Origin: Prevotella sp.
Lineage (GTDB): Bacteria; Bacteroidota; Bacteroidia; Bacteroidales; Bacteroidaceae
Direction of reading: 5' to 3'
DNA: 64,000 nt
Assembly: GCA_021204905.1 (NCBI GenBank)
Contig: JAJPYN010000018.1
Coordinates: forward strand, 1 to 64,000
The translations under genes were made by a program, and so were the position numbers. Below, piece after piece: positions 1 through 64,000 of the stretch. The notes under the pieces are model-generated. The model saw only the letters and a list, made by a program, of their open reading frames with translations. It was not told the origin of the DNA and searched no databases. Position 1 is the first letter of the stretch, and every line of letters starts with the position of its first letter.

Positions 1-374
1 GCCACCGATTTCTACTATTACTATCTTGATTACGGCAAGGTAACCACAGCTAACGACTCTACGACCTACGATTATCTCGGTTTCTACTGGATGAACGACG
101 ACGGAAGTGCCTTCGAAATGACATCCAACCGCGCATGGTTGCCGCTACTCAAGAGCAACTTCACCGATAGCGACGGCGAGCCGATAAGTCTGAAGATAAT
201 CGAATACGTCGAGGACGATTCCGAAGAGCAGACCACCGGCATCACCACCGTTCCGACAGCTGCGGTCAAGAGCGTTTCCGACGGTGCCATCTAACCATCC
301 AAGGCGTTCGCGTGAACAACATGAACAAGCCCGGCGTGTACATCGTTGACGGCAAGAAAGTGATCAAGAAGTAA
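1..374 (+). pseudogene. 3' part of a secreted/T9SS-cargo-like protein; C-terminal tail displaced by a frameshift
   Basis: Frame 1 is open from base 1 to TAA at 292-294 (...SVSDGAI*). Frame 3 then encodes TIQGVRVNNMNKPGVYIVDGKKVIKK* to 374, like the tails of the genes ending at 15973 and 28353. Confidence 0.7.
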
Positions 375-398
375 CAAACATTAAACTACTAACAGATT

Positions 399-563
399 AT
401 GAAGACATATTTAAAGCCCGATGTGGAAGTTACGGATGTCGGCACGCGCCAAGTGTTCACATTGGATACTTACAGCACCCCAGGAGCCACCGGCACGATC
501 CACACCAAGCAGAATAATGATTGGGAGTGGGACGAGGAGGACGAAGACGGAGGTCTTTGGTAA
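399..563 (+). CDS. Small protein, 54 aa, acidic/Trp-containing C-terminus (MKTYLKPDVEVTDVGTRQVFTLDTYSTPGATGTIHTKQNNDWEWDEEDEDGGLW)
   Basis: ATG-to-TAA ORF below the ORF-track cutoff, directly after the preceding gene and followed by a terminator-like hairpin. Confidence 0.6.
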   Translation: MKTYLKPDVEVTDVGTRQVFTLDTYSTPGATGTIHTKQNNDWEWDEEDEDGGLW

Positions 564-606
564 ATGAACAAGGATGTCCTGAGGAACCGGGAATTAAGGC
601 AAAAAG

Positions 607-645
607 AAAGAGCGGTCTTCACGTGAGGATCGCTCTTTGCATATT
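607..645 (+). terminator. Hairpin terminator AAAGAGCGGTC-(loop)-GATCGCTCTTT
   Basis: Near-perfect inverted repeat 607-617/628-638 downstream of the small ORF. Confidence 0.6.
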
Positions 646-655
646 GTTCTTGTCC

Positions 656-749
656 GCTAAGACCTGTTGTCTTATGTGCTAAGACCTATTGTCTTATCCG
701 CTAAGACTTACTGTTTTATACGCTAAGACTTACTGTCTTGTTCGCTAAG
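656..749. repeat. 22-bp tandem repeat array, four full units plus a partial (GCTAAGACYTRYTGTYTTATNN)
   Basis: GCTAAG starts at 656, 678, 700, 722 and 744, an exact 22-bp period. Each full unit contains AAGAC-N5-GTYTT. Confidence 0.9.
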
Positions 750-762
750 TTTTCCGCCGAGG

Positions 763-2064
763 TCAGAAGCGGACGTAGGTTTCAACCCAGAGGTCGCTGT
801 AATGGGGGTTGGCGGAGGTGCGGTCGTTGTTGTAGTGGTATTCGAGCTGGATATTGAGGTTCTTGTGCAGACGGAAGTTGGGACAGATGCCGTAGATGAC
901 GTGCTTTGTGTCGTTGGTCGCCTGCTCGCGGTATTGGTCGTACTTCATGTAGATTTTCAGCCAGGGGAGTACCGGCACGCCGACGGTGGCGTAGAATGCG
1001 TCCGCCCTGCCCGTGCCGCTCCATGTGCCGTCGTCATTGTACTCATTCACGCTATGCCCTACGGAGTGGACATATTCCGCGCGTGCCGACCAATTGTCCC
1101 GTTCGTACATTCCGCTGATGGCATAGCGGTCGCGTTTCACGGTTACGTCGCCGCTCTTCCAATCGCCTGTCCAGCCGAAGAAACCGAAGAACAAACCTTT
1201 AATCGGTTGTACCTGTATCGTCCCGATGACGTCTTTGCGCGAGTTGTTATCAGCCGCGTTAATGCCGTTGCCGTTGTAAACCGCGAGCTGGTAGTGGATG
1301 AAGCGGTGCTTGTCCTTGCCCACGGGGAAGAGGTCGCCCTGCACTTGCAAGCCCTGGTCGCGTCCGCCGGCGGTAGATGCCTCGCCGCACTTATCGCCCA
1401 TACCCGCGAGTTTCTTCACCGCCTGCGAGTAATCGCCCATGCCGACGTCCCACGGATTAAGCGGGTTCTCGAAGGTGAAGCAACGCTTGAACTGACCGAT
1501 CTTGACGCTGAACTCTTTGAAGTGCGCCCATTCGAGATAGAAGTCCTTGATGTGCGGCGAGCTGCTGAACTCCAACTGGAGGCGGTACTTGAAGTCGGTC
1601 AGGATACTGCCGTCGACATACGCGCGGATGTTGCGGGCGTTGAAGCCGTCGCCGTCGTGCTTGCCGTCTTGGCTCGTGTATTTATACGAGCCGATGATAT
1701 ACGCGCCGAAGACAGGAGTTGAAGCGTATTTGCTTATGTTGAAGCCGTACTCCTTCTTCTCCTTCTCTTTCTTCTCCTTGTTCTCTCGAACCTGTGTCAT
1801 GAGGTCCTCCACAAAATCGGTAACGAAGCCTGTCGACAGCGTCTCTTCGCCGCCGAACTCCGATGTGGGCAGCGATGTCTTGTTGTCCTCCGAGCTACTG
1901 CTGCTCTCGGTAGCGCCTGCGGCTCTACAATCATTGTCTATGCTGTTTGCGCAAGCAAACGGCACGCCTGTACTCTCGTTCGCACGTACATTGTCTTCCT
2001 CCGCCTCCTCTGCCCATGCCGTAGATGCAATCAGAAGGAGGCACAAAATGAGATAAGTTTTCAT
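763..2064 (-). CDS. Phosphate-selective porin O/P-like outer membrane porin
   Basis: 433 aa with signal peptide and OprO/P-like beta-barrel pattern ending ...DLWVETYVRF. Confidence 0.75.
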   Translation of the reverse strand: MKTYLILCLLLIASTAWAEEAEEDNVRANESTGVPFACANSIDNDCRAAGATESSSSSEDNKTSLPTSEFGGEETLSTGFVTDFVEDLMTQVRENKEKKEKEKKEYGFNISKYASTPVFGAYIIGSYKYTSQDGKHDGDGFNARNIRAYVDGSILTDFKYRLQLEFSSSPHIKDFYLEWAHFKEFSVKIGQFKRCFTFENPLNPWDVGMGDYSQAVKKLAGMGDKCGEASTAGGRDQGLQVQGDLFPVGKDKHRFIHYQLAVYNGNGINAADNNSRKDVIGTIQVQPIKGLFFGFFGWTGDWKSGDVTVKRDRYAISGMYERDNWSARAEYVHSVGHSVNEYNDDGTWSGTGRADAFYATVGVPVLPWLKIYMKYDQYREQATNDTKHVIYGICPNFRLHKNLNIQLEYHYNNDRTSANPHYSDLWVETYVRF

Positions 2065-2088
2065 CTTATTGTCTTATTATAATTAACG

Positions 2089-2928
2089 TTATTCGTATGT
2101 TTCTCCGGCAGACAAGAGCTTGTCGTATTGCTCGTCGCCGACGGGTTCGAGCCATTCGTTGGATGTCTCCTCGCCGCTCACCTCGATAGCGAGATGTGCG
2201 AACCAGCTGTCTGCCGCCGCTCCGTGCCAGTGCTTTACGTTGGCGGGGATGTTTACCACGTCGCCTGGCAGCAACCGTCGTGCCGGTTTGCCCCACTCCT
2301 GATACCAGCCCTTGCCGGCGACGCAGACGAGGATCTGCCCGCCGCCGCTCTTGGCGTGGTGGATATGCCAGTTGTTGCGGCAGCGCGGCTCGAAAGTAAC
2401 ATTACTGATATTCACCTGCTCCGTAGAGACGGGAGCGAGGTACGACTGCCCGATGAAATACTGGGCATACGCATCGTTAGGTTCTCCTATGGGGAATATC
2501 ATGCTTTGGGCGAAGGCTTCCTTGCCGGTGGTCACCGTGCTGTCCGTTTCCCATACTTCTTTTGCCATACGGAAAGCGCCCCATGCTTTCGGCCATCCGG
2601 CATAGAAAGCGGCGTGGGTGAGTATTTCGGCTATTTCTTCGCGCGTGATACCGTTTTTCTTCGCTGTCTCAAGATGGGCTTTCAACGAGGAATCTATAAT
2701 CCCTTGCGACATGAGCGCCGTTACTGTAACTATTGAACGGTCGCGTAACGAGAGCTTGTCGTTGCGGCTCCACACCTCGCCGAAGAGGATATCATCGTTG
2801 AGATGCGCGAACTCAGGAGCGAAGCCGCCTAACTGCTCGCGCCCTGCTGTCTGTGTAATTTTTTTCTGTGCCATAACAACATCGATTGACAAAGATAATA
2901 ATAATGAGATTATAAGAATTTTCTGCAT
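2089..2928 (-). CDS. Carboxymuconolactone decarboxylase-family plus cupin two-domain protein, exported
   Basis: N-terminal CMD/AhpD-like region (RDRSIVTVTALMSQG...EIAEILTHAAFYAGWPKAW) and C-terminal cupin (NNWHIHHAKSGGGQILVCVAGKGWYQEWG). Confidence 0.8.
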   Translation of the reverse strand: MQKILIISLLLSLSIDVVMAQKKITQTAGREQLGGFAPEFAHLNDDILFGEVWSRNDKLSLRDRSIVTVTALMSQGIIDSSLKAHLETAKKNGITREEIAEILTHAAFYAGWPKAWGAFRMAKEVWETDSTVTTGKEAFAQSMIFPIGEPNDAYAQYFIGQSYLAPVSTEQVNISNVTFEPRCRNNWHIHHAKSGGGQILVCVAGKGWYQEWGKPARRLLPGDVVNIPANVKHWHGAAADSWFAHLAIEVSGEETSNEWLEPVGDEQYDKLLSAGETYE

Positions 2929-2993
2929 GTTTGTTGTTTTTTTTTTGTGATAAGTTCCTATACCGTGGTCTTAACGGTTGCTCTCGCATCCTG

Positions 2994-3620
2994 TTATTGG
3001 GAGTTAAACGGGAATAGACCGAACAGCTCGGCATCTATCTTGTCGGTTATTGTCTGGAACGCCGCCGGGTCCGATTCGAACTTGCACGTGTCGCCGTCTA
3101 CGATGATAAGGTTCCCTTTATAGGTTTTTATCCACTTGTCGTATAAGTCGTTGAGACCTTGCAGATAGTCTATGCGTATCGACTGCTCGTAGTCGCGTCC
3201 GCGCCTGCCTATTTGCGCTATGAGGTTGGGTATGCCCGAGCGGATGTAGATCATCAGGTCGGGCAACTTCACAAGTGAGATCATCAGGTTGAATAAGTCG
3301 GTGTAATTGTTGAAATCGCGGTCGGACATATATCCCTGGTTGTGGAGATTGGGCGCAAAGATGCATGCGTCTTCGAAAATGGTTCTGTCTTGCACTATCG
3401 TTTCTTTGCTGCCTGCTATTTCCACCACTTCGGCAAAACGCTTGTTGAGGAAATAGATTTGCAGGTTGAACGCCCAGCGGTTCATGTCGGCGTAGAAGTC
3501 GGCGAGGTAGGGGTTGTTGTCTGCCGGCTCGTAGCGCGGCGACCACCCGTAGCGTTTGGCGAGCATGCGGGTCAGCGTCGTCTTGCCGCTGCCGATGTTT
3601 CCTGCTATTGCGATATGCAT
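2994..3620 (-). CDS. Deoxynucleoside kinase family protein
   Basis: MHIAIAGNIGSGKTTLTRML P-loop; dNK-family pattern (QDRTIFED, RGRDYEQSI). Confidence 0.85.
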   Translation of the reverse strand: MHIAIAGNIGSGKTTLTRMLAKRYGWSPRYEPADNNPYLADFYADMNRWAFNLQIYFLNKRFAEVVEIAGSKETIVQDRTIFEDACIFAPNLHNQGYMSDRDFNNYTDLFNLMISLVKLPDLMIYIRSGIPNLIAQIGRRGRDYEQSIRIDYLQGLNDLYDKWIKTYKGNLIIVDGDTCKFESDPAAFQTITDKIDAELFGLFPFNSQ

Positions 3621-3632
3621 TGTATTGTTGGT

Positions 3633-4271
3633 TTAAGGGTTTTCGGAAAAAAGGCCGTACAGCTCGGCGTCAATCTTGTCGGTGATGGCGAGGAAATCTT
3701 CCTTTCTGTTGAGGAAGTCCATGCCGTCGGTGTCTATCGGGATGACGCGCCCCTCGTAGATATTGATGAAATCCTCATACGACGAGTTGAGCCCTTGCAG
3801 GTAGTCGAGGGGGATGGTCTGCTCGTATGCCCGTCCGCGGCGCTGTATGTTTTCCACGAGCGACGTCAGAGGGGCGCGCAGATAAATGAGCAGGTCGGGA
3901 TAACTCACAATCTGCGTCATCTGCCGAAACAGTTCCATATACGTCTCGTAGTCGCGCCGGGAGAGCTGCCCCTGAGCGTAGTTGTTGGCGGCGAAGACAT
4001 AGACGCCCTCGTAGATGGAGCGGTCTTGGATGTAAGTCGTCGTCTTGTCGCGGGCGATGTCGAGAACGGTCTTGAACCGCTCTTTCAGGAAGAACACCTC
4101 GAGGCAGAACGCCCACCGCGGGATGTCGGCATAGTAATCTTCGAGGTAAGGGTTGTCAATCACCGGTTCGAGACGCGGCGTCCAACCGTAATGGCGCGCC
4201 AGCATCGTTGCCAGCGTCGTCTTCCCGCTTCCTATATTTCCCGCGATTGCGATAAGCATAACCGACGGCAA
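3633..4271 (-). CDS. Deoxynucleoside kinase family protein (tandem paralogue)
   Basis: IAIAGNIGSGKTTLATMLARHYGW; QDRSIYEG; RGRAYEQTIPLDYL. Confidence 0.85.
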   Translation of the reverse strand: MPSVMLIAIAGNIGSGKTTLATMLARHYGWTPRLEPVIDNPYLEDYYADIPRWAFCLEVFFLKERFKTVLDIARDKTTTYIQDRSIYEGVYVFAANNYAQGQLSRRDYETYMELFRQMTQIVSYPDLLIYLRAPLTSLVENIQRRGRAYEQTIPLDYLQGLNSSYEDFINIYEGRVIPIDTDGMDFLNRKEDFLAITDKIDAELYGLFSENP

Positions 4272-4406
4272 AAGTATTAAAATTTCCTATCATAACTAAA
4301 AGAAGCGCGGGATTATTTCTTGCTAAGAACAACGAAAATCGCTGCGGGCAGGCCTTTATAGTTCGCGATAAACCACAATAAAACGGCGGCGGGCGCGTTA
4401 TGGTAA

Positions 4407-5345
4407 ATGGTGAAAAAAGGGTGCATAGCATTAGTCCTCGCGGCGATGGCGGTCCTGCCCTTGCGCGCGCAGTACGAACCGGAGTTCAGTCATTATTTCG
4501 ACATGGAACCCTCGTTCAACTGTGCCGCCGTCGGTAAGGAGTCGAAGCTCAACATCAACGCTGCGTACAATATGGCGCTCGTCGGGTTCGAGCACAACCC
4601 CAACACGATGTACGCCGCGGCCGACATCCCTTTCTATTTCATGAAGGCCTACCACGGCGCGGGCCTGCAGTTCATGAACGATAACATCGGCGTGTTCACC
4701 CACCAACGCATTGAAATTCAATATGCTGCGAAGATAAAGCTCTTCGGCGGCACACTCTCCATAGGCGCACAGCTCGGTCTGCTCATGGAAGGGCTCAACG
4801 GCAGCGATGTCGACCTTGAGGACAGCAGCGACCCGGCCTTCTCCACGTCCGACCAGAACGGTTACGGCCTCGACATCGGCGCGGGCATCTACTACACGCG
4901 CAAGGATTTCTACGCGGGCCTCTCCGCCGTGCACCTTAACTCCCCGACCATAGAGCTGGGCGAGACCAACGAACTGAAAATCGACGGAACGTATTATTTC
5001 ACCGGCGGATACAATATTCGCCTGAGAAATCCGTTTCTGACAATAAAGCCCTCCGTGCTCGTGCGCACCGACCTCACCTCGTGGCGCGGCGACATCACGG
5101 CACGCGTGCAATACGCTTCCGACAAGAAGATGATGTACATCGGCCTGGGGTACAGCCCCACCAACTCCGTCACCCTCTTCGTCGGCGGCAACTTCCACGG
5201 GGTGGTCTTGGGTTACAGCTACGAATATTACACCTCGGGGCTGAGCGTGGCCAACGGCGGGCATGAGCTCGTCTTGGGCTATCAGATGGACATCAACCTG
5301 TTCAAGAAAGGCCGCAACCGCCACCAGAGCGTGCGCATTCTTTAA
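4407..5345 (+). CDS. porP: Type IX secretion membrane protein PorP/SprF family
   Basis: PorP/SprF-like beta-barrel directly upstream of porKLMN. Confidence 0.85.
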   Translation: MVKKGCIALVLAAMAVLPLRAQYEPEFSHYFDMEPSFNCAAVGKESKLNINAAYNMALVGFEHNPNTMYAAADIPFYFMKAYHGAGLQFMNDNIGVFTHQRIEIQYAAKIKLFGGTLSIGAQLGLLMEGLNGSDVDLEDSSDPAFSTSDQNGYGLDIGAGIYYTRKDFYAGLSAVHLNSPTIELGETNELKIDGTYYFTGGYNIRLRNPFLTIKPSVLVRTDLTSWRGDITARVQYASDKKMMYIGLGYSPTNSVTLFVGGNFHGVVLGYSYEYYTSGLSVANGGHELVLGYQMDINLFKKGRNRHQSVRIL

Positions 5346-5393
5346 AGCCTTCACAGCGGATTTAAAACGATAAAAAAGACAAATACACAAGAT

Positions 5394-6860
5394 ATGAAAA
5401 AGTGTTTCATACTGCCCGGCATCTTGCTCGTAATGCTTTGCACCGCCGCGTGCAGCAGCAGCAAGAAAATGACCTCCTCCTCCGGTGCCGGCGGCGAGGT
5501 AACGGGCGTTCGCGGGCGCACCTTCTCCGAACCGTCGCCCTACGGCATGACAAAGATCTCGCGCGGCTACCTCCACATGGGCATCGACAAGCAAGACAGC
5601 CTCTGGGGCCGCCAGACACCCGTGAAAGACATCTCCGTCGACGGCTTCTGGATGGACGAAACGGAAGTAACCAACTCGATGTACAAGCAGTTCGTGCTGT
5701 GGGTGCGCGACAGCATCCTCCGCACGCGCCTGGCCGACCCGTCCTACGGCGGCGACGAGACGTATATGATCACCGAGGACAAGCAGGGCGAACCCGTCGA
5801 GCCGCACCTTAACTGGAAGAAAGCCCTGCCGCGCAAACCCAACGAGGACGAGGAGCGCGCCATCGAGTCGCTCTACACCGTCAACCCCGTTACGGGCGAG
5901 AAGATGCTCGACTGCTCGCAGATGAACTACCGCTACGAGGTGTACGACTACACCACGGCAGCCCTCCGCCGCAACCGCTTCAACCCGTCGGAGCGCAACC
6001 TGAACACCGACGTGGCGGTCAATCCCGACGAGGTGATAATGATCTCAAAAGACACCGCTTACATCGACGACGAAGGGCGCATCATCTCCGAGACCATCGA
6101 CCGCCCGCTGTCCGGCCCGTGGGACTTCCTTAACACTTACATCGTGAACATTTACCCCGACACCACCTGTTGGGTGAACGATTTCCAAAACTCCGACAAC
6201 GAGACCTATCTTAGAAATTATTTCAGTAACCCCGCTTACAACGATTACCCCGTCGTGGGCGTAACGTGGGAGCAGGCCAATGCCTTCTGCGCGTGGCGCA
6301 CCGACTACCTGCTCAAAGGGCTCGGCGGCGAGGCGCGTTACATCCAGCGCTACCGCCTGCCAACGGAGGCCGAATGGGAGTATGCCGCGCGCGGTAAGGA
6401 CGGCACGGAGTTCCCGTGGGAGAGCATGGACACCAAGAGCGAGGACGGTTGCTTCTTCGCCAATTTCAAGCCCGACAAAGGTAATTACACTAAGGACGGC
6501 AATTTAATTACATCCAAAGTCGGCATCTATTCGGCCAACAGTAACGGCCTGTACGACATGGCGGGCAACGTGGCGGAATGGACCTCCACCGTCTACACCG
6601 AGGCGGGCGTCGAGGCGATGAACGATTTCAACCCGCAGCTCGAATACAAAGCGGCGAAGGAAGACCCGTATAAGTTGAAAAAGAAGAGCGTGCGCGGAGG
6701 CTCGTGGAAAGACCCGGCAAGCTACATCCGCTCGGCATGGCGCACGTGGGAGTACCAGAACCAGCCGCGCTCGTACATAGGCTTCCGTTGCGTGCGCAGC
6801 CTGGCCAACTCCATCAGCGAGAAGAACAAGAAGGAAAAGACAAAATCCAAGAAGAAATAA
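5394..6860 (+). CDS. porK: Type IX secretion lipoprotein PorK/GldK
   Basis: Lipoprotein signal (LCTAACSSSKK), formylglycine-generating-enzyme-like fold (RLPTEAEWEYAARG, GGSWKD..IRSAWR). Confidence 0.92.
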   Translation: MKKCFILPGILLVMLCTAACSSSKKMTSSSGAGGEVTGVRGRTFSEPSPYGMTKISRGYLHMGIDKQDSLWGRQTPVKDISVDGFWMDETEVTNSMYKQFVLWVRDSILRTRLADPSYGGDETYMITEDKQGEPVEPHLNWKKALPRKPNEDEERAIESLYTVNPVTGEKMLDCSQMNYRYEVYDYTTAALRRNRFNPSERNLNTDVAVNPDEVIMISKDTAYIDDEGRIISETIDRPLSGPWDFLNTYIVNIYPDTTCWVNDFQNSDNETYLRNYFSNPAYNDYPVVGVTWEQANAFCAWRTDYLLKGLGGEARYIQRYRLPTEAEWEYAARGKDGTEFPWESMDTKSEDGCFFANFKPDKGNYTKDGNLITSKVGIYSANSNGLYDMAGNVAEWTSTVYTEAGVEAMNDFNPQLEYKAAKEDPYKLKKKSVRGGSWKDPASYIRSAWRTWEYQNQPRSYIGFRCVRSLANSISEKNKKEKTKSKKK

Positions 6861-6863
6861 GCT

Positions 6864-7703
6864 ATGACAAAATACAGTAAATACAACGTGATATACCGCC
6901 TCCAGAAATGGATGGACAGCGTCTCCGGCCAGACGTTCATGAACTATGCCTACTCGTGGGGCGCCTCGATTGTGATTCTCGGTACATTGTTCAAACTGAC
7001 CCACCTGCCCGGCGCCAACCTGATGCTGTTCGTCGGCATGGGCACCGAGGTGGTAGTCTTCTTCATCTCGGCCTTCGACCGCCCGTTCGACAAGACGCAG
7101 GACGGCATGGAGCTCGAGACATCGCGCACGCGCAAAGCCGCGGAAGGCGGTGAGGCCGAAGGAGAAGGAGCCGAAACGGTTATCGCCGGCGGAGGAACGG
7201 TCATCGCGGGCGGCGGCGTGATAGGCGGCGGCGTGATAGGCGGAGGCACGGTCATCGCAGGCGAAGGAGGAGGTGTTCCTTCGGGCGAAGGCGCTTCCGG
7301 CGAAGGCGGCACGGGCGGCGGCACATTCGTCATCGGCGGCATCAACGGTCCGACAACACCCGCGCCCGCAGTAACGCAAGAGACCGCCGAAGCGATGGAA
7401 GAGGCCACCACGACGTATGTCAGCCGCCTGAACGAACTCAACGAGCTGTTGCTTAAAGTGGCGGCACAGAGCGAGCGCCTCACCACCGACTCCGAAGAGA
7501 TGGAGAACCTCAACCGCACGCTCACCGGCATCGCCAAGGTCTACGAGATGCAGCTCAAAGGCGCGTCGCAGCAGATCGGCACCATCGACGAGATAAACTC
7601 CAAGACGCGCCGCATGGTGGAGCAGATCGAAGCTTTGAACCAAGTCTACGCCCGCATGATTGAGGCAATGACGATGAACATGCCCGGCGCGGCGAAAGGA
7701 TAA
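6864..7703 (+). CDS. porL: Type IX secretion protein PorL/GldL with a Gly-rich insertion
   Basis: N-terminal two-TM GldL pattern (MNYAYSWGASIVILGTLFKLTHLPGANLMLFVGMGTE); position between porK and porM. Confidence 0.92.
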   Translation: MTKYSKYNVIYRLQKWMDSVSGQTFMNYAYSWGASIVILGTLFKLTHLPGANLMLFVGMGTEVVVFFISAFDRPFDKTQDGMELETSRTRKAAEGGEAEGEGAETVIAGGGTVIAGGGVIGGGVIGGGTVIAGEGGGVPSGEGASGEGGTGGGTFVIGGINGPTTPAPAVTQETAEAMEEATTTYVSRLNELNELLLKVAAQSERLTTDSEEMENLNRTLTGIAKVYEMQLKGASQQIGTIDEINSKTRRMVEQIEALNQVYARMIEAMTMNMPGAAKG

Positions 7704-7727
7704 CCGTAACACGCAGCAATCCGGCTT

Positions 7728-9278
7728 ATGGCAATCAAGAAACGGCGTATCAGCCCGCGCCAGAAAATGATCAACCTGATGTACGTGGTGCTCATGGCAC
7801 TGCTTGCGCTCAACGTCTCTACGGAGGTGCTCAACGGCTTCTCGGTGGTAGACGAGAGCCTGCTGCGGTCCACGGCATTCTCGACAAAGGGCAACAACGC
7901 CATCTACGACAGTTTCGACGCGCAGATGAAGGCCAACCCGCAGAAGGTGAAAGAGTGGTTCGACAAGGCGCAGACGGTGAAAGAGATGAGCGACTCGCTG
8001 TACGACTTCGCGCAGGCGCTCAAAATAGCCATCGTTACCGAGGCCGACGGCAAGAAAGCCGACCTTAACAACATAAAATCGAAGGACGACCTCGAGGCCG
8101 CCTCGCACGTGATGCTCGCACCGGGCACAGGGCAAGGGCGGCAACTGTTCGACGCAATCAACCACTACCGAGAGCGTATTCTGAGGATGATTCCCGACAC
8201 GACGCAGCAGGCCATCATCGCCGGCAACCTGTCGACGGAAGTGAGCGCGCAGGCGAAGGCGTTAGGCAAAAACTGGCAGGAATATATGTTTGAAAACATG
8301 CCCGTCGCCGCAGCCGTAACCCTTCTCTCAAAACTGCAGAACGACGTGCGCAGCGCCGAAGGGGAGGCTCTTCACGACCTTGTGGCGAATATCGACCTGA
8401 AAGATATTCGCGTGAATAAATTAAGCGCCTTCGTCATACCCGAATCGCGCACCGTTGTCAGCGGCGACAAGTTCTCCGCGCAGATCGTCATGGCGGCGGT
8501 AGACACCACGCTCCAACCGCAGATCTTCATCGGCGACAAGCGGGTCGACCTGCATAACTCCACCTACGAATTCACTGCCGGGGGCGTGGGCGACCACACC
8601 TTCTCCGGATACATCACGATGCAGAACGGCGAGGGCGAGACAGTGCGCCGCGATTTCAGCCAGCAATACACGGTTGTCAACCCCTCCGCGACGGTCTCGG
8701 CCGACCTTATGAACGTCCTTTACGCCGGTTACGACAACCCGGTGAGCATCTCCATCCCCGGCGTGCCGCTGAACGCTGTCTCGGCAACGATGGCCGGCGG
8801 CGAGTTCCGCTCGTTGGGCATGGGGCATTTCGTGGCCAAACCCGCGACCGTCGGGCAGGATGTAACAATCAACGTCTCGGCCAATCAGGGCGGGCGCTCG
8901 CGGCAGATGGGGCAATACACTTTCAAAGTAAGGAAGTTGCCCGACCCGATAGCCTACATCCCGATGGGTACCGACCGTTTCAAGGGCGGCACATTGACGA
9001 AGCAGCAGCTGATGGCGGCAACGGGCATTGAGGCGGCCATCGACGACGGTCTGCTCGACATCCAGTTCCGCGTGGTCAACTTCGAGACGGTGTTCTTCGA
9101 CAACATGGGCAACGCCGTGCCGATGGCGTCCGACGGAGCGAATTTCTCCTCGCGGCAGAAGGAGCAGTTCAGAAAACTATCCTCGCGCAAACGGTTCTAT
9201 ATCTCGCACGTAACGGCTGTCGGCCCCGACGGGTTGACGCGCACGCTGCCCGCCGCGACGGAGGTACAAGTGAAATAA
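7728..9278 (+). CDS. porM: Type IX secretion protein PorM/GldM
   Basis: RISPRQKMINLMYVVLMALLALNVSTEVLNGF N-terminus characteristic of GldM. Confidence 0.94.
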   Translation: MAIKKRRISPRQKMINLMYVVLMALLALNVSTEVLNGFSVVDESLLRSTAFSTKGNNAIYDSFDAQMKANPQKVKEWFDKAQTVKEMSDSLYDFAQALKIAIVTEADGKKADLNNIKSKDDLEAASHVMLAPGTGQGRQLFDAINHYRERILRMIPDTTQQAIIAGNLSTEVSAQAKALGKNWQEYMFENMPVAAAVTLLSKLQNDVRSAEGEALHDLVANIDLKDIRVNKLSAFVIPESRTVVSGDKFSAQIVMAAVDTTLQPQIFIGDKRVDLHNSTYEFTAGGVGDHTFSGYITMQNGEGETVRRDFSQQYTVVNPSATVSADLMNVLYAGYDNPVSISIPGVPLNAVSATMAGGEFRSLGMGHFVAKPATVGQDVTINVSANQGGRSRQMGQYTFKVRKLPDPIAYIPMGTDRFKGGTLTKQQLMAATGIEAAIDDGLLDIQFRVVNFETVFFDNMGNAVPMASDGANFSSRQKEQFRKLSSRKRFYISHVTAVGPDGLTRTLPAATEVQVK

Positions 9279-9299
9279 AAACAATAAGAAATACGCATT

Positions 9300-10331
9300 A
9301 TGAAGAAGCTGTTTTTCATCCTGTTTATAGCCTGCATCGCTGTCAACGCCGCAGCACAACCCGCAGCACGGCGCGCCGAGCAACAGGCACAGGCGGCGAA
9401 GTCGAACGCCAACAACCTCTCGACACGCGCGCAGATATCCTTCCCCACGGCGCTGTCGATGGACGAGGATGTGGTGTGGCGGCGCGACATCTACCGCGAG
9501 ATCGACCTTAACGACCCGGCCAACGCCGGCCTTTATTACCCCGAGGAACCCGTCGGCGACCAGCAGAACCTGTTCACCTACCTTTTCAAACTGATGCTCA
9601 CGGGCAAGATTAAGGTGTACGAATACCGGCTCGACGGCAACGAGGTGTTCTCCGACAGCGCGCGCGTCAAGCCCCTCGATTTCATGGACAACTACGGCAT
9701 CTACTACGAGCGCAACGGCAAATCCATCCACATCGACAACAGCGACATCCCCTCGCGCGACGTTACCGCTTACTACTTGAAGGAAAGCGCCTACTACGAC
9801 CAAGCGTCGGCAACGTTCCACAAGAAGGTCATCGCCCTCTGCCCGATCATCAAACGCATGGACGACTTCGGCGACGGCGCGACATCCTACCCGCTCTTCT
9901 GGGTGAAATACGACGACGTGGCGCCGTTCCTGTCGAAACAAACCATCATGGTGAGCGATTTAAATAATGCCGCCACGATGTCCGTCGACGACTATTTCAC
10001 GAAGAACCAATACAGCGGCAAGATTTACAAAACAACGAACATGCTCGGGCGCACGCTCGCGCAAGTGGCGGGCGAGGATGCCGAACGGTTGACCGCCGAG
10101 CAGAAAAAGATTGAAGAAGAAATCGAAGCCTTCGAGCGCAACCTCTTCGCAAGCAAGATAGAGACCGACACGGTGGCTGCGGACAGTACCGAGATCGATG
10201 CCGACAAGCAAGCGAAGAAAAAGAGCCGCACAAGCCGCACAACCACCGCCCGCTCGTCGAAATCGAAGTCGTCAAAGTCCTCGTCGGCAGGCACAACGGC
10301 ACGCGTCTCGGCACGCCGCGAGCGCCATTAA
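9300..10331 (+). CDS. porN: Type IX secretion protein PorN/GldN
   Basis: DVVWRRDIYREIDLND...FPLF-like GldN pattern; position after porM; basic Ser/Lys-rich C-terminal tail. Confidence 0.9.
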   Translation: MKKLFFILFIACIAVNAAAQPAARRAEQQAQAAKSNANNLSTRAQISFPTALSMDEDVVWRRDIYREIDLNDPANAGLYYPEEPVGDQQNLFTYLFKLMLTGKIKVYEYRLDGNEVFSDSARVKPLDFMDNYGIYYERNGKSIHIDNSDIPSRDVTAYYLKESAYYDQASATFHKKVIALCPIIKRMDDFGDGATSYPLFWVKYDDVAPFLSKQTIMVSDLNNAATMSVDDYFTKNQYSGKIYKTTNMLGRTLAQVAGEDAERLTAEQKKIEEEIEAFERNLFASKIETDTVAADSTEIDADKQAKKKSRTSRTTTARSSKSKSSKSSSAGTTARVSARRERH

Positions 10332-10379
10332 CCCGGCCTTTTTTACAAACTGATAACTTGACATAAACCCGAACCTTAA

Positions 10380-12614
10380 ATGCGATTTCCGATTTCACTT
10401 TTCTTGCTCGCTTTTTCAGTAGCAACTAATGCCCAGACGCCGGTTTACCTCGACGACAGCGCGCCCGTAGAAGAGCGCATCGACGACGCGATGAGCCGCA
10501 TGACGCTTCACGAGAAGATTGCCGTTCTCCACGCGCAAAGCAAGTTCTCCTCGCCGGGGGTCAAACGCCTCGGCTTCCCCGATTTCTGGACCTCCGACGG
10601 CCCGCACGGCATACGCCCGGAGGTGCTGTGGGACGAGTGGGACCAAGCCGGACAGACCAACGACTCGTGCGTGGCGTTCCCCGCGCTGACGTGCTTGGCC
10701 GCGACATGGAACACCGACTTGGCACGGCTCTACGGCCGCAGCTTGGGCGAAGAGGCGCGTTACCGCGGCAAGGATATGGTGCTCGGACCCGGCGTGAACA
10801 TCTACCGCACGCCCCTCGGCGGCCGCAATTTCGAGTACATGGGCGAAGACCCGTGCCTCGCCGCGACGCTGGTGGTGCCGTACATCGAAGGGCTGCAATC
10901 CACCGGTACGGCGGCGTGCGTCAAGCATTTCGCACTTAACAACGACGAGCTCAACCGCCATAAGGTGAACGTCATCGTCTCCGACCGCGCCCTGCGCGAG
11001 ATCTACCTCCCGGCGTTCGAAGCGGCTGTAAAGAAAGGCAAGGTGTGGGGCGTGATGGGGTCGTACAACCTTTATAAAAACGTGCACAACTGCCAGAACG
11101 ACATCCTTTTAAACAAAATTCTCAAAGGCGACTGGGGCTTCGACGGCGTGGTGGTCAGCGACTGGGGCGGCGCGAGCGACACCGACGAGGCTGTCTACGG
11201 CGGACTCGATATGGAGTTCGGCACGTGGACCGACGGCCTGCAGACGGGCGCGACCGATGCGTACGACAGCTATTGCCTCGCCAAGGCGTATGAGGACGGC
11301 ATCATCGTGGGAAAATACTCCACAAAGGAGCTCGATGATAAAGTAAGGCGCGTGCTGCGGCTGTTCTTCCGCACAACGATGGCGACGAATCGCGCACGGG
11401 GGTTCATGTGCTCCGAAGCGCATTACGACGCGGCGCGGCAGGTGGCGGAAGAGGGCATCGTCTTGCTTAAAAACAAAGGCGATATCCTGCCGCTGAATAT
11501 CGAAAAAACAAAGCGCATCCTCGTTGTCGGCGAGAACGCGATAAAGCCCATGACCGTCGGCGGAGGGTCGTCGTCGCTCAAGGTGCAAAGGGAAATCTCG
11601 CCGCTCGAAGGCCTTAAAGCAAGGCTGGCGGAAACAGATATTGAAATCGACTACCAGCGCGGTTACACGGGCGGGATGACGAGCGAATACAACGGCGTAA
11701 CGATGGCTGCCGACCTGTCGGAGACGCGCTCCTCCGAACAGCTTGTTGCCGATGCCGTCGACGCGGCAAAGGGTGCGGATTATGTCATCATCTTCGGCGG
11801 GTTGAACAAGGACGAGCGGCAGGACTGCGAGGGCATCGACCGCGAGACGTTCGACTTGCCTTACAACCAGCAGCAATTAGTACTTTCGTTGTTGGCGGCG
11901 AACAAGAACATCATTTTTGTCAACATCTCCGGTAACGCCGTAAAGCTTGATTTCGCGGACAAGATCCCGGCGATCGTGCAGGGGTGGTACCTCGGGTCGG
12001 AGGCCGGCAACGCGCTCGCGGCAATCCTCACGGGCGATGTTAACCCCTCGGGCAAGCTGCCGTTCACGTGGACAAAGGAGCTCGCCGATGTCGGTGCGCA
12101 CGCGCTTGACACCTACCCCGGCACGTGGCGCGACGACGGCGAGATCATCGACGAGGAATACAGCGAGGGTATCTACGTGGGTTACCGCTGGATGGACAAG
12201 CAAGGAATAAAACCGCTGTTCGCCTTCGGACACGGGCTGAGTTATACGTCGTTCAGCCTGTCCGATTTGCAACTTAGTTCGGACACTTTTGCGCCGGGCG
12301 ACACGCTGGCGGTTTCAGTCAAGGTGAAGAACACGGGCAAGCGCGCCGGGGCCGAGACGGTGCAGCTTTACATTAGCGACAACCACAGCGCGGTCGACCG
12401 CCCGGAGAAGGAGCTCAAGGGCTTCGGCAAGGTGTTTCTTGCGCCGGGCGAAGAGCAGACGGTGAGCATTCCGATTAGCGTGCGCGACCTCTCTTACTGG
12501 GATGAGGCCACGGGCAATTGGAAGGCTGACGACGGCGCGTTCACGGTGCTTGCCGGCGACGCTTCGGACCACCTGCCGCTGCGGGCTTCGTTCACGCTCG
12601 ACGGCGCGGAATAA
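10380..12614 (+). CDS. Glycoside hydrolase family 3 (beta-glucosidase type)
   Basis: GH3 motifs (SDGPHGIRPE, KHFALNNDE, VVSDWGG) and C-terminal fibronectin-like domain. Confidence 0.93.
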   Translation: MRFPISLFLLAFSVATNAQTPVYLDDSAPVEERIDDAMSRMTLHEKIAVLHAQSKFSSPGVKRLGFPDFWTSDGPHGIRPEVLWDEWDQAGQTNDSCVAFPALTCLAATWNTDLARLYGRSLGEEARYRGKDMVLGPGVNIYRTPLGGRNFEYMGEDPCLAATLVVPYIEGLQSTGTAACVKHFALNNDELNRHKVNVIVSDRALREIYLPAFEAAVKKGKVWGVMGSYNLYKNVHNCQNDILLNKILKGDWGFDGVVVSDWGGASDTDEAVYGGLDMEFGTWTDGLQTGATDAYDSYCLAKAYEDGIIVGKYSTKELDDKVRRVLRLFFRTTMATNRARGFMCSEAHYDAARQVAEEGIVLLKNKGDILPLNIEKTKRILVVGENAIKPMTVGGGSSSLKVQREISPLEGLKARLAETDIEIDYQRGYTGGMTSEYNGVTMAADLSETRSSEQLVADAVDAAKGADYVIIFGGLNKDERQDCEGIDRETFDLPYNQQQLVLSLLAANKNIIFVNISGNAVKLDFADKIPAIVQGWYLGSEAGNALAAILTGDVNPSGKLPFTWTKELADVGAHALDTYPGTWRDDGEIIDEEYSEGIYVGYRWMDKQGIKPLFAFGHGLSYTSFSLSDLQLSSDTFAPGDTLAVSVKVKNTGKRAGAETVQLYISDNHSAVDRPEKELKGFGKVFLAPGEEQTVSIPISVRDLSYWDEATGNWKADDGAFTVLAGDASDHLPLRASFTLDGAE

Positions 12615-12782
12615 CAATTAATTTCCTTCATAATTTCATCAAAGAAAGGGGCTTGTCCGCGCGGCAGGCTCTTTTTTTGCGATGTAACGGAAAAGCTTTG
12701 CGGCAGGTGCAAAATTGAACATAAAATACGGCAAAAAGGACAAAAAATGAAAGCAGTTCTTTGCCGATTGCTTAAAAGATTG

Positions 12783-12790
12783 TAAATTTG
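12783..12790 (+). promoter_or_regulatory. Bacteroidetes -7 element TAAATTTG
   Basis: Matches TAnnTTTG, about 53 nt before the ATG at 12844. Confidence 0.5.
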
Positions 12791-12843
12791 CCGCGCAAAG
12801 TCTGAGAGAGTGATTTTGCAGTTTACGGAGCGAAATTGATTTT

Positions 12844-14046
12844 ATGCACACACATCGATTGAGAATTTGCATCATCGCATGCATGGCCTGCCTCGCGCTG
12901 GCGTCCTGCATCAAGGACGAGGAAGCCACGTGGGAGGCCGACATCACCGAAGCGTGGGTTGATCTGGACGACTATTCGAAGTATTTTTACAATGCCGACG
13001 ATGTCTACGCCAAGATCAATGCCGACTATGCTTCGTCGATAATCACGTTCGACAATGTAAGGCCCGGCGCGGATCTGTCGGCCATGGCGCCGCAGTTCAC
13101 CATCACCGAGGGGGCGACGATCACCCCGGCGAGCGGTACGGTGCGGGACTTCTCCGAGGGCGGACAGGAATACACCGTTGTCAGCCCCGGCAACCAGCGT
13201 TCTTACCGCACCTACACCGTGCGTTTCTCCACGCCCGACGTGGTGGGTGACACGATCCACTACGATTTCGAAAACTATTACCTCGACGATTCCGGCAAGT
13301 ATTATTATTGGTCGGACAACGACCCCGACGAGGAGCCTAACTGGGGTTCGGCCAACCCGGGATTCGCCCTTGCGCGCGCTACGGCATCCATCGAGGAATA
13401 TCCTTCGCTGCCCGTACCCGGCGGCGGTGTTGACGGCGGCGCATGCGTCAAGCTCACCACCTGCGACCTCGGCGCGTGGGGCACGATAACGAACAAGCGC
13501 ATCGCGGCCGGAAATTTCTTCCTCGGCTCGTTCGACCTGTCGAAAGCATTGACGGAAACATTAAAGAGCACGCGCTTCGGCCTGCCGGTGAACTATAAGC
13601 CCGTGCGCCTGACAGGATGGTATATGTATTCGCCGGGCAGCGAGATGATGGACCGCTCGGGCAACCCGCTCGACAGCGACGATGAGGCGATCATCTACTG
13701 CCAGCTCTACCGCAACCACGACGAGGACGGCAACTACGTCGTTCTCACCGGCGAGGACACCTTCGACAGCGAGCTGCGCGTCGGCCGCGGCGAATTCAAC
13801 TGCCCGCCCGTGTCGACATGGACCTATTTCGAAGTCGACGTCAGCTACTGGGACGACGTGGACAACGATATGCTCGAGAACATGGGTTACAACATGGCGC
13901 TCGTCTGCTCGTCGAGCAGGAACGGCGCATACTACGAAGGTGCGGTGGGCAGCACGCTCTACATCGACAACCTCTCCGTCATCGTTGAGAAGCCTTACGA
14001 AGACGATGCCGACACTGAAACGGAAACTGAAACAGAAAACGAATAA
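12844..14046 (+). CDS. Lipoprotein with PCMD-like (putative carbohydrate metabolism) domain
   Basis: Lipobox LALASC; TITEGATITPASGTVRDFSE...QEYTVVSPGNQRSYRTYTVRF, typical of PCMD proteins; DTETETETENE tail. Confidence 0.7.
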   Translation: MHTHRLRICIIACMACLALASCIKDEEATWEADITEAWVDLDDYSKYFYNADDVYAKINADYASSIITFDNVRPGADLSAMAPQFTITEGATITPASGTVRDFSEGGQEYTVVSPGNQRSYRTYTVRFSTPDVVGDTIHYDFENYYLDDSGKYYYWSDNDPDEEPNWGSANPGFALARATASIEEYPSLPVPGGGVDGGACVKLTTCDLGAWGTITNKRIAAGNFFLGSFDLSKALTETLKSTRFGLPVNYKPVRLTGWYMYSPGSEMMDRSGNPLDSDDEAIIYCQLYRNHDEDGNYVVLTGEDTFDSELRVGRGEFNCPPVSTWTYFEVDVSYWDDVDNDMLENMGYNMALVCSSSRNGAYYEGAVGSTLYIDNLSVIVEKPYEDDADTETETETENE

Positions 14047-14050
14047 CGAG

Positions 14051-14953
14051 ATGAAAAACCTTATCATTTCGGCCGCTTTCCTCCTTGCGTTCTCGGCGCA
14101 GAGCTTCGCAAAAGGCGGCCCGAAGGAAAACAATAACGACAGCGAGAACCCGCACGCCGTAACATTCGACGTCCGCTTCGGCGACAACATCGGCGGCACC
14201 ATACCCCTCGGCATGCCCGCCTGCATAAGGCACCTTAACTCGTTCTCGCCGCATTTCAACCCGCAGTTCGCCTCGTATGTAACCGTCCCGCTGAAACATA
14301 ATTTCAACATCGTGAGCGGCTTGAAGGTGGACCGCAAATCAATGCGCATCGACGCCGACGCAAAGGCATACTATGTCGAGATGACACGCGGCGGCGAACC
14401 GGTGGTGGGCTATTTCACGGGCAAGGTGAACCTCAGCTCGAACCTGTGGACCATCACCATCCCCGTCTTCGCCGGTTACGACCTGTCGGAGCACTTCTCG
14501 TTGCGCCTCGGCCCATACATCTCGTTCGCCTTCAGCCGTAATTTCAGCGGCTATGCTTACAACGGCTACCTGCGCAGCATCTCGTCGATGGGGCAGATCG
14601 ACCAAGAGTTTCTTTACTCGCTCATACAGTCGGGCCTCGACCTGTCGACGATGACCAACGCCGACCTGATTGGCCTGCTCCACAGCGTGCCCCACGACTA
14701 CCAATACCCCACGGGCGAGCGCCTCGAGGTGGGCACAAGCTCCGACCAGCGCGGCGACTTCGATTTCTCGTCGGACATGCGGCGCGTGTTCTACGGCATC
14801 GACCTCGGCGTCGACTGGAACGTAACGCAATCGATGGGCGTCTACGCCGACCTGCAATGGGGCCTGAACGGCATCTTCAAGAGCTCGTTCACCACAGTGT
14901 CCTACACGATGTACCCCCTCTTCGCAACAATCGGCATCTACAAGAAATTATAA
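14051..14953 (+). CDS. Outer membrane beta-barrel (PorT/OmpW-like) protein
   Basis: ATG at 14051 gives a 300-aa protein with signal peptide, alternating beta pattern and terminal aromatic strand; partner of the PCMD lipoprotein. Confidence 0.7.
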   Translation: MKNLIISAAFLLAFSAQSFAKGGPKENNNDSENPHAVTFDVRFGDNIGGTIPLGMPACIRHLNSFSPHFNPQFASYVTVPLKHNFNIVSGLKVDRKSMRIDADAKAYYVEMTRGGEPVVGYFTGKVNLSSNLWTITIPVFAGYDLSEHFSLRLGPYISFAFSRNFSGYAYNGYLRSISSMGQIDQEFLYSLIQSGLDLSTMTNADLIGLLHSVPHDYQYPTGERLEVGTSSDQRGDFDFSSDMRRVFYGIDLGVDWNVTQSMGVYADLQWGLNGIFKSSFTTVSYTMYPLFATIGIYKKL

Positions 14954-14974
14954 CAAAACAAACCAATTTATAGT

Positions 14975-15973
14975 ATGAAAAAGATTTTTACTCTGCTCTT
15001 TATGGGCATGGCATTGGCGGCGAACGCCACAGACTACACGGATGACCTTACCGTAACCGTTGGTACGGCAACACTGACATCGGAAACCACAGTCAGCTTA
15101 ACGCAAGCTGAGGACGGCACATATACTTTCACGTTGCCTGACCTTTACGTAAAATATTTGGTTATGAATCTTGCTGTCGGCACGATTGAAATAACCGGCA
15201 TCGAAGGCACTGACATGGGCAACGGCAACATTCTTCTTTCGGCTGAAGAAAATGTAACCATCCAGGACGGCAGCGATGAGGATGAAACTGTAACTTGGGT
15301 AGGTTCGGGCATGGAAGTTCCGGTAACGTTTGGCGCTGTTCTGGGTGCCGACGGCACGCTTTATGCCGAGATGAGCCTTTCCATTACCTATCAGGGCGTT
15401 ATAAATATTGACGCTTCCGCAGTGTTCGGCTCGCCCGTTGTTGAAGAATATACCGGCACATTGACGGCGGTTATCGGAGATGGTACGATTACGGAGGAAG
15501 ACAATGTTTACCTCACATACAATGCTGACGGCACTTACACTTTCACGCTCAAGAACTTCGTTCTGTACGCCGACGAAAACAGTCCGATGGGCGTTGGCAC
15601 AATCAACATCACGGGCATTGAAGGCACTGATGTTGACGGCGTGATTGACCTTGCTTTCTCTGACAGCATCACTATCGACGACGGCGACGTGGATTCTCCT
15701 TCCGGGTATTGGCTTGGCTCTATGCTTGGTCCTGTTCCCGTAACGCTTTCCGGCACAATGGACGACGGCATAATCACCCTTAACCTTTCCATCGAAGCCC
15801 CTATCGGCACTATCACTGTCAACTTCACTACCGCCGAAGACACCGGCATCCAGTCGGTTAACGCAGCAACCACGGCGAAGGACGGCGCAGCTTACACCAT
15901 CGGCGGCGTGAAGGCTCCGGCAAGCTACAAGGGCATTGTCATTCAGAACGGCCGCAAGGTGATTGCAAAGTGA
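14975..15973 (+). CDS. Secreted protein with two calycin-like repeats and a T9SS-like C-terminal tail
   Basis: Two copies of the 'G(T/D)GTYTFTL...G(T)I(E/N)ITGIEGTD' pattern; tail AAYTIGGVKAPASYKGIVIQNGRKVIAK. Confidence 0.7.
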   Translation: MKKIFTLLFMGMALAANATDYTDDLTVTVGTATLTSETTVSLTQAEDGTYTFTLPDLYVKYLVMNLAVGTIEITGIEGTDMGNGNILLSAEENVTIQDGSDEDETVTWVGSGMEVPVTFGAVLGADGTLYAEMSLSITYQGVINIDASAVFGSPVVEEYTGTLTAVIGDGTITEEDNVYLTYNADGTYTFTLKNFVLYADENSPMGVGTINITGIEGTDVDGVIDLAFSDSITIDDGDVDSPSGYWLGSMLGPVPVTLSGTMDDGIITLNLSIEAPIGTITVNFTTAEDTGIQSVNAATTAKDGAAYTIGGVKAPASYKGIVIQNGRKVIAK

Positions 15974-16000
15974 ATTAAATAGGCGATAAAAACAACCGTC

Positions 16001-16399
16001 ATGAAGAAAGTCGCAATCCTTTTCTTGCTCGCCCTGACCACGGTCGGTCTGCACGCGGAGACGTATAAATATCTCGTCTTCACCACTGCGGAGGGCGACA
16101 TCGCAATGACTGCCGCGGGCACGCAGATCACGTTTGCCGACGGTAATCTCATCGCTGTGAACGGCGAAGAGACGCAGACCATTGCTCTCTCCTCGCTGAC
16201 GAAGTTCTGCTTCTCCAACGATGTGACGGGCATCCGTGCTGTCGTCTCCGCGCAAGGATTGGAGACGGTGGAGGTGTACAGCGTCTCGGGACAAAGCATG
16301 GGGCGCTTCTCTTACACTGCCGGCACGACGCTTCCGCTGGGCAAAGGCACGTATGTGGTTAAGGGCGACAACGGGACGAAGAAAATTGTTGTGAAATGA
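16001..16399 (+). CDS. Small secreted protein with T9SS-like sorting tail
   Basis: Signal peptide; ends VEVYSVSGQSMGRF...LGKGTYVVKGDNGTKKIVVK. Confidence 0.65.
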   Translation: MKKVAILFLLALTTVGLHAETYKYLVFTTAEGDIAMTAAGTQITFADGNLIAVNGEETQTIALSSLTKFCFSNDVTGIRAVVSAQGLETVEVYSVSGQSMGRFSYTAGTTLPLGKGTYVVKGDNGTKKIVVK

Positions 16400-17772
16400 T
16401 GAAACGCGCACTTCCTTTTTTCTTGCTCCTGATTGCTGCCGGCACGACGGCACAGACGCTGAATGTGAATACGGGGCAGGTAACCTACGCCTATCCCGCG
16501 GATGAGCTCGGCGATGTAACGGTGGCCGAAACGGAGCTCACCATCGCCGGCACGACCTACGCCGTGGCGGACATCAGCTCGATGGCAGTCGATACTGTCG
16601 CGGTGGCCGACAACACGGTGAGCGTCGTTTACAATGATGACGCTGCATCGGTGGTCATCGCGGGCAACCTCGCCGGCATCGTTTCTGCTGCTGTCGACGG
16701 CGCACACGTAACGCTTCTGCAAGGTGATGCCACTGATGAAATCACATACACATTAAGCGGCAGCTCGAGCGACGGCTCGCTTTATATGGACGGCAGCCTG
16801 AAAGCAACATTCGTTCTCGACGGCGTAACGCTCAGCAATCCCGACTCCGCAGCCATCAATATTCAGGACGGCAAGCGCATCGCCATCGAATTAGCTGACG
16901 GCACAACGAGCACCTTGACCGACGGCTTGACGGGCGACGACGACGGTTCCGACGCGCATAAGGCCTGCCTCTACGTGCAAGGCCATACCGAGTTCAGCGG
17001 CGCCGGCGAGCTCGTTGTCAACGGCAATGTCAAGCACGGGCTGACCTCACACGAGTATTGCCTGCTCAAAAAGTCGGTCGGCGCCATCACAATCAACTCG
17101 GCAAACGACGGCTTCCACGTAGACCAGTACTACGAGCAGCGCGGAGGCGAGATCACTGTCAACTCGAAGGGCGACGGCATAGATGTTTCCGCCACCGACG
17201 AAAAGACCGACGAGTACAACGGACAGATAATCATCTCCGGCGGCACGCTCACGGCAACGGTAACGGGCGATACTTCCTACGCGATGAAGTGCGATTCGAC
17301 GTTCACCATGTCCGACGGCACGGTGAAGCTCCTTGCTACCGGCGACGGCGGCCGCGCGCTTAATGTGAACGGTTCGGCAAGCATCTCCGGCGGTTACATC
17401 GAAGGCGTAACCATGGGCGGCATCTACGACGAGGATGGACCTGACGAGAAGAAGCCGCACGCTATGGCTGTCGACGAGGATGTAACGTTCACCGGCGGCG
17501 AGATTTATTTCGCTTCGATGAGCAATAAAGGCTTTAAGATTGACGGCACGTTCCTCATCAACGGCGGCACGATATTGGGCATTGGCGGCAAGGAGGCGGA
17601 CACTCCGTCGAGCGACAGCCAGCAGGTGTTTAAGACCTATTCCAAGCAGACTGATTTGAGCGGAGAAGTTACTTACGACGATGTGGTTTTCACCCTTCCG
17701 ACCGGGTTTGAGATTAGCAGCAAGGGTTACGTACTTGTTTCCCGCGCAGGCCTCACCGCTGATTCTGAATAA
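16396..17772 (+). CDS. Carbohydrate-binding (Cthe_2159-like) beta-helix protein
   Basis: VLDGVTLSNPDSAAINIQDGKRIAIELADGTTSTLTDG and repeated GGxITVNSKGDGIDVS pattern; start overlaps the upstream stop. Confidence 0.8.
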   Translation: MMKRALPFFLLLIAAGTTAQTLNVNTGQVTYAYPADELGDVTVAETELTIAGTTYAVADISSMAVDTVAVADNTVSVVYNDDAASVVIAGNLAGIVSAAVDGAHVTLLQGDATDEITYTLSGSSSDGSLYMDGSLKATFVLDGVTLSNPDSAAINIQDGKRIAIELADGTTSTLTDGLTGDDDGSDAHKACLYVQGHTEFSGAGELVVNGNVKHGLTSHEYCLLKKSVGAITINSANDGFHVDQYYEQRGGEITVNSKGDGIDVSATDEKTDEYNGQIIISGGTLTATVTGDTSYAMKCDSTFTMSDGTVKLLATGDGGRALNVNGSASISGGYIEGVTMGGIYDEDGPDEKKPHAMAVDEDVTFTGGEIYFASMSNKGFKIDGTFLINGGTILGIGGKEADTPSSDSQQVFKTYSKQTDLSGEVTYDDVVFTLPTGFEISSKGYVLVSRAGLTADSE

Positions 17773-17798
17773 GCTTTTGTTTCCGGCTAAAAATTATC

Positions 17799-17845
17799 AT
17801 TCGCAAGGTGTTCCTTTTCCGGGGCGCTTTGCGAATCGATTTTTA
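17799..17845 (+). terminator. Hairpin ATTCGCAA...TTGCGAAT followed by T-rich run
   Basis: Inverted repeat 17799-17806/17829-17836, then CGATTTTT. Confidence 0.55.
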
Positions 17846-17854
17846 TAAACGGCT

Positions 17855-18613
17855 ATGAACAAATACCTCTACACGCTGCGCCAAGGCATCGTTACTCTCA
17901 CGCCTTTCGAGACGCTCCTGCTCGCGGCGATACTGCTTCTGTCGATTGCCTCCTTCATCATTAAGGGCGAGTTTGCCGTCAACAACCTCATCGCCTGCAT
18001 CTCCGCCACGCTCGGCGTGTTCTGCGTGGTGCTGGGCGCAAAGGGGTCGATGGCGAACTGGATTTTCGGTACGGTGGAGTGTGTGCTGTATTCCTACATT
18101 GCGCTGTCGGGGCATATCTACGGTGATGCTTTGCAGCGGCTGTTCTATACGCTGCCGATGCAGTTCGTCGGATGGCACCTGTGGAGCAAACGGAAGCGGA
18201 ATAACGCCGCGGTGCAGATTAAGACGCGCTATATGACGTGGCGCGTACGCGGGTTTTACTTCTTATTAATGCTCGCGCTCATCCTCGCCTTCGGCTATTT
18301 CTTAAAGTTCGCCGGGCCGCACCTGACCAGCTTTTTCGAGTATATGCACTTCCACGTTCAGCCCAACTACACCAACGAATTGCAGCTGTGGCTCGACGCG
18401 GCGACGACGATACTGTTCCTCGTAACGATGTTCATATCCACCAAGGCGTATGTCGAGCAGTGGTATCTGTGGCTGGTCATCAATGTCTTCTCAATCGTGA
18501 TATGGGCGCTCTCGAAGACGGATTTCTCGTTTATGACCGTTGCGAAATATTCCGTCTACCTCGTCAACACGTTCTACGGCATCTATATGTGGAACAAGTT
18601 GAGCAAGGCGTAA
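17855..18613 (+). CDS. pnuC: Nicotinamide mononucleotide transporter PnuC family
   Basis: Multi-TM protein; pattern around GSMANWIFGTVECVLYSYIALSGHIYGDALQRLFY and LWLVINVFSIVIWAL. Confidence 0.8.
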   Translation: MNKYLYTLRQGIVTLTPFETLLLAAILLLSIASFIIKGEFAVNNLIACISATLGVFCVVLGAKGSMANWIFGTVECVLYSYIALSGHIYGDALQRLFYTLPMQFVGWHLWSKRKRNNAAVQIKTRYMTWRVRGFYFLLMLALILAFGYFLKFAGPHLTSFFEYMHFHVQPNYTNELQLWLDAATTILFLVTMFISTKAYVEQWYLWLVINVFSIVIWALSKTDFSFMTVAKYSVYLVNTFYGIYMWNKLSKA

Positions 18614-18644
18614 CGCGCCGCTAACCTCAAGCAAACATAATAAA

Positions 18645-18680
18645 CCCCGAAATCCAAGCTGAACTTCGGGGCTTTTTCTT
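18645..18680. terminator. Hairpin CCCCGAA...TTCGGGG then T run, between convergent genes
   Basis: Perfect 7-bp stem 18645-18651/18665-18671 followed by TTTTT. Confidence 0.75.
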
Positions 18681-18703
18681 TGCGTATTCTTTTGCCTGAG
18701 AGC

Positions 18704-18979
18704 TTATCTGCGCAGACCCAACGCCTTGATGATGGCACGATAGCGCTCGATGTCGCGGTCGTAGAGGTAATCGAGGAGCGCGCGCCGTTTGCCGACGAGC
18801 TTGGTCAGCGAGCGTGCCGTAACGTGATCCTTACGATGCGTCTTGAGGTGCTCCGTCAGGTGTTTGATACGATAAGAGAACAACGCCACCTGGCTCTCCG
18901 GCGACCCCGTGTCCGTCGCATTGCCGTTCTTGCTGTACTCATTGAAGAGTTCGGCTTTCTTTGCTTGGTCTAAATACAT
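18704..18979 (-). CDS. rpsO: 30S ribosomal protein S15
   Basis: [47 protein letters not shown]. Confidence 0.97.
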
Positions 18980-19091
18980 TTTCGTTTCGCGGTGATTGGG
19001 ATTAACGTATCACATCTTGCTGTCGACATCACGCCTTATCACCATCGGCGGCACAACGTTCGGATGCGTGATTTCCGGGTTGAAATCGGGC

Positions 19092-19099
19092 GCAAAGGT
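19092..19099 (-). promoter_or_regulatory. -7 element TACCTTTG for rpsO
   Basis: Minus-strand TACCTTTG, leaving a leader of roughly 110 nt before rpsO. Confidence 0.55.
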
Positions 19100-19231
19100 A
19101 GGGATTTCTTCCAAACGTTGCAAAAAATCGACATTTTTTCATTCCGGCAAGGCCGTTTGTCGGCGATTAATGCTCGTCGCGCGCGGAATATGCTTATTTT
19201 TGCCGGTGATTTGAAAGAAAAAATTGCTTTT

Positions 19232-20296
19232 ATGAAAAAGAATATCATATTGCCGGCGGTCGTCATCAGCCTGTTGACGGCGTCGTGCGGCGGCTCGGGG
19301 CAACAGGAAAGCGAGCGCGAGGTGGCGGTGAAGACCGTCAAGGTGTCGTCAGAGCTGTCGCTGGAAGGCGTCGCATATAGCGGCACGATAGAGGAGATGA
19401 CCGGTACGGCGCTGAGCTTCGGCAGTGCGGGCACCATCGCCACAATGAGCGTGCGCGAGGGGATGACCGTAGCGAAAGGCCAGGTTTTAGCCACGCTCGA
19501 CGGCAAGACGCAGGCAAACATGCTCGCTTCGGCACATTCCGCCACGGTCATCGCGCAGCAGGAGCTGAGCAGGGCCGAGGACACTTACGCCCGAATGAAA
19601 ACCCTTCACGACGCGGGCAGTCTGGCGGAGATGAAGTGGATCGAAGTGGAGACGGGCTTGGCGCAGGCAAAGGCGGCTGTCGAAGCTGCTCAGGCGCAGG
19701 AGGCAATCGCCGCGAAGGGGTCGTCGGACACCAACCTTACCGCGCCCTTTGCGGGGTTCGTGGCAACGAAAATGGCGGATATAGGGCAGCAAGTGGTGCC
19801 GGGCACGCCTGTCGTGAGGCTCGTTGACATCGACCGCGTGAAGGCGAAATTCAGCGTCGGAGAGACGGAGGTAGGCTCGCTGAGCGTCGGTCAGACGATG
19901 GCGGTGCGTATCGCCACACTCGACGGAGCGGTGTTCGAGGGGCGCATCAGTGACAAGAGCGTCAGCGCGGACCCTATCTCGCGCAGCTATGACGTCAGCG
20001 TCTTGATAGACAACAGCGGACATCGCATACTGCCGGGCATGCTGTGTGAGGCGGCTGCAACGTCGGCGACGGGCGAGAAAACCATTGCCGTGCCGTCGCA
20101 GGTGGTGTCGATCGACGAGACGAACCGCCGGTATGTGTGGTGCGTCAGCGGCGGCAAGGCGACGAAGAAATATGTTACGTTGGGACGCAACGCAGGCGAC
20201 AAGGTGGTTGTTACCGACGGTCTGGCGGACGGCGACGAGGTGATCACCGACGGCAGACAGAAGGTGTGGGAAGGCGCGACGTGTAAAACGGAATAA
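19232..20296 (+). CDS. RND efflux periplasmic adaptor (membrane fusion protein)
   Basis: ATG at 19232 gives a lipoprotein signal (LLTASCGGSG) and HlyD/AcrA-like fold (TAPFAGFVATKMADIGQQVVPGTPVVRLVD). Confidence 0.88.
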   Translation: MKKNIILPAVVISLLTASCGGSGQQESEREVAVKTVKVSSELSLEGVAYSGTIEEMTGTALSFGSAGTIATMSVREGMTVAKGQVLATLDGKTQANMLASAHSATVIAQQELSRAEDTYARMKTLHDAGSLAEMKWIEVETGLAQAKAAVEAAQAQEAIAAKGSSDTNLTAPFAGFVATKMADIGQQVVPGTPVVRLVDIDRVKAKFSVGETEVGSLSVGQTMAVRIATLDGAVFEGRISDKSVSADPISRSYDVSVLIDNSGHRILPGMLCEAAATSATGEKTIAVPSQVVSIDETNRRYVWCVSGGKATKKYVTLGRNAGDKVVVTDGLADGDEVITDGRQKVWEGATCKTE

Positions 20297-20315
20297 CCGG
20301 CAGACGGGTTAAGAT

Positions 20316-23300
20316 ATGGAGCAGGATAATTCCCGGAAGACGAATATCGTGGATTGGGCGATGACGAACCACCGCGTCGTCATCCTGATAGTGTGCTGTC
20401 TGATTGCATTCGGCATGTATTCGCTGGGCAAGATGAACAAGAACGAGTTCCCGGACTTCACCATTCGCCAGGGCGTAGTTGTGGCGGTGTGTCCCGGCAT
20501 GACGGCGCGGGAGACGGAGGAGCAGGTAACGAAGAAGCTCGAAGACTATATTTTCAGTTATAAGGAGGTAAGAAAGGAGAAGACGAAATCGGTCAGCCGG
20601 CACGGCATGAGTATCATCCAAATTGAGCTGAACGCCGATTTCAACGACAAAGACCTGTTTTGGAGCAAGTTCAAACACGGCATCGAGGCGTTTAAGAGCA
20701 CTCTGCCGAACGGCGTGGTAGCTGTTGTGGTGAACGATGATTTCGGCGATACGTCGGCGGTATTGCTGTCGATGGAGAGTACCGATAAGTCGTATCGGGA
20801 GTTGTCGGACCTGATGGACGATCTGCAAGACCGTCTGCGCACGGTGGAGGCGATCGGACGTATGAAGGTCTTGGGCATGGCGAAGGAGCAGGTGAGCGTC
20901 TACATTGACAACGCCCGTCTGTCGCACTACGGCATCCCGTTCGAGACTTTGGCGCTCACGCTATATACGAAAGGGTTCACCACAACCGCCGGCACGCTGC
21001 GGCAAGACGGCTACAACAGTCCCGTCAGAGTGGCGCGGTCGATGAACGTGGAGGCGGATGTGGAAAATCTGATTGTCTACTCCTCGCCGACGGGAGAGAT
21101 GGTCCGCATGCGCGATATCGGCGATGTCAGACGCGAATATGCACCCTTGAAATCGATGGTAACCACCAACGGCAAGAAGGCGCTGGTGTTGAGCGTGGAG
21201 ATGAAACAGGGGCGCAGCATCACCGAGATGGGCAGCCATATCAACAAAATATTAAGCTCTTTCGAAGAGACAATGCCGAAAGATGTCAGCCTTACGAAGA
21301 TTACCGACCAGCCGAAGGTGGTAGGCGACAGCGTTACGAACTTCCTTAAAGAGCTGCTCATTGCCGTCGTTGCGGTGATGATTGTGGTGATGTTGCTGCT
21401 GCCGTTCCGCGTGGCCGCCATCGCCTCGTCCGCCATACCCATCACCATCTTCACGTCGTTGGGGTTGTTTTATATCTTCAAAATTGAGCTGAACACCGTT
21501 ACGCTTGCGGCGCTGATCGCAACGCTGGGAATGATTGTTGACGACACGATAGTCATCATCGACGGATATATCGAGGGTATCAATGCCGGCAGGCCCCGCG
21601 CAGAGTCGGCGGTGAAGAGCGCGCGCCATTTCTTCATGAGCATTCTCACCGCCACGCTGTCCATCTCGATAACGTTCTTTCCGTTCCTCCTTACGATAAA
21701 AGGCACCCTGCGCGATTTCCTTCTTGCTTTCCCCTACGCGATAACGATAGTGCTGCTGGTGTCGCTCGTCGTGGCGGAACTTGTGATTCCGTTCTTCCTG
21801 TATTTCTTCGTGCGCAAACCGGCGGCAAAGGAGAAGGACGGCGAGCAGACGGCGCTGCGGGCGTTCGACAACTGGCTGCAGACGGGGTATAACCGCCTGA
21901 TCGACGTGTGTTTCAAACATCCTTATGCCACGCTCGCGACAGGCGTGTGCAGCGTCATCATAGGCATCGTGCTGATGCAGTTTATACCGATACGCCTCAT
22001 GCCTGTGGCCGACCGCAACCAGTTCGCGCTTGAGATTTACCTGCCCACGGGCACGCCCCTTGCACGAACCGCCGCGGTGGCCGACAGTATTGAAAACATC
22101 CTGCACGGCGACGAGAGGGTAACATCCATATCCTCGTTCAAGGGGATGGCGTCGCCGCGCTTCCAAATGACCTACGCCCCGCAGTTCGGTGACGAGAGCT
22201 TCGCGCAGTTTGTGGTGAACACCAAGAGCAATAAGGCCACCGAGGAGGTGCTCGACAAATTTTGGACGCTGCACGATATGTTCCCCGATGCCTACCTGCG
22301 TTTCAAACAGTTGGCCTACGGCATAGAGGAGAACCCCATAGAGGTGCGCCTCGCCGGTTTCGACTATGAGGCCCTGCGCGCGGCGGCGGACACGATAACC
22401 GCCCTTATGAGGCGCGACAGCAAGTTATGGCTTGTGCGCCCCGACACGAACGAACCGTTGATGGCCACGCTCGTCAGCCTCGACGAGGACAAGGCGGGCA
22501 GGTTGGGCGTGAGCAACGCGGGCGTGGAGATGACCCTCGCCAGCCGTTATATGAGCGACGGCATCCACGTCGGTACGCTGTGGGACGGCGACTACGACAT
22601 TGACGTGTGCATGAAAAGCACTAATGCCGACTCCGCCACGGTCAATGCTCTCAACGAGGAGATGATCCCCGTCATGGGCGGACTGAGGAGCGTGCCGCTG
22701 AGGACTTTCGCCACGGTGAGCAGCGACTACGAGGACGGGCAGATACCCCATCGCAACGGCATCCCGGCCATCACCGTCAAGGCGGAGGTGGTGCGCGGGG
22801 AGAACGTGCTGGCCGAGACATCACGTCTGCAAAAGCAGATTGCGGCGACAGCCCTGCCGGAAGGGGTGAGCGTTACCTACGGCGGCGAATTGGAGAACAC
22901 TAACGAGAACCTGCCGAATATGGTGGCGGCCTTGGGCATCTCGGTGATGATAATATTCTTCATCCTTCTCGGTCATTTCAAATGCATCAACATCCCCTTG
23001 CTGCTGCTCGTCGGCCTGTCGCTGACACTCTTCGGCACCGTCGCGAGCGTGTTCCTGCAAGGGACCGACTTCGGCATAACGTCGTTCCTCGGGGTCATCT
23101 CGCTGATGGGTATCCTCGTGAGGAACACCATCATCATGTTCGACTATGCCAACGAGCTGCTGCGCGAAGGGAGCATGCCCGTGAGGGAGGCCGTACTGCA
23201 AAGCGCGAAACGCCGAATGCACCCCATATTCCTCACGTCGATAGCCGCGTCGATGGGCGTCATCCCGATGATTCTGGGCGGCTCGGGGCTCTGGCGGCCG

Positions 23301-23396
23301 ATGGGCGCAATCATCTGCTACGGCACGCTCATCACGATGGTTTTCATCCTCACCGTGCTGCCGATAGCATATTGGAAAATTCTCAAACACGACTGA
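20316..23396 (+). CDS. RND efflux permease (AcrB/HAE1 type)
   Basis: 1026 aa, 12-TM RND pattern, LGMIVDDTIVIIDGYIE, IFLTSIAASMGVIPMI. Confidence 0.93.
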   Translation: MEQDNSRKTNIVDWAMTNHRVVILIVCCLIAFGMYSLGKMNKNEFPDFTIRQGVVVAVCPGMTARETEEQVTKKLEDYIFSYKEVRKEKTKSVSRHGMSIIQIELNADFNDKDLFWSKFKHGIEAFKSTLPNGVVAVVVNDDFGDTSAVLLSMESTDKSYRELSDLMDDLQDRLRTVEAIGRMKVLGMAKEQVSVYIDNARLSHYGIPFETLALTLYTKGFTTTAGTLRQDGYNSPVRVARSMNVEADVENLIVYSSPTGEMVRMRDIGDVRREYAPLKSMVTTNGKKALVLSVEMKQGRSITEMGSHINKILSSFEETMPKDVSLTKITDQPKVVGDSVTNFLKELLIAVVAVMIVVMLLLPFRVAAIASSAIPITIFTSLGLFYIFKIELNTVTLAALIATLGMIVDDTIVIIDGYIEGINAGRPRAESAVKSARHFFMSILTATLSISITFFPFLLTIKGTLRDFLLAFPYAITIVLLVSLVVAELVIPFFLYFFVRKPAAKEKDGEQTALRAFDNWLQTGYNRLIDVCFKHPYATLATGVCSVIIGIVLMQFIPIRLMPVADRNQFALEIYLPTGTPLARTAAVADSIENILHGDERVTSISSFKGMASPRFQMTYAPQFGDESFAQFVVNTKSNKATEEVLDKFWTLHDMFPDAYLRFKQLAYGIEENPIEVRLAGFDYEALRAAADTITALMRRDSKLWLVRPDTNEPLMATLVSLDEDKAGRLGVSNAGVEMTLASRYMSDGIHVGTLWDGDYDIDVCMKSTNADSATVNALNEEMIPVMGGLRSVPLRTFATVSSDYEDGQIPHRNGIPAITVKAEVVRGENVLAETSRLQKQIAATALPEGVSVTYGGELENTNENLPNMVAALGISVMIIFFILLGHFKCINIPLLLLVGLSLTLFGTVASVFLQGTDFGITSFLGVISLMGILVRNTIIMFDYANELLREGSMPVREAVLQSAKRRMHPIFLTSIAASMGVIPMILGGSGLWRPMGAIICYGTLITMVFILTVLPIAYWKILKHD

Positions 23397-23397
23397 T

Positions 23398-24687
23398 ATG
23401 AAAAAAAACAGTATATACGCCGCGCTGTTTGCCCTTCTTGCCTTATGGCCCGCCCTTTCTACGGCGCAGGAACGCACCGCATTGACCCTCGACGAGTGTA
23501 TCGACCTTGCGCTCGACAATAACATCCTTGTCCGCACGGCACAGCTGGCGGAGCAACAGGCGATAGAAAAGAAACGGGAGGTGTTCACCACCTTTTTCCC
23601 CACCATTGCGGCAAGCGGCGGACTGATGGACATAAACCGCGACCTGCTCGACATCAGCCTTATGGGGATGCCGATACAGTATGTCAAGTCGGGCAATTTC
23701 GCGCTGGCGAGCGCCGTGCAGCCTGTTTTCGCGGGCGGACAGATTATCAACGGCAACAAGAAAGCGCGCCTCGGCGTGGACGTGAGCAAGCTCCAACACG
23801 AGCAAAGCAAAGACGAGGTGAGGCTTACGACGGAGAGATACTATTGGAACGTGGTGATGCTGGAGAACAAGCTCGTTACTATCGACGCGCTCGACAGCAT
23901 GCTCTCCCGTCTGCTGACCGATGTTACGCTCGCCGTGAAAGTCGGCGTGAAGATGCAAAACGACCTGTTGCAGGTGCAGCTGAAGCAGAACGAGGTGGCT
24001 GCCGACCGTCTTAAAGCGGAGAACATGCTTGCCACGAGCCGCGCCTTACTGGCGCAATACATCGGTGCGGATAGCGTCGACGTGGCGCCGGACGTGGACT
24101 TCGACCGTCTCCCGCCTTTCCCCGTGGAGATCAAAAGAGACCATGAAAGCGTGCTGCAAGGGACGAAAGAGTACCGTCTGTTAGAAAAGAACGTCGAGGC
24201 AAAACGCCTTGACAAGCGCATAGAAACGGGTAAGCACATGCCCACACTCGCCGTCGCCGCGGGGCTGATGAGCCACAATCTGATCGACGGACGACAGAAC
24301 CTCGCTGCCATATACGCCACGCTGACCGTGCCGCTGAGCGACTGGTGGGGCGGCGCACATGCCATCAAACGCCTCAAATACGAACAGGATATTGCGCAGG
24401 AGCAGCTCGACGACAATGCCCAACTGCTGCTCATAAGCATGCAGAACCAATGGAACGCCGTCGAAGAGGCGTACAAAGAATTGGCATTAGCGCAGAAATC
24501 GGTGGGTCAGAGCAAGGAGAACCTTCGGCTCAACAACGACTATTACCGCGCCGGCACGACACCCCTGTCCGACCTCTTGCAGGCGCAGACGCTCTTCCAG
24601 CAGTCCGCAGACGGATATATTGAGGCGGTGGCAGGCTACCGTCTCGCCGTGGCACAATACCGCGCGGCAACCTCCACGGCGGAGTAA
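23398..24687 (+). CDS. TolC family outer membrane efflux protein
   Basis: LTLDECIDLALDNN; paired TolC-type coiled-coil repeats. Confidence 0.9.
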   Translation: MKKNSIYAALFALLALWPALSTAQERTALTLDECIDLALDNNILVRTAQLAEQQAIEKKREVFTTFFPTIAASGGLMDINRDLLDISLMGMPIQYVKSGNFALASAVQPVFAGGQIINGNKKARLGVDVSKLQHEQSKDEVRLTTERYYWNVVMLENKLVTIDALDSMLSRLLTDVTLAVKVGVKMQNDLLQVQLKQNEVAADRLKAENMLATSRALLAQYIGADSVDVAPDVDFDRLPPFPVEIKRDHESVLQGTKEYRLLEKNVEAKRLDKRIETGKHMPTLAVAAGLMSHNLIDGRQNLAAIYATLTVPLSDWWGGAHAIKRLKYEQDIAQEQLDDNAQLLLISMQNQWNAVEEAYKELALAQKSVGQSKENLRLNNDYYRAGTTPLSDLLQAQTLFQQSADGYIEAVAGYRLAVAQYRAATSTAE

Positions 24688-24730
24688 GCCGCACCCGGCA
24701 GCCATAGCAACTTTTCCGCCCTGCAAAATC

Positions 24731-24757
24731 TTTGTTCTTCTTATTTTATTACCTTTG
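24731..24757 (+). promoter_or_regulatory. Promoter with TACCTTTG -7 box upstream of typA
   Basis: TACCTTTG at 24750-24757, 20 nt before ATG 24777. Confidence 0.5.
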
Positions 24758-24776
24758 CAGACGAAACACAGGAGTT

Positions 24777-26588
24777 ATGCAGGATATCAGAAATATCGCC
24801 ATCATAGCCCACGTGGACCATGGCAAGACCACGTTGGTGGATAAGATGTTGCTTGCAGGAAAGCTGTTCCGGGCAAACCAACAGACCGGTGAGCTGATGC
24901 TCGACAATAACGATTTGGAGCGCGAACGGGGCATCACGATTCTCTCAAAGAATGTCAGCATCAACTGGAAAGGTACGAAAATCAACATCATAGATACGCC
25001 GGGACACTCCGATTTCGGTGGTGAGGTGGAGCGCGTGCTCAACATGGCGGACGGCTGTCTGCTGCTCGTCGACGCCTTCGAGGGTCCCATGCCGCAGACA
25101 AGATTCGTGTTGCAAAAGGCGTTGCAGATAGGCCTGAAGCCCATCGTCGTAGTGAATAAGGTCGACAAACCGAACTGCCGGCCCGAAGAAGTCTATGAAA
25201 TGGTGTTCGACCTGATGTTCTCTCTCAACGCCACAGAAGACCAATTGGACTTCCCCGTCATATACGGCTCGGCGAAAAACGGGTGGATGGCGGAGGACTG
25301 GAAGGTGCCGACGGAGGGCATCGACTATCTTCTCGACAAGATAATCGAGGTGATTCCCGCGCCGGAACAATACGAGGGAGAGCCCCAGATGCTTATTACG
25401 TCGCTCGATTACAGCAACTATACCGGGCGCATTGCCGTGGGCAGGGTGCATCGCGGCACGTTGGAGAGCGGCATGAACATCAGCATCTGCCACCGCGACG
25501 GCACGATAGAGAAGACCAAAATCAAAGAGCTGCATACCTTCGAGGGCATGGGGCACGTCAAGACAACCGCCGTCTCGTCCGGCGACATCTGTGCCGTCAT
25601 CGGGCTTGAACATTTCGAAATAGGCGACACGATCTCTTCTTTTGAGAATCCCGAGGCGCTTCCGCCCATCGCCATCGACGAGCCCACGATGTCTATGCTC
25701 TTTACTATCAACAACTCTCCGTTCTTCGGCAAGGAGGGCAAATATTGCACCTCGCGCCATATCAACGACCGCTTGCAACGCGAATTGGAGAAGAATCTCG
25801 CGCTGAAAGTGGCGCCCTTCCCCGGCACGACCGATTCTTGGATAGTGTCGGGACGCGGCGTGCTCCATCTCAGTGTGCTCATCGAGACGATGCGGCGCGA
25901 AGGATACGAGCTGCAAGTGGGGCAGCCGCAGGTCATCTACAAGACGATTGACTCTCAGAAATGCGAACCTATAGAGGAGCTTACCATAAACGTGCCCGAC
26001 GAGTTTGCAAGCAAGATGATCGACATGATCACCCGTCGCAAGGGCGAGATGGTGTCTATGGAGAACCAAGGGGATAGGGTAAACATCGAGTTTCTTATCC
26101 CTTCGCGCGGCATAATCGGTCTGCGCACCAACGTGCTCACCGCTTCTCAAGGCGAGGCAATTATGGCGCACCGCTTCAAAGAGTACCAGCCTTACAAGGG
26201 AAGCATCGAGCGGAGGGTCAACGGATCTATGATTGCGCTGGAGACGGGCAATGCTTTTGCCTACTCAATAGACAAGTTGCAGGACCGCGGCAAGTTCTTC
26301 ATCGACCCCGGCGAGGATGTTTACGGCGGACAGGTGGTAGGCGAACACGTGCACGAAAACGACCTTGTGATCAACGTAACCAAAGCGAAGCAGCTGACAA
26401 ACGTGCGCGCGTCAGGCACCGACGAGAAGGCGCGCATCATTCCGAAAGTTGTGATGAGCCTCGAGGAATGCCTCGAATACATTAAAGCGGACGAGTATGT
26501 GGAAGTTACGCCGAAATCGATTCGCATGCGCAAATGCATACTCGACCACAACGAGCGCAAGAAAGAGCAAAAGAGAGCGACGGATTAA
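24777..26588 (+). CDS. typA: Ribosome-associated GTPase TypA/BipA
   Basis: NIAIIAHVDHGKTTLVDKML, DTPGHSDFGGEVER, full-length TypA pattern. Confidence 0.97.
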   Translation: MQDIRNIAIIAHVDHGKTTLVDKMLLAGKLFRANQQTGELMLDNNDLERERGITILSKNVSINWKGTKINIIDTPGHSDFGGEVERVLNMADGCLLLVDAFEGPMPQTRFVLQKALQIGLKPIVVVNKVDKPNCRPEEVYEMVFDLMFSLNATEDQLDFPVIYGSAKNGWMAEDWKVPTEGIDYLLDKIIEVIPAPEQYEGEPQMLITSLDYSNYTGRIAVGRVHRGTLESGMNISICHRDGTIEKTKIKELHTFEGMGHVKTTAVSSGDICAVIGLEHFEIGDTISSFENPEALPPIAIDEPTMSMLFTINNSPFFGKEGKYCTSRHINDRLQRELEKNLALKVAPFPGTTDSWIVSGRGVLHLSVLIETMRREGYELQVGQPQVIYKTIDSQKCEPIEELTINVPDEFASKMIDMITRRKGEMVSMENQGDRVNIEFLIPSRGIIGLRTNVLTASQGEAIMAHRFKEYQPYKGSIERRVNGSMIALETGNAFAYSIDKLQDRGKFFIDPGEDVYGGQVVGEHVHENDLVINVTKAKQLTNVRASGTDEKARIIPKVVMSLEECLEYIKADEYVEVTPKSIRMRKCILDHNERKKEQKRATD

Positions 26589-26601
26589 GCTTGTTGAAAC
26601 A

Positions 26602-28353
26602 ATGATGAAATTACTTTTTACGCTGTTGTTCGCCGCCCTCGCGCAAGGCCTGTTTGCCTCAAAAGCAATGCCTTCGAAGCAAACCGTTACCCTGCAAGAC
26701 GGCACCACGCGCGTCATCTCCCTGCGCGGCGACGAGCATTTCTCGTTCTTCGCCTCCTCGCGCGGCGAGCTGATTATTCGCGAAGACAACACGTGGCGGC
26801 TGGCAACAAACGAAGAAATCTCTGCGGCGAGGCTGCGGCTGAATGAAGTGAAACTCGCGCGGCAAGGGCAAAGCAGTAAGGCCAAAAGCAGCGCGGAGGG
26901 TTACGGCATCATCGCCGACAAGCCGTTCCCCTGCACCGGCACGCCGAAGGCGCTGGTCATCCTCGTGAGCTTCTCCGACCGCGATTTCGAATATTCCGCC
27001 GACAGCATTAAGGCCCTTTTCAACGGCGAGGAGCTCAACGAGGACGCCGGCCAGAACGACACCTACGGCTCGCTCGCGCAGTTTATGGCGTTTTGCAGCG
27101 ACAGCCTGTTCATCCCGCAGTTCGACTTCGCCGGACCCTATCAGCTCGGCAACACCGTCGAGTATTACGGTCAGAATTCCGGCGGCAGCGACGCCAAGAC
27201 TTCGGAGTTTATCAAAGACGCTTGCACCGCCGCCGACAGCGACATCGATTTCTCGCAATACGACTCCGACGGCGACGGCTATGTCGACCTTGTTTACATC
27301 GTCTACGCGGGCTTCGGCGAGAACTGGGGACAGAACCCCGACTACCTCCTTTGGCCGAAGTCGGGCACCGGCAGTTACGGCACATACGACAACGTGAAGG
27401 TGAACCGCTACGGCATCAACCAAGAGCTCGCCGGCTACGAGTCGCTCATCAACGCCGCCACAGGCAAGCATTACCTTAACGGCATCGGCGTCCTCGCGCA
27501 CGAGTTTTGCCACACGATGGGCATGTTCGACGTGTACCCCACGGCGGACTGGGAGGACATCTCGTGGTTCGACAACCAGAGCATGGAGTACTGGAGCCTG
27601 ATGGACAACGGCGAGAACAACCTCAACGGCTACTGGCCCACGCCGCTCAACGCCTTCGAGCGCGAGCTGTTCGGCTGGCTCACTATCGACACGCTCGCCG
27701 AGGCTGCAAACATCGCGCTCGCACCCCTCATGGACGGCGGTAAGGCTTACAAAATCATCAACGACAACGACACCACCGGCAACGAATTTTACATCCTCGA
27801 AAGCATACCCTCCGGACGCGGCACAGCCTTTTACCACGGTATGCGCGGCAACGGCATGCTCGTCTCGCACATCAACTACGACGCGAACTCCTTCTCCAAC
27901 TTCGGTCATCCCAACAACGTGCAGGGCGAGCCGCGCTACACCATCATCCCCGCCGACGGCATCATAATGACCTCCTACCGCATGACGCTCGACGAGGACG
28001 ATTCGCTCTACATCTCCTCCGCCGTCTACAACGCCGACCACGCCGCCGACACCTATCCCGGCACGACGGAGAGCACTGAATTCACCGACTACAAAGCCTA
28101 CACGGGCACCGTCGACAAGCCCATAACCGCCATCGCGCAGGACGGCTTCGTGGTGTCGTTTAAGTTCTGCGGAGGCATCGAGGATGAAGAAGAAAATGAG
28201 GATGAAAACGAAGGCGAAGGCGAAGATGCCATAATAAACATTGCAGCCGAAACCCTTGCCGGCAGCCCCGCCTACAACCTCAGCGGCCAGCGCGTCAGCG
28301 GCAATTATCGCGGCATCATCGTCAGCAACGGCAAGAAAATCCTTAGAAAATGA
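26602..28353 (+). CDS. M6-family (immune inhibitor A-like) metalloprotease with T9SS-like tail
   Basis: Zn motif HEFCHTMGMFD; signal peptide; acidic linker EDEEENEDENEGEGED; tail AYNLSGQRVSGNYRGIIVSNGKKILRK. Confidence 0.88.
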   Translation: MMKLLFTLLFAALAQGLFASKAMPSKQTVTLQDGTTRVISLRGDEHFSFFASSRGELIIREDNTWRLATNEEISAARLRLNEVKLARQGQSSKAKSSAEGYGIIADKPFPCTGTPKALVILVSFSDRDFEYSADSIKALFNGEELNEDAGQNDTYGSLAQFMAFCSDSLFIPQFDFAGPYQLGNTVEYYGQNSGGSDAKTSEFIKDACTAADSDIDFSQYDSDGDGYVDLVYIVYAGFGENWGQNPDYLLWPKSGTGSYGTYDNVKVNRYGINQELAGYESLINAATGKHYLNGIGVLAHEFCHTMGMFDVYPTADWEDISWFDNQSMEYWSLMDNGENNLNGYWPTPLNAFERELFGWLTIDTLAEAANIALAPLMDGGKAYKIINDNDTTGNEFYILESIPSGRGTAFYHGMRGNGMLVSHINYDANSFSNFGHPNNVQGEPRYTIIPADGIIMTSYRMTLDEDDSLYISSAVYNADHAADTYPGTTESTEFTDYKAYTGTVDKPITAIAQDGFVVSFKFCGGIEDEEENEDENEGEGEDAIINIAAETLAGSPAYNLSGQRVSGNYRGIIVSNGKKILRK

Positions 28354-28709
28354 TCGTCGAGTTTAACTACGTCATCACGCACCACGGCGAGATCACCGAC
28401 ACCTGCTACACCTCCGTCTCCATCGACGGCGACGAGCTCTGCGAAATCATCGACGAACTCATGGAGGACAACAGCCCCGGCCTGCTCTCCGACCTGCCCA
28501 ACAAGTACATGAAACGCTTCGTCGACGCCGCCATCAAAGACGCGGTCGAGATCTACCCCGACTTCCCCGACGACAACGAGGAATACGCCGTGATGCTGCA
28601 AAAATACCTGCCGCAAGCGTTCATCGAATACCTGCCCGACGAGCTCCTCAACACCTTCGACGACGAGATGTTCGACGGCGGCAAACCCAAAACCAAAAGC
28701 CACGATTAA
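28350..28709 (+). CDS. Conserved hypothetical protein, 119 aa, acidic
   Basis: ORF overlapping the upstream stop (ATGA); codon usage consistent with neighbours. Confidence 0.7.
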   Translation: MIVEFNYVITHHGEITDTCYTSVSIDGDELCEIIDELMEDNSPGLLSDLPNKYMKRFVDAAIKDAVEIYPDFPDDNEEYAVMLQKYLPQAFIEYLPDELLNTFDDEMFDGGKPKTKSHD

Positions 28710-28779
28710 ACCCCTCGACATCATCCGCCGGCGACCCCTCTCCGCCGCAATCATCATCGCCATCTGGGTCATCTGCCTC

Positions 28780-29238
28780 GTGCCCATACCCGACACGCCG
28801 CTCAACCAAGTACGCTTCTTCGACAAATGGACCCACCTGGCCATGTACGCCGCGCTCGTGCTCGTCATCGTCCTCGAAAACGCAATTAGGCAAAAGAAAA
28901 AAGGGGGCTTGAATGAAAAGGAAAATGATAGTTCAAAGTGCTTAAATGAAAAGCAAAATAATAGTTCAAACTATTTAAACGTACCCGACAACGAAGGCTG
29001 CTCCTGCCGGGCGCAAAGGCTGAGCAAGCATCATAGTAGCAACCAAGATGAACTCAAAACAATCCTCCTGACGCTCGCGACAGCATGCGCCATGGGAGGC
29101 CTCATCGAACTGGCGCAAGCCTACCTCACCGCCGGCATTCGCTCGGGCGACTGGCTCGACTTCGCCGCCAACGCCGCCGGTGCTGCCTTAGGCGCCATCA
29201 TCGCCTTCCCCCTCGCGCGGCGAATCACCACTCTTTAA
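28780..29238 (+). CDS. VanZ-like membrane protein with an AT-rich hydrophilic insert; true start probably upstream
   Basis: PDTPLNQVRFFDKWTHLAMYAALVLVIVLE and LIELAQAYL...SGDWLDFAANAAGAALGAI are VanZ-like; frame is open upstream through another TM segment. Confidence 0.75.
   Translation: MPIPDTPLNQVRFFDKWTHLAMYAALVLVIVLENAIRQKKKGGLNEKENDSSKCLNEKQNNSSNYLNVPDNEGCSCRAQRLSKHHSSNQDELKTILLTLATACAMGGLIELAQAYLTAGIRSGDWLDFAANAAGAALGAIIAFPLARRITTL
28891..29051 (+). repeat. AT-rich islet A, with two ~33-bp imperfect tandem units and terminal motif AGTAGCAACCAAGATGA
   Basis: Direct repeat TTGAATGAAAAGGAAAATGATAGTTCAAAG/TTAAATGAAAAGCAAAATAATAGTTCAAAC; terminal motif at 29035-29051. Confidence 0.55.
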
Positions 29239-29695
29239 AAGGCTTCTTGCAAAGATAAGAATTGCGGTAACGCGGATCGAACGTTACCTCCTTGCCGATG
29301 AACGGCGGCCTGACAAACGCCTCATCCTCGCGCGAGAGCTCCACCTCCGCCACAACCAAACCCTCGTTCGCTCCGTAAAACTCGTCCACCTCAAACACGT
29401 GCGCACCGCTCTTCACTAACCACCGCCGCTTGTCCACCTCGCCGCCTTGACACAGCTTGAACAGCTCCTCCGCCTCCGACGGCGTGATCTCCGTCTCAAA
29501 CTCATAGCGCGAGATGCTGCCCGCCGCCTTGCGACCCTTAATCGTCAGAAACGCACGCTCGTCGCGCATCCTGACACGCACCGTCGCACCCTTCGCCGGG
29601 ATGTAACCCTGCCGTATGCGGCTGCTCGCGTGAGCCATCGCCTTGTACCCGTCGCCGGCCACAAGGAACTTCCGCTCCGTCTCGATACCGCTCAT
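29225..29695 (-). CDS. CYTH domain protein
   Basis: MSGIETERKFLV...RIRQGYI...VRVRMRDERAFLTIKGR. Confidence 0.9.
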   Translation of the reverse strand: MSGIETERKFLVAGDGYKAMAHASSRIRQGYIPAKGATVRVRMRDERAFLTIKGRKAAGSISRYEFETEITPSEAEELFKLCQGGEVDKRRWLVKSGAHVFEVDEFYGANEGLVVAEVELSREDEAFVRPPFIGKEVTFDPRYRNSYLCKKPFKEW

Positions 29696-29838
29696 TGCGC
29701 CATCAGCACGCTAATGATGACCCCGTAGCACAGCGCCAGCAATATCAGCGCTGCAAATATCCACTTCACCACGCGCCCTGCCTTGCGGGCCTCTTCCTCC
29801 TTGTGGTGCGCCCGCTGCTGCTTCCTTTTCTGCGACAT
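29692..29838 (-). CDS. Small membrane protein, 48 aa (MSQKRKQQRAHHKEEEARKAGRVVKWIFAALILLALCYGVIISVLMAQ)
   Basis: Short ORF missed by the track; one TM helix; stop overlaps the CYTH start (ATGA). Confidence 0.65.
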   Translation of the reverse strand: MSQKRKQQRAHHKEEEARKAGRVVKWIFAALILLALCYGVIISVLMAQ

Positions 29839-30062
29839 AATTTTAGTTGTTTATCTTTGTAAAAATGGTTATTTGTCTCTGTTAAAAACGTCTTTCCGCT
29901 CGCAAAAGTAAAACATTTCCCGCAAAAACAACGCGCAATCGCCGCAAAACTCCGGCTGTCAACTTTATAGCTTAAAAATTTGCCGTTTGCGCGGCGGCGG
30001 AGAGCGATATTTTTGCTAATTTTGCTGCGGAGAAGATGAATTTTGTTTAGCTTTTTTCAAGG

Positions 30063-31457
30063 ATGATTAACGGCAGCGGAGAACACGGCGCGGCGCAAAC
30101 GCGGTTCGGCACGCGCATCGGCGGCTTGCTGGCGGCGGCGGGCTCGGCCGTGGGGCTGGGCAATGTCTGGCGCTTCCCCACAGAGGCGGGCAGCGGCGGC
30201 GGCGCGGCGTTCCTGCTCATCTACATCGCGGCGATGCTGCTGCTCGGCGTGCCGGTGATGATTGGCGAACTGGCGATAGGGCGGCATGGCGGAAAGAACG
30301 TGTCGCACAGCTTCTTCGCCATGAGCGGCGGACGGCGGGCGTGGGGCTGGATGGGCATCGTGCCGGTGGTGGCCGGCGTGCTCATCCTGAGCTATTACGC
30401 TGTTGTGGCAGGGTGGACGCTCGACTATTTCGTGCGTGCTGCGGCGGGCGGTTTCGCGCTTTCGGCAAACATCTCGGCAGGCGGTTATGCGGCATCGTTC
30501 GCGGCGTTCTCGTCATCGTTCTGGAAACCGGTGATCTGCCTCGCGGCAATGCTTTTCCTTACGGCGGCGATCGTGGCGTTCGGCGTCAAGCGCGGCATTG
30601 AAAGGGCTTCGAAGATTATGATGCCGCTGCTGTTCGTGTGCCTCGCGCTGCTGGCGGTATGCTCGTTGACGCTCGACGGTGCGGCCGAGGGCGTGCGCTT
30701 CTTCCTTCACCCCGACTTCTCGAAGATCACCGGCGGCGTGGCGCTCTCGGCGATGGCGCAGGCGTTTTTCTCGTTGTCGGTGGGCATCTATTGCCTTTGC
30801 ACCTACGGCTGTTACTTCCGCAAAGACGTCGACCTCGTGCGCGAATCATTGTCTGTTGCGGGCATCGACACGCTTGTTGCGGTGATGGCCGGACTGGTGA
30901 TTTTCCCTGCGGTGTTCTCTGCGGGCATCGCGCCTGATGCCGGTCCGACGCTGGTGTTCATCACGCTGCCGGAGGTGTTCCAGCGCGCGTTCGGCGGTGC
31001 GCCCGTGTTCGCCTATTTCTTCTCGCTTGCCTTTTATTTATTGCTTGTTGTGGCGGCATTGACCTCGATGATCTCGATGCTTGAGACCGCTGCCGCGATT
31101 TTCATTCGCAAATACAAGATTGCGCGGCCGGCGGCATGTTTCGCGATGGCGGCGTTGTGCACGTTGCTGGGCATAGCCTGCTCGCTGTCGTTCGGCGCGT
31201 GGGGCGGCGTGCGCGTGGCGGGGATGGGCGTGTTCGACCTGTTCGATTTCCTTGTGGCGAAGGTGATTATGCCGCTGTGCGCGATTGCCACGTGCCTGTT
31301 TTTAGGTTGGGTGGTGGAGAAAAACGTGCTTCGCGACGAGTTGACCAACGGCGGCACGCTGCGCCAACCCTTGTTCGGGTTCTACCGGTTGCTGGTGAGG
31401 TATATCGCGCCGGCGGGCATCGCCATAATCTTCCTCAACGGCATGGGTTTGTTTTAA
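30063..31457 (+). CDS. Neurotransmitter:sodium symporter (NSS/SNF) family transporter
   Basis: RIGGLLAAAGSAVGLGNVWRFPTEAGSGGGAAFLLIY. Confidence 0.93.
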   Translation: MINGSGEHGAAQTRFGTRIGGLLAAAGSAVGLGNVWRFPTEAGSGGGAAFLLIYIAAMLLLGVPVMIGELAIGRHGGKNVSHSFFAMSGGRRAWGWMGIVPVVAGVLILSYYAVVAGWTLDYFVRAAAGGFALSANISAGGYAASFAAFSSSFWKPVICLAAMLFLTAAIVAFGVKRGIERASKIMMPLLFVCLALLAVCSLTLDGAAEGVRFFLHPDFSKITGGVALSAMAQAFFSLSVGIYCLCTYGCYFRKDVDLVRESLSVAGIDTLVAVMAGLVIFPAVFSAGIAPDAGPTLVFITLPEVFQRAFGGAPVFAYFFSLAFYLLLVVAALTSMISMLETAAAIFIRKYKIARPAACFAMAALCTLLGIACSLSFGAWGGVRVAGMGVFDLFDFLVAKVIMPLCAIATCLFLGWVVEKNVLRDELTNGGTLRQPLFGFYRLLVRYIAPAGIAIIFLNGMGLF

Positions 31458-31493
31458 ATTAATTTCTCGTAATGCATTGATTTTCAATATATT

Positions 31494-32855
31494 ATGGAAC
31501 AGAAACGTGGTACTTTCGGAGGGCAGACGGCCGGCGTGCTTGTCATTGCGGGTTCGGCCATCGGCTTGGGCAACATCTGGCGGTTCCCTTACGAGCTCGG
31601 GCGCAACGGCGGTGCTGTTTACCTCATCATCTACGTGCTTTGCATCGCGCTGTTCGGTCTGCCGCTGATGGTGAGCGAGTTCGCCGTGGGCCGCAATGCG
31701 CAGAGCAACACGGCGCGGGCGTTCGGCGCGATGGGCGGCGGCAGGGCGTGGAAATGGGTGGGTTTCCTCGGGATGGCTGCCGGCACGCTGATCTTGTGCT
31801 ACTACGGCGTGGTGGCGGGCTGGACGCTGGAATACCTCATTCGCGCGGGTGCCGGCGGGTTCGCGGAAAAAGGTACGGCGGATTTCACGGCGGATTTCAG
31901 CGCGTTCATCAGCGACCCCGTGCGGCCTGTCGTCTGCATGGCGGTGTTCATGCTGGTTACTCTCGGCGTCATCCTCGCCGGCGTGGAGAAAGGCATCGAG
32001 CGCGTGTCGAAGATTCTTATGCCGCTGCTGTTCCTGTTCGTTGTGGCGCTGGCTGCGGCGTGCCTCACTTTGCCCGGTGCGGCCGACGGCATGACCTTTC
32101 TTTTCAAGCCCGACCTAAGTAAATTCACGCCGTCGTCGGTGTTCTCCGCGATGGGCCAGTGCTTCTTCTCGCTGTCCTTGTGCATGGGCTGCATCTGCAC
32201 CTACGCGTCGTATTTCCGCAAGGAGGACAAACTGGTGCGCAGCGCGACGAACGCCGTAGCCATCGACACGATCATCGCCGTCCTCGCCGGAGTGATAATC
32301 TTCTCGACAGCCTTCTCCGTGGGCATCGAGCCTGATGCCGGACCGTCGCTGCTGTTCATCACCCTGCCCAACGTGTTCCAGCGCGTCTTCGCCGGTCAGA
32401 CCCTGCTCTGCTACGTCTTCTCGCTGATGTTCTACGTGCTCCTCTTCATTGCCACGCTCACCTCCGCGATGGGCTTGCTCGAAGTGCCGACCATCTATCT
32501 GAAAGAGGAATACCGCATCCGCCGCCGCTATTCGTCGGTCATCTCAACGGTCTTCTGCATCATCGTCGGCGTGGCATGCAGCCTGTCGATGGGCCTGTGG
32601 GCGGGCTTCACCGTCGGCGGAATGAACCTCTTCGACCTGTTCGATTTCGTTACGGCAAAGGTGATGCTGCCCGTCGGAGGCTTCCTCACCGCGCTCTATA
32701 CGGGCTGGTTCTGCGACCGCCGGCTGCTCTACAAACAGGTTACCTCCGACGGCCGTACAGCGCGCGCCTTCTTCCCCGTCTACCGCTTCCTGCTGCGCTA
32801 TATCGTGCCCGTGGCCATCCTCGTCATCTTCCTCAACCAACTCGGACTGTTCTGA
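31494..32855 (+). CDS. Neurotransmitter:sodium symporter family transporter (tandem paralogue)
   Basis: QTAGVLVIAGSAIGLGNIWRFPYELGRNGGAVYLIIY. Confidence 0.93.
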   Translation: MEQKRGTFGGQTAGVLVIAGSAIGLGNIWRFPYELGRNGGAVYLIIYVLCIALFGLPLMVSEFAVGRNAQSNTARAFGAMGGGRAWKWVGFLGMAAGTLILCYYGVVAGWTLEYLIRAGAGGFAEKGTADFTADFSAFISDPVRPVVCMAVFMLVTLGVILAGVEKGIERVSKILMPLLFLFVVALAAACLTLPGAADGMTFLFKPDLSKFTPSSVFSAMGQCFFSLSLCMGCICTYASYFRKEDKLVRSATNAVAIDTIIAVLAGVIIFSTAFSVGIEPDAGPSLLFITLPNVFQRVFAGQTLLCYVFSLMFYVLLFIATLTSAMGLLEVPTIYLKEEYRIRRRYSSVISTVFCIIVGVACSLSMGLWAGFTVGGMNLFDLFDFVTAKVMLPVGGFLTALYTGWFCDRRLLYKQVTSDGRTARAFFPVYRFLLRYIVPVAILVIFLNQLGLF

Positions 32856-32856
32856 A

Positions 32857-33787
32857 ATGAAGGCTGATGTTAAGGTGCTGCTCGCGGCCGTATTGGTGTT
32901 CGTAGGGCTCGCGGCAGTGTTCGTGCTTGTGGATAAAGGCTCGAAGACAAATGTGAAAGAGAATTTTAAGGCTAAAACAAATGCCGGGTATGATGAAAAT
33001 GAATATGGCGAAAACGGGCTCGGCGAGGATGTTGAAACGTACCAAACAACTAAGGCTGGAGAAAACTTTGCGCAGGGCGGAGACGAAGGATTAGTAGCGA
33101 CTAAGATAATCCCGTTCGACCCGAACACTTGCTCCGAAGAGCAGTTGCGCGCCGCCGGCCTGTCCGACTATTCCGTGCGCGCCACCCTCAAGTACCGCGC
33201 CCGCGGCGGAGTGTATTCCTCGCCCGAAGACTTCGCGCGCGTGCCCGGCCTGACGCAAGGCCTTTACAAACGCCTCAAACCTTACATCCGCATCGCCGAC
33301 GATTTCCGCCCCGCTTCGGAGCTTGTTGCCGCGAAGGGCAATAAATACAAATCAGGCGATAGGGGGGGGTGAGACAAATTATCCTAAAAAAATAGAGGCC
33401 GGCGAGCGCATCTCACTCAACGATGCCGACAGCCTCGCCCTCCGCCGCGTGCCCGGCATCGGCCCGTATTACGCCGCGAAGATCATCGACCTGCGCAACC
33501 GCTACGGCGGCTTCGTCAGCCTCGACCAACTCGCCGACATCCGCGGCCTCGACGAGGAATGCTTTCAATATTTCTTCATCGCCGACGGCGGCATAACAAA
33601 AATCAACATCAACCGCGCCGAGTTCGAGCGCCTGAGCGCCCACCCGTACATCGGTTACCGCCGCGCGCGCAAGATTATGGACTACCGCCGCTTGAAAGGC
33701 AAGATCACGTCGCTCCAACAGCTGTCCTTGCTCGAAGGGTTCAGCGACAAGGAGCGCGCCCGCCTCGAGCCTTACATCGAGTATTAG
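32857..33787 (+). pseudogene. ComEA-like helix-hairpin-helix DNA-binding protein split by a G8 tract
   Basis: ORF 32857-33372 (one TM, one HhH region) stops just after G8. The ORF in the next frame continues with RISLNDADSLALRRVPGIGPYYAAKIIDLRNRYGGF... to 33787. Deleting one G joins them. Confidence 0.8.
32935..33109 (+). repeat. AT-rich islet B with terminal motif AGTAGCGACTAAGATAA
   Basis: Low-GC in-frame hydrophilic segment; motif at 33093-33109. Confidence 0.45.
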
Positions 33788-33808
33788 CCTTAAATTTAAG
33801 CTGTTTTC

Positions 33809-33840
33809 TTTGGCTATTCCGCTCGTTTGCACTACCTTTG
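33809..33840 (+). promoter_or_regulatory. Promoter of tRNA-Pro (-33 TTTGG, -7 TACCTTTG)
   Basis: TTTG at 33809, TACCTTTG at 33833-33840, tRNA starts 33851. Confidence 0.65.
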
Positions 33841-33850
33841 CGCGCTGAAT

Positions 33851-33923
33851 CGGGGTGTAGCGCAGTTGGAAGCGCACTACGTTCGGGACGTAGGGGTCGC
33901 TGGTTCGAGTCCAGTCACCCCGA
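33851..33923 (+). tRNA. tRNA-Pro (anticodon CGG)
   Basis: CGGGGTG/CACCCCG acceptor stem, anticodon arm CTACG-TTCGGGA-CGTAG, GGTTCGAGTCC T-arm; CCA not encoded. Confidence 0.95.
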
Positions 33924-33970
33924 CTTCACAAAAAGGGCAGCGATGAATTTACCGCCGCCTTTTTTTATTT

Positions 33971-34037
33971 GCTAATGCTTTTATTTGCTAATGCTTTGTT
34001 GCTAATGCTTTGTTGCTAATGCTTTTTATTTGCTAAG
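33971..34037. repeat. Degenerate tandem repeat TTTGCTAATGCTTT(ta), five GCTAA copies
   Basis: GCTAAT/G starts at 33971, 33987, 34001, 34015 and 34032, between tRNA-Pro and the 3' end of the minus-strand ATPase. Confidence 0.85.
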
Positions 34038-34044
34038 AAAAACC

Positions 34045-35910
34045 TCAGATCTTCCTGTCGTAAAGCAGCGCGGCATTAAGTACGACAAGGACGGAGCCGG
34101 CATTATGCACCAACGCGCCGGACACGGGGTTCAGTAAGCCGAGGACGGAGAGGGTAATGGCTATGGCGTTGATTATCATTGACAAGGTTATATTCAGCTT
34201 GATGGACTTTATCACGGCATTAGACAGTCGTTTCAGGTAGGGTATTTTGGCGAGGTCGTCGCCGATGAGCGCAATGTCGGCTGCATCGATGGCGATGTCG
34301 CTGCCCATATCCCCCATTGCCACTCCGACGTCGGCTGTCTTGAGCGCCGCGGCATCGTTCACGCCGTCGCCGAGCATGCACACCGTCTTTCCTTTGCTCT
34401 GCAGCTCCGCCACCGCCTTGACTTTCTCCTCCGGCAGCAGCTCCGCTCGTACGCTGACGAGTCCCACGTCTTGGGCAAGTCGCTTTGCCACGCGGATGTT
34501 GTCGCCCGTGAGCATCACCGTCTCCACTCCCGCCGCATTCAGCTCTTTAACCACCGTCCTTGCTGCAGGACGCACGACGTCGCTCAGAGCGAGCAGTCCG
34601 ACCGCATGATCATTCACCGCCGTGAGTACCGCCACCTTCCCCTCGTCGCGCAACGACCGGAGTGCGGCATCGACTTCTTTGTCGAGAGTTATGTCATATT
34701 CTGCGAGTGCTTCGCTCTTGCCGCACATCACTTTCTTATTGCCTATCGTTGCGCGTATGCCTTTGCCGGGCATGATGCTGACGTCGGTCGGAGTGTCGAG
34801 CGTTATGCCGTCGGTTTTTGCCCGGCTGACTATGGCTTTGCCTATCGGGTGCTCCGAGCGCGTCTCCACTGCGGCGGTCAGTCGGAGGATGTCCGTTTCG
34901 GAGTAGCTGTCGGAGAAAGCGAGCACGTCGCATACCGTGAGTTTGCCCTGAGTGAGTGTGCCCGTCTTGTCAAACGTGATGCAATCCACCTTTCCCATTC
35001 GCTCCAACGCCTCGCCCGACTTGACGAGCACGCCGAACTTCGTCGCCTGTCCTATGCCGGCTACGATAGAGACGGGTGTTGCCAGTGCCAGTGCACAGGG
35101 GCAGAAGACGACGAGCACCGTTACGCAGCGCTCGAGGTTGCCCGTAACAGCCCACGCGACGAGGGCGATGACCAGCGCTATCGGCACGAGCCACTCCGCC
35201 CATTTGTCCACTATCCGCTGCATTGGCGCTTTCTTGTTCTCCGCCTCGCGGACGAGGTCTATCATCTTTTGCAGTGAGGAGTCGTGGCCCGTCTTTGTGG
35301 CGCGTATGTCGACGGCGCCGTAGCAGTTCATCGTGCCGCAGAAGACAGGGTCGCCTTCCGATTTATCAACAGGTATTGATTCGCCCGTTATTATTGCTTG
35401 GTCGACGGAGGTGTTGCCGCTTGTGATGTCGCCGTCCACCGTGATACGCTCGCCGGGCAATACGCGCAGGATGTCGCCGGGACGTATCTCGTCGATTGGC
35501 ACCGTCTCTTCAATCTCCTTGCCGTCAAGAACGGTTATTCTGCGTCCCGTGTCGGGCACGAGGCTTATCAGTCGGCTGATGCCGCGTTTTGCCCGCAGCA
35601 CGGTATAGTCTTCGAGCAGTGCGCCGACAGCCATAATGAATGCCACCTCGCCCGCGGCAAACAGCGCACCGATATACAGACAGGCGAGCATCGCTATGGT
35701 GATGAGCAGTGCGGAAGAGATCCATCGTTGGAAGATGAGACGCGTTACCGCCAGATAGAGCAGAGGCACGCCGCTGATGATGACGGTGAGCCACGCGGGG
35801 TCGACCGCCACACGGACTTTCATTAACAGCAATACAAGACTTATCGCAAGCGCGATACCGCTCACGATAGTCATTCTCAGTCCCTCCAAGATGGTTATTA
35901 CACGTTTCAT
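34045..35910 (-). CDS. Heavy-metal-translocating P-type (P1B) ATPase without N-terminal HMA domain
   Basis: FCPCALALATPVSIVAGIG (CPC), DKTGTLTQGK, GDGVNDAAAL. Confidence 0.93.
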   Translation of the reverse strand: MKRVITILEGLRMTIVSGIALAISLVLLLMKVRVAVDPAWLTVIISGVPLLYLAVTRLIFQRWISSALLITIAMLACLYIGALFAAGEVAFIMAVGALLEDYTVLRAKRGISRLISLVPDTGRRITVLDGKEIEETVPIDEIRPGDILRVLPGERITVDGDITSGNTSVDQAIITGESIPVDKSEGDPVFCGTMNCYGAVDIRATKTGHDSSLQKMIDLVREAENKKAPMQRIVDKWAEWLVPIALVIALVAWAVTGNLERCVTVLVVFCPCALALATPVSIVAGIGQATKFGVLVKSGEALERMGKVDCITFDKTGTLTQGKLTVCDVLAFSDSYSETDILRLTAAVETRSEHPIGKAIVSRAKTDGITLDTPTDVSIMPGKGIRATIGNKKVMCGKSEALAEYDITLDKEVDAALRSLRDEGKVAVLTAVNDHAVGLLALSDVVRPAARTVVKELNAAGVETVMLTGDNIRVAKRLAQDVGLVSVRAELLPEEKVKAVAELQSKGKTVCMLGDGVNDAAALKTADVGVAMGDMGSDIAIDAADIALIGDDLAKIPYLKRLSNAVIKSIKLNITLSMIINAIAITLSVLGLLNPVSGALVHNAGSVLVVLNAALLYDRKI

Positions 35911-35949
35911 AAAGGGCTTTCCTTTATGGCATCAACCGCCTTTCTATCT

Positions 35950-37152
35950 TTATTTTCCAGCTTTGAGTAGCGCCTCAGTGTCTCTTGCTATGACGAGCTC
36001 TTCGTCTGTGGGAACGACGCAGACGGTAACCTTCGAATCGTCGGTAGAGATGACGGCTTCCTCGCCGCGGGTGTTGTTCTTCTCCTTGTCAATCTTTATG
36101 CCGAGGAATTCGAGTCCCGCGCAGGCTTGTTCGCGCATACCTATTTGGTTTTCTCCCACGCCGGCAGTCCAGACGATGATGTCAACACCGCCCATCGCTG
36201 CGGCATACGCGCCGATGTATTTTTTAATTCGATAGGCGTACATGTCGAGTGCTAATTTAGCCTTTTCATTGCCTTCGTTGGCAGCTTTCTCCACGTCGCG
36301 CATGTCGGAGCCGACGCCGGAGATGCCGAGCACGCCGCTCTCCTTGTTGAGCCAATCTGCCATTTCCTGCGGCTGCATGCCTGTCTTCTCCATGATGTAG
36401 GTTACGGCGGAAGCGTCGATGTCGCCCGAGCGTGAGCCCATCATCAGTCCCGCGAGCGGCGTCAGTCCCATCGACGTGTCGATACATTTGCCGTTAAGTA
36501 TTGCCGCCATGCTCGCTCCGTTGCCGATGTGGCAAGTGATAATCTTCTGCGTCGTTATGTCGCGGGAGAGCATCTCGCACACCCGCTGCGATACGTAGCG
36601 GTGGGACGTGCCGTGGAAGCCGTAGCGCCGCACGTGGTATTTCTCGTATATCTCGTAGGGAACGGCGTAGAGGTATGCCATAGGCGGCATAGTGGAATGG
36701 AACGCGTTGTCGAACACGCATACCTGCGGCGTGCCGGGCATGTGGAGGTCGATTGCCCTCAGACCTTTCAGGTGCCCCGCGTTGTGGACGGGTGCAAGGT
36801 CGCACAAAGCCTCTATTTTGTCCTCTACGTCTTTGTCGACAATCACGCTCTCGCAGAACTTGTCGCCGCCCTGCACGATACGGTGTCCTACGGCATCTAT
36901 CTCGTCGAGCGACTTGATGACACCGATTTTCTCGTTGGTGAGCAGGGTGAGGACAAAATTCACGCCCTCGTTGTGCTCCGGCATGTCGTGTTCAATCACT
37001 TTCTTACTGCCGTCGGGCATCGTTACCTTGACGAAACTGCCGTCCAGGCCGATACGCTCCGCACCGCCCGAAGCGAGGACGGAACGGTCGGACATGTCGT
37101 AGAGCTTGTACTTAATGGAGCTGCTGCCGCAATTCAAAACAAGAATTTTCAT
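35950..37152 (-). CDS. ackA: Acetate kinase
   Basis: MKILVLNCGSSSIKYKLYDM; RRYGFHGTSHRYVSQR. Confidence 0.97.
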   Translation of the reverse strand: MKILVLNCGSSSIKYKLYDMSDRSVLASGGAERIGLDGSFVKVTMPDGSKKVIEHDMPEHNEGVNFVLTLLTNEKIGVIKSLDEIDAVGHRIVQGGDKFCESVIVDKDVEDKIEALCDLAPVHNAGHLKGLRAIDLHMPGTPQVCVFDNAFHSTMPPMAYLYAVPYEIYEKYHVRRYGFHGTSHRYVSQRVCEMLSRDITTQKIITCHIGNGASMAAILNGKCIDTSMGLTPLAGLMMGSRSGDIDASAVTYIMEKTGMQPQEMADWLNKESGVLGISGVGSDMRDVEKAANEGNEKAKLALDMYAYRIKKYIGAYAAAMGGVDIIVWTAGVGENQIGMREQACAGLEFLGIKIDKEKNNTRGEEAVISTDDSKVTVCVVPTDEELVIARDTEALLKAGK

Positions 37153-37172
37153 ATTTCTTTCTCCTATATTGT

Positions 37173-38189
37173 TTATTGCTCGTTGGCTTTTGCGTCAATC
37201 GCCTGGCATGCGGTGATTGCCACCATATAATATATATCATCTACCGAGCAGCCGCGCGACAGGTCGTTCACGGGGCGTGCTATGCCCTGCAAGACGGGAC
37301 CTATCGCCGTGGCGTTGCCGAGCCGCTCGACGAGTTTGTATGCGATGTTGCCCACCTCGAGACACGGCACCACGAGCACATTCGCCGTGCCCGCGATATG
37401 GCAGTACGGTGCTTTCTTCTTCGCCACGGAGGGCACGAGTGCCGCGTCCGCCTGCAACTCGCCGTCAATCTCCAGTGTCGGGTTCATCTCTTTCGCTATC
37501 TGCAGCGCGTCGACTATTTTGTCCACACTCTCGTGCTTCGCGCTTCCCTTTGTAGAGAAGCTGAGCATAGCGACTTTCGGATTTTCGATTCGCGCCACGC
37601 TCTTTGCCGTCTGCGCCGTGCAGATTGCGATTTGCGCCAGCTGATTTGCATCGGGCACGGGAGTAACCGCCACGTCGCCCATCACCACTACGCCGTCTTG
37701 TCCGTAGGGGGAATGAGTGAGCAGCAGCATAGCACCCGATACGCAGTTTATGCCGGGCGCACATTTGATGATCTGCAATGCGGGGCGCAGCGTGTCGCCC
37801 GTCGTGGAGAGCGCGCCGGAAATCTGACCGTCAGCCTCGCCCGCCTTGATAATCATGCATCCGAGGTAGAGCGGGTTCTTCATCAGCTCCTTTGCTTTCT
37901 CCGGTGTCATACCCTTGTTCCTGCGCAGCTCGAACAGCATATAGGCATATTCGTCCGCCTTGGGGTTGTTGTCGGGGTCGATGATTGTCGCCTTGTCGAT
38001 GGAAGTAAGGTTCCACGTGGCGGCACACGTCATTATCTCGTCGGGGTTGCCGATGAGGATGATGTCTGCCAATCCGTCTGCCAATACCCTGTCGGCGGCA
38101 CGCAGCGTACGCTCTTCCGTCGCCTCGGGTAACACGATGCGCTGCTTGTCAGCCGCAGCACGCGCACATAATTCTTTCAGTAAATCCAT
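37173..38189 (-). CDS. pta: Phosphate acetyltransferase
   Basis: Pta pattern (RIVLPEATEERTLRAADRV; SFSTKGSAKHESVDK) adjacent to ackA. Confidence 0.95.
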   Translation of the reverse strand: MDLLKELCARAAADKQRIVLPEATEERTLRAADRVLADGLADIILIGNPDEIMTCAATWNLTSIDKATIIDPDNNPKADEYAYMLFELRRNKGMTPEKAKELMKNPLYLGCMIIKAGEADGQISGALSTTGDTLRPALQIIKCAPGINCVSGAMLLLTHSPYGQDGVVVMGDVAVTPVPDANQLAQIAICTAQTAKSVARIENPKVAMLSFSTKGSAKHESVDKIVDALQIAKEMNPTLEIDGELQADAALVPSVAKKKAPYCHIAGTANVLVVPCLEVGNIAYKLVERLGNATAIGPVLQGIARPVNDLSRGCSVDDIYYMVAITACQAIDAKANEQ

Positions 38190-38274
38190 AATAGTTTTCT
38201 ATTGTTTTGTTTGTTTTAATTTTTTCGAAAAAGGTTATCCTTCGCGGTAAAGCCCGCCCTGTTTCTTCGCGGCG

Positions 38275-39039
38275 TTATATGCCCGTGAGAATGCTTTCTA
38301 ATTCCTCCGCCGAGACGCGCACCTTGAACTGCCCGTCTTTCGCCACGGTGATACGTCCCGTCTCTTCCGACACGGCGATGGCTATGGCGTCGGTCTGCTC
38401 GGAGATGCCCATTGCCGCGCGGTGCCTCAGGCCGAACTCCTTGGGGATGCGGTAGTCGTGGGACACGGGCAGTATGCAGCCCGCCGCCTTTATGCGCTTG
38501 CCGGAGATGATCATCGCGCCGTCGTGGAGCGGGGAGTTTTTGAAGAAGATGTTCTCGATGAGGCGTTGGTTGATGGCGGCGTCTATCTCGTCGCCTGTGG
38601 ACACGATGTCGTCGAGGTTGATACCGCGCTCCACCACGATGAGCGCCCCGGTCTTGCTCCGCGCCATATTGTTGCACGCCATCACGACGGGCATCATCGT
38701 CTGCAGGTCCGCGCGCCGCGTGTCGTGAACGATGCCGAAGCGTTGCAGGAACCGCCGCGTGCGCTGGTTGGCGCCGAGGTTGTAAAGGAACTTGCGGATC
38801 TCTTCGGCGAAGAGCACGATGAGGCCGATGACACCGACGTTAATCAGCTGGCTCATGATGTTGCCGAGCAACTTCATCTCGAACACTTGGCTGACGAGCA
38901 ACCACAGCAGGACGAACAGCACGATGCCGTTGAACACGTAGATGGACCGCGACTCGCGCATCAGCCGCCACGCGTAATAAAGCAACAGCGCCACAAGGAC
39001 AATGTCGACAGCGTCTTTTATGCCGAAGGAGAGGAACAT
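38275..39039 (-). CDS. cdaA: Diadenylate cyclase, CdaA type
   Basis: DisA_N motifs DGAMIISGKRIKAAGCILPVS and LRHRAAMGISEQTDAIAIAVSEETG; N-terminal TM helices. Confidence 0.94.
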   Translation of the reverse strand: MFLSFGIKDAVDIVLVALLLYYAWRLMRESRSIYVFNGIVLFVLLWLLVSQVFEMKLLGNIMSQLINVGVIGLIVLFAEEIRKFLYNLGANQRTRRFLQRFGIVHDTRRADLQTMMPVVMACNNMARSKTGALIVVERGINLDDIVSTGDEIDAAINQRLIENIFFKNSPLHDGAMIISGKRIKAAGCILPVSHDYRIPKEFGLRHRAAMGISEQTDAIAIAVSEETGRITVAKDGQFKVRVSAEELESILTGI

Positions 39040-39866
39040 GCTTCTAAAATTTTAATTGTTTCCACCGCCGCGCGAACATCGTGCACACGCAGGATCCTTG
39101 CGCCGCGCTCGAGGCAGAGGGCGTTCACCACGCTTGTGCCCATGAGCGAACTGTCGTTGCCGGGTTCGGCATCGAGCAACTGCCAGATCAGCCTTTTCCT
39201 GCTGACGCCGGCGAGGATGGGCAAACCGAATTCGAGCAACTCTTCCTGCCGGCGGAGAAGGGCGTAGTTTTGCATTAAATCCTTGCCGAAGCCGTAACCC
39301 GGGTCGAGGATGATGCTGCGGCATCCGCAATCGCGCAACTGTCTGATTTTCAATGCGAAAAGGTCGGCCGTACGCTCGATTGTCGGTTGCTGCGACATTA
39401 AGATATATGTTGCGCCGCAGCTGCCGGCCAAGCGGAACATCTCTTCGCAGCCTTCCGACACGTCGTTGATGACGGCCGCGCCGAACTCCTCGATGCACAT
39501 CTTCGCCACTGCCGGGCGGAACGTGTCTATCGAGAGCAATGCTTCGGGCTGCTCGCGGCGGATTATCCTTAGCGCAAATCTCAACCGCGCCATCTCGTCG
39601 TCCTCGCTCGCGGGCGTGCTGCCGGGGCGTGTCGAGCATGCGCCGACGTCGATTATCTCGCCGCCCTCAGCGATTATTTGTTCGGCGCGAAGGGCTATCT
39701 CGCGCTCGGTCTGCACGCGGCTGGCGGCATAAAACGAGTCGGGCGTAACGTTGAGAATGCCCATCGCTATCGGCCGCGCAAATTCCGCCGTGCGGCGGCA
39801 GAGTGCCAGTTGGTATGTCCCGGAAAGGAGCATCGTCGAGTGCTTGCTTTTTGTTCGTGCAGTCAA
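39018..39866 (-). CDS. folP: Dihydropteroate synthase
   Basis: MGILNVTPDSFYAASR; IIDVGACSTRPGS; ILDPGYGFGKD. Confidence 0.95.
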   Translation of the reverse strand: MTARTKSKHSTMLLSGTYQLALCRRTAEFARPIAMGILNVTPDSFYAASRVQTEREIALRAEQIIAEGGEIIDVGACSTRPGSTPASEDDEMARLRFALRIIRREQPEALLSIDTFRPAVAKMCIEEFGAAVINDVSEGCEEMFRLAGSCGATYILMSQQPTIERTADLFALKIRQLRDCGCRSIILDPGYGFGKDLMQNYALLRRQEELLEFGLPILAGVSRKRLIWQLLDAEPGNDSSLMGTSVVNALCLERGARILRVHDVRAAVETIKILEACSSPSA

Positions 39867-39925
39867 AATTAGGAATAATCCCGCGAATGCCGCAAGGTTT
39901 TACGTTTTTTAGCCGTTCGCGCGCC

Positions 39926-39969
39926 GTTCTAATGATTTTCTAATACCATTCTAACGAATTTCTAACAAT
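39926..39969 (+). promoter_or_regulatory. Four 11-bp direct repeats (NTTCTAAYNNN) upstream of the mgtA promoter
   Basis: GTTCTAATGAT|TTTCTAATACC|ATTCTAACGAA|TTTCTAACAAT; TTCTAA at 39927, 39938, 39949 and 39960. Confidence 0.8.
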
Positions 39970-39988
39970 GCCCTCGCCGCGCAAGACC

Positions 39989-39996
39989 TACCTTTG
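39989..39996 (+). promoter_or_regulatory. -7 element TACCTTTG for mgtA
   Basis: TAnnTTTG match about 154 nt before the ATG. Confidence 0.65.
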
Positions 39997-40149
39997 CACC
40001 CGAAAAGATTGTTCACAAGGCGTCGGATGACGTTTGTTTATTAAGGTTAAGGTTGAATATCCGCAAAGGTTTTAGTACAAGGAAACACAAAGCAGACACT
40101 AAGAGTGTAATAATAAAACCAGAGTTATTAATTTAAAATTTAAGAAACC

Positions 40150-42837
40150 ATGTTTGGAAGAAAGAAACATGACTCGCGGTTTGCGTTTGATGCCGAGAAG
40201 GTGTTCATGGCGTCGAGCCAGCCGCTGGACTCGGTCTACAACTATTTCGAGACGAACAAAGACGGTCTCGAGGCCGGGGAAGTAGAGAAGAGACATGAGC
40301 TCTACGGCAAGAACGTGGTGGTTCACGAGGCGAAGAAGAATCCCGTCGTGATGTTTGCAAAGGCGTTCATCAACCCGTTCATCGGCGTGCTGACCGCATT
40401 GCTCGTCATCTCGTTGATAACCGACGTAATCATCGCCGAGCCCGAAGACAAGGACTGGACCACCTGTATCATCATCTCCGTGATGATCGTTCTCTCGGCC
40501 GTGCTCCGTTTCACGCAGGAGTGGCGCGCCAACAAGGCGGGCGAGGCTTTGAAGAAGATGGTGACCAACACCTGTTACGTGCGCCGCAAGGGAATGCCCG
40601 ACGAAGAGATTCCGATCGAGCAGATCGTGCCCGGTGATATTGTTATGCTGTCCGCAGGCGACATGATCCCCGCCGACATGCGTATCATCGAGACCAAAGA
40701 CCTCTTCGTCAGCCAGTCCACTCTGACAGGCGAATCGGACGGCATTGAGAAAGTGCCGGAGGTGCTGGAAAAGAAGTTCCGCACGGGCAGTGTGGTCGAC
40801 TTGGACAACATCTGCTTCATGGGTTCCACCGTATTGAGCGGTTCGGCCACGGGTATCATCTTCGAGACCGGTAACGACACCTACCTCGGTACCATCGCCA
40901 AAGGTATCGCCGGCCACCGCGCCGCCACAGCCTTCGATAAAGGTATCACGAAAGTGTCCTTGCTGCTCATCCGTTACATGTTGGTAATGGTGCCCTTCGT
41001 GTTCCTCGTCAACGGTATCACGAAAGGCGACTGGTGGGAAGCATTCCTCTTCGGCGTGTCCATCGCCGTGGGCTTGACGCCTGAGATGTTGCCTATGATC
41101 GTGTCTGCCAACCTGTCGTTAGGCGCCGTGGCAATGTCGAAGAAAAAGACCATCGTCAAGGACCTTAACTCCATCCAGAACTTCGGCGCCATGAACGTGC
41201 TCTGTACCGATAAAACAGGTACGCTCACGCGCGACCATATCGTCCTGGAACGCCACATCAACGCCGACGGTTCCGCCGACCACGACAACCGCATCTTGCG
41301 GCACGCTTACTTCAACAGTTATTTCCAGACGGGCATGAAGAACCTGATGGACCGCGCCATCCTCTCGCACGTAAAGGACCTTAAACTTGAACATCTGAGC
41401 GAGGATTACAAGAAGGTTGACGAGATCCCGTTCGACTTTGTGCGCCGCCGCCTCTCCGTTGTCGTTGAGGATAACGCCGGCAAGCGCCAGATCATCACCA
41501 AGGGCGCCGTCGAGGAGATGCTCACCGTCTGCTCGCACATGGAGCTCAACGGCAAAGTGCTGCCCCTGACCGGCGCCACGAAGACGAAGGCCGAAGAGAT
41601 TGTCAACGACATGAACCATCAGGGCATGCGCGTGCTGGCATTGGCACAGAAGAGCTTCATCGAGAAAGACCACGACTTCGCCGTAGAGGACGAGAAGGAC
41701 ATGGTGCTCATCGGTTACCTCGCCTTCCTCGACCCGCCGAAGGAGTCCGCCGCACAAGCCATCAAGCAGCTTAACGAGCACGGCATCGAAGTGAAAGTGC
41801 TCTCCGGCGATAACGACGCTGTGGTGAAGACCATCTCGCGCCAAGTAGGTATCCCGACGGAGACCGCCGTATCCGGTGTCGACTTCGCCAAGATGAGCGA
41901 GGACGAGAAGCTCCGCGCCGTAACCTACGGCAATATCTTCGCCAAGCTGACGCCTATCCAGAAGGTGGAGATCGTCCACTTGCTGCAAAAGCTCGACAAC
42001 ACTGTCGGCTTCCTCGGCGACGGTATCAACGACGCCGCAGCATTGCGTGAATCCGATATAGGTATCTCGGTCGACTCCGCCGTCGACATCGCGAAGGAGT
42101 CCGCCGACATCATCCTGCTCGAGAAAGACCTTATGGTGCTCGAGAACGGTGTGCTCGAAGGACGTTCGACATTCGGTAACATCATCAAGTACGTCAAGAT
42201 GACTGCCAGCTCCAACTTCGGTAATATGTTCTCCGTCCTTGTTGCCAGCGCCTTCCTGCCGTTCCTGCCGATGATGCCTGTGCACCTCATCGTGCAAAAC
42301 CTGCTCTACGATATTTCGCAGACCACCATCCCGTTCGACCGTATGGACGCCGAATACCTGCGCAAGCCGCGTATCTGGGATGCTTCCGATATCAGCCGCT
42401 TCATGTTCTGGATCGGTCCTATCAGCTCCATCTTCGATATCACGACATACATCTTGATGTGGTTCTTCATCACTCACCTGCCCATGGGCGATTGGGCGCT
42501 CGAGCACGGCATGACCCTTGCCGACTACAGCGCATCGTTCTTCCAGTCGGGCTGGTTCATTGAAGGCCTTCTCTCGCAGACATTGATCGTCCACATGATC
42601 CGTACGCGCCGCATACCGTTCATCCAGAGTACGGCATCCCCGTCGGTTTGCATCATGACCGGCTCGATCATCATCATCGGTATGATTGTGCCGTTCACCG
42701 GCTTCGGACACTCGATAGGTATGGTCAACCTGCCTTGGTACTATTTCCCCTGGCTGTGGGCAATACTCTTGAGCTACTGCGTACTGACACAATTCCTCAA
42801 GAACTGCTACATCCGCGCATTCCGCCGCTGGTTGTAA
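40150..42837 (+). CDS. mgtA: Magnesium-translocating P-type ATPase
   Basis: 895 aa P3B-type: DKTGTLTRDHIVLERH, GDGINDAAALRESDIGISVDSAVDIAKESADIILLEKDL. Confidence 0.94.
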   Translation: MFGRKKHDSRFAFDAEKVFMASSQPLDSVYNYFETNKDGLEAGEVEKRHELYGKNVVVHEAKKNPVVMFAKAFINPFIGVLTALLVISLITDVIIAEPEDKDWTTCIIISVMIVLSAVLRFTQEWRANKAGEALKKMVTNTCYVRRKGMPDEEIPIEQIVPGDIVMLSAGDMIPADMRIIETKDLFVSQSTLTGESDGIEKVPEVLEKKFRTGSVVDLDNICFMGSTVLSGSATGIIFETGNDTYLGTIAKGIAGHRAATAFDKGITKVSLLLIRYMLVMVPFVFLVNGITKGDWWEAFLFGVSIAVGLTPEMLPMIVSANLSLGAVAMSKKKTIVKDLNSIQNFGAMNVLCTDKTGTLTRDHIVLERHINADGSADHDNRILRHAYFNSYFQTGMKNLMDRAILSHVKDLKLEHLSEDYKKVDEIPFDFVRRRLSVVVEDNAGKRQIITKGAVEEMLTVCSHMELNGKVLPLTGATKTKAEEIVNDMNHQGMRVLALAQKSFIEKDHDFAVEDEKDMVLIGYLAFLDPPKESAAQAIKQLNEHGIEVKVLSGDNDAVVKTISRQVGIPTETAVSGVDFAKMSEDEKLRAVTYGNIFAKLTPIQKVEIVHLLQKLDNTVGFLGDGINDAAALRESDIGISVDSAVDIAKESADIILLEKDLMVLENGVLEGRSTFGNIIKYVKMTASSNFGNMFSVLVASAFLPFLPMMPVHLIVQNLLYDISQTTIPFDRMDAEYLRKPRIWDASDISRFMFWIGPISSIFDITTYILMWFFITHLPMGDWALEHGMTLADYSASFFQSGWFIEGLLSQTLIVHMIRTRRIPFIQSTASPSVCIMTGSIIIIGMIVPFTGFGHSIGMVNLPWYYFPWLWAILLSYCVLTQFLKNCYIRAFRRWL

Positions 42838-42895
42838 TCAACAGAAGCGTTAATCGGGAAAAGAACCCCTATTTGGAAATTAGCTATTTTTAGGT

Positions 42896-42928
42896 ATTGC
42901 CGCGCATAAGGTCGTCTGACTACCTTTG
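42896..42928 (+). promoter_or_regulatory. Promoter with TACCTTTG -7 box upstream of the porin-like gene
   Basis: TACCTTTG at 42921-42928. Confidence 0.5.
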
Positions 42929-42966
42929 CGGGCGAGATCAAAAAACCCATCTAAAAAGAACTAATT

Positions 42967-44031
42967 ATGAAACTGAAGGCAATAATCTTAGCGGCAAGCT
43001 GTGCCGTGTCTCTCTGCTCGTCCGCACAGATCATCAGCGGCGAATACACCGGTGAGTTGGAGTGGGGAATGAACAGCAAGAACACCAATTTCGTCAACCT
43101 CCTCAGGCTTGATTTCAATTGGTCGCCTTGGAAGAACGGCACCATCGAAGCCGCCACGCTCCACATCGCCCGGACGAACGACCCGGTCATCGACGACCTG
43201 CAACTCTATTCCAGCGTCTACGAAGAGAACTGCTTCGCCGCCCTCGCCATCCTCGGATACAAGCATTCGTGGAAGAACATGAACCTGTTCGTCGGCGTGC
43301 GCAACTCCAACGAAGACTTCTTCACTTCCGACGGCACGAGCCTGTTCACCAGCGCCTCGCCCGGCATATTCCCGACGATAGGGTCTTCCTATCCCATCGC
43401 GAATTACCCCGTCAGCTCGCTTAACATCACGTTCGACATCACGTTCGGCAACTGGACCATCACCGAAGCGCTATACAACGGTGTGGGCTACAACGGCTGG
43501 AAAGGGAGCGACAACCCGTTCCTCGTACGCCCCAAGCGCGACGGCGTGTACGACGAGATACAGGCGGCTTACGAGACCGACGAGAGCTTCTATTCCGTCG
43601 GCGCGGCAATGCACTCGAAGTTCTTCACCTTCGACGAGGACGGCGACTTCACCACAGAGAACAAGTTCAACGCAGCCCTCTGGGCCTACGGCGAACAGAC
43701 GGTGTGGTCGGGCGCCGACGACCAGAGGCTCAGGCTGATGGCGCAGATCTCGGCGAACACCATGGCGAAGAGCGCGTGCTCCACCTATGCCGAACTGGGA
43801 TGCATCTACGAGTATAAACAGCACACCATCGGCCTCTCCGGACAGTACGGACGCTTCCACGAATACGACGCGGACGACGACATCTACGCCCCCACCGACG
43901 AGTATTCAGTGGAGCTCACATGGCAATATGAAATCAACGACCATATCGCCGTGCAACCCGCGCTCCACTACATCCGCACAGGCAAGGAGAACAATGCAGT
44001 GCTGCTCGGACGCTTCAGCTATTCGTTCTGA
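42967..44031 (+). CDS. Outer membrane porin-like beta-barrel protein
   Basis: Signal peptide, alternating beta pattern, terminal LLGRFSYSF. Confidence 0.65.
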   Translation: MKLKAIILAASCAVSLCSSAQIISGEYTGELEWGMNSKNTNFVNLLRLDFNWSPWKNGTIEAATLHIARTNDPVIDDLQLYSSVYEENCFAALAILGYKHSWKNMNLFVGVRNSNEDFFTSDGTSLFTSASPGIFPTIGSSYPIANYPVSSLNITFDITFGNWTITEALYNGVGYNGWKGSDNPFLVRPKRDGVYDEIQAAYETDESFYSVGAAMHSKFFTFDEDGDFTTENKFNAALWAYGEQTVWSGADDQRLRLMAQISANTMAKSACSTYAELGCIYEYKQHTIGLSGQYGRFHEYDADDDIYAPTDEYSVELTWQYEINDHIAVQPALHYIRTGKENNAVLLGRFSYSF

Positions 44032-44088
44032 AAAGGGGACTAAGGTTCTGAAATAAAATCGTTCAATCTTTAAAACAAAAAGATAATT

Positions 44089-44307
44089 ATGGCAACCAAA
44101 CATGAACTTCAACAGCGACATGCTCTGAAGAAAAACGTGCTCGACGACGTCGTCTACACCAAAGCACAAAAGGTGTGGGCATACATCGGACTGGCCATCG
44201 GCCTCTGGGGCGTGTTCTTCGGCTTCGTCTTCATCCTGTTCTTGATGACGCAGAACTTGTGGGGACCGATAGTTGAATTCACACCCCCCACAATCCTCGC
44301 AAACTAA
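44089..44307 (+). CDS. Small single-TM protein, 72 aa
   Basis: ORF after mgtA and porin; TM segment VWAYIGLAIGLWGVFFGFVFILFLM. Confidence 0.7.
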   Translation: MATKHELQQRHALKKNVLDDVVYTKAQKVWAYIGLAIGLWGVFFGFVFILFLMTQNLWGPIVEFTPPTILAN

Positions 44308-44332
44308 GGAAATAAAGTGCTGATTCGTTAAT

Positions 44333-44385
44333 CCCCCGCCGTCATGCTTGATGATAAATTGAGCGTGATGTGCGGGGGGTTTGGG
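44333..44385 (+). terminator. Long imperfect hairpin CCCCCGC...GCGGGGG followed by T-rich tract
   Basis: Inverted repeat downstream of the 72-aa ORF. Confidence 0.7.
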
Positions 44386-44424
44386 TTTGAAAAAGCCTGA
44401 ATTTCAGTTTCTTGACCCCAAACC

Positions 44425-44455
44425 TTTGGCGTTCGCACAATTTTGCATATCTTTG
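44425..44455 (+). promoter_or_regulatory. Promoter of tRNA-Ser (-33 TTTGG, -7 TATCTTTG)
   Basis: TTTG at 44425 and TATCTTTG at 44448-44455. Confidence 0.65.
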
Positions 44456-44482
44456 CAGCCGATTTCGCCGTGCGGCAAGCAA

Positions 44483-44567
44483 GGAGAGATGGCAGAGTGG
44501 TCTATTGCAGCGGTCTTGAAAACCGCCGTACTGAGAGGTACCGGGGGTTCGAATCCCTCTCTCTCCG
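44483..44567 (+). tRNA. tRNA-Ser (anticodon TGA)
   Basis: GGAGAGA/TCTCTCC acceptor, anticodon arm GCGGT-CTTGAAA-ACCGC, long variable arm, GGTTCGAATCC T-arm. Confidence 0.95.
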
Positions 44568-44662
44568 CATAAGGAAAATGGTAGCAGAAGCATCCGCTTT
44601 TGTTACTTTCTTTTTCCTTCCGCCGCAATGCATTCCTAAGAGGGCAACCCCGCAAAATATAA

Positions 44663-45940
44663 ATGAAAATACTCTTCGTTAGCACCTCCGACAACATCGG
44701 CGGAGCAGCCGTCGCCACCAACCGCCTCGTCCGCGCCGTCAACCGCCTCCCCGGCATCGAGGCCACGCTCCTCGTGCGCGACAAGACCACCTCCTGGCCC
44801 TTCGTCACGCCCCTGCCACGCAAGAAAATCGGCAAATGGATGTTCCTCGCCGAGCGCCTCCTCGCCTTCTTCCACCTGAGGATGAAAAAGAAAAACCTCT
44901 GGGACATCGATGCCGGCGAATTCGGCGAAGACATCACGAACCTGCCCGCGTTTAAAGCCGCCGACGTCATCCACCTCGAATGGATCAACCAAGGCATGCT
45001 CTCGCTCGACGGCCTGAGGAAAATCATAGCTTCCGGCAAACCCGTCGTATGGACGCTACACGACCTGTGGCCCGTCTCCGGCATCTGCCACTACACGCGC
45101 CGCTGCGACCGCTTCATCACCGGCTGCAAAGAGTGCCAGTTCCTCCCCGCGCAAATCATACACTACGACCTCGCGCGCCGCGTGTGGGAAAAGAAACGCA
45201 ACATCTACCGCGACTCCGGCATACATTTCGTCGCATGCAGCGAGTGGCTGGCCAACCTCGCGCGGATGAGCGGCCTGACAACGGGCCTGAGCATCTCCGC
45301 CATACCGAACCCCATCGACACGCGCGTCTTTCACCCTTACGACAAATGGGAAGCGCGCAAAGAGCTCGGCCTGCCGCTGGTAGGAAAAAACGTCGTCTTG
45401 TTCGTATCGCAAAAGCTGACCGATGCGCGAAAAGGCGCGTCGCTGCTCATCAAAGCCTTAGGCAAAATCCGCACCTACCATCCGCACACCGCCGCATCCA
45501 TCGTCGTGGCGCTGCTCGGCTCGCATTCCGACGAGCTCATCAGCCGCATCCATTTCCCCATCTTCGAACTGGGGTACATCACCGGCGACGAGCGCTTGGC
45601 GAAGGTGTACAGCGCCGCCGACGTGTTCGTCCTGCCCTCGACGGAAGATAACCTGCCCAACACGATCATGGAGGCGCTCGCGTGCGGCGTGCCTTGCGTG
45701 GGCTTCGATGTGGGCGGCATCCCCGAGATGATCGACCATCTCCAAAACGGGTACGTCGCTCCCGTGGGCAACACCGCCGATTTCGCCGCGGGCATACGCT
45801 GGGTGCTGAAAAACCAAGATGATGTGCCGCTGGCCGGTAACGCCGTGAAAAAGGTGCGCACGATGTATTCCGAGAAGGCCGTAACTGAAAAATACATCGA
45901 AATCTACCAAACAATGATTGCCGCGAAGAAACAATTATGA
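44663..45940 (+). CDS. Glycosyltransferase, GT4-like
   Basis: MKILFVSTSDNIGGAAVATNRL; LPSTEDNLPNTIMEALACGVPCVGFDVGGIPEMI. Confidence 0.9.
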   Translation: MKILFVSTSDNIGGAAVATNRLVRAVNRLPGIEATLLVRDKTTSWPFVTPLPRKKIGKWMFLAERLLAFFHLRMKKKNLWDIDAGEFGEDITNLPAFKAADVIHLEWINQGMLSLDGLRKIIASGKPVVWTLHDLWPVSGICHYTRRCDRFITGCKECQFLPAQIIHYDLARRVWEKKRNIYRDSGIHFVACSEWLANLARMSGLTTGLSISAIPNPIDTRVFHPYDKWEARKELGLPLVGKNVVLFVSQKLTDARKGASLLIKALGKIRTYHPHTAASIVVALLGSHSDELISRIHFPIFELGYITGDERLAKVYSAADVFVLPSTEDNLPNTIMEALACGVPCVGFDVGGIPEMIDHLQNGYVAPVGNTADFAAGIRWVLKNQDDVPLAGNAVKKVRTMYSEKAVTEKYIEIYQTMIAAKKQL

Positions 45941-46713
45941 TGCCCGAAATCACAGTTGTAACTTGCACTTTCAATGCCGCTTCGACGCTTCGCCGCACCT
46001 TGCAAAGTGTTCTGAATCAGGACCTTACATCGCTCGAGCACATCATCATCGACGGTCTGTCCGCTGACGGCACGCTCGAGATTATCAGCGGCTACGAAAA
46101 GGAGAACCTCGCGCGCGGCAAGCACAAGGTGGTGAAAAAAGTTGAGCGCGACAACGGCCTTTACGACGCGATGAACAAAGGGTTGCGTCTCGCCTCCGGC
46201 CGCTACATCGTCTTCATCAACGCCGGCGACACCTTCCCCGACAACCATACCCTGAGCCACGTCGCCGCCGCAATAAACACAGGCGAACCGCTGCCCGGCG
46301 TGCTCTTCGGCGACACCGATATTGTCGACGCTGACGGCCGTTTCGTGCGCCATCGCCGCCTGCGCGCGGGCAACAACCTCTCGTGGCGCGGGTTCCGGCA
46401 AGGCATGCTCGTGTGCCACCAAGCGTTTTACGCCCTTTCGTCGATTGCCAAAACCACCTTTTACGACACGCAGTTCCGCTATTCCGCCGATGTCGATTGG
46501 TGCATCCGCGTGATGAAACAAGCTGAAAAAGAAGGCCGGCCGATTGTGAATGTTAACCGCGTCGTGGCGAACTACCTTGCGGAAGGCATGACAACGGCGC
46601 ACCACAAGGCGTCTCTTCGCGAGCGGTTCCTTGTAATGCGCCGACATTACGGGCTGTTTGCCACTATCTTATGCCACGCGTGGTTCGCCGTCCGCGCGGT
46701 TTTCAAGCATTAA
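45937..46713 (+). CDS. Glycosyltransferase family 2
   Basis: PEITVVTCTFNAASTLRRTLQSVLNQDL...IIIDGLSADGTLEII. Confidence 0.9.
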   Translation: MMPEITVVTCTFNAASTLRRTLQSVLNQDLTSLEHIIIDGLSADGTLEIISGYEKENLARGKHKVVKKVERDNGLYDAMNKGLRLASGRYIVFINAGDTFPDNHTLSHVAAAINTGEPLPGVLFGDTDIVDADGRFVRHRRLRAGNNLSWRGFRQGMLVCHQAFYALSSIAKTTFYDTQFRYSADVDWCIRVMKQAEKEGRPIVNVNRVVANYLAEGMTTAHHKASLRERFLVMRRHYGLFATILCHAWFAVRAVFKH

Positions 46714-46718
46714 ATTTT

Positions 46719-49700
46719 TTACTCTAAATTAAGTCCCGAGAGCAGCACGCCGGCACCTTCGGCCTGTTGATCCTCCTCCGCCCAGTTCACAACGACCGTC
46801 CTCTTTTCCGAAGGCAGAAGGTGGAAATAGTTGTCGGAATAGCGCGCGGGCAGGATCTGGTTGCCGTCGCCGTCGACAAGGTTCAGCCGCAGCAGGTACG
46901 CCGTCTTATCGCCTTTATTCACAAGGTTAACCGTCATTTGCCGCATGCCGTCGCCGGTTGTTGAAACGCTGTCTGCGGCGAGCTCCACCTCCGTTGTGGC
47001 CAGCGATGAAAGGTCGTCGGCGAGGATGTACGTGTTTTCGGAAACGAGTCTTTTGCCGTCGAACAGTTTAAGGCGCAGCACATCGCCCGCCACATCGATG
47101 AGCTCGGTGGTGCTGTCGAAAGGCGATTTCACTCTCATCTCCGCGTGCGAGAGGCGTTTGCCGTCGAGGGTGTACGTCTCGGCCTGGGCTTTAAGGTTGT
47201 CGAAACTGTCCTTGCCGCGGTTGACAATCTCCACCTTTTTCGTCAGCGCGTTGTACTGGATATGCAGCGGTTCGCACGCCGTTTTGCAACCGAAATAGGC
47301 GGCGGTCGGCTCGAAATAATAATCGTAGCAATCCCAGCTCATCGACGGCCAGCACGAGTGGCTCATCCAGATGAGCAGGCCCATGCGGTGGCGGCTGCTC
47401 GCCTCGTACATCGCGCGGTAACCCTCGTAGTTTATCAGTTGCGCCTCGCGTGCGAACGCCTCTGCCGACTGCGGCTCACCGAAGCGCGCGGCAATCAGTT
47501 GGTTGAACGACTCGCCTTTCTGCGCACCGGTCATCGTGTAGTCGTGCTGGCCCCACACGTCGCCCTGCGGCCAGAGATTTTCGTCGCGCAGCGTGCGTTG
47601 CAAACCCTCAATGGTCATTATGTTCGGCAGGCCGCGCTCGCTGTGAAGCAACCCTGTTTGCCGCTCGAAATATTCCTCTGCCGGCAGCGCGTTGTAAGGC
47701 CCGTGCCCGCTCACGCCGTCGTCGGCCGAGGACGAGATATAGGCTATGCCGGGGTGGCACGTCGATGTGATCTGCCGCAAAGTCTCGTCGAGCGTCGCCG
47801 GAGGATAACCCTCGTTGCGGCCGCAGTAAAGGGCGATCGACGGGTGCCGCCGGATTTTCATCGTGTAGTCGAGCGCGTTGGTTTCAAACAGTTTCTCATC
47901 GTCGGGGTCGGGACCGTCGGCAGGGTTCGCGAGCCAGAAATCTTGCCATACCATTATGCCGTACTTATCGCACGCGTCGTAAAATTCTTCATCGCCTACT
48001 TGCCCCACCCAGTTGCGTATCATATTGAAATTCATATCTTTATGATTGCGCACGGCGATGTCGTACTCCCGCGCGCGGTAGTTGAGGTTCTGCTCGGAGA
48101 AGCCCCAGTTGCCGCCCATGGGCACGACGCGTTTGCCGTTGACGAAAATCTTCAGCGCGGTGTCGATATCCTCGTAGGTCATCTGCCGGCAGCCGTACTT
48201 GAAACTGACCGTCGAGAGCGTGTCGCCCGCGGCGGAGATGAAGCTGAACCCCGCGTCGTAAAGGTAGGGCTCGCCGTAACCGTTCGGCCACCACAGCCGC
48301 ATCTGTTGGCGGCTCAGACCGGGGAATTCGGTCGGCAGAAAGGCGATGGTACCCGCGCCGGGCTTCACGGTTGTCTCTTTTTCAAAGGTCTTGTCGCCAA
48401 CCCACGCGCATATTTTGCCGCTGATGTCGCCGCCGCTGAAATTCTGCCAGCAGATGGTCGGCGTCATCGTGGCCAGCGTGTCGGGCAGGTTGAGCGTCGT
48501 GGCGATGAACGGGTCGGAGAGCGCGAGGCCCTCTTCGGCGGTGAGGTAGATGTCGTTCCAGATGCCGGTCTCGCGGCCGCGAACGGTCGGGATCCAGTCC
48601 CAGCCCACCGACGCGTGGAATGTCGGGTTGTCCGCCCCGAGCAGGCCGCCGTTTGCGCCGGGGAACATGTGGTCTTTCTCCTTTGTCGCGCCGGGGTGCG
48701 CCGGGTGTTCAATCGCAACCAAAAGCACGTTTTTGCCCGCTTTAAGCCGCTTCGTGATGTTCATTTTCCCGCGCATAAACGCCCCTTCGACGCGCCCGAG
48801 TTTCTCGCCGTTGAGCCAAATTTGCGCCTTCCAGTTTATGCCGTCGAGGTTGAGGAAAACATCCTTGCCGCTGAATGTTTCGGGCAAAACGAACTCGCGG
48901 CGGTAAAGGAAATCGGCGCAGAAATACGACTCCGAGGCGTACTGCGTGTTGTCGTCGAAATTCTGGTTCGGCACCGCACCGGCATTGACGAACGAGGTGA
49001 GTACCGTCGCGGGCACCGTCGCCGTAAGCCAGCCGCGCGTGTCGAAGCCTTCGGAAGAAACCTCTTCGCCCGAAGCGTCAACCATGCTCGCGCGCTGCAA
49101 GCGCCAATCGCCGCCGCCAAGCGACAGTTTTTTGCCCGTTGCAACAGACTCCGCGCAGGGTTTGACCACCGTTCCGCCGCGCCCGAAGACCTCCATTTCG
49201 GAAAGGATGTAAGGCTCGCTTTGCCCGTCGACCGACACCCTAACATAGCGCCCTTGCGCCGCCGCCGGCAACGAATACGCGAGCGAGTCCTGCGGCAACT
49301 GCGCTGCTTCGAGCCATGTCTTCGCGTCGTCCGAAACCTCGATCTTGCCCTTCGGCGCTTGTTTGAGCCAACTGAGCCGCACCTGCTCGATTTCCGCGTC
49401 GCCGCCGAGGTCGACATACGCCCATTGTTCGCCGCCGGCAGCACTCATCCACGCGCTTTCGAAGCGGCTCATCGGCAGCAGAGCGGTGTCGACGGGCTTG
49501 CCTTCGAGGAAGAATTTTATGTCGGAGACGGTCCAATATTCCGCGCCGTTCATGCTCATCTCGAACAGTAATGTCGCGCCGTCGAAACCGTCCAGACGGA
49601 AGCCTTTGCTAATCTTGCGCACGGGCAGTTCCACCGGCGCGGTCTGCTTGTTCGGGTCGGAATGCAGCTCGAACCCCATGTTCTCGCCGGGCAGCGCATT

Positions 49701-51218
49701 GCCTTTGTCGAGCGCGAGCAATGATGTGCCGTCGCTGATGCGGATCGAATAGCCGTTTTTGGCCTCTTTCTTATGATAAACGACGGTGCTGTTGAGCACG
49801 ATGCTGTCGGCCTCCACCGTCATGCCGTGCCATTTAATGCAAAACGAAACGTTGCTGCCGTTTAAGGTATTGCGGTTCCAGTCGTTGCCGTCGAAAGCGT
49901 ATTCGCGCTCGTTTTTCGGCAGGTTCACGCCGTTGGCTAGCACCTCGATGTGCGGCGGCTCGGCTTGCGCGAACAGGCCGTCGGTGATGAGCTGCGCCGT
50001 GAGGTTGTAATCGTAGGCCGACGAGTGGTAAGCCGCGTGCTGGTAGGCGAGGTTGCGGTAGTCGTCGCTGCTTGCGATTTCGGGCAAAAATGCTTCGGTT
50101 GCGCGACCGGGATAGATGCCGATGCCGCGCGTCTTATCATCGGCGCGAAGGGTGGCGGCAAGGGCGAGAAGTATAATAAACACTGCTGTCGGCAGCATAT
50201 TCCACGTTGTGTGCCGCCTGACGAAATACTGCCAGATAAGCGAGATGTGCCGCGTGTCGTTCGCCGCGGGCAATTGACGGTTGTTTTGTATCATATCCCT
50301 TTCATTTTGATATTGTTTTTTCAGGTTTTTGAAGTCGTTCCTTGCGCGGCGGATGGCCTTTGCTTCGGCGAGATGGCCTGTCAGAAGCGATTGGAAGGCT
50401 TTGATGTTGTCGAGCCAACGCCGCGCGCGAAGCACTTTCCCGACCCTTTCGCCGGGCATGTTTTTGAAGATCATCGTCAGGTTGTTTCGGTAATTGAGGT
50501 AGGTCTTGCGCGGATTGCCCTGCGGAAGGGTGGCGCCGCCGACATGCCACACTTTGCTCTGCGGCAGGCAGAAGATGCGCTTGCCCGCGATGCGCAGCCG
50601 CCAGCAAAGGTCGATCTCCTCTTGGTGCGCGAAGAAACGGCTGTCCAGCCCGCCCGCCGACCGGTAATCTTCCGCGCGAACGGCCATGCACGCGCCGGTG
50701 GCCCAATCGATCTCCATCGGTTCGTCGTATTGCCCATGGTCGGTTTCAACTTCGCCATACAGCCTGCCGCGGCAATAAGGATAACCGAACTTGTCAATGA
50801 ACCCGCCGGCGGCACCGGCATATTCGAAGTTGCACGTTTCGCCCTTGCCGGAGAGGTCGTACTTCAAAATTTTCGGTTGCACCGCCGCCACATCAGGGTG
50901 CTTTTCGATGAAATCAGTCAGCGGCGCGAGCCATCCTCGCGACACCTCCACATCGCTGTTCAAAAGCACGAAACAGTCAGCATCCACTTGCTCTAACGCG
51001 CGGTTGTACCCCTCGGCGAAACCATAGTTCTCGCTCAGGGGAATGACGCGCACCGAAGGGAATTCCGCTTTGAGCAACCGCAGCGAACCGTCGGTGGAGG
51101 CGTTGTCGGCAACAATCACGCTCACGCCGCTGCCGGCGGAATGCGCCACGACCGAGGGCAGGAATCTCCGCAGCACCGCCTCGCCGTTCCAGTTGAGTAT
51201 CACCACCGCCGTTTTCAT
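46719..51218 (-). CDS. GT2 glycosyltransferase / GH2 glycosidase fusion ORF, 1499 aa
   Basis: Residues 1-340: GT2 (VVILNWNGEAVLRRFLPSV...LLNSDVEVSRGWL). From Met341 (50198): signal-peptide-like MLPTAVFIILLALAATLRADD, then GH2/exo-glucosaminidase/mannosidase-like domains (GGNWGFSEQNLNYRAREYDIAVRNHKDMNFNMIRNW). Confidence 0.85.
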   Translation of the reverse strand: MKTAVVILNWNGEAVLRRFLPSVVAHSAGSGVSVIVADNASTDGSLRLLKAEFPSVRVIPLSENYGFAEGYNRALEQVDADCFVLLNSDVEVSRGWLAPLTDFIEKHPDVAAVQPKILKYDLSGKGETCNFEYAGAAGGFIDKFGYPYCRGRLYGEVETDHGQYDEPMEIDWATGACMAVRAEDYRSAGGLDSRFFAHQEEIDLCWRLRIAGKRIFCLPQSKVWHVGGATLPQGNPRKTYLNYRNNLTMIFKNMPGERVGKVLRARRWLDNIKAFQSLLTGHLAEAKAIRRARNDFKNLKKQYQNERDMIQNNRQLPAANDTRHISLIWQYFVRRHTTWNMLPTAVFIILLALAATLRADDKTRGIGIYPGRATEAFLPEIASSDDYRNLAYQHAAYHSSAYDYNLTAQLITDGLFAQAEPPHIEVLANGVNLPKNEREYAFDGNDWNRNTLNGSNVSFCIKWHGMTVEADSIVLNSTVVYHKKEAKNGYSIRISDGTSLLALDKGNALPGENMGFELHSDPNKQTAPVELPVRKISKGFRLDGFDGATLLFEMSMNGAEYWTVSDIKFFLEGKPVDTALLPMSRFESAWMSAAGGEQWAYVDLGGDAEIEQVRLSWLKQAPKGKIEVSDDAKTWLEAAQLPQDSLAYSLPAAAQGRYVRVSVDGQSEPYILSEMEVFGRGGTVVKPCAESVATGKKLSLGGGDWRLQRASMVDASGEEVSSEGFDTRGWLTATVPATVLTSFVNAGAVPNQNFDDNTQYASESYFCADFLYRREFVLPETFSGKDVFLNLDGINWKAQIWLNGEKLGRVEGAFMRGKMNITKRLKAGKNVLLVAIEHPAHPGATKEKDHMFPGANGGLLGADNPTFHASVGWDWIPTVRGRETGIWNDIYLTAEEGLALSDPFIATTLNLPDTLATMTPTICWQNFSGGDISGKICAWVGDKTFEKETTVKPGAGTIAFLPTEFPGLSRQQMRLWWPNGYGEPYLYDAGFSFISAAGDTLSTVSFKYGCRQMTYEDIDTALKIFVNGKRVVPMGGNWGFSEQNLNYRAREYDIAVRNHKDMNFNMIRNWVGQVGDEEFYDACDKYGIMVWQDFWLANPADGPDPDDEKLFETNALDYTMKIRRHPSIALYCGRNEGYPPATLDETLRQITSTCHPGIAYISSSADDGVSGHGPYNALPAEEYFERQTGLLHSERGLPNIMTIEGLQRTLRDENLWPQGDVWGQHDYTMTGAQKGESFNQLIAARFGEPQSAEAFAREAQLINYEGYRAMYEASSRHRMGLLIWMSHSCWPSMSWDCYDYYFEPTAAYFGCKTACEPLHIQYNALTKKVEIVNRGKDSFDNLKAQAETYTLDGKRLSHAEMRVKSPFDSTTELIDVAGDVLRLKLFDGKRLVSENTYILADDLSSLATTEVELAADSVSTTGDGMRQMTVNLVNKGDKTAYLLRLNLVDGDGNQILPARYSDNYFHLLPSEKRTVVVNWAEEDQQAEGAGVLLSGLNLE

Positions 51219-51221
51219 CGC

Positions 51222-52418
51222 CTATTCAACGCTCTTTATGGCGCGCTCTAATTCGTCGGGATCGCTTGTGGCTATTAGTATCTTCGCGTCTTTAACAAGC
51301 ATCAGGCGCGGGATGAATTTCACGTCGTAAGCCGCCATAAACGCGTCGAGCTGGTTGCGCGCGAGGATTGCCTGCGGCCACGACATCTTCTCCTCCGCCA
51401 TCGCCTTGCGCCAGTCAGCCTCGTTCCTGTCGCACGAGATGCTCACTATTTGCAGCCTGTCCGCGTATCTCCCGCTCATCATTTTCAGCTTCGGAACAGC
51501 CATGCGGCACGGCGCGCACCACGACGCCCAGCAGTCGATCACGGTCAAGTTGCCGCCAAGCATGTCGTGCAAACGGCTGACGGTGCCGTCGGCGAGCGTA
51601 ACTTCCTCGTTGCCCAGCGCCATACCAATCGCGTGCCGTTTCGCCGCCGCAGCGTTCTGCCGCGCAATGTCGAGACGGTGCGTGTCGGGGTTCGCAGCGA
51701 TGATGTTCAAAAGGCTGTCGATCTGCTCGGAAGAGTACTTATAAGTGGTGTTCAGCTCGCGACTGACAAGCAAGGCCGACACCGCGTAATCCGGGTGCTG
51801 AAGGATAAACTCGCGCGTCTTTTCGTCGATGCTCGCCTGCAACTTCTCCAGCCGCGCACCGTACATCTTCACGCTGTCATCCTCCTCGTTCTCAATGCCG
51901 AACTTCGCGTCCATAATCTTCTCGCCGCCTTCTTCCCACAGCGCGGCAACAGCGGCATTCAGCGGCCTGAGGCTGTCAATAAATTCCTTGTATTCCCTTT
52001 GCGCGCGACCGCCCTTAACCACCACATTCGCCTCAGCCGACTCGTCAAGGGTGAATTTCGCGAGGGCGTTAAACGAGACCTCAGGCAGCGACACCTTCTC
52101 GTTGCCGGCCATGAAACTCACCGCCGCAACAGGCGCCTGCGAACCGTAAGCGGGGTTGTAGCGCGTTACCACAAGGCGCAAAAGGGCGGGCCCGTCGAGC
52201 GCGGCTTCCAACTTAAATTTCTCGGTAGCTTCAACATCGGCGTAGGTCGGAACCGAATCGAGCGTGCGGTCTTGGTCGGCGTTGACAAGCACGAGGCGGC
52301 AACCGTCGGGCAAGCCTGAAATCGTGCCGGAAAGGGTGAGCCGCTCGTCCGCGCAAGAGCTGATCGAAAGGAGCAGAAGGCCAGTGGCTATTATGTTTCT
52401 CATCGTTTTCATCATCAA
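51222..52418 (-). CDS. TlpA/thioredoxin-like lipoprotein with DUF4369-like N-terminus
   Basis: Lipoprotein signal SISSCADE; GNLTVIDCWASWCAPCRMAVPKLKMM. Confidence 0.88.
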   Translation of the reverse strand: MMMKTMRNIIATGLLLLSISSCADERLTLSGTISGLPDGCRLVLVNADQDRTLDSVPTYADVEATEKFKLEAALDGPALLRLVVTRYNPAYGSQAPVAAVSFMAGNEKVSLPEVSFNALAKFTLDESAEANVVVKGGRAQREYKEFIDSLRPLNAAVAALWEEGGEKIMDAKFGIENEEDDSVKMYGARLEKLQASIDEKTREFILQHPDYAVSALLVSRELNTTYKYSSEQIDSLLNIIAANPDTHRLDIARQNAAAAKRHAIGMALGNEEVTLADGTVSRLHDMLGGNLTVIDCWASWCAPCRMAVPKLKMMSGRYADRLQIVSISCDRNEADWRKAMAEEKMSWPQAILARNQLDAFMAAYDVKFIPRLMLVKDAKILIATSDPDELERAIKSVE

Positions 52419-52424
52419 GTTGTT

Positions 52425-52590
52425 TTGCGGTTTAATGTTAGTTTGAAATGAAATAATGCTTCGATGAAAATGAAATATCGTTCGAATTAATGTTAGTGAT
52501 GCGGGGTTGGACTGTTGACTTCGCAGGCGACACTTGTTAAAACGCTGGGTATCAATTAGTTAAGCAGAATTACAGTAGCAACTAAGATAA
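52425..52590 (+). repeat. AT-rich islet C (intergenic) with terminal motif AGTAGCAACTAAGATAA
   Basis: AT-rich GATGAAAATGAAATATCGTTCGAA-type segments; motif at 52574-52590. Confidence 0.45.
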
Positions 52591-52613
52591 ACTTTTTCTT
52601 TTCCGAACTTCGT

Positions 52614-53177
52614 TCACCCTTGAGCCCCGAGCGCGGCAAGGACGTTCTCCGGAGCGAGCGTCCCGGCAGGCTGCCCCGCGGCGAGGCGGCGGCGGATCTC
52701 CGTCGAACTGACATCATAGAGCGGCACGTCGAGCAGCGTTACGCCTTTCGGCAGGGTCGTCGCGTCGATCTCGCAGCCGCGGCGCGGGTAGATGACAATC
52801 TCGTGGCGGGCGATGATCTCGCGGCTGTTGCGCCAGCGCGCGAAGTCGAGCCAGTTGTCCGCGCCGATGAGCAGGATGAACGTGTCTTGCGGCCGGGTCA
52901 GCGACAACTGTTGCAGCGTGCGCCACGTGTACGACGGTTGCGGCAAATGAAATTCGCAGTCGCTGCACACCATGCCCTTCTCGCCGCGCAACGCCTCGCG
53001 CACCATCCTCAGCCGCAGCTCATCGTCGAGCAGGTCGCCGCGCTTTTTCAGGGGGTTGTGGGGCGAGACGACGAACCATACCTCCTCGATCGCGGTCTGC
53101 TCCAGCGCCCGCCGCGCGATGGCGATGTGGCCTTTGTGTATCGGGTTGAACGACCCTCCGAAGATGCCGATTATCAT
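52614..53177 (-). CDS. nadD: Nicotinate-nucleotide adenylyltransferase
   Basis: MIIGIFGGSFNPIHKGHIAIARRAL; DVSSTEIRRRL. Confidence 0.95.
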   Translation of the reverse strand: MIIGIFGGSFNPIHKGHIAIARRALEQTAIEEVWFVVSPHNPLKKRGDLLDDELRLRMVREALRGEKGMVCSDCEFHLPQPSYTWRTLQQLSLTRPQDTFILLIGADNWLDFARWRNSREIIARHEIVIYPRRGCEIDATTLPKGVTLLDVPLYDVSSTEIRRRLAAGQPAGTLAPENVLAALGAQG

Positions 53178-53218
53178 GCTCGATTCGCCGCTTTTTTAAC
53201 TCGAAATTGAAGCTTTTT

Positions 53219-53794
53219 TCAGCCTTCGCGCAGAAAGGCTTTCACCAGTTTGTAAACCTCCGATTCGGCGCGCGCGAGGTTGTCGTTCACCACGATGTGG
53301 TCGTATTTCTCTGCGAACAGCATCTCTTTCGCAGCCTTCGCCACGCGGTTGTCGACAGCCTCCGCCGTGTCGGTGCCGCGCAGGAGCAGCCTTCGCCGGA
53401 GCTCGTTTATCGACGGCGGTTGGATGAAGATGCTCATCGCCTGTGCGCCGTACTGCCGTTTGATGTTGCATCCGCCCGCCACATCGACGTCGAAGATGAT
53501 GTTTTCGCCTTGCCGCAACTGCGCGTCGACCTGGCTGCGCAGCGTGCCGTAGAACCTGCCGGCGTACACCTCTTCGTATTCGATGAATGCGCCCTCCGCG
53601 ATTTTTTTGCGGAAGTCATCCTCGCCGACGAAGAAATAATCCACGCCGTCGTGCTCGCCCAGCCGCGGGCGCCGCGTGGTGCAGCTCACCGAGAAATGCA
53701 GGCGGAACTCGGGGTGGGTGCCCATCAGCCAACGGACAATGGTGGTCTTGCCCGCGCCGGAGGGTGCCGAGAAAATTAACAGTTTGCCGCTCAT
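53219..53794 (-). CDS. gmk: Guanylate kinase
   Basis: KLLIFSAPSGAGKTTIVRWLM; FSVSCTTRRPRLGEHDGVDYFF. Confidence 0.96.
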   Translation of the reverse strand: MSGKLLIFSAPSGAGKTTIVRWLMGTHPEFRLHFSVSCTTRRPRLGEHDGVDYFFVGEDDFRKKIAEGAFIEYEEVYAGRFYGTLRSQVDAQLRQGENIIFDVDVAGGCNIKRQYGAQAMSIFIQPPSINELRRRLLLRGTDTAEAVDNRVAKAAKEMLFAEKYDHIVVNDNLARAESEVYKLVKAFLREG

Positions 53795-54673
53795 TTACAA
53801 TACGTTAAGTACTTGCTCTTTGATTTGTTCCAATTCGTCTTTCATCTTCACCACGATGTTCTGCATCTCCGCTTGATTCGACTTCGAACCGGTGGTGTTT
53901 ATCTCGCGGCCCATCTCCTGCGCGATGAAGCCCAGTTTTTTGCCTTGCCCGGCGGCCTCGGCGAGCGTCTCGCGGAAGTAGCGCAGATGGTTGGCCAGCC
54001 GCTGTTTCTCTTCGGAGATGTCGAGCTTCTCGATGTAATAAATCATCTCCTGCTCGAGGCGGTTGCGGTCGTAATCGACGCCTTTGAGTTGCGCGAGCGA
54101 CTCCTCTAATTTATGCCTTATTTTCTCGATGCGCTGCTTCTCAAACGGTTCGATCATCGCCAAAAGTTGTTCGATGTTTGCGGCCTTTTCGAGGAACATT
54201 TTCTCCAGCGCGGCACCCTCCTGTTGGCGGAAGGCGATGAGGGCGTCGATGGCAGTGTCTATTGCCTGTTCCACGACGTCCCACTCGCCGCCGGAGAGCT
54301 CTTCGCACTCGTTTTTGCCCATCACGTCGGGCAGGTGGAGCAGCGTGCCCCAGTCGAGCGGCAGGTTGATGCCGAGTTCGCTGCCGAGCGCGGTGATGCT
54401 TTTGTGGTAATGCTCCACGAGCGCTTTATTCACGGGCACGGCCTCGCCGGAAGAGTCGCTCTCGACGAAGATGGTGAAGTCGACCTTGCCGCGCACGAGG
54501 CGTTCCTGCAATTTGCGGCGGATGAGCATCTCCTTCTCGCGATAGATTGCGGGGATGCGTGTGCTGAGGTCTAACGCTTTGGAATTGAGCGACTTAACTT
54601 CGACGGTAATCTTTTTATTTCCGTGCGCTGCGGCGGTTTTGCCGTAACCGGTCATCGATAGAATCATAGGCAA
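53795..54673 (-). CDS. YicC/YloC family endoribonuclease
   Basis: MILSMTGYGKTAAAH...SLNSKALDLSTRIP; C-terminal AQEMGREINTTGSKSNQAEMQNIVVKMKDELEQIKEQVLNV. Confidence 0.95.
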   Translation of the reverse strand: MPMILSMTGYGKTAAAHGNKKITVEVKSLNSKALDLSTRIPAIYREKEMLIRRKLQERLVRGKVDFTIFVESDSSGEAVPVNKALVEHYHKSITALGSELGINLPLDWGTLLHLPDVMGKNECEELSGGEWDVVEQAIDTAIDALIAFRQQEGAALEKMFLEKAANIEQLLAMIEPFEKQRIEKIRHKLEESLAQLKGVDYDRNRLEQEMIYYIEKLDISEEKQRLANHLRYFRETLAEAAGQGKKLGFIAQEMGREINTTGSKSNQAEMQNIVVKMKDELEQIKEQVLNVL

Positions 54674-54858
54674 ATGGTTGAAAACGGTTTGAGAAAATGC
54701 ATTGTGATGATGTGCAAAAATAACATTTTTTCAGTGCATTGCCATCATCGGCAAAGATTTATTTTCGTTCGCGCGCGAGGGCGGCGTTGCGCTTTTTTAA
54801 GATAATGAAACGGCGTTATGCGGCGGAAAAAGCTTAATTTTGCGGCTTGTAGGAAACG

Positions 54859-55548
54859 ATGGCTTGCATTTTGAACATAGAGACGAGCGGCGGCGACTGC
54901 TCTGTGGCGCTCTCCGACGGTTTGCAGACGGTGTGGAGCGAGGAGTGTGCCGGGCGCGGGTGCCATGCCGAACGTCTGCCGGGCTTCGTCGAGAACGCGT
55001 TGTATCACGCTCGGCGCGAGGGCAAACGGCTCGACGGCGTGGCTGTGAGCGGCGGACCGGGCTCGTACACGGGCTTGCGCATCGGCGTGTCTACGGCGAA
55101 GGGCGTGTGCTATGGCTCGGGCGTGAGGCTGATTGCCGTGCCGACGCTCGAGGTGCTGTGCGTGCCTGTCTTGCTCGAGCGCGAATTAGAGGCTGATGCG
55201 CTGCTTTGCCCGATGATCGACGCGCGCAGGATGGAAGTGTATGCCGCCGTTTACGACATGCATTTGCGAACAGTTAGAGATGCTGCTGCGGACATCATTG
55301 ACGAAAGGAGTTACGAGGAGTTTCTCGACAAACACATAGTTTACTTTTTCGGCGACGGTGCGGCGAAATGCAAGGGTGTCATTTGCCACAAGAATGCGCG
55401 GTTTATCGACGGCATTCGCGCGCTGGCAAGGAATATGCAACCGCTGTCGGACAAGCGTTTTCTTGCTGATGATTTCGCGGACACGGCTTATTTCACGCCG
55501 TATTATTTGAAGGAGTTTCGCGCGGGGCGGCCCAAGCCGTTGCTTTAA
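54859..55548 (+). CDS. tsaB: tRNA threonylcarbamoyladenosine biosynthesis protein TsaB
   Basis: CILNIETSGGDCSVALSDG; VSGGPGSYTGLRIGVSTAKGVCYG. Confidence 0.94.
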   Translation: MACILNIETSGGDCSVALSDGLQTVWSEECAGRGCHAERLPGFVENALYHARREGKRLDGVAVSGGPGSYTGLRIGVSTAKGVCYGSGVRLIAVPTLEVLCVPVLLERELEADALLCPMIDARRMEVYAAVYDMHLRTVRDAAADIIDERSYEEFLDKHIVYFFGDGAAKCKGVICHKNARFIDGIRALARNMQPLSDKRFLADDFADTAYFTPYYLKEFRAGRPKPLL

Positions 55549-55558
55549 CGCGCTATTT

Positions 55559-55620
55559 AACGAGATAACTTAATGGTTTTCAACGAGATAAATGCCTTAA
55601 CAGGCTTTTGAACAAGATAA
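55559..55620 (+). repeat. Three imperfect intergenic units ending AACRAGATAA
   Basis: AACGAGATAA at 55559 and 55582, AACAAGATAA at 55611, with related CTTAA(t/c)(A)GG(c)TTTT preceding the last two. Confidence 0.65.
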
Positions 55621-55633
55621 AAATTTTAGTTTT

Positions 55634-56206
55634 ATGGACATCAAAGGATTGGACTACAACACGATGCGGCAGCGGCTCGAACTGCCGGAATACGGGCGCG
55701 AGGTGCAGCGGATGGTGGAGCACGCACTGGCCGTTACCGACCGCCGCGAACGCCAGCGTTGCGCCGAGGCTATTGTCGAGACTATGCAGCGCGTGTCGCC
55801 GCAGACGGGCAAGGAGGATGCGTCGCGGCGGAAATACTGGGACCATCTGGCGCTGATGGCGGACTTCAAGCTCGACATCGATTACCCTGTCGACATCGAG
55901 GAGGCGCGCAGCATTCACACTCGTCCGCAGCGTGTGGCGTATTCCGCGCCGGACAGCCGCGCGTGCCATTACGGAGCGTTGCTCTTCCGGCTGTTCGACA
56001 AGCTCAAGGCGATGCCCGCCGGTGAGGAGCGCGACAGGCTCACGGTGCAGACGGCGACGATTATGCGGCGGTGCTTGAAGGAATACAGCCGCAACAATGC
56101 CGACGACGCGAAGATTGCCGACGATTTGGCCTATTACACCGAGGGCGTCATCGATGTCGAGCCTGCCGCGCTGCATACTGCCAACGGCCGCAAACGCAAG
56201 AAATAA
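55634..56206 (+). CDS. DUF4290 family protein
   Basis: LDYNTMRQRLELPEYGREVQRMVEHAL; conserved Bacteroidetes position before murA. Confidence 0.85.
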   Translation: MDIKGLDYNTMRQRLELPEYGREVQRMVEHALAVTDRRERQRCAEAIVETMQRVSPQTGKEDASRRKYWDHLALMADFKLDIDYPVDIEEARSIHTRPQRVAYSAPDSRACHYGALLFRLFDKLKAMPAGEERDRLTVQTATIMRRCLKEYSRNNADDAKIADDLAYYTEGVIDVEPAALHTANGRKRKK

Positions 56207-56232
56207 ATTTAAGGCGAAAACGAACTGTCATT

Positions 56233-57534
56233 ATGTCTTCATTTGTCATCGACGGCGGAAAACTATTGTCCGGCACCATCACCCCGCAGGGCGCGAAGAA
56301 CGAGGCGCTGGAGGTGATTTGCGCGTCGCTGCTCACCGATGAGGAGGTACGTATCAGCAACGTGCCTGACATCCTCGACGTGCAGCATCTCATACAGTTG
56401 CTTCGCGATATGGGTGTGGCTGTTGAGCGGCACTCCCGCCACGACTATACGTTTTGCTCGCGCGGCATCAACCCCGACTATTTAGAGAGCAGGGAGTTCG
56501 TCAGGGAGTGCTCCGCGCTGCGCGGCAGTGTGATGCTGATCGGTCCCTTGCTCGGGCGGTTCGGCAAGGCTGTCGTGGCGAAGCCGGGCGGCGACAAGAT
56601 AGGACGGCGGCGGTTGGACACCCATTTCTTAGGTTTCAGCAAGTTGGGAGCACGGTTCGCCTACAAGCAAGACGAGCTGTTCACCATCAGTGCCGAGCAT
56701 CTCAAAGGCTGTTATATGCTGTTGGACGAGGCGTCGGTTACGGGCACGGCGAACATCATCATGGCTGCCGTCCTCGCCGAGGGCACTACCACCATTTATA
56801 ACGCGGCGTGCGAGCCGTATGTGCAGCAGCTCTGCCGTATGCTGTGCGCTATGGGCGCGAGGATTGAGGGCATAGGTTCAAACCTGTTGAAGATTGAGGG
56901 CGTAGACAGTCTGCACGGCACTTCCCACCGTCTGCTGCCCGACATGATAGAGATAGGATCGTTTGTCGGACTGGCTGCGATGGCAGGCGACGGCATCACT
57001 ATAAAAGACGTTTCGCTGCCCGATCTCGGCATTATCCCCGAGGCGTTCCGACGCTTGGGCGTTACCGTAACGGAGCGGGGGGACGACCTGTATATCCCCC
57101 GCCACGAACATTTCGCTGTGGAATCGTTCATCGACGGCACTATTATGACACTGTCCGACGCGCCGTGGCCCGGTCTGACACCCGACCTGCTGTCTATCCT
57201 GACGGTGGTGGCGACGCAGGCAAAGGGGTCGGTGCTCATCCATCAAAAGATGTTCGAGAGCCGTCTGTTCTTCGTCGACAAGCTGATAGATATGGGTGCG
57301 CAGATCATCTTATGCGACCCTCACCGCGCCGTCGTCGTCGGCAGCGACAGGGGGAAGCTGCGTCCGGGACGTATGACAAGCCCCGACATCCGCGCCGGCA
57401 TCGCACTTCTCATCGCGGCATTAGCGGCGGAAGGGACATCAACAATGGCAAATATATCGCAGATAGACCGCGGTTATGAAGACATCGAGCGGCGGCTCAA
57501 CTCGCTCGGAGCACACATCATCAGGCAGGAATGA
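56233..57534 (+). CDS. murA: UDP-N-acetylglucosamine 1-carboxyvinyltransferase
   Basis: GGKLLSGTITPQGAKNEALEVICASLLT; RPGRMTSPDIRAGIALLIAAL. Confidence 0.95.
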   Translation: MSSFVIDGGKLLSGTITPQGAKNEALEVICASLLTDEEVRISNVPDILDVQHLIQLLRDMGVAVERHSRHDYTFCSRGINPDYLESREFVRECSALRGSVMLIGPLLGRFGKAVVAKPGGDKIGRRRLDTHFLGFSKLGARFAYKQDELFTISAEHLKGCYMLLDEASVTGTANIIMAAVLAEGTTTIYNAACEPYVQQLCRMLCAMGARIEGIGSNLLKIEGVDSLHGTSHRLLPDMIEIGSFVGLAAMAGDGITIKDVSLPDLGIIPEAFRRLGVTVTERGDDLYIPRHEHFAVESFIDGTIMTLSDAPWPGLTPDLLSILTVVATQAKGSVLIHQKMFESRLFFVDKLIDMGAQIILCDPHRAVVVGSDRGKLRPGRMTSPDIRAGIALLIAALAAEGTSTMANISQIDRGYEDIERRLNSLGAHIIRQE

Positions 57535-58040
57535 TACCCGTTGACAGCGTTTACAAGATAGGGCAGCTCGGCAGGCCCCACGCTCTCGGCGGCGAGATAG
57601 TGTTTTTTTGCGACGACGACATCTTCGACCGTTGCGACGCGGACTGCCTCCTACTGAAGCTCGACGGACTGCTTGTGCCGTTCTTCATCGAGGAATACCG
57701 CTTTCAAACCGCCGACCGCGTGCTGATGAAGTTTGACGGCATCGACACGAAAGAACAGGCGGCGGAGCTTGTCGGCGCGGAAGTATATTTCCCGAAAGAT
57801 GTCGCCGCGACGCTCGACGACGGACTCTCGCCCGCCGCACTGATCGGTTACGCCATATACGACACCGCGACAGGCACCGTTACCGCTCCGCTCCGCCGTA
57901 TCGACACCGCGACGGACAACCCGCTGTTCGAGCTCGCAGACGGGACGCTCATCCCCGTTGCGGAGGAGTGGATAGAAGATATTGACCACGAAAAGAAAAC
58001 CATACGTATGACCCTTCCCGAAGGATTACTCGCACTATGA
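57531..58040 (+). CDS. rimM: 16S rRNA processing protein RimM
   Basis: VYKIGQLGRPHALGGEIVFF; PVAEEWIEDIDHEKKTIRMTLPEGLL. Confidence 0.93.
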   Translation: MIPVDSVYKIGQLGRPHALGGEIVFFCDDDIFDRCDADCLLLKLDGLLVPFFIEEYRFQTADRVLMKFDGIDTKEQAAELVGAEVYFPKDVAATLDDGLSPAALIGYAIYDTATGTVTAPLRRIDTATDNPLFELADGTLIPVAEEWIEDIDHEKKTIRMTLPEGLLAL

Positions 58041-59206
58041 CCGGCACGGACGACACAAGAAAACAGCAGATATGCATCCTCGGCTCCACCGGCTCTATCG
58101 GCACGCAGACGTTAGACGTTATCCGTCGGCACCGCGACCGCTACGAGGCATATTGTCTGACGGCTAACACGCGCACGGCAGAGCTTGCGGCACAGGCTCG
58201 CGAGTTCCGTCCCGCCTGCGTCGTCATCGCCGATGAGAGTCGTTATGACGAGATGAAAGCGTTGCTCGGCGACTGTAAGGACATAAAGATTTATGCGGGC
58301 GCGGCGGCGTTGGACCAAGTTGTTGAGGCGGAGCCGGTAGATATGGTGCTTGCCGCGATGGTCGGTTTTGCGGGACTAAAGCCCGTCATCCACGCCATAA
58401 AAGCCGGCAAGAAGATATGCCTCGCCAACAAGGAGACGCTTGTCGTGGCGGGCGAGTTGATATGCTCCCTCGCGCAGGAACACCGGTCTCCCATTCTCCC
58501 CGTCGACTCCGAGCACAGCGCCATCTTCCAAAGCCTCGTCGGGGAGGACTGTAATGAAATAGAGAAAATACTCCTCACGGCAAGCGGCGGACCGTTTCGC
58601 ACGTTCCCTTTGGAAAAGATGAAGAACGTAACCGCCGCCGACGCGTTAAGGCATCCGACGTGGGATATGGGGGCGAAGATAACAATTGACTCCGCGTCGA
58701 TGATGAACAAAGGCTTCGAGGTGATAGAAGCGCGGTGGCTGTTCGGCATCCCGGCGGACAAGATACAGGTGTTGGTCCATCCGCAGAGCATAGTGCATTC
58801 GGCGGTGCAGTTTCGCGACGGTGCCGTGAAAGCGCAGCTCGGCGTGCCCGATATGCGGCTGCCGATACAGTATGCGATGTCGTTCCCGGAGCGATTACAA
58901 CTCGACCTCCCGCGCCTTGATTTATTTAAACAGCCGTTAGAGTTTTTCGAACCTGACTTAAAAAAGTTCCCTTGCCTCGCGCTGGCATACGAGGCGATAC
59001 GGCGCGGAGGCAACATGCCGTGCATCATGAACGCCGCCAACGAAACGGCGAATCTTGCGTTCCGTCAAGGCAGATGCGGCTTCCTGCAAATGGCGGATAT
59101 CATTTCCGAGACGATGGAACGCACGCCGTACATCGCCCGACCGACGCTCGACGACTATTTCGCCACAGACCGCGAGGCGCGACAGACAGCCGCAACATTA
59201 TTATAA
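58037..59206 (+). CDS. dxr: 1-deoxy-D-xylulose 5-phosphate reductoisomerase
   Basis: ILGSTGSIGTQTLDVIRRH; LLTASGGPFR; NKGFEVIEARWLF. Confidence 0.96.
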   Translation: MTGTDDTRKQQICILGSTGSIGTQTLDVIRRHRDRYEAYCLTANTRTAELAAQAREFRPACVVIADESRYDEMKALLGDCKDIKIYAGAAALDQVVEAEPVDMVLAAMVGFAGLKPVIHAIKAGKKICLANKETLVVAGELICSLAQEHRSPILPVDSEHSAIFQSLVGEDCNEIEKILLTASGGPFRTFPLEKMKNVTAADALRHPTWDMGAKITIDSASMMNKGFEVIEARWLFGIPADKIQVLVHPQSIVHSAVQFRDGAVKAQLGVPDMRLPIQYAMSFPERLQLDLPRLDLFKQPLEFFEPDLKKFPCLALAYEAIRRGGNMPCIMNAANETANLAFRQGRCGFLQMADIISETMERTPYIARPTLDDYFATDREARQTAATLL

Positions 59207-59233
59207 TATTACAAACATACAAGATAAACCGAT

Positions 59234-60607
59234 ATGACAACATTTCTAATTAAAGCCGCACAGTTCATCCTTGCACTGCTTCTGCTGGTCCTGCTCCACG
59301 AGTTGGGACACTTTTTCTTCTCTAAACTCTTCGGTGCAAGGGTGAATAAGTTCTACGTTTTCTACTATTGGAAGTTCTCTCTATGGAAGAAAAAGATCGG
59401 CGAAACGGAGTACGGCGTGGGGTGGATTCCCCTTGGCGGCTTCTGCCAGATAGACGGGATGGTCGACGAAACACAGCTCGATAAGGAGAAGTTCAAAGCT
59501 CCGCCGAAGCCTTGGGAGTTCCGCAGCAAACCCGCTTGGCAGAGGTTGCTGATAATGCTCGGCGGCGTGCTGGTCAATTTCCTCCTCGCGCTGTTCATCT
59601 ATTCGATGATTATGTTCGCTTGGGGCGACTCTTACGTGGCGACAAAGGACATGACCTGCGGCATGAGTTTCAACAACGAGGCGAAGGCAATCGGCTTCCG
59701 CGACGGCGACATACTGCTCTCCACCGACCTGAGAGAGTTCAAATCGTTCGACGCCGACCTGTATCGCGACCTGTCGAAGGCAAAGGAATGCCGTGTCCTG
59801 CGCGACGGCAAGACGATGACCATCCCCATGCCGGGCAACCTCAATCTGCTCGACATGATGAAGGCGAGCCCCTCTTTCGTTACGCCGCTCATACCCGCCG
59901 TGGTGGACAGCGTGCTGCCGGAGGGTCCCGCAAAGGCGGCGGGCATCATGCCGGACGACCGTGTGCTGGCGGTTGGCGGGCAGACGGTCAACTCGTGGAA
60001 CGAGATTTTCGACATTCTCGGGCACAGGTCTGACGGACTGATAGATGCCCGGACACGGCGCGACAGCCTCGACCTGCGCACGGTAAGCGTGGTGTTCCGG
60101 CATGCCGAAGCAGCGACGGCGGACACCGCGACGATAGTTCTCACGCCGGAGATGCAGTTCGGAGTAACGGTGGCAAGTGCGGTGGGCAACTACAAGGAGA
60201 CACATATCGCTTACGGATTTTGGAGCAGCTTCCCCGCGGGAGTGAAGTACGGGATCAACGTGCTGGGCGGTTACGTGGGCGACTTGAAGTATGTCTTCTC
60301 CTCCGACGGCGTGAAAAGTCTCGGCGGATTCGGCACTATCGGCAGTCTCTTCCCGAGCGTTTGGAACTGGCATCTCTTCTGGTTGATGACCGCATTCCTG
60401 AGTATTGTGCTCGCCTTCATGAACCTCCTGCCCATCCCCGCCCTCGACGGCGGACACGTGTTGTTCCTCCTCTACGAGATGATCACGCGCCGCAAGCCGT
60501 CGGACAACTTTATGATAGGCGCGGAATATGTCGGGTTCGGCATTCTCATCCTGCTGATGGTGGTGGCCAATCTCAACGATATTCTCCGCTGGATAGGCGT
60601 GATGTAA
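59234..60607 (+). CDS. rseP: RIP metalloprotease RseP (site-2 protease)
   Basis: HELGHFFFSKLFG; PDZ region; NLLPIPALDGGHV. Confidence 0.95.
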   Translation: MTTFLIKAAQFILALLLLVLLHELGHFFFSKLFGARVNKFYVFYYWKFSLWKKKIGETEYGVGWIPLGGFCQIDGMVDETQLDKEKFKAPPKPWEFRSKPAWQRLLIMLGGVLVNFLLALFIYSMIMFAWGDSYVATKDMTCGMSFNNEAKAIGFRDGDILLSTDLREFKSFDADLYRDLSKAKECRVLRDGKTMTIPMPGNLNLLDMMKASPSFVTPLIPAVVDSVLPEGPAKAAGIMPDDRVLAVGGQTVNSWNEIFDILGHRSDGLIDARTRRDSLDLRTVSVVFRHAEAATADTATIVLTPEMQFGVTVASAVGNYKETHIAYGFWSSFPAGVKYGINVLGGYVGDLKYVFSSDGVKSLGGFGTIGSLFPSVWNWHLFWLMTAFLSIVLAFMNLLPIPALDGGHVLFLLYEMITRRKPSDNFMIGAEYVGFGILILLMVVANLNDILRWIGVM

Positions 60608-60809
60608 ACCCCTCATTCTTAGCGGCATACGCCATTTTCGCGCGTTGCATTTTGTTAGCACAACGGCGCAATGAGCAAAAAAAGGTAAAAATTATTTGCT
60701 TTTTCTCTTGCTTGTTCCGCCGCCTTGTACTATTTTTGTCTGCTTCAATATCGAAGACAATTTTAAACCAAAAACGTTAAAACCTTTAACAAAAACCAAT
60801 TTGAACAAT

Positions 60810-61856
60810 ATGCGGAAACAGTTGATTTTTACTGTCTTGCTGGCGGCGATGAGCCTGTCTTGCCACGCGCAGGAGAAGACGTTCGCCCTTTATGCCGTCG
60901 GCTTTTACAACCAAGAGAACCTGTTCGACACTATTCACGACGAGGGCAAGAACGACTATGCTTTTCTGCCCGGCGGTTCGTATAAATGGAACACGCTGAA
61001 ATACGTGAATAAACTGAAAAACATGGCGCAGGTTTTAGCCGACCTCGGCACCGACAAACTGCCGGGCGTGGGCTGCGCGTTCATCGGCATGGCCGAGGTG
61101 GAGAACGACCGCGTGCTCGACGACCTCACGGCGCAGGAGCCCATCGCCGAGCGCGGCTTGAAATACATCCACATCGAAGGACCCGACAAGCGCGGCATCG
61201 ATGTAGCTGCCCTTTACAACCCGCGCCTGTTCACGCCGAAGAAGATTTTCGACAAGCAATATGTCTATGAGAACGGCGACACAACCCACCACACGCGGCC
61301 GTTCCTCGTCGTGCAGGGCGAGCTCGCCGGCGAAGACATCACCTTTGTCGTGTGCCACCTGCCCTCGCGCGGCGCAGAAGGCAAGTTCCGCGACTGGGGC
61401 GGCAAGCAGGTAAGGGCGTTGACCGACTCGATCCGCGCCTCGCAGCCCGAGATGAAGATTATGGTGATGGGCGATATGAACGACGACCCGGACAACACGT
61501 CGATGGCGAAATACCTCGGTGCGCGCCGCGAGATTAAGGATGTGAAAAAGGGCGATTTCTACAACCCGTGGTGGAACATCCTGCGCAAGAACGGGCAGGG
61601 CACGCTCGCCTACCAAGGGTCGTGGAACCTGTTCGACCAGATCATGCTGTCCGACAACCTCCTTTGTGCAAAGGGCGAGCAGGACTATTCCTCGCTTAAG
61701 TTTTACACCAACCACATCTTCCGCCGCGACTACCTGATGCAGACCGAAGGCAAATATAAAGGCACGCCCAAACGCACATCGGCCGGCGGCGTGTGGATGA
61801 ACGGCTATTCCGACCACCTGCCCGTCGTGGCTTACCTCATCAAAGAGCTTAAATAG
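60810..61856 (+). CDS. Endonuclease/exonuclease/phosphatase family protein, exported
   Basis: Signal peptide; VGFYNQENLFDTIHDEGKNDYAFLPGG...IMVMGDMNDDPDN...SDHLPVVAYL. Confidence 0.9.
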   Translation: MRKQLIFTVLLAAMSLSCHAQEKTFALYAVGFYNQENLFDTIHDEGKNDYAFLPGGSYKWNTLKYVNKLKNMAQVLADLGTDKLPGVGCAFIGMAEVENDRVLDDLTAQEPIAERGLKYIHIEGPDKRGIDVAALYNPRLFTPKKIFDKQYVYENGDTTHHTRPFLVVQGELAGEDITFVVCHLPSRGAEGKFRDWGGKQVRALTDSIRASQPEMKIMVMGDMNDDPDNTSMAKYLGARREIKDVKKGDFYNPWWNILRKNGQGTLAYQGSWNLFDQIMLSDNLLCAKGEQDYSSLKFYTNHIFRRDYLMQTEGKYKGTPKRTSAGGVWMNGYSDHLPVVAYLIKELK

Positions 61857-62489
61857 ATGGAGAAAATCACCATCATCGGCATCGCCGGCGGCACCGGGTC
61901 GGGCAAGACCACCGTCGTGGCGAAGATCGTGAACGCCTTGCCGAAAGACAGCGTGGTGGTCGTGCCGCTCGACTCGTATTACAACGACACATCATCGCTC
62001 ACGGCCGAGGAGCGCCGCGCCGTCAATTTCGACCACCCCAACGCGTTCGACTGGAAGTTGCTCATCAAGCATGTCAACGAGCTGCGCAACGGCCGCGCTG
62101 TCGAGCAACCGACATATTCCTACATCCTGTCGAACCGCCTGCCCGAGACCGTCCATGTCGAGCCGCGACCGGTGATTATCCTCGAAGGCATCATGGTGCT
62201 TCACGAGAAACGCCTGCGCGACATGATGGACCTTAAGATTTATGTCGACTGCGACTCCGACGAAAGGCTTATAAGAAACATCAAGCGCGACACCATCGAC
62301 CGCGGACGAACGGTTACGATGGTGATGGACCGCTACCAGCAAGTGCTCAAACCCATGCACGAGCAGTTCATCGCGCCCACGAAGCGCTACGCCGACCTGA
62401 TCATCCCCGAGGGCGGCAACAACGTCAAAGGCATCAAAATCCTCATCGAGTACGTCGAGACGCTAACGAACAAGCACGGCTTGCGCTAA
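61857..62489 (+). CDS. udk: Uridine kinase
   Basis: IIGIAGGTGSGKTTVVAKI; LDSYYND; NFDHPNAFDW. Confidence 0.95.
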   Translation: MEKITIIGIAGGTGSGKTTVVAKIVNALPKDSVVVVPLDSYYNDTSSLTAEERRAVNFDHPNAFDWKLLIKHVNELRNGRAVEQPTYSYILSNRLPETVHVEPRPVIILEGIMVLHEKRLRDMMDLKIYVDCDSDERLIRNIKRDTIDRGRTVTMVMDRYQQVLKPMHEQFIAPTKRYADLIIPEGGNNVKGIKILIEYVETLTNKHGLR

Positions 62490-62570
62490 GGCTTTCGAAA
62501 GGCATTCAAATTATTTCGAAAACGACAATAAATACTAATCAATCCAATTTTTAAACCTAACAGAAAAAGT

Positions 62571-64000
62571 ATGCAAAAAAAGCTTCAACTACTCTTGTTG
62601 GCTCTGTGCGCTGCGACCGCAGCTATGGCGCAAGACACCGAGCCGTCTGCTTCTTCACAAGTAGTAAGACAACAGGGTGGGGCAACGGACATGCAGTTCA
62701 CTTTCACGGAGAGCCAGCTCGGCGAAGACGATGATATGACGCAAAACGTGATACTCATCTCCTCGGCCAGCGACCTCTTCGCCAGCCAAGTGGGCTACGG
62801 GTTCTCGGCAATGAGGTTCAGGTATCGCGCGCTTTCGCAAAAGTATAACGATATCTACATCAACGGTTTGCAGATGAACGACCTCGAATCCGGACAGTTC
62901 CGCTACTCCCTCGTGGGCGGCCTGAACAACCAGACGCGCAGCATGGAGGCATCGTTGCCCTTCGAGGACAACCAATTCTCCGTGTCGGCGCTCGGCGGGT
63001 CGAACAACTACAACTTCCGCGCGGGCAGCATGCCGGTGGGACATCGCGCCTCCATCCTCGCAACAAACAGCAACTATGTGCTGCGCGGGATGTACACGTA
63101 CAGCAGCGGGTTCAACCAGAAAGGCTGGGCCTTCACCGGCAACCTCACCTACCGCTGGGCGCACCGCGGCTACGTGAAAGGCACCTTCTACAACGCCCTG
63201 TCGTATTTCCTCGGCGTGGAGAAGATTATCAACGAGAAGAACAACCTCTCCTTCGCCACATGGGGCAACCCCACCGAACGCTCCACGCAGGGCGCGGCCA
63301 CCGACGAGAGCTACTGGTTGGCCAACTCGAACTACTACAACCCCTACTGGGGCTATCAGGGCGGCAAAATCCGCAACTCGCGCGTGGTGAATGACTTCGC
63401 CCCGTCCGCACTCCTCACTTGGGACTTTAAGATCAGCGACAAGGCCAAGCTGACCACCACCTTCGGCGGGCACTACTCGATGTACAAGAGCACGAAGCTC
63501 AATTATAACAACTCCGACAACCCGCAGCCCGACTACTGGAAGAACCTGCCGTCGAGCTACTACGATGTCGAGGACCCGGAGTCGAACTCGGAGCAGGAAT
63601 ACGCCAGCTGGGTGAACGCCTACGAATACCTCACGGGCTCGGAGGCCAACCGCCAGATCAACTGGGACCGCCTGTATTACTCCAACACGCAAGCCAGCGC
63701 GCAAGGGGCCGACGCAATGTATTTCATCGAGGCCAAGCACAACGACGCGCTTAACCTGCAACTGAACAGCGTGCTCAACCTCGAGCTCGACCCGATGAAG
63801 CACCTCAATGTGGGCTTCGGGCTCGGCACCAACCGCGGCCGCCACTACCTGACGATGGAGGATATGCTCGGCGCAACGACGTTCCACAACCTGAACACCT
63901 ACGCCATCGGCACCTACGCGCCCACATCCGATGAGGTGCAGTACGACCTCGACAACCGCGACGCTGTGGTGAAAGAAGGCGATGTCTTCCGCTACGATTA
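62571..64000 (+). CDS. TonB-dependent receptor-like outer membrane protein, partial at window end
   Basis: ATG 62571, signal peptide, plug-like DIYINGLQMNDLESGQFRYSLVGGLNNQTRSMEA, long barrel; open to the window end. Confidence 0.75.
   Translation, partial: MQKKLQLLLLALCAATAAMAQDTEPSASSQVVRQQGGATDMQFTFTESQLGEDDDMTQNVILISSASDLFASQVGYGFSAMRFRYRALSQKYNDIYINGLQMNDLESGQFRYSLVGGLNNQTRSMEASLPFEDNQFSVSALGGSNNYNFRAGSMPVGHRASILATNSNYVLRGMYTYSSGFNQKGWAFTGNLTYRWAHRGYVKGTFYNALSYFLGVEKIINEKNNLSFATWGNPTERSTQGAATDESYWLANSNYYNPYWGYQGGKIRNSRVVNDFAPSALLTWDFKISDKAKLTTTFGGHYSMYKSTKLNYNNSDNPQPDYWKNLPSSYYDVEDPESNSEQEYASWVNAYEYLTGSEANRQINWDRLYYSNTQASAQGADAMYFIEAKHNDALNLQLNSVLNLELDPMKHLNVGFGLGTNRGRHYLTMEDMLGATTFHNLNTYAIGTYAPTSDEVQYDLDNRDAVVKEGDVFRYD

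Follow-up and report, generated by a model that had tools for sequence, protein, structure and literature searches.

Rickettsia provides the best-known cases of small repeats that enter proteins in frame, and the question raised by the present locus is whether an A+T-rich islet inside a VanZ-like gene belongs to an element of this kind. The islet lies in an ORF at 28780..29238 on the + strand of the window, that is, the whole stretch of 64,000 nucleotides that was analysed (C14:1-64000 of a genome of 1,964,786 bases, or 1.96 Mb, in 19 contigs). An earlier note had described it as a hydrophilic insertion ending in a 17-mer with close copies at two other loci, and the 17-mers were found at all three places. 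The ORF matched the Pfam VanZ family (PF04892) weakly, with a score of 23.1 bits that is under the curated cut-off, and it aligned along its full length with VanZ-like proteins of relatives that do not carry the hydrophilic stretch. The VanZ-like proteins of 12 relatives aligned to either side of the islet, and ~48 of its residues were missing from them. Therefore, the reading of an insert within the ORF holds, and the hydrophilic stretch is not a conserved part of the VanZ family.

Dispersal and host range of the repeat

We searched the whole genome for the 17-mer and compared the counts with those of reversed controls. When up to 2 mismatches were allowed, AGTAGCNACYAAGATRA matched at 110 places and its reversed form at 3; AGTAGCNACTAAGATAA had 71 exact matches, and its reversed form 0. 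The motif is thus far more frequent than expected by chance, and a chance origin was rejected, as the controls yield 0-3 matches. A profile built from sequence only (R1) was then run on this genome and on other species. It returned ~150 matches at E <=1 in the genome itself, 139 of them at E <=1e-4, so that the family comprises ~140 copies by profile count.

No sign of the repeat was detected in the related species tested. The search for exact AGTAGCNACTAAGATAA covered 35 further species of the genus plus 24 of the order and gave no match, R1 run on 99 other species of the genus stayed at chance level (best E 8e-4 per genome), and in two relatives a k-mer survey over 400 kb revealed no equivalent element. 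The exact core also occurred in 6 viral contigs and 21 other genome stretches, as single matches around which R1 aligned just at the core, the 5' box being absent; a phage or horizontal source was rejected on these grounds. Our literature search yielded no Bacteroidales repeat of comparable description. As far as these searches reach, the repeat family is lineage-specific and restricted to its own genome among the species tested.

The distribution within the genome was examined over 864 kb, with genes and intergenic regions called by a simple ORF caller. In this region, 47 of 68 sites were intergenic, while intergenic DNA makes up 7% of the bases, and gaps between convergent genes held 45% of the intergenic sites as against 23% of the intergenic bases. 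Relative to the genes beside it, the element pointed both ways (in tandem gaps, 7 co and 9 anti), both orientations of the element were equally frequent, and inverted pairs occurred (L030, L048 and L049). These three pairs are related, measure 118 bp from outer core to outer core and resemble one palindromic subfamily. Copies occurred just ~once per 13 kb and were randomly spaced (CV 0.97), and the contigs carried 1.8-10.4 merged copies per 100 kb, a moderate difference (chi-square p 0.005). GC skew was too weak to use for a test of replication-strand polarity.

Box architecture and the copies in the window

To reveal the anatomy of the element, the flanks of ~90 copies were anchored on the core. 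Information content was restricted to about -61..+44 around it. The unit measures ~80-105 bp and is made of the core plus other boxes. In order, it comprises a 5' box (TTKAAACGnAnnnRACA) whose start lies 57-62 bases ahead of the core, then a variable spacer, then GnATTAy and the core AGTAGCRACTAAGATAA, followed by a 3' module. In the 864 kb survey, the most widely shared core was AGTAGCRACTAAGA, whose continuations vary (TAA, CCTTCGC, TTC, ACTTC) and which also has a palindromic form, TAGTAGCAACTACTA. The 3' module is exchangeable; it often reads AACTTTTT...AAACTCCGCTCGC and frequently ends in CTCCGCTCGC.

The 5' box by itself had 58 exact occurrences in the genome, and the control had 0. Of 42 exact 5' boxes, ascertained independently of the core, 36 were accompanied by the 14-nt core with <=1 mismatch, and the equal-length spacers in this set had a mean identity of just 41%. 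The boxes are strongly conserved relative to the spacers. When a position weight matrix of box plus core was scanned over the 864 kb, the score distribution was bimodal, with 61 sites above 26 bits, none at 10-26 bits and 0 in the control, and intact cores greatly outnumbered those with one mismatch. Decayed copies are thus essentially missing, indicating either that the boxes are maintained or that the copies are young and the boxes alone are needed for spread. At one locus (L150, G000:C11:22381), 36 unrelated bases split the core. Elsewhere in the window, positions 642-749 hold a 22-bp tandem array of TCTTATCCGCTAAGACCTACTG in 4.6 copies; CTAAGACCT within it resembles one core continuation, and the array may be a degenerate core array.

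In the VanZ-like ORF, R1 recovered a full unit at 28971..29079 on the + strand (63.8 bits, E 1.8e-17 per genome). The 17-mer is the core of a larger element, and the conserved unit extends well beyond these last 17 bases of the islet. The 5' box assigned by the family consensus, TTTAAACGTACCCGACA, lies at 28974..28990 (+) and the core, AGTAGCAACCAAGATGA, at 29035..29051 (+), where a T-to-C change avoids an in-frame TAA, as had been proposed. Used as a core, AGTAGCAACC was found in only two sense ORFs, VanZ and LigA, and in one degenerate array unit; both ORFs use the frame in which a T would create a TAA, and both carry the T-to-C change. The two 33-bp direct repeats of the islet proved to be a tandem repeat with a period of 33 and 2.2 copies (TRF; 28908..28979, +), A+T-rich and running into the 5' box.

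The second copy in the window, at 33029..33134 (+; R1 60.9 bits), has its box at 33032-33048 and its core at 33093-33109 (+). The intergenic setting does not apply to this copy, which is in frame (VETYQTTKAG...LVATKII, the core reading VATKII) in a helix-hairpin-helix protein at 32857..33372 (+; HHH_3, PF12836, E 2.3e-9), just upstream of the domain. The third, at 52512..52617 (+; R1 53.3 bits), is intergenic, with a variant 5' box TTGACTTCGCAGGCGACA, the core at 52574-52590 and the 3' module AACTTTTT, all on the + strand.

Insertion, overlay and copying

Further in-frame copies were located in tails, linkers or loops of DNA ligase LigA, an FtsE-like ABC ATPase, a pseudouridine synthase, IF-2, ribosomal protein L17, a DNA/RNA endonuclease and RsmH. 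The last of these is a partial overlay, in that the core there falls on a conserved stretch preceding PSxxE. Unexpectedly, three copies lie in conserved domains without net insertion, namely in HemW (C9:175467, sense; R1 E 1.4e-5 per genome), CysK (C7:155545, antisense; 1.3e-6) and alpha-2-macroglobulin, A2M (C7:214660, antisense; 1.8e-10). When HemW was aligned with 19 relatives, the core interval was gapless in 19/19, a few relatives differing slightly in length near the 5' box or downstream of the core, and the (A/T)G[YF]EHYEISNF conserved in relatives was changed to ATKTFEHYEISNF. CysK was gapless across 51 residues in close relatives, with VAVEP changed to VATEP. In A2M, F-LP..GLTG became FILVATVNTG; the alignment was gapless over the core, and length variation was confined to a loop (<=~4 residues in close relatives). 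In all three proteins, conserved residues were replaced by those that the core encodes. The spacer is native protein sequence in each of them, so the boxes alone were imposed there. It follows from the overlays that selection or drive acts on the boxes themselves. A purely insertional element of the Rickettsia-palindrome kind does not account for these copies, at least three in number, which occupy conserved protein domains without insertion. These native-spacer copies separate the recognition sequence from hitch-hiking sequence.

Elsewhere, whole units have been copied. Several pairs of copies were 88-94% identical over 86-107 bp with unrelated flanks, and the near-identical pairs had sharp ends, one at about -60 and the other at +18 or +44, which indicates copying of entire units. 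The capacity for tandem growth was also substantiated: extra 5' boxes were present upstream of 23/90 copies and in 0/90 control stretches, and tandem repeats touched the interval -150..-50 in 26/90 copies, as against 0-5 beyond ~400 bases. The 33-bp repeat in VanZ exemplifies such tandem expansion next to the element. Core units themselves are tandemly repeated in L025 and at C7:59941; the neighbours of the tandem core arrays were housekeeping-like genes, with no candidate enzyme among them. Thus, the description of a dispersed and expandable repeat tolerated inside ORFs was correct as far as it went, and neither of the two checks named in the note refuted it, but it is not a full account of a multi-box unit of ~105 bp.

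Origin and spread of the repeat family

Rickettsia palindromic elements are non-autonomous, lineage-specific elements of ~105-150 bp that occur between genes and in frame in unrelated conserved proteins, and they fold into long stem-loops and carry terminal inverted repeats (PMC2229807, PMC10969869). The present element resembles them in size, non-autonomy, lineage restriction and in-frame entry into proteins, as in the VanZ insert; it differs in having no stem-loop or inverted ends, in its boxes with a variable spacer and in its codon overlay in some genes. As it has no palindrome, we do not file it as a member of that group. It shares with GTAG-tagged REPs and their RAYT transposases (PMC3733652) a GTAG in the core, high copy number, a preference for convergent gaps, some intragenic copies and one Y1 gene in the genome, but it is far longer, has no hairpin beside the tag (by RNAalifold or single-copy folding), and the Y1 gene is flanked by another repeat. 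Terminal inverted repeats, which characterise MITEs, are lacking: the end TTGAAACG is not complementary to AAGATAA or CTCCGCTCGC. BOX elements are modular small interspersed repeats with a variable number of inner boxes. The present element is likewise a modular small interspersed repeat, whereas its sequence and host differ from those of the BOX elements of Streptococcus pneumoniae (PMC3049150) and it has no RNA structure. In-frame entry into proteins is now seen in a Bacteroidales-like genome, with a clear box architecture; gene content, genome sizes and a G+C range of ~39-57% tentatively suggest a Prevotella-like lineage of Bacteroidales.

The explanation that we favour, at a probability of about one half, is a lineage-specific, non-autonomous small interspersed repeat with boxes recognised by a putative trans-acting protein. 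The ~140 repeats would have no coding capacity of their own, and the boxes would serve as the recognition sequence of this putative DNA-binding or recombining protein. New copies would arise mainly by copying of the 80-105 bp unit into permissive DNA, that is, gaps between convergent genes and disordered protein tails and loops, and within genes only copies compatible with the reading frame would survive. Rewriting at the level of the boxes would also take place, boxes being imposed on existing codons without insertion. Spread would proceed by trans-mobilisation or gene conversion, and both the protein and the choice between transposition and gene conversion are inferred. Support for a non-autonomous small repeat comes from the VanZ insert and from the copying of whole units; against it, the native spacers and gapless cores in CysK, A2M and HemW are unexplained by whole-unit copying. 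It is tentatively conceivable that a genome-wide multi-box motif writes itself over conserved genes without insertion, at the cost of near-invariant residues, and is copied as a whole unit elsewhere, and we know of no driven motif of this sort in Bacteroidales. If this overlay reading is true, it offers a direct route to the question of how a nucleotide motif can override protein conservation, and to its reader protein.

DNA uptake sequences are species-specific motifs in which intact copies exceed near-matches and which occur on both strands of conserved coding sequence and in inverted pairs. The main rival supposes a driven motif of this type, like those of Neisseria or Pasteurellaceae, for which, for example, biased uptake together with recombination would convert near-matches in place, even against protein conservation. 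The species-specific element does lie in place in HemW, CysK and A2M, with residues changed and no gaps over the core, its intact cores far exceed those with one mismatch, and its equally frequent orientations and inverted pairs fit as well. However, it is much longer than known uptake sequences and has several boxes, it is much sparser and randomly spaced where dense and fairly even coverage is typical of them, the matrix scan gave no intermediates, and the copied spacers in some pairs and the VanZ insert reflect unit copying; we consider a driven motif rather doubtful. By the logic of matS and parS, the boxes might instead be host-maintained binding sites of a putative chromosome-organising or global DNA-binding protein, selected after duplication. 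Conserved boxes with spacers near saturation, bimodal scores, tandem extra boxes and sites in conserved genes are consistent with this, but random spacing, only moderate density differences among contigs and absence from all other species of the genus tested make it unlikely. A plain new family of the Rickettsia-palindrome or MITE type, with every copy an insertion, would account for the size, the in-frame intragenic copies, the intergenic majority and the VanZ insertion; without palindrome, consensus structure or inverted ends, and with three gapless overlays, it seems very unlikely. Finally, terminator-like hairpins in a few copies (L056, L071, L077) could point to a structured RNA or intrinsic terminator family. 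This is extremely improbable and was largely refuted: RNAalifold predicted 0 pairs on 68 copies, confirming that no long palindrome is present, single copies had no excess folding stability (mean z -0.38 vs -0.32 and -0.18 in flanks), Rfam gave no match at element positions, no structure covaried, and gene orientation was mixed.

Additional searches revealed no mobilising enzyme linked to the repeat family. No target-site duplication was found, the relatives available for comparison being just ~60% identical in CysK. There was no match to RVT_1 reverse transcriptase in the genome, and a retro-mechanism was rejected for this reason. The assembly is 93% complete, so an enzyme gene may be missing from it. 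The only Y1 transposase gene (Y1_Tnp; L337:1492-1932, G000:C17:99152) is flanked by a second, different, REP-like repeat and by GCGTGCCGATAGGTACGC-type hairpins, and it probably represents, together with that flanking repeat, the REP system of the genome. In three copies of the element (L133, L134 and G000:C10:11902, in L328), this second repeat (TCGTGCAAACGAGAGCAATCAAGTTTACTTGTTTTGCCGAGTGCAGCCGATGATGAC...) interrupts the core at almost identical positions, and a similar sequence splits the 5' box in L020 and L059. The TCGTGCAAACGAGAGCAATCAAGTTTACTTGTTTTGCCGAGTGCAGCCGATGATGAC repeat also makes 66-bp tandem arrays in the relative G010.
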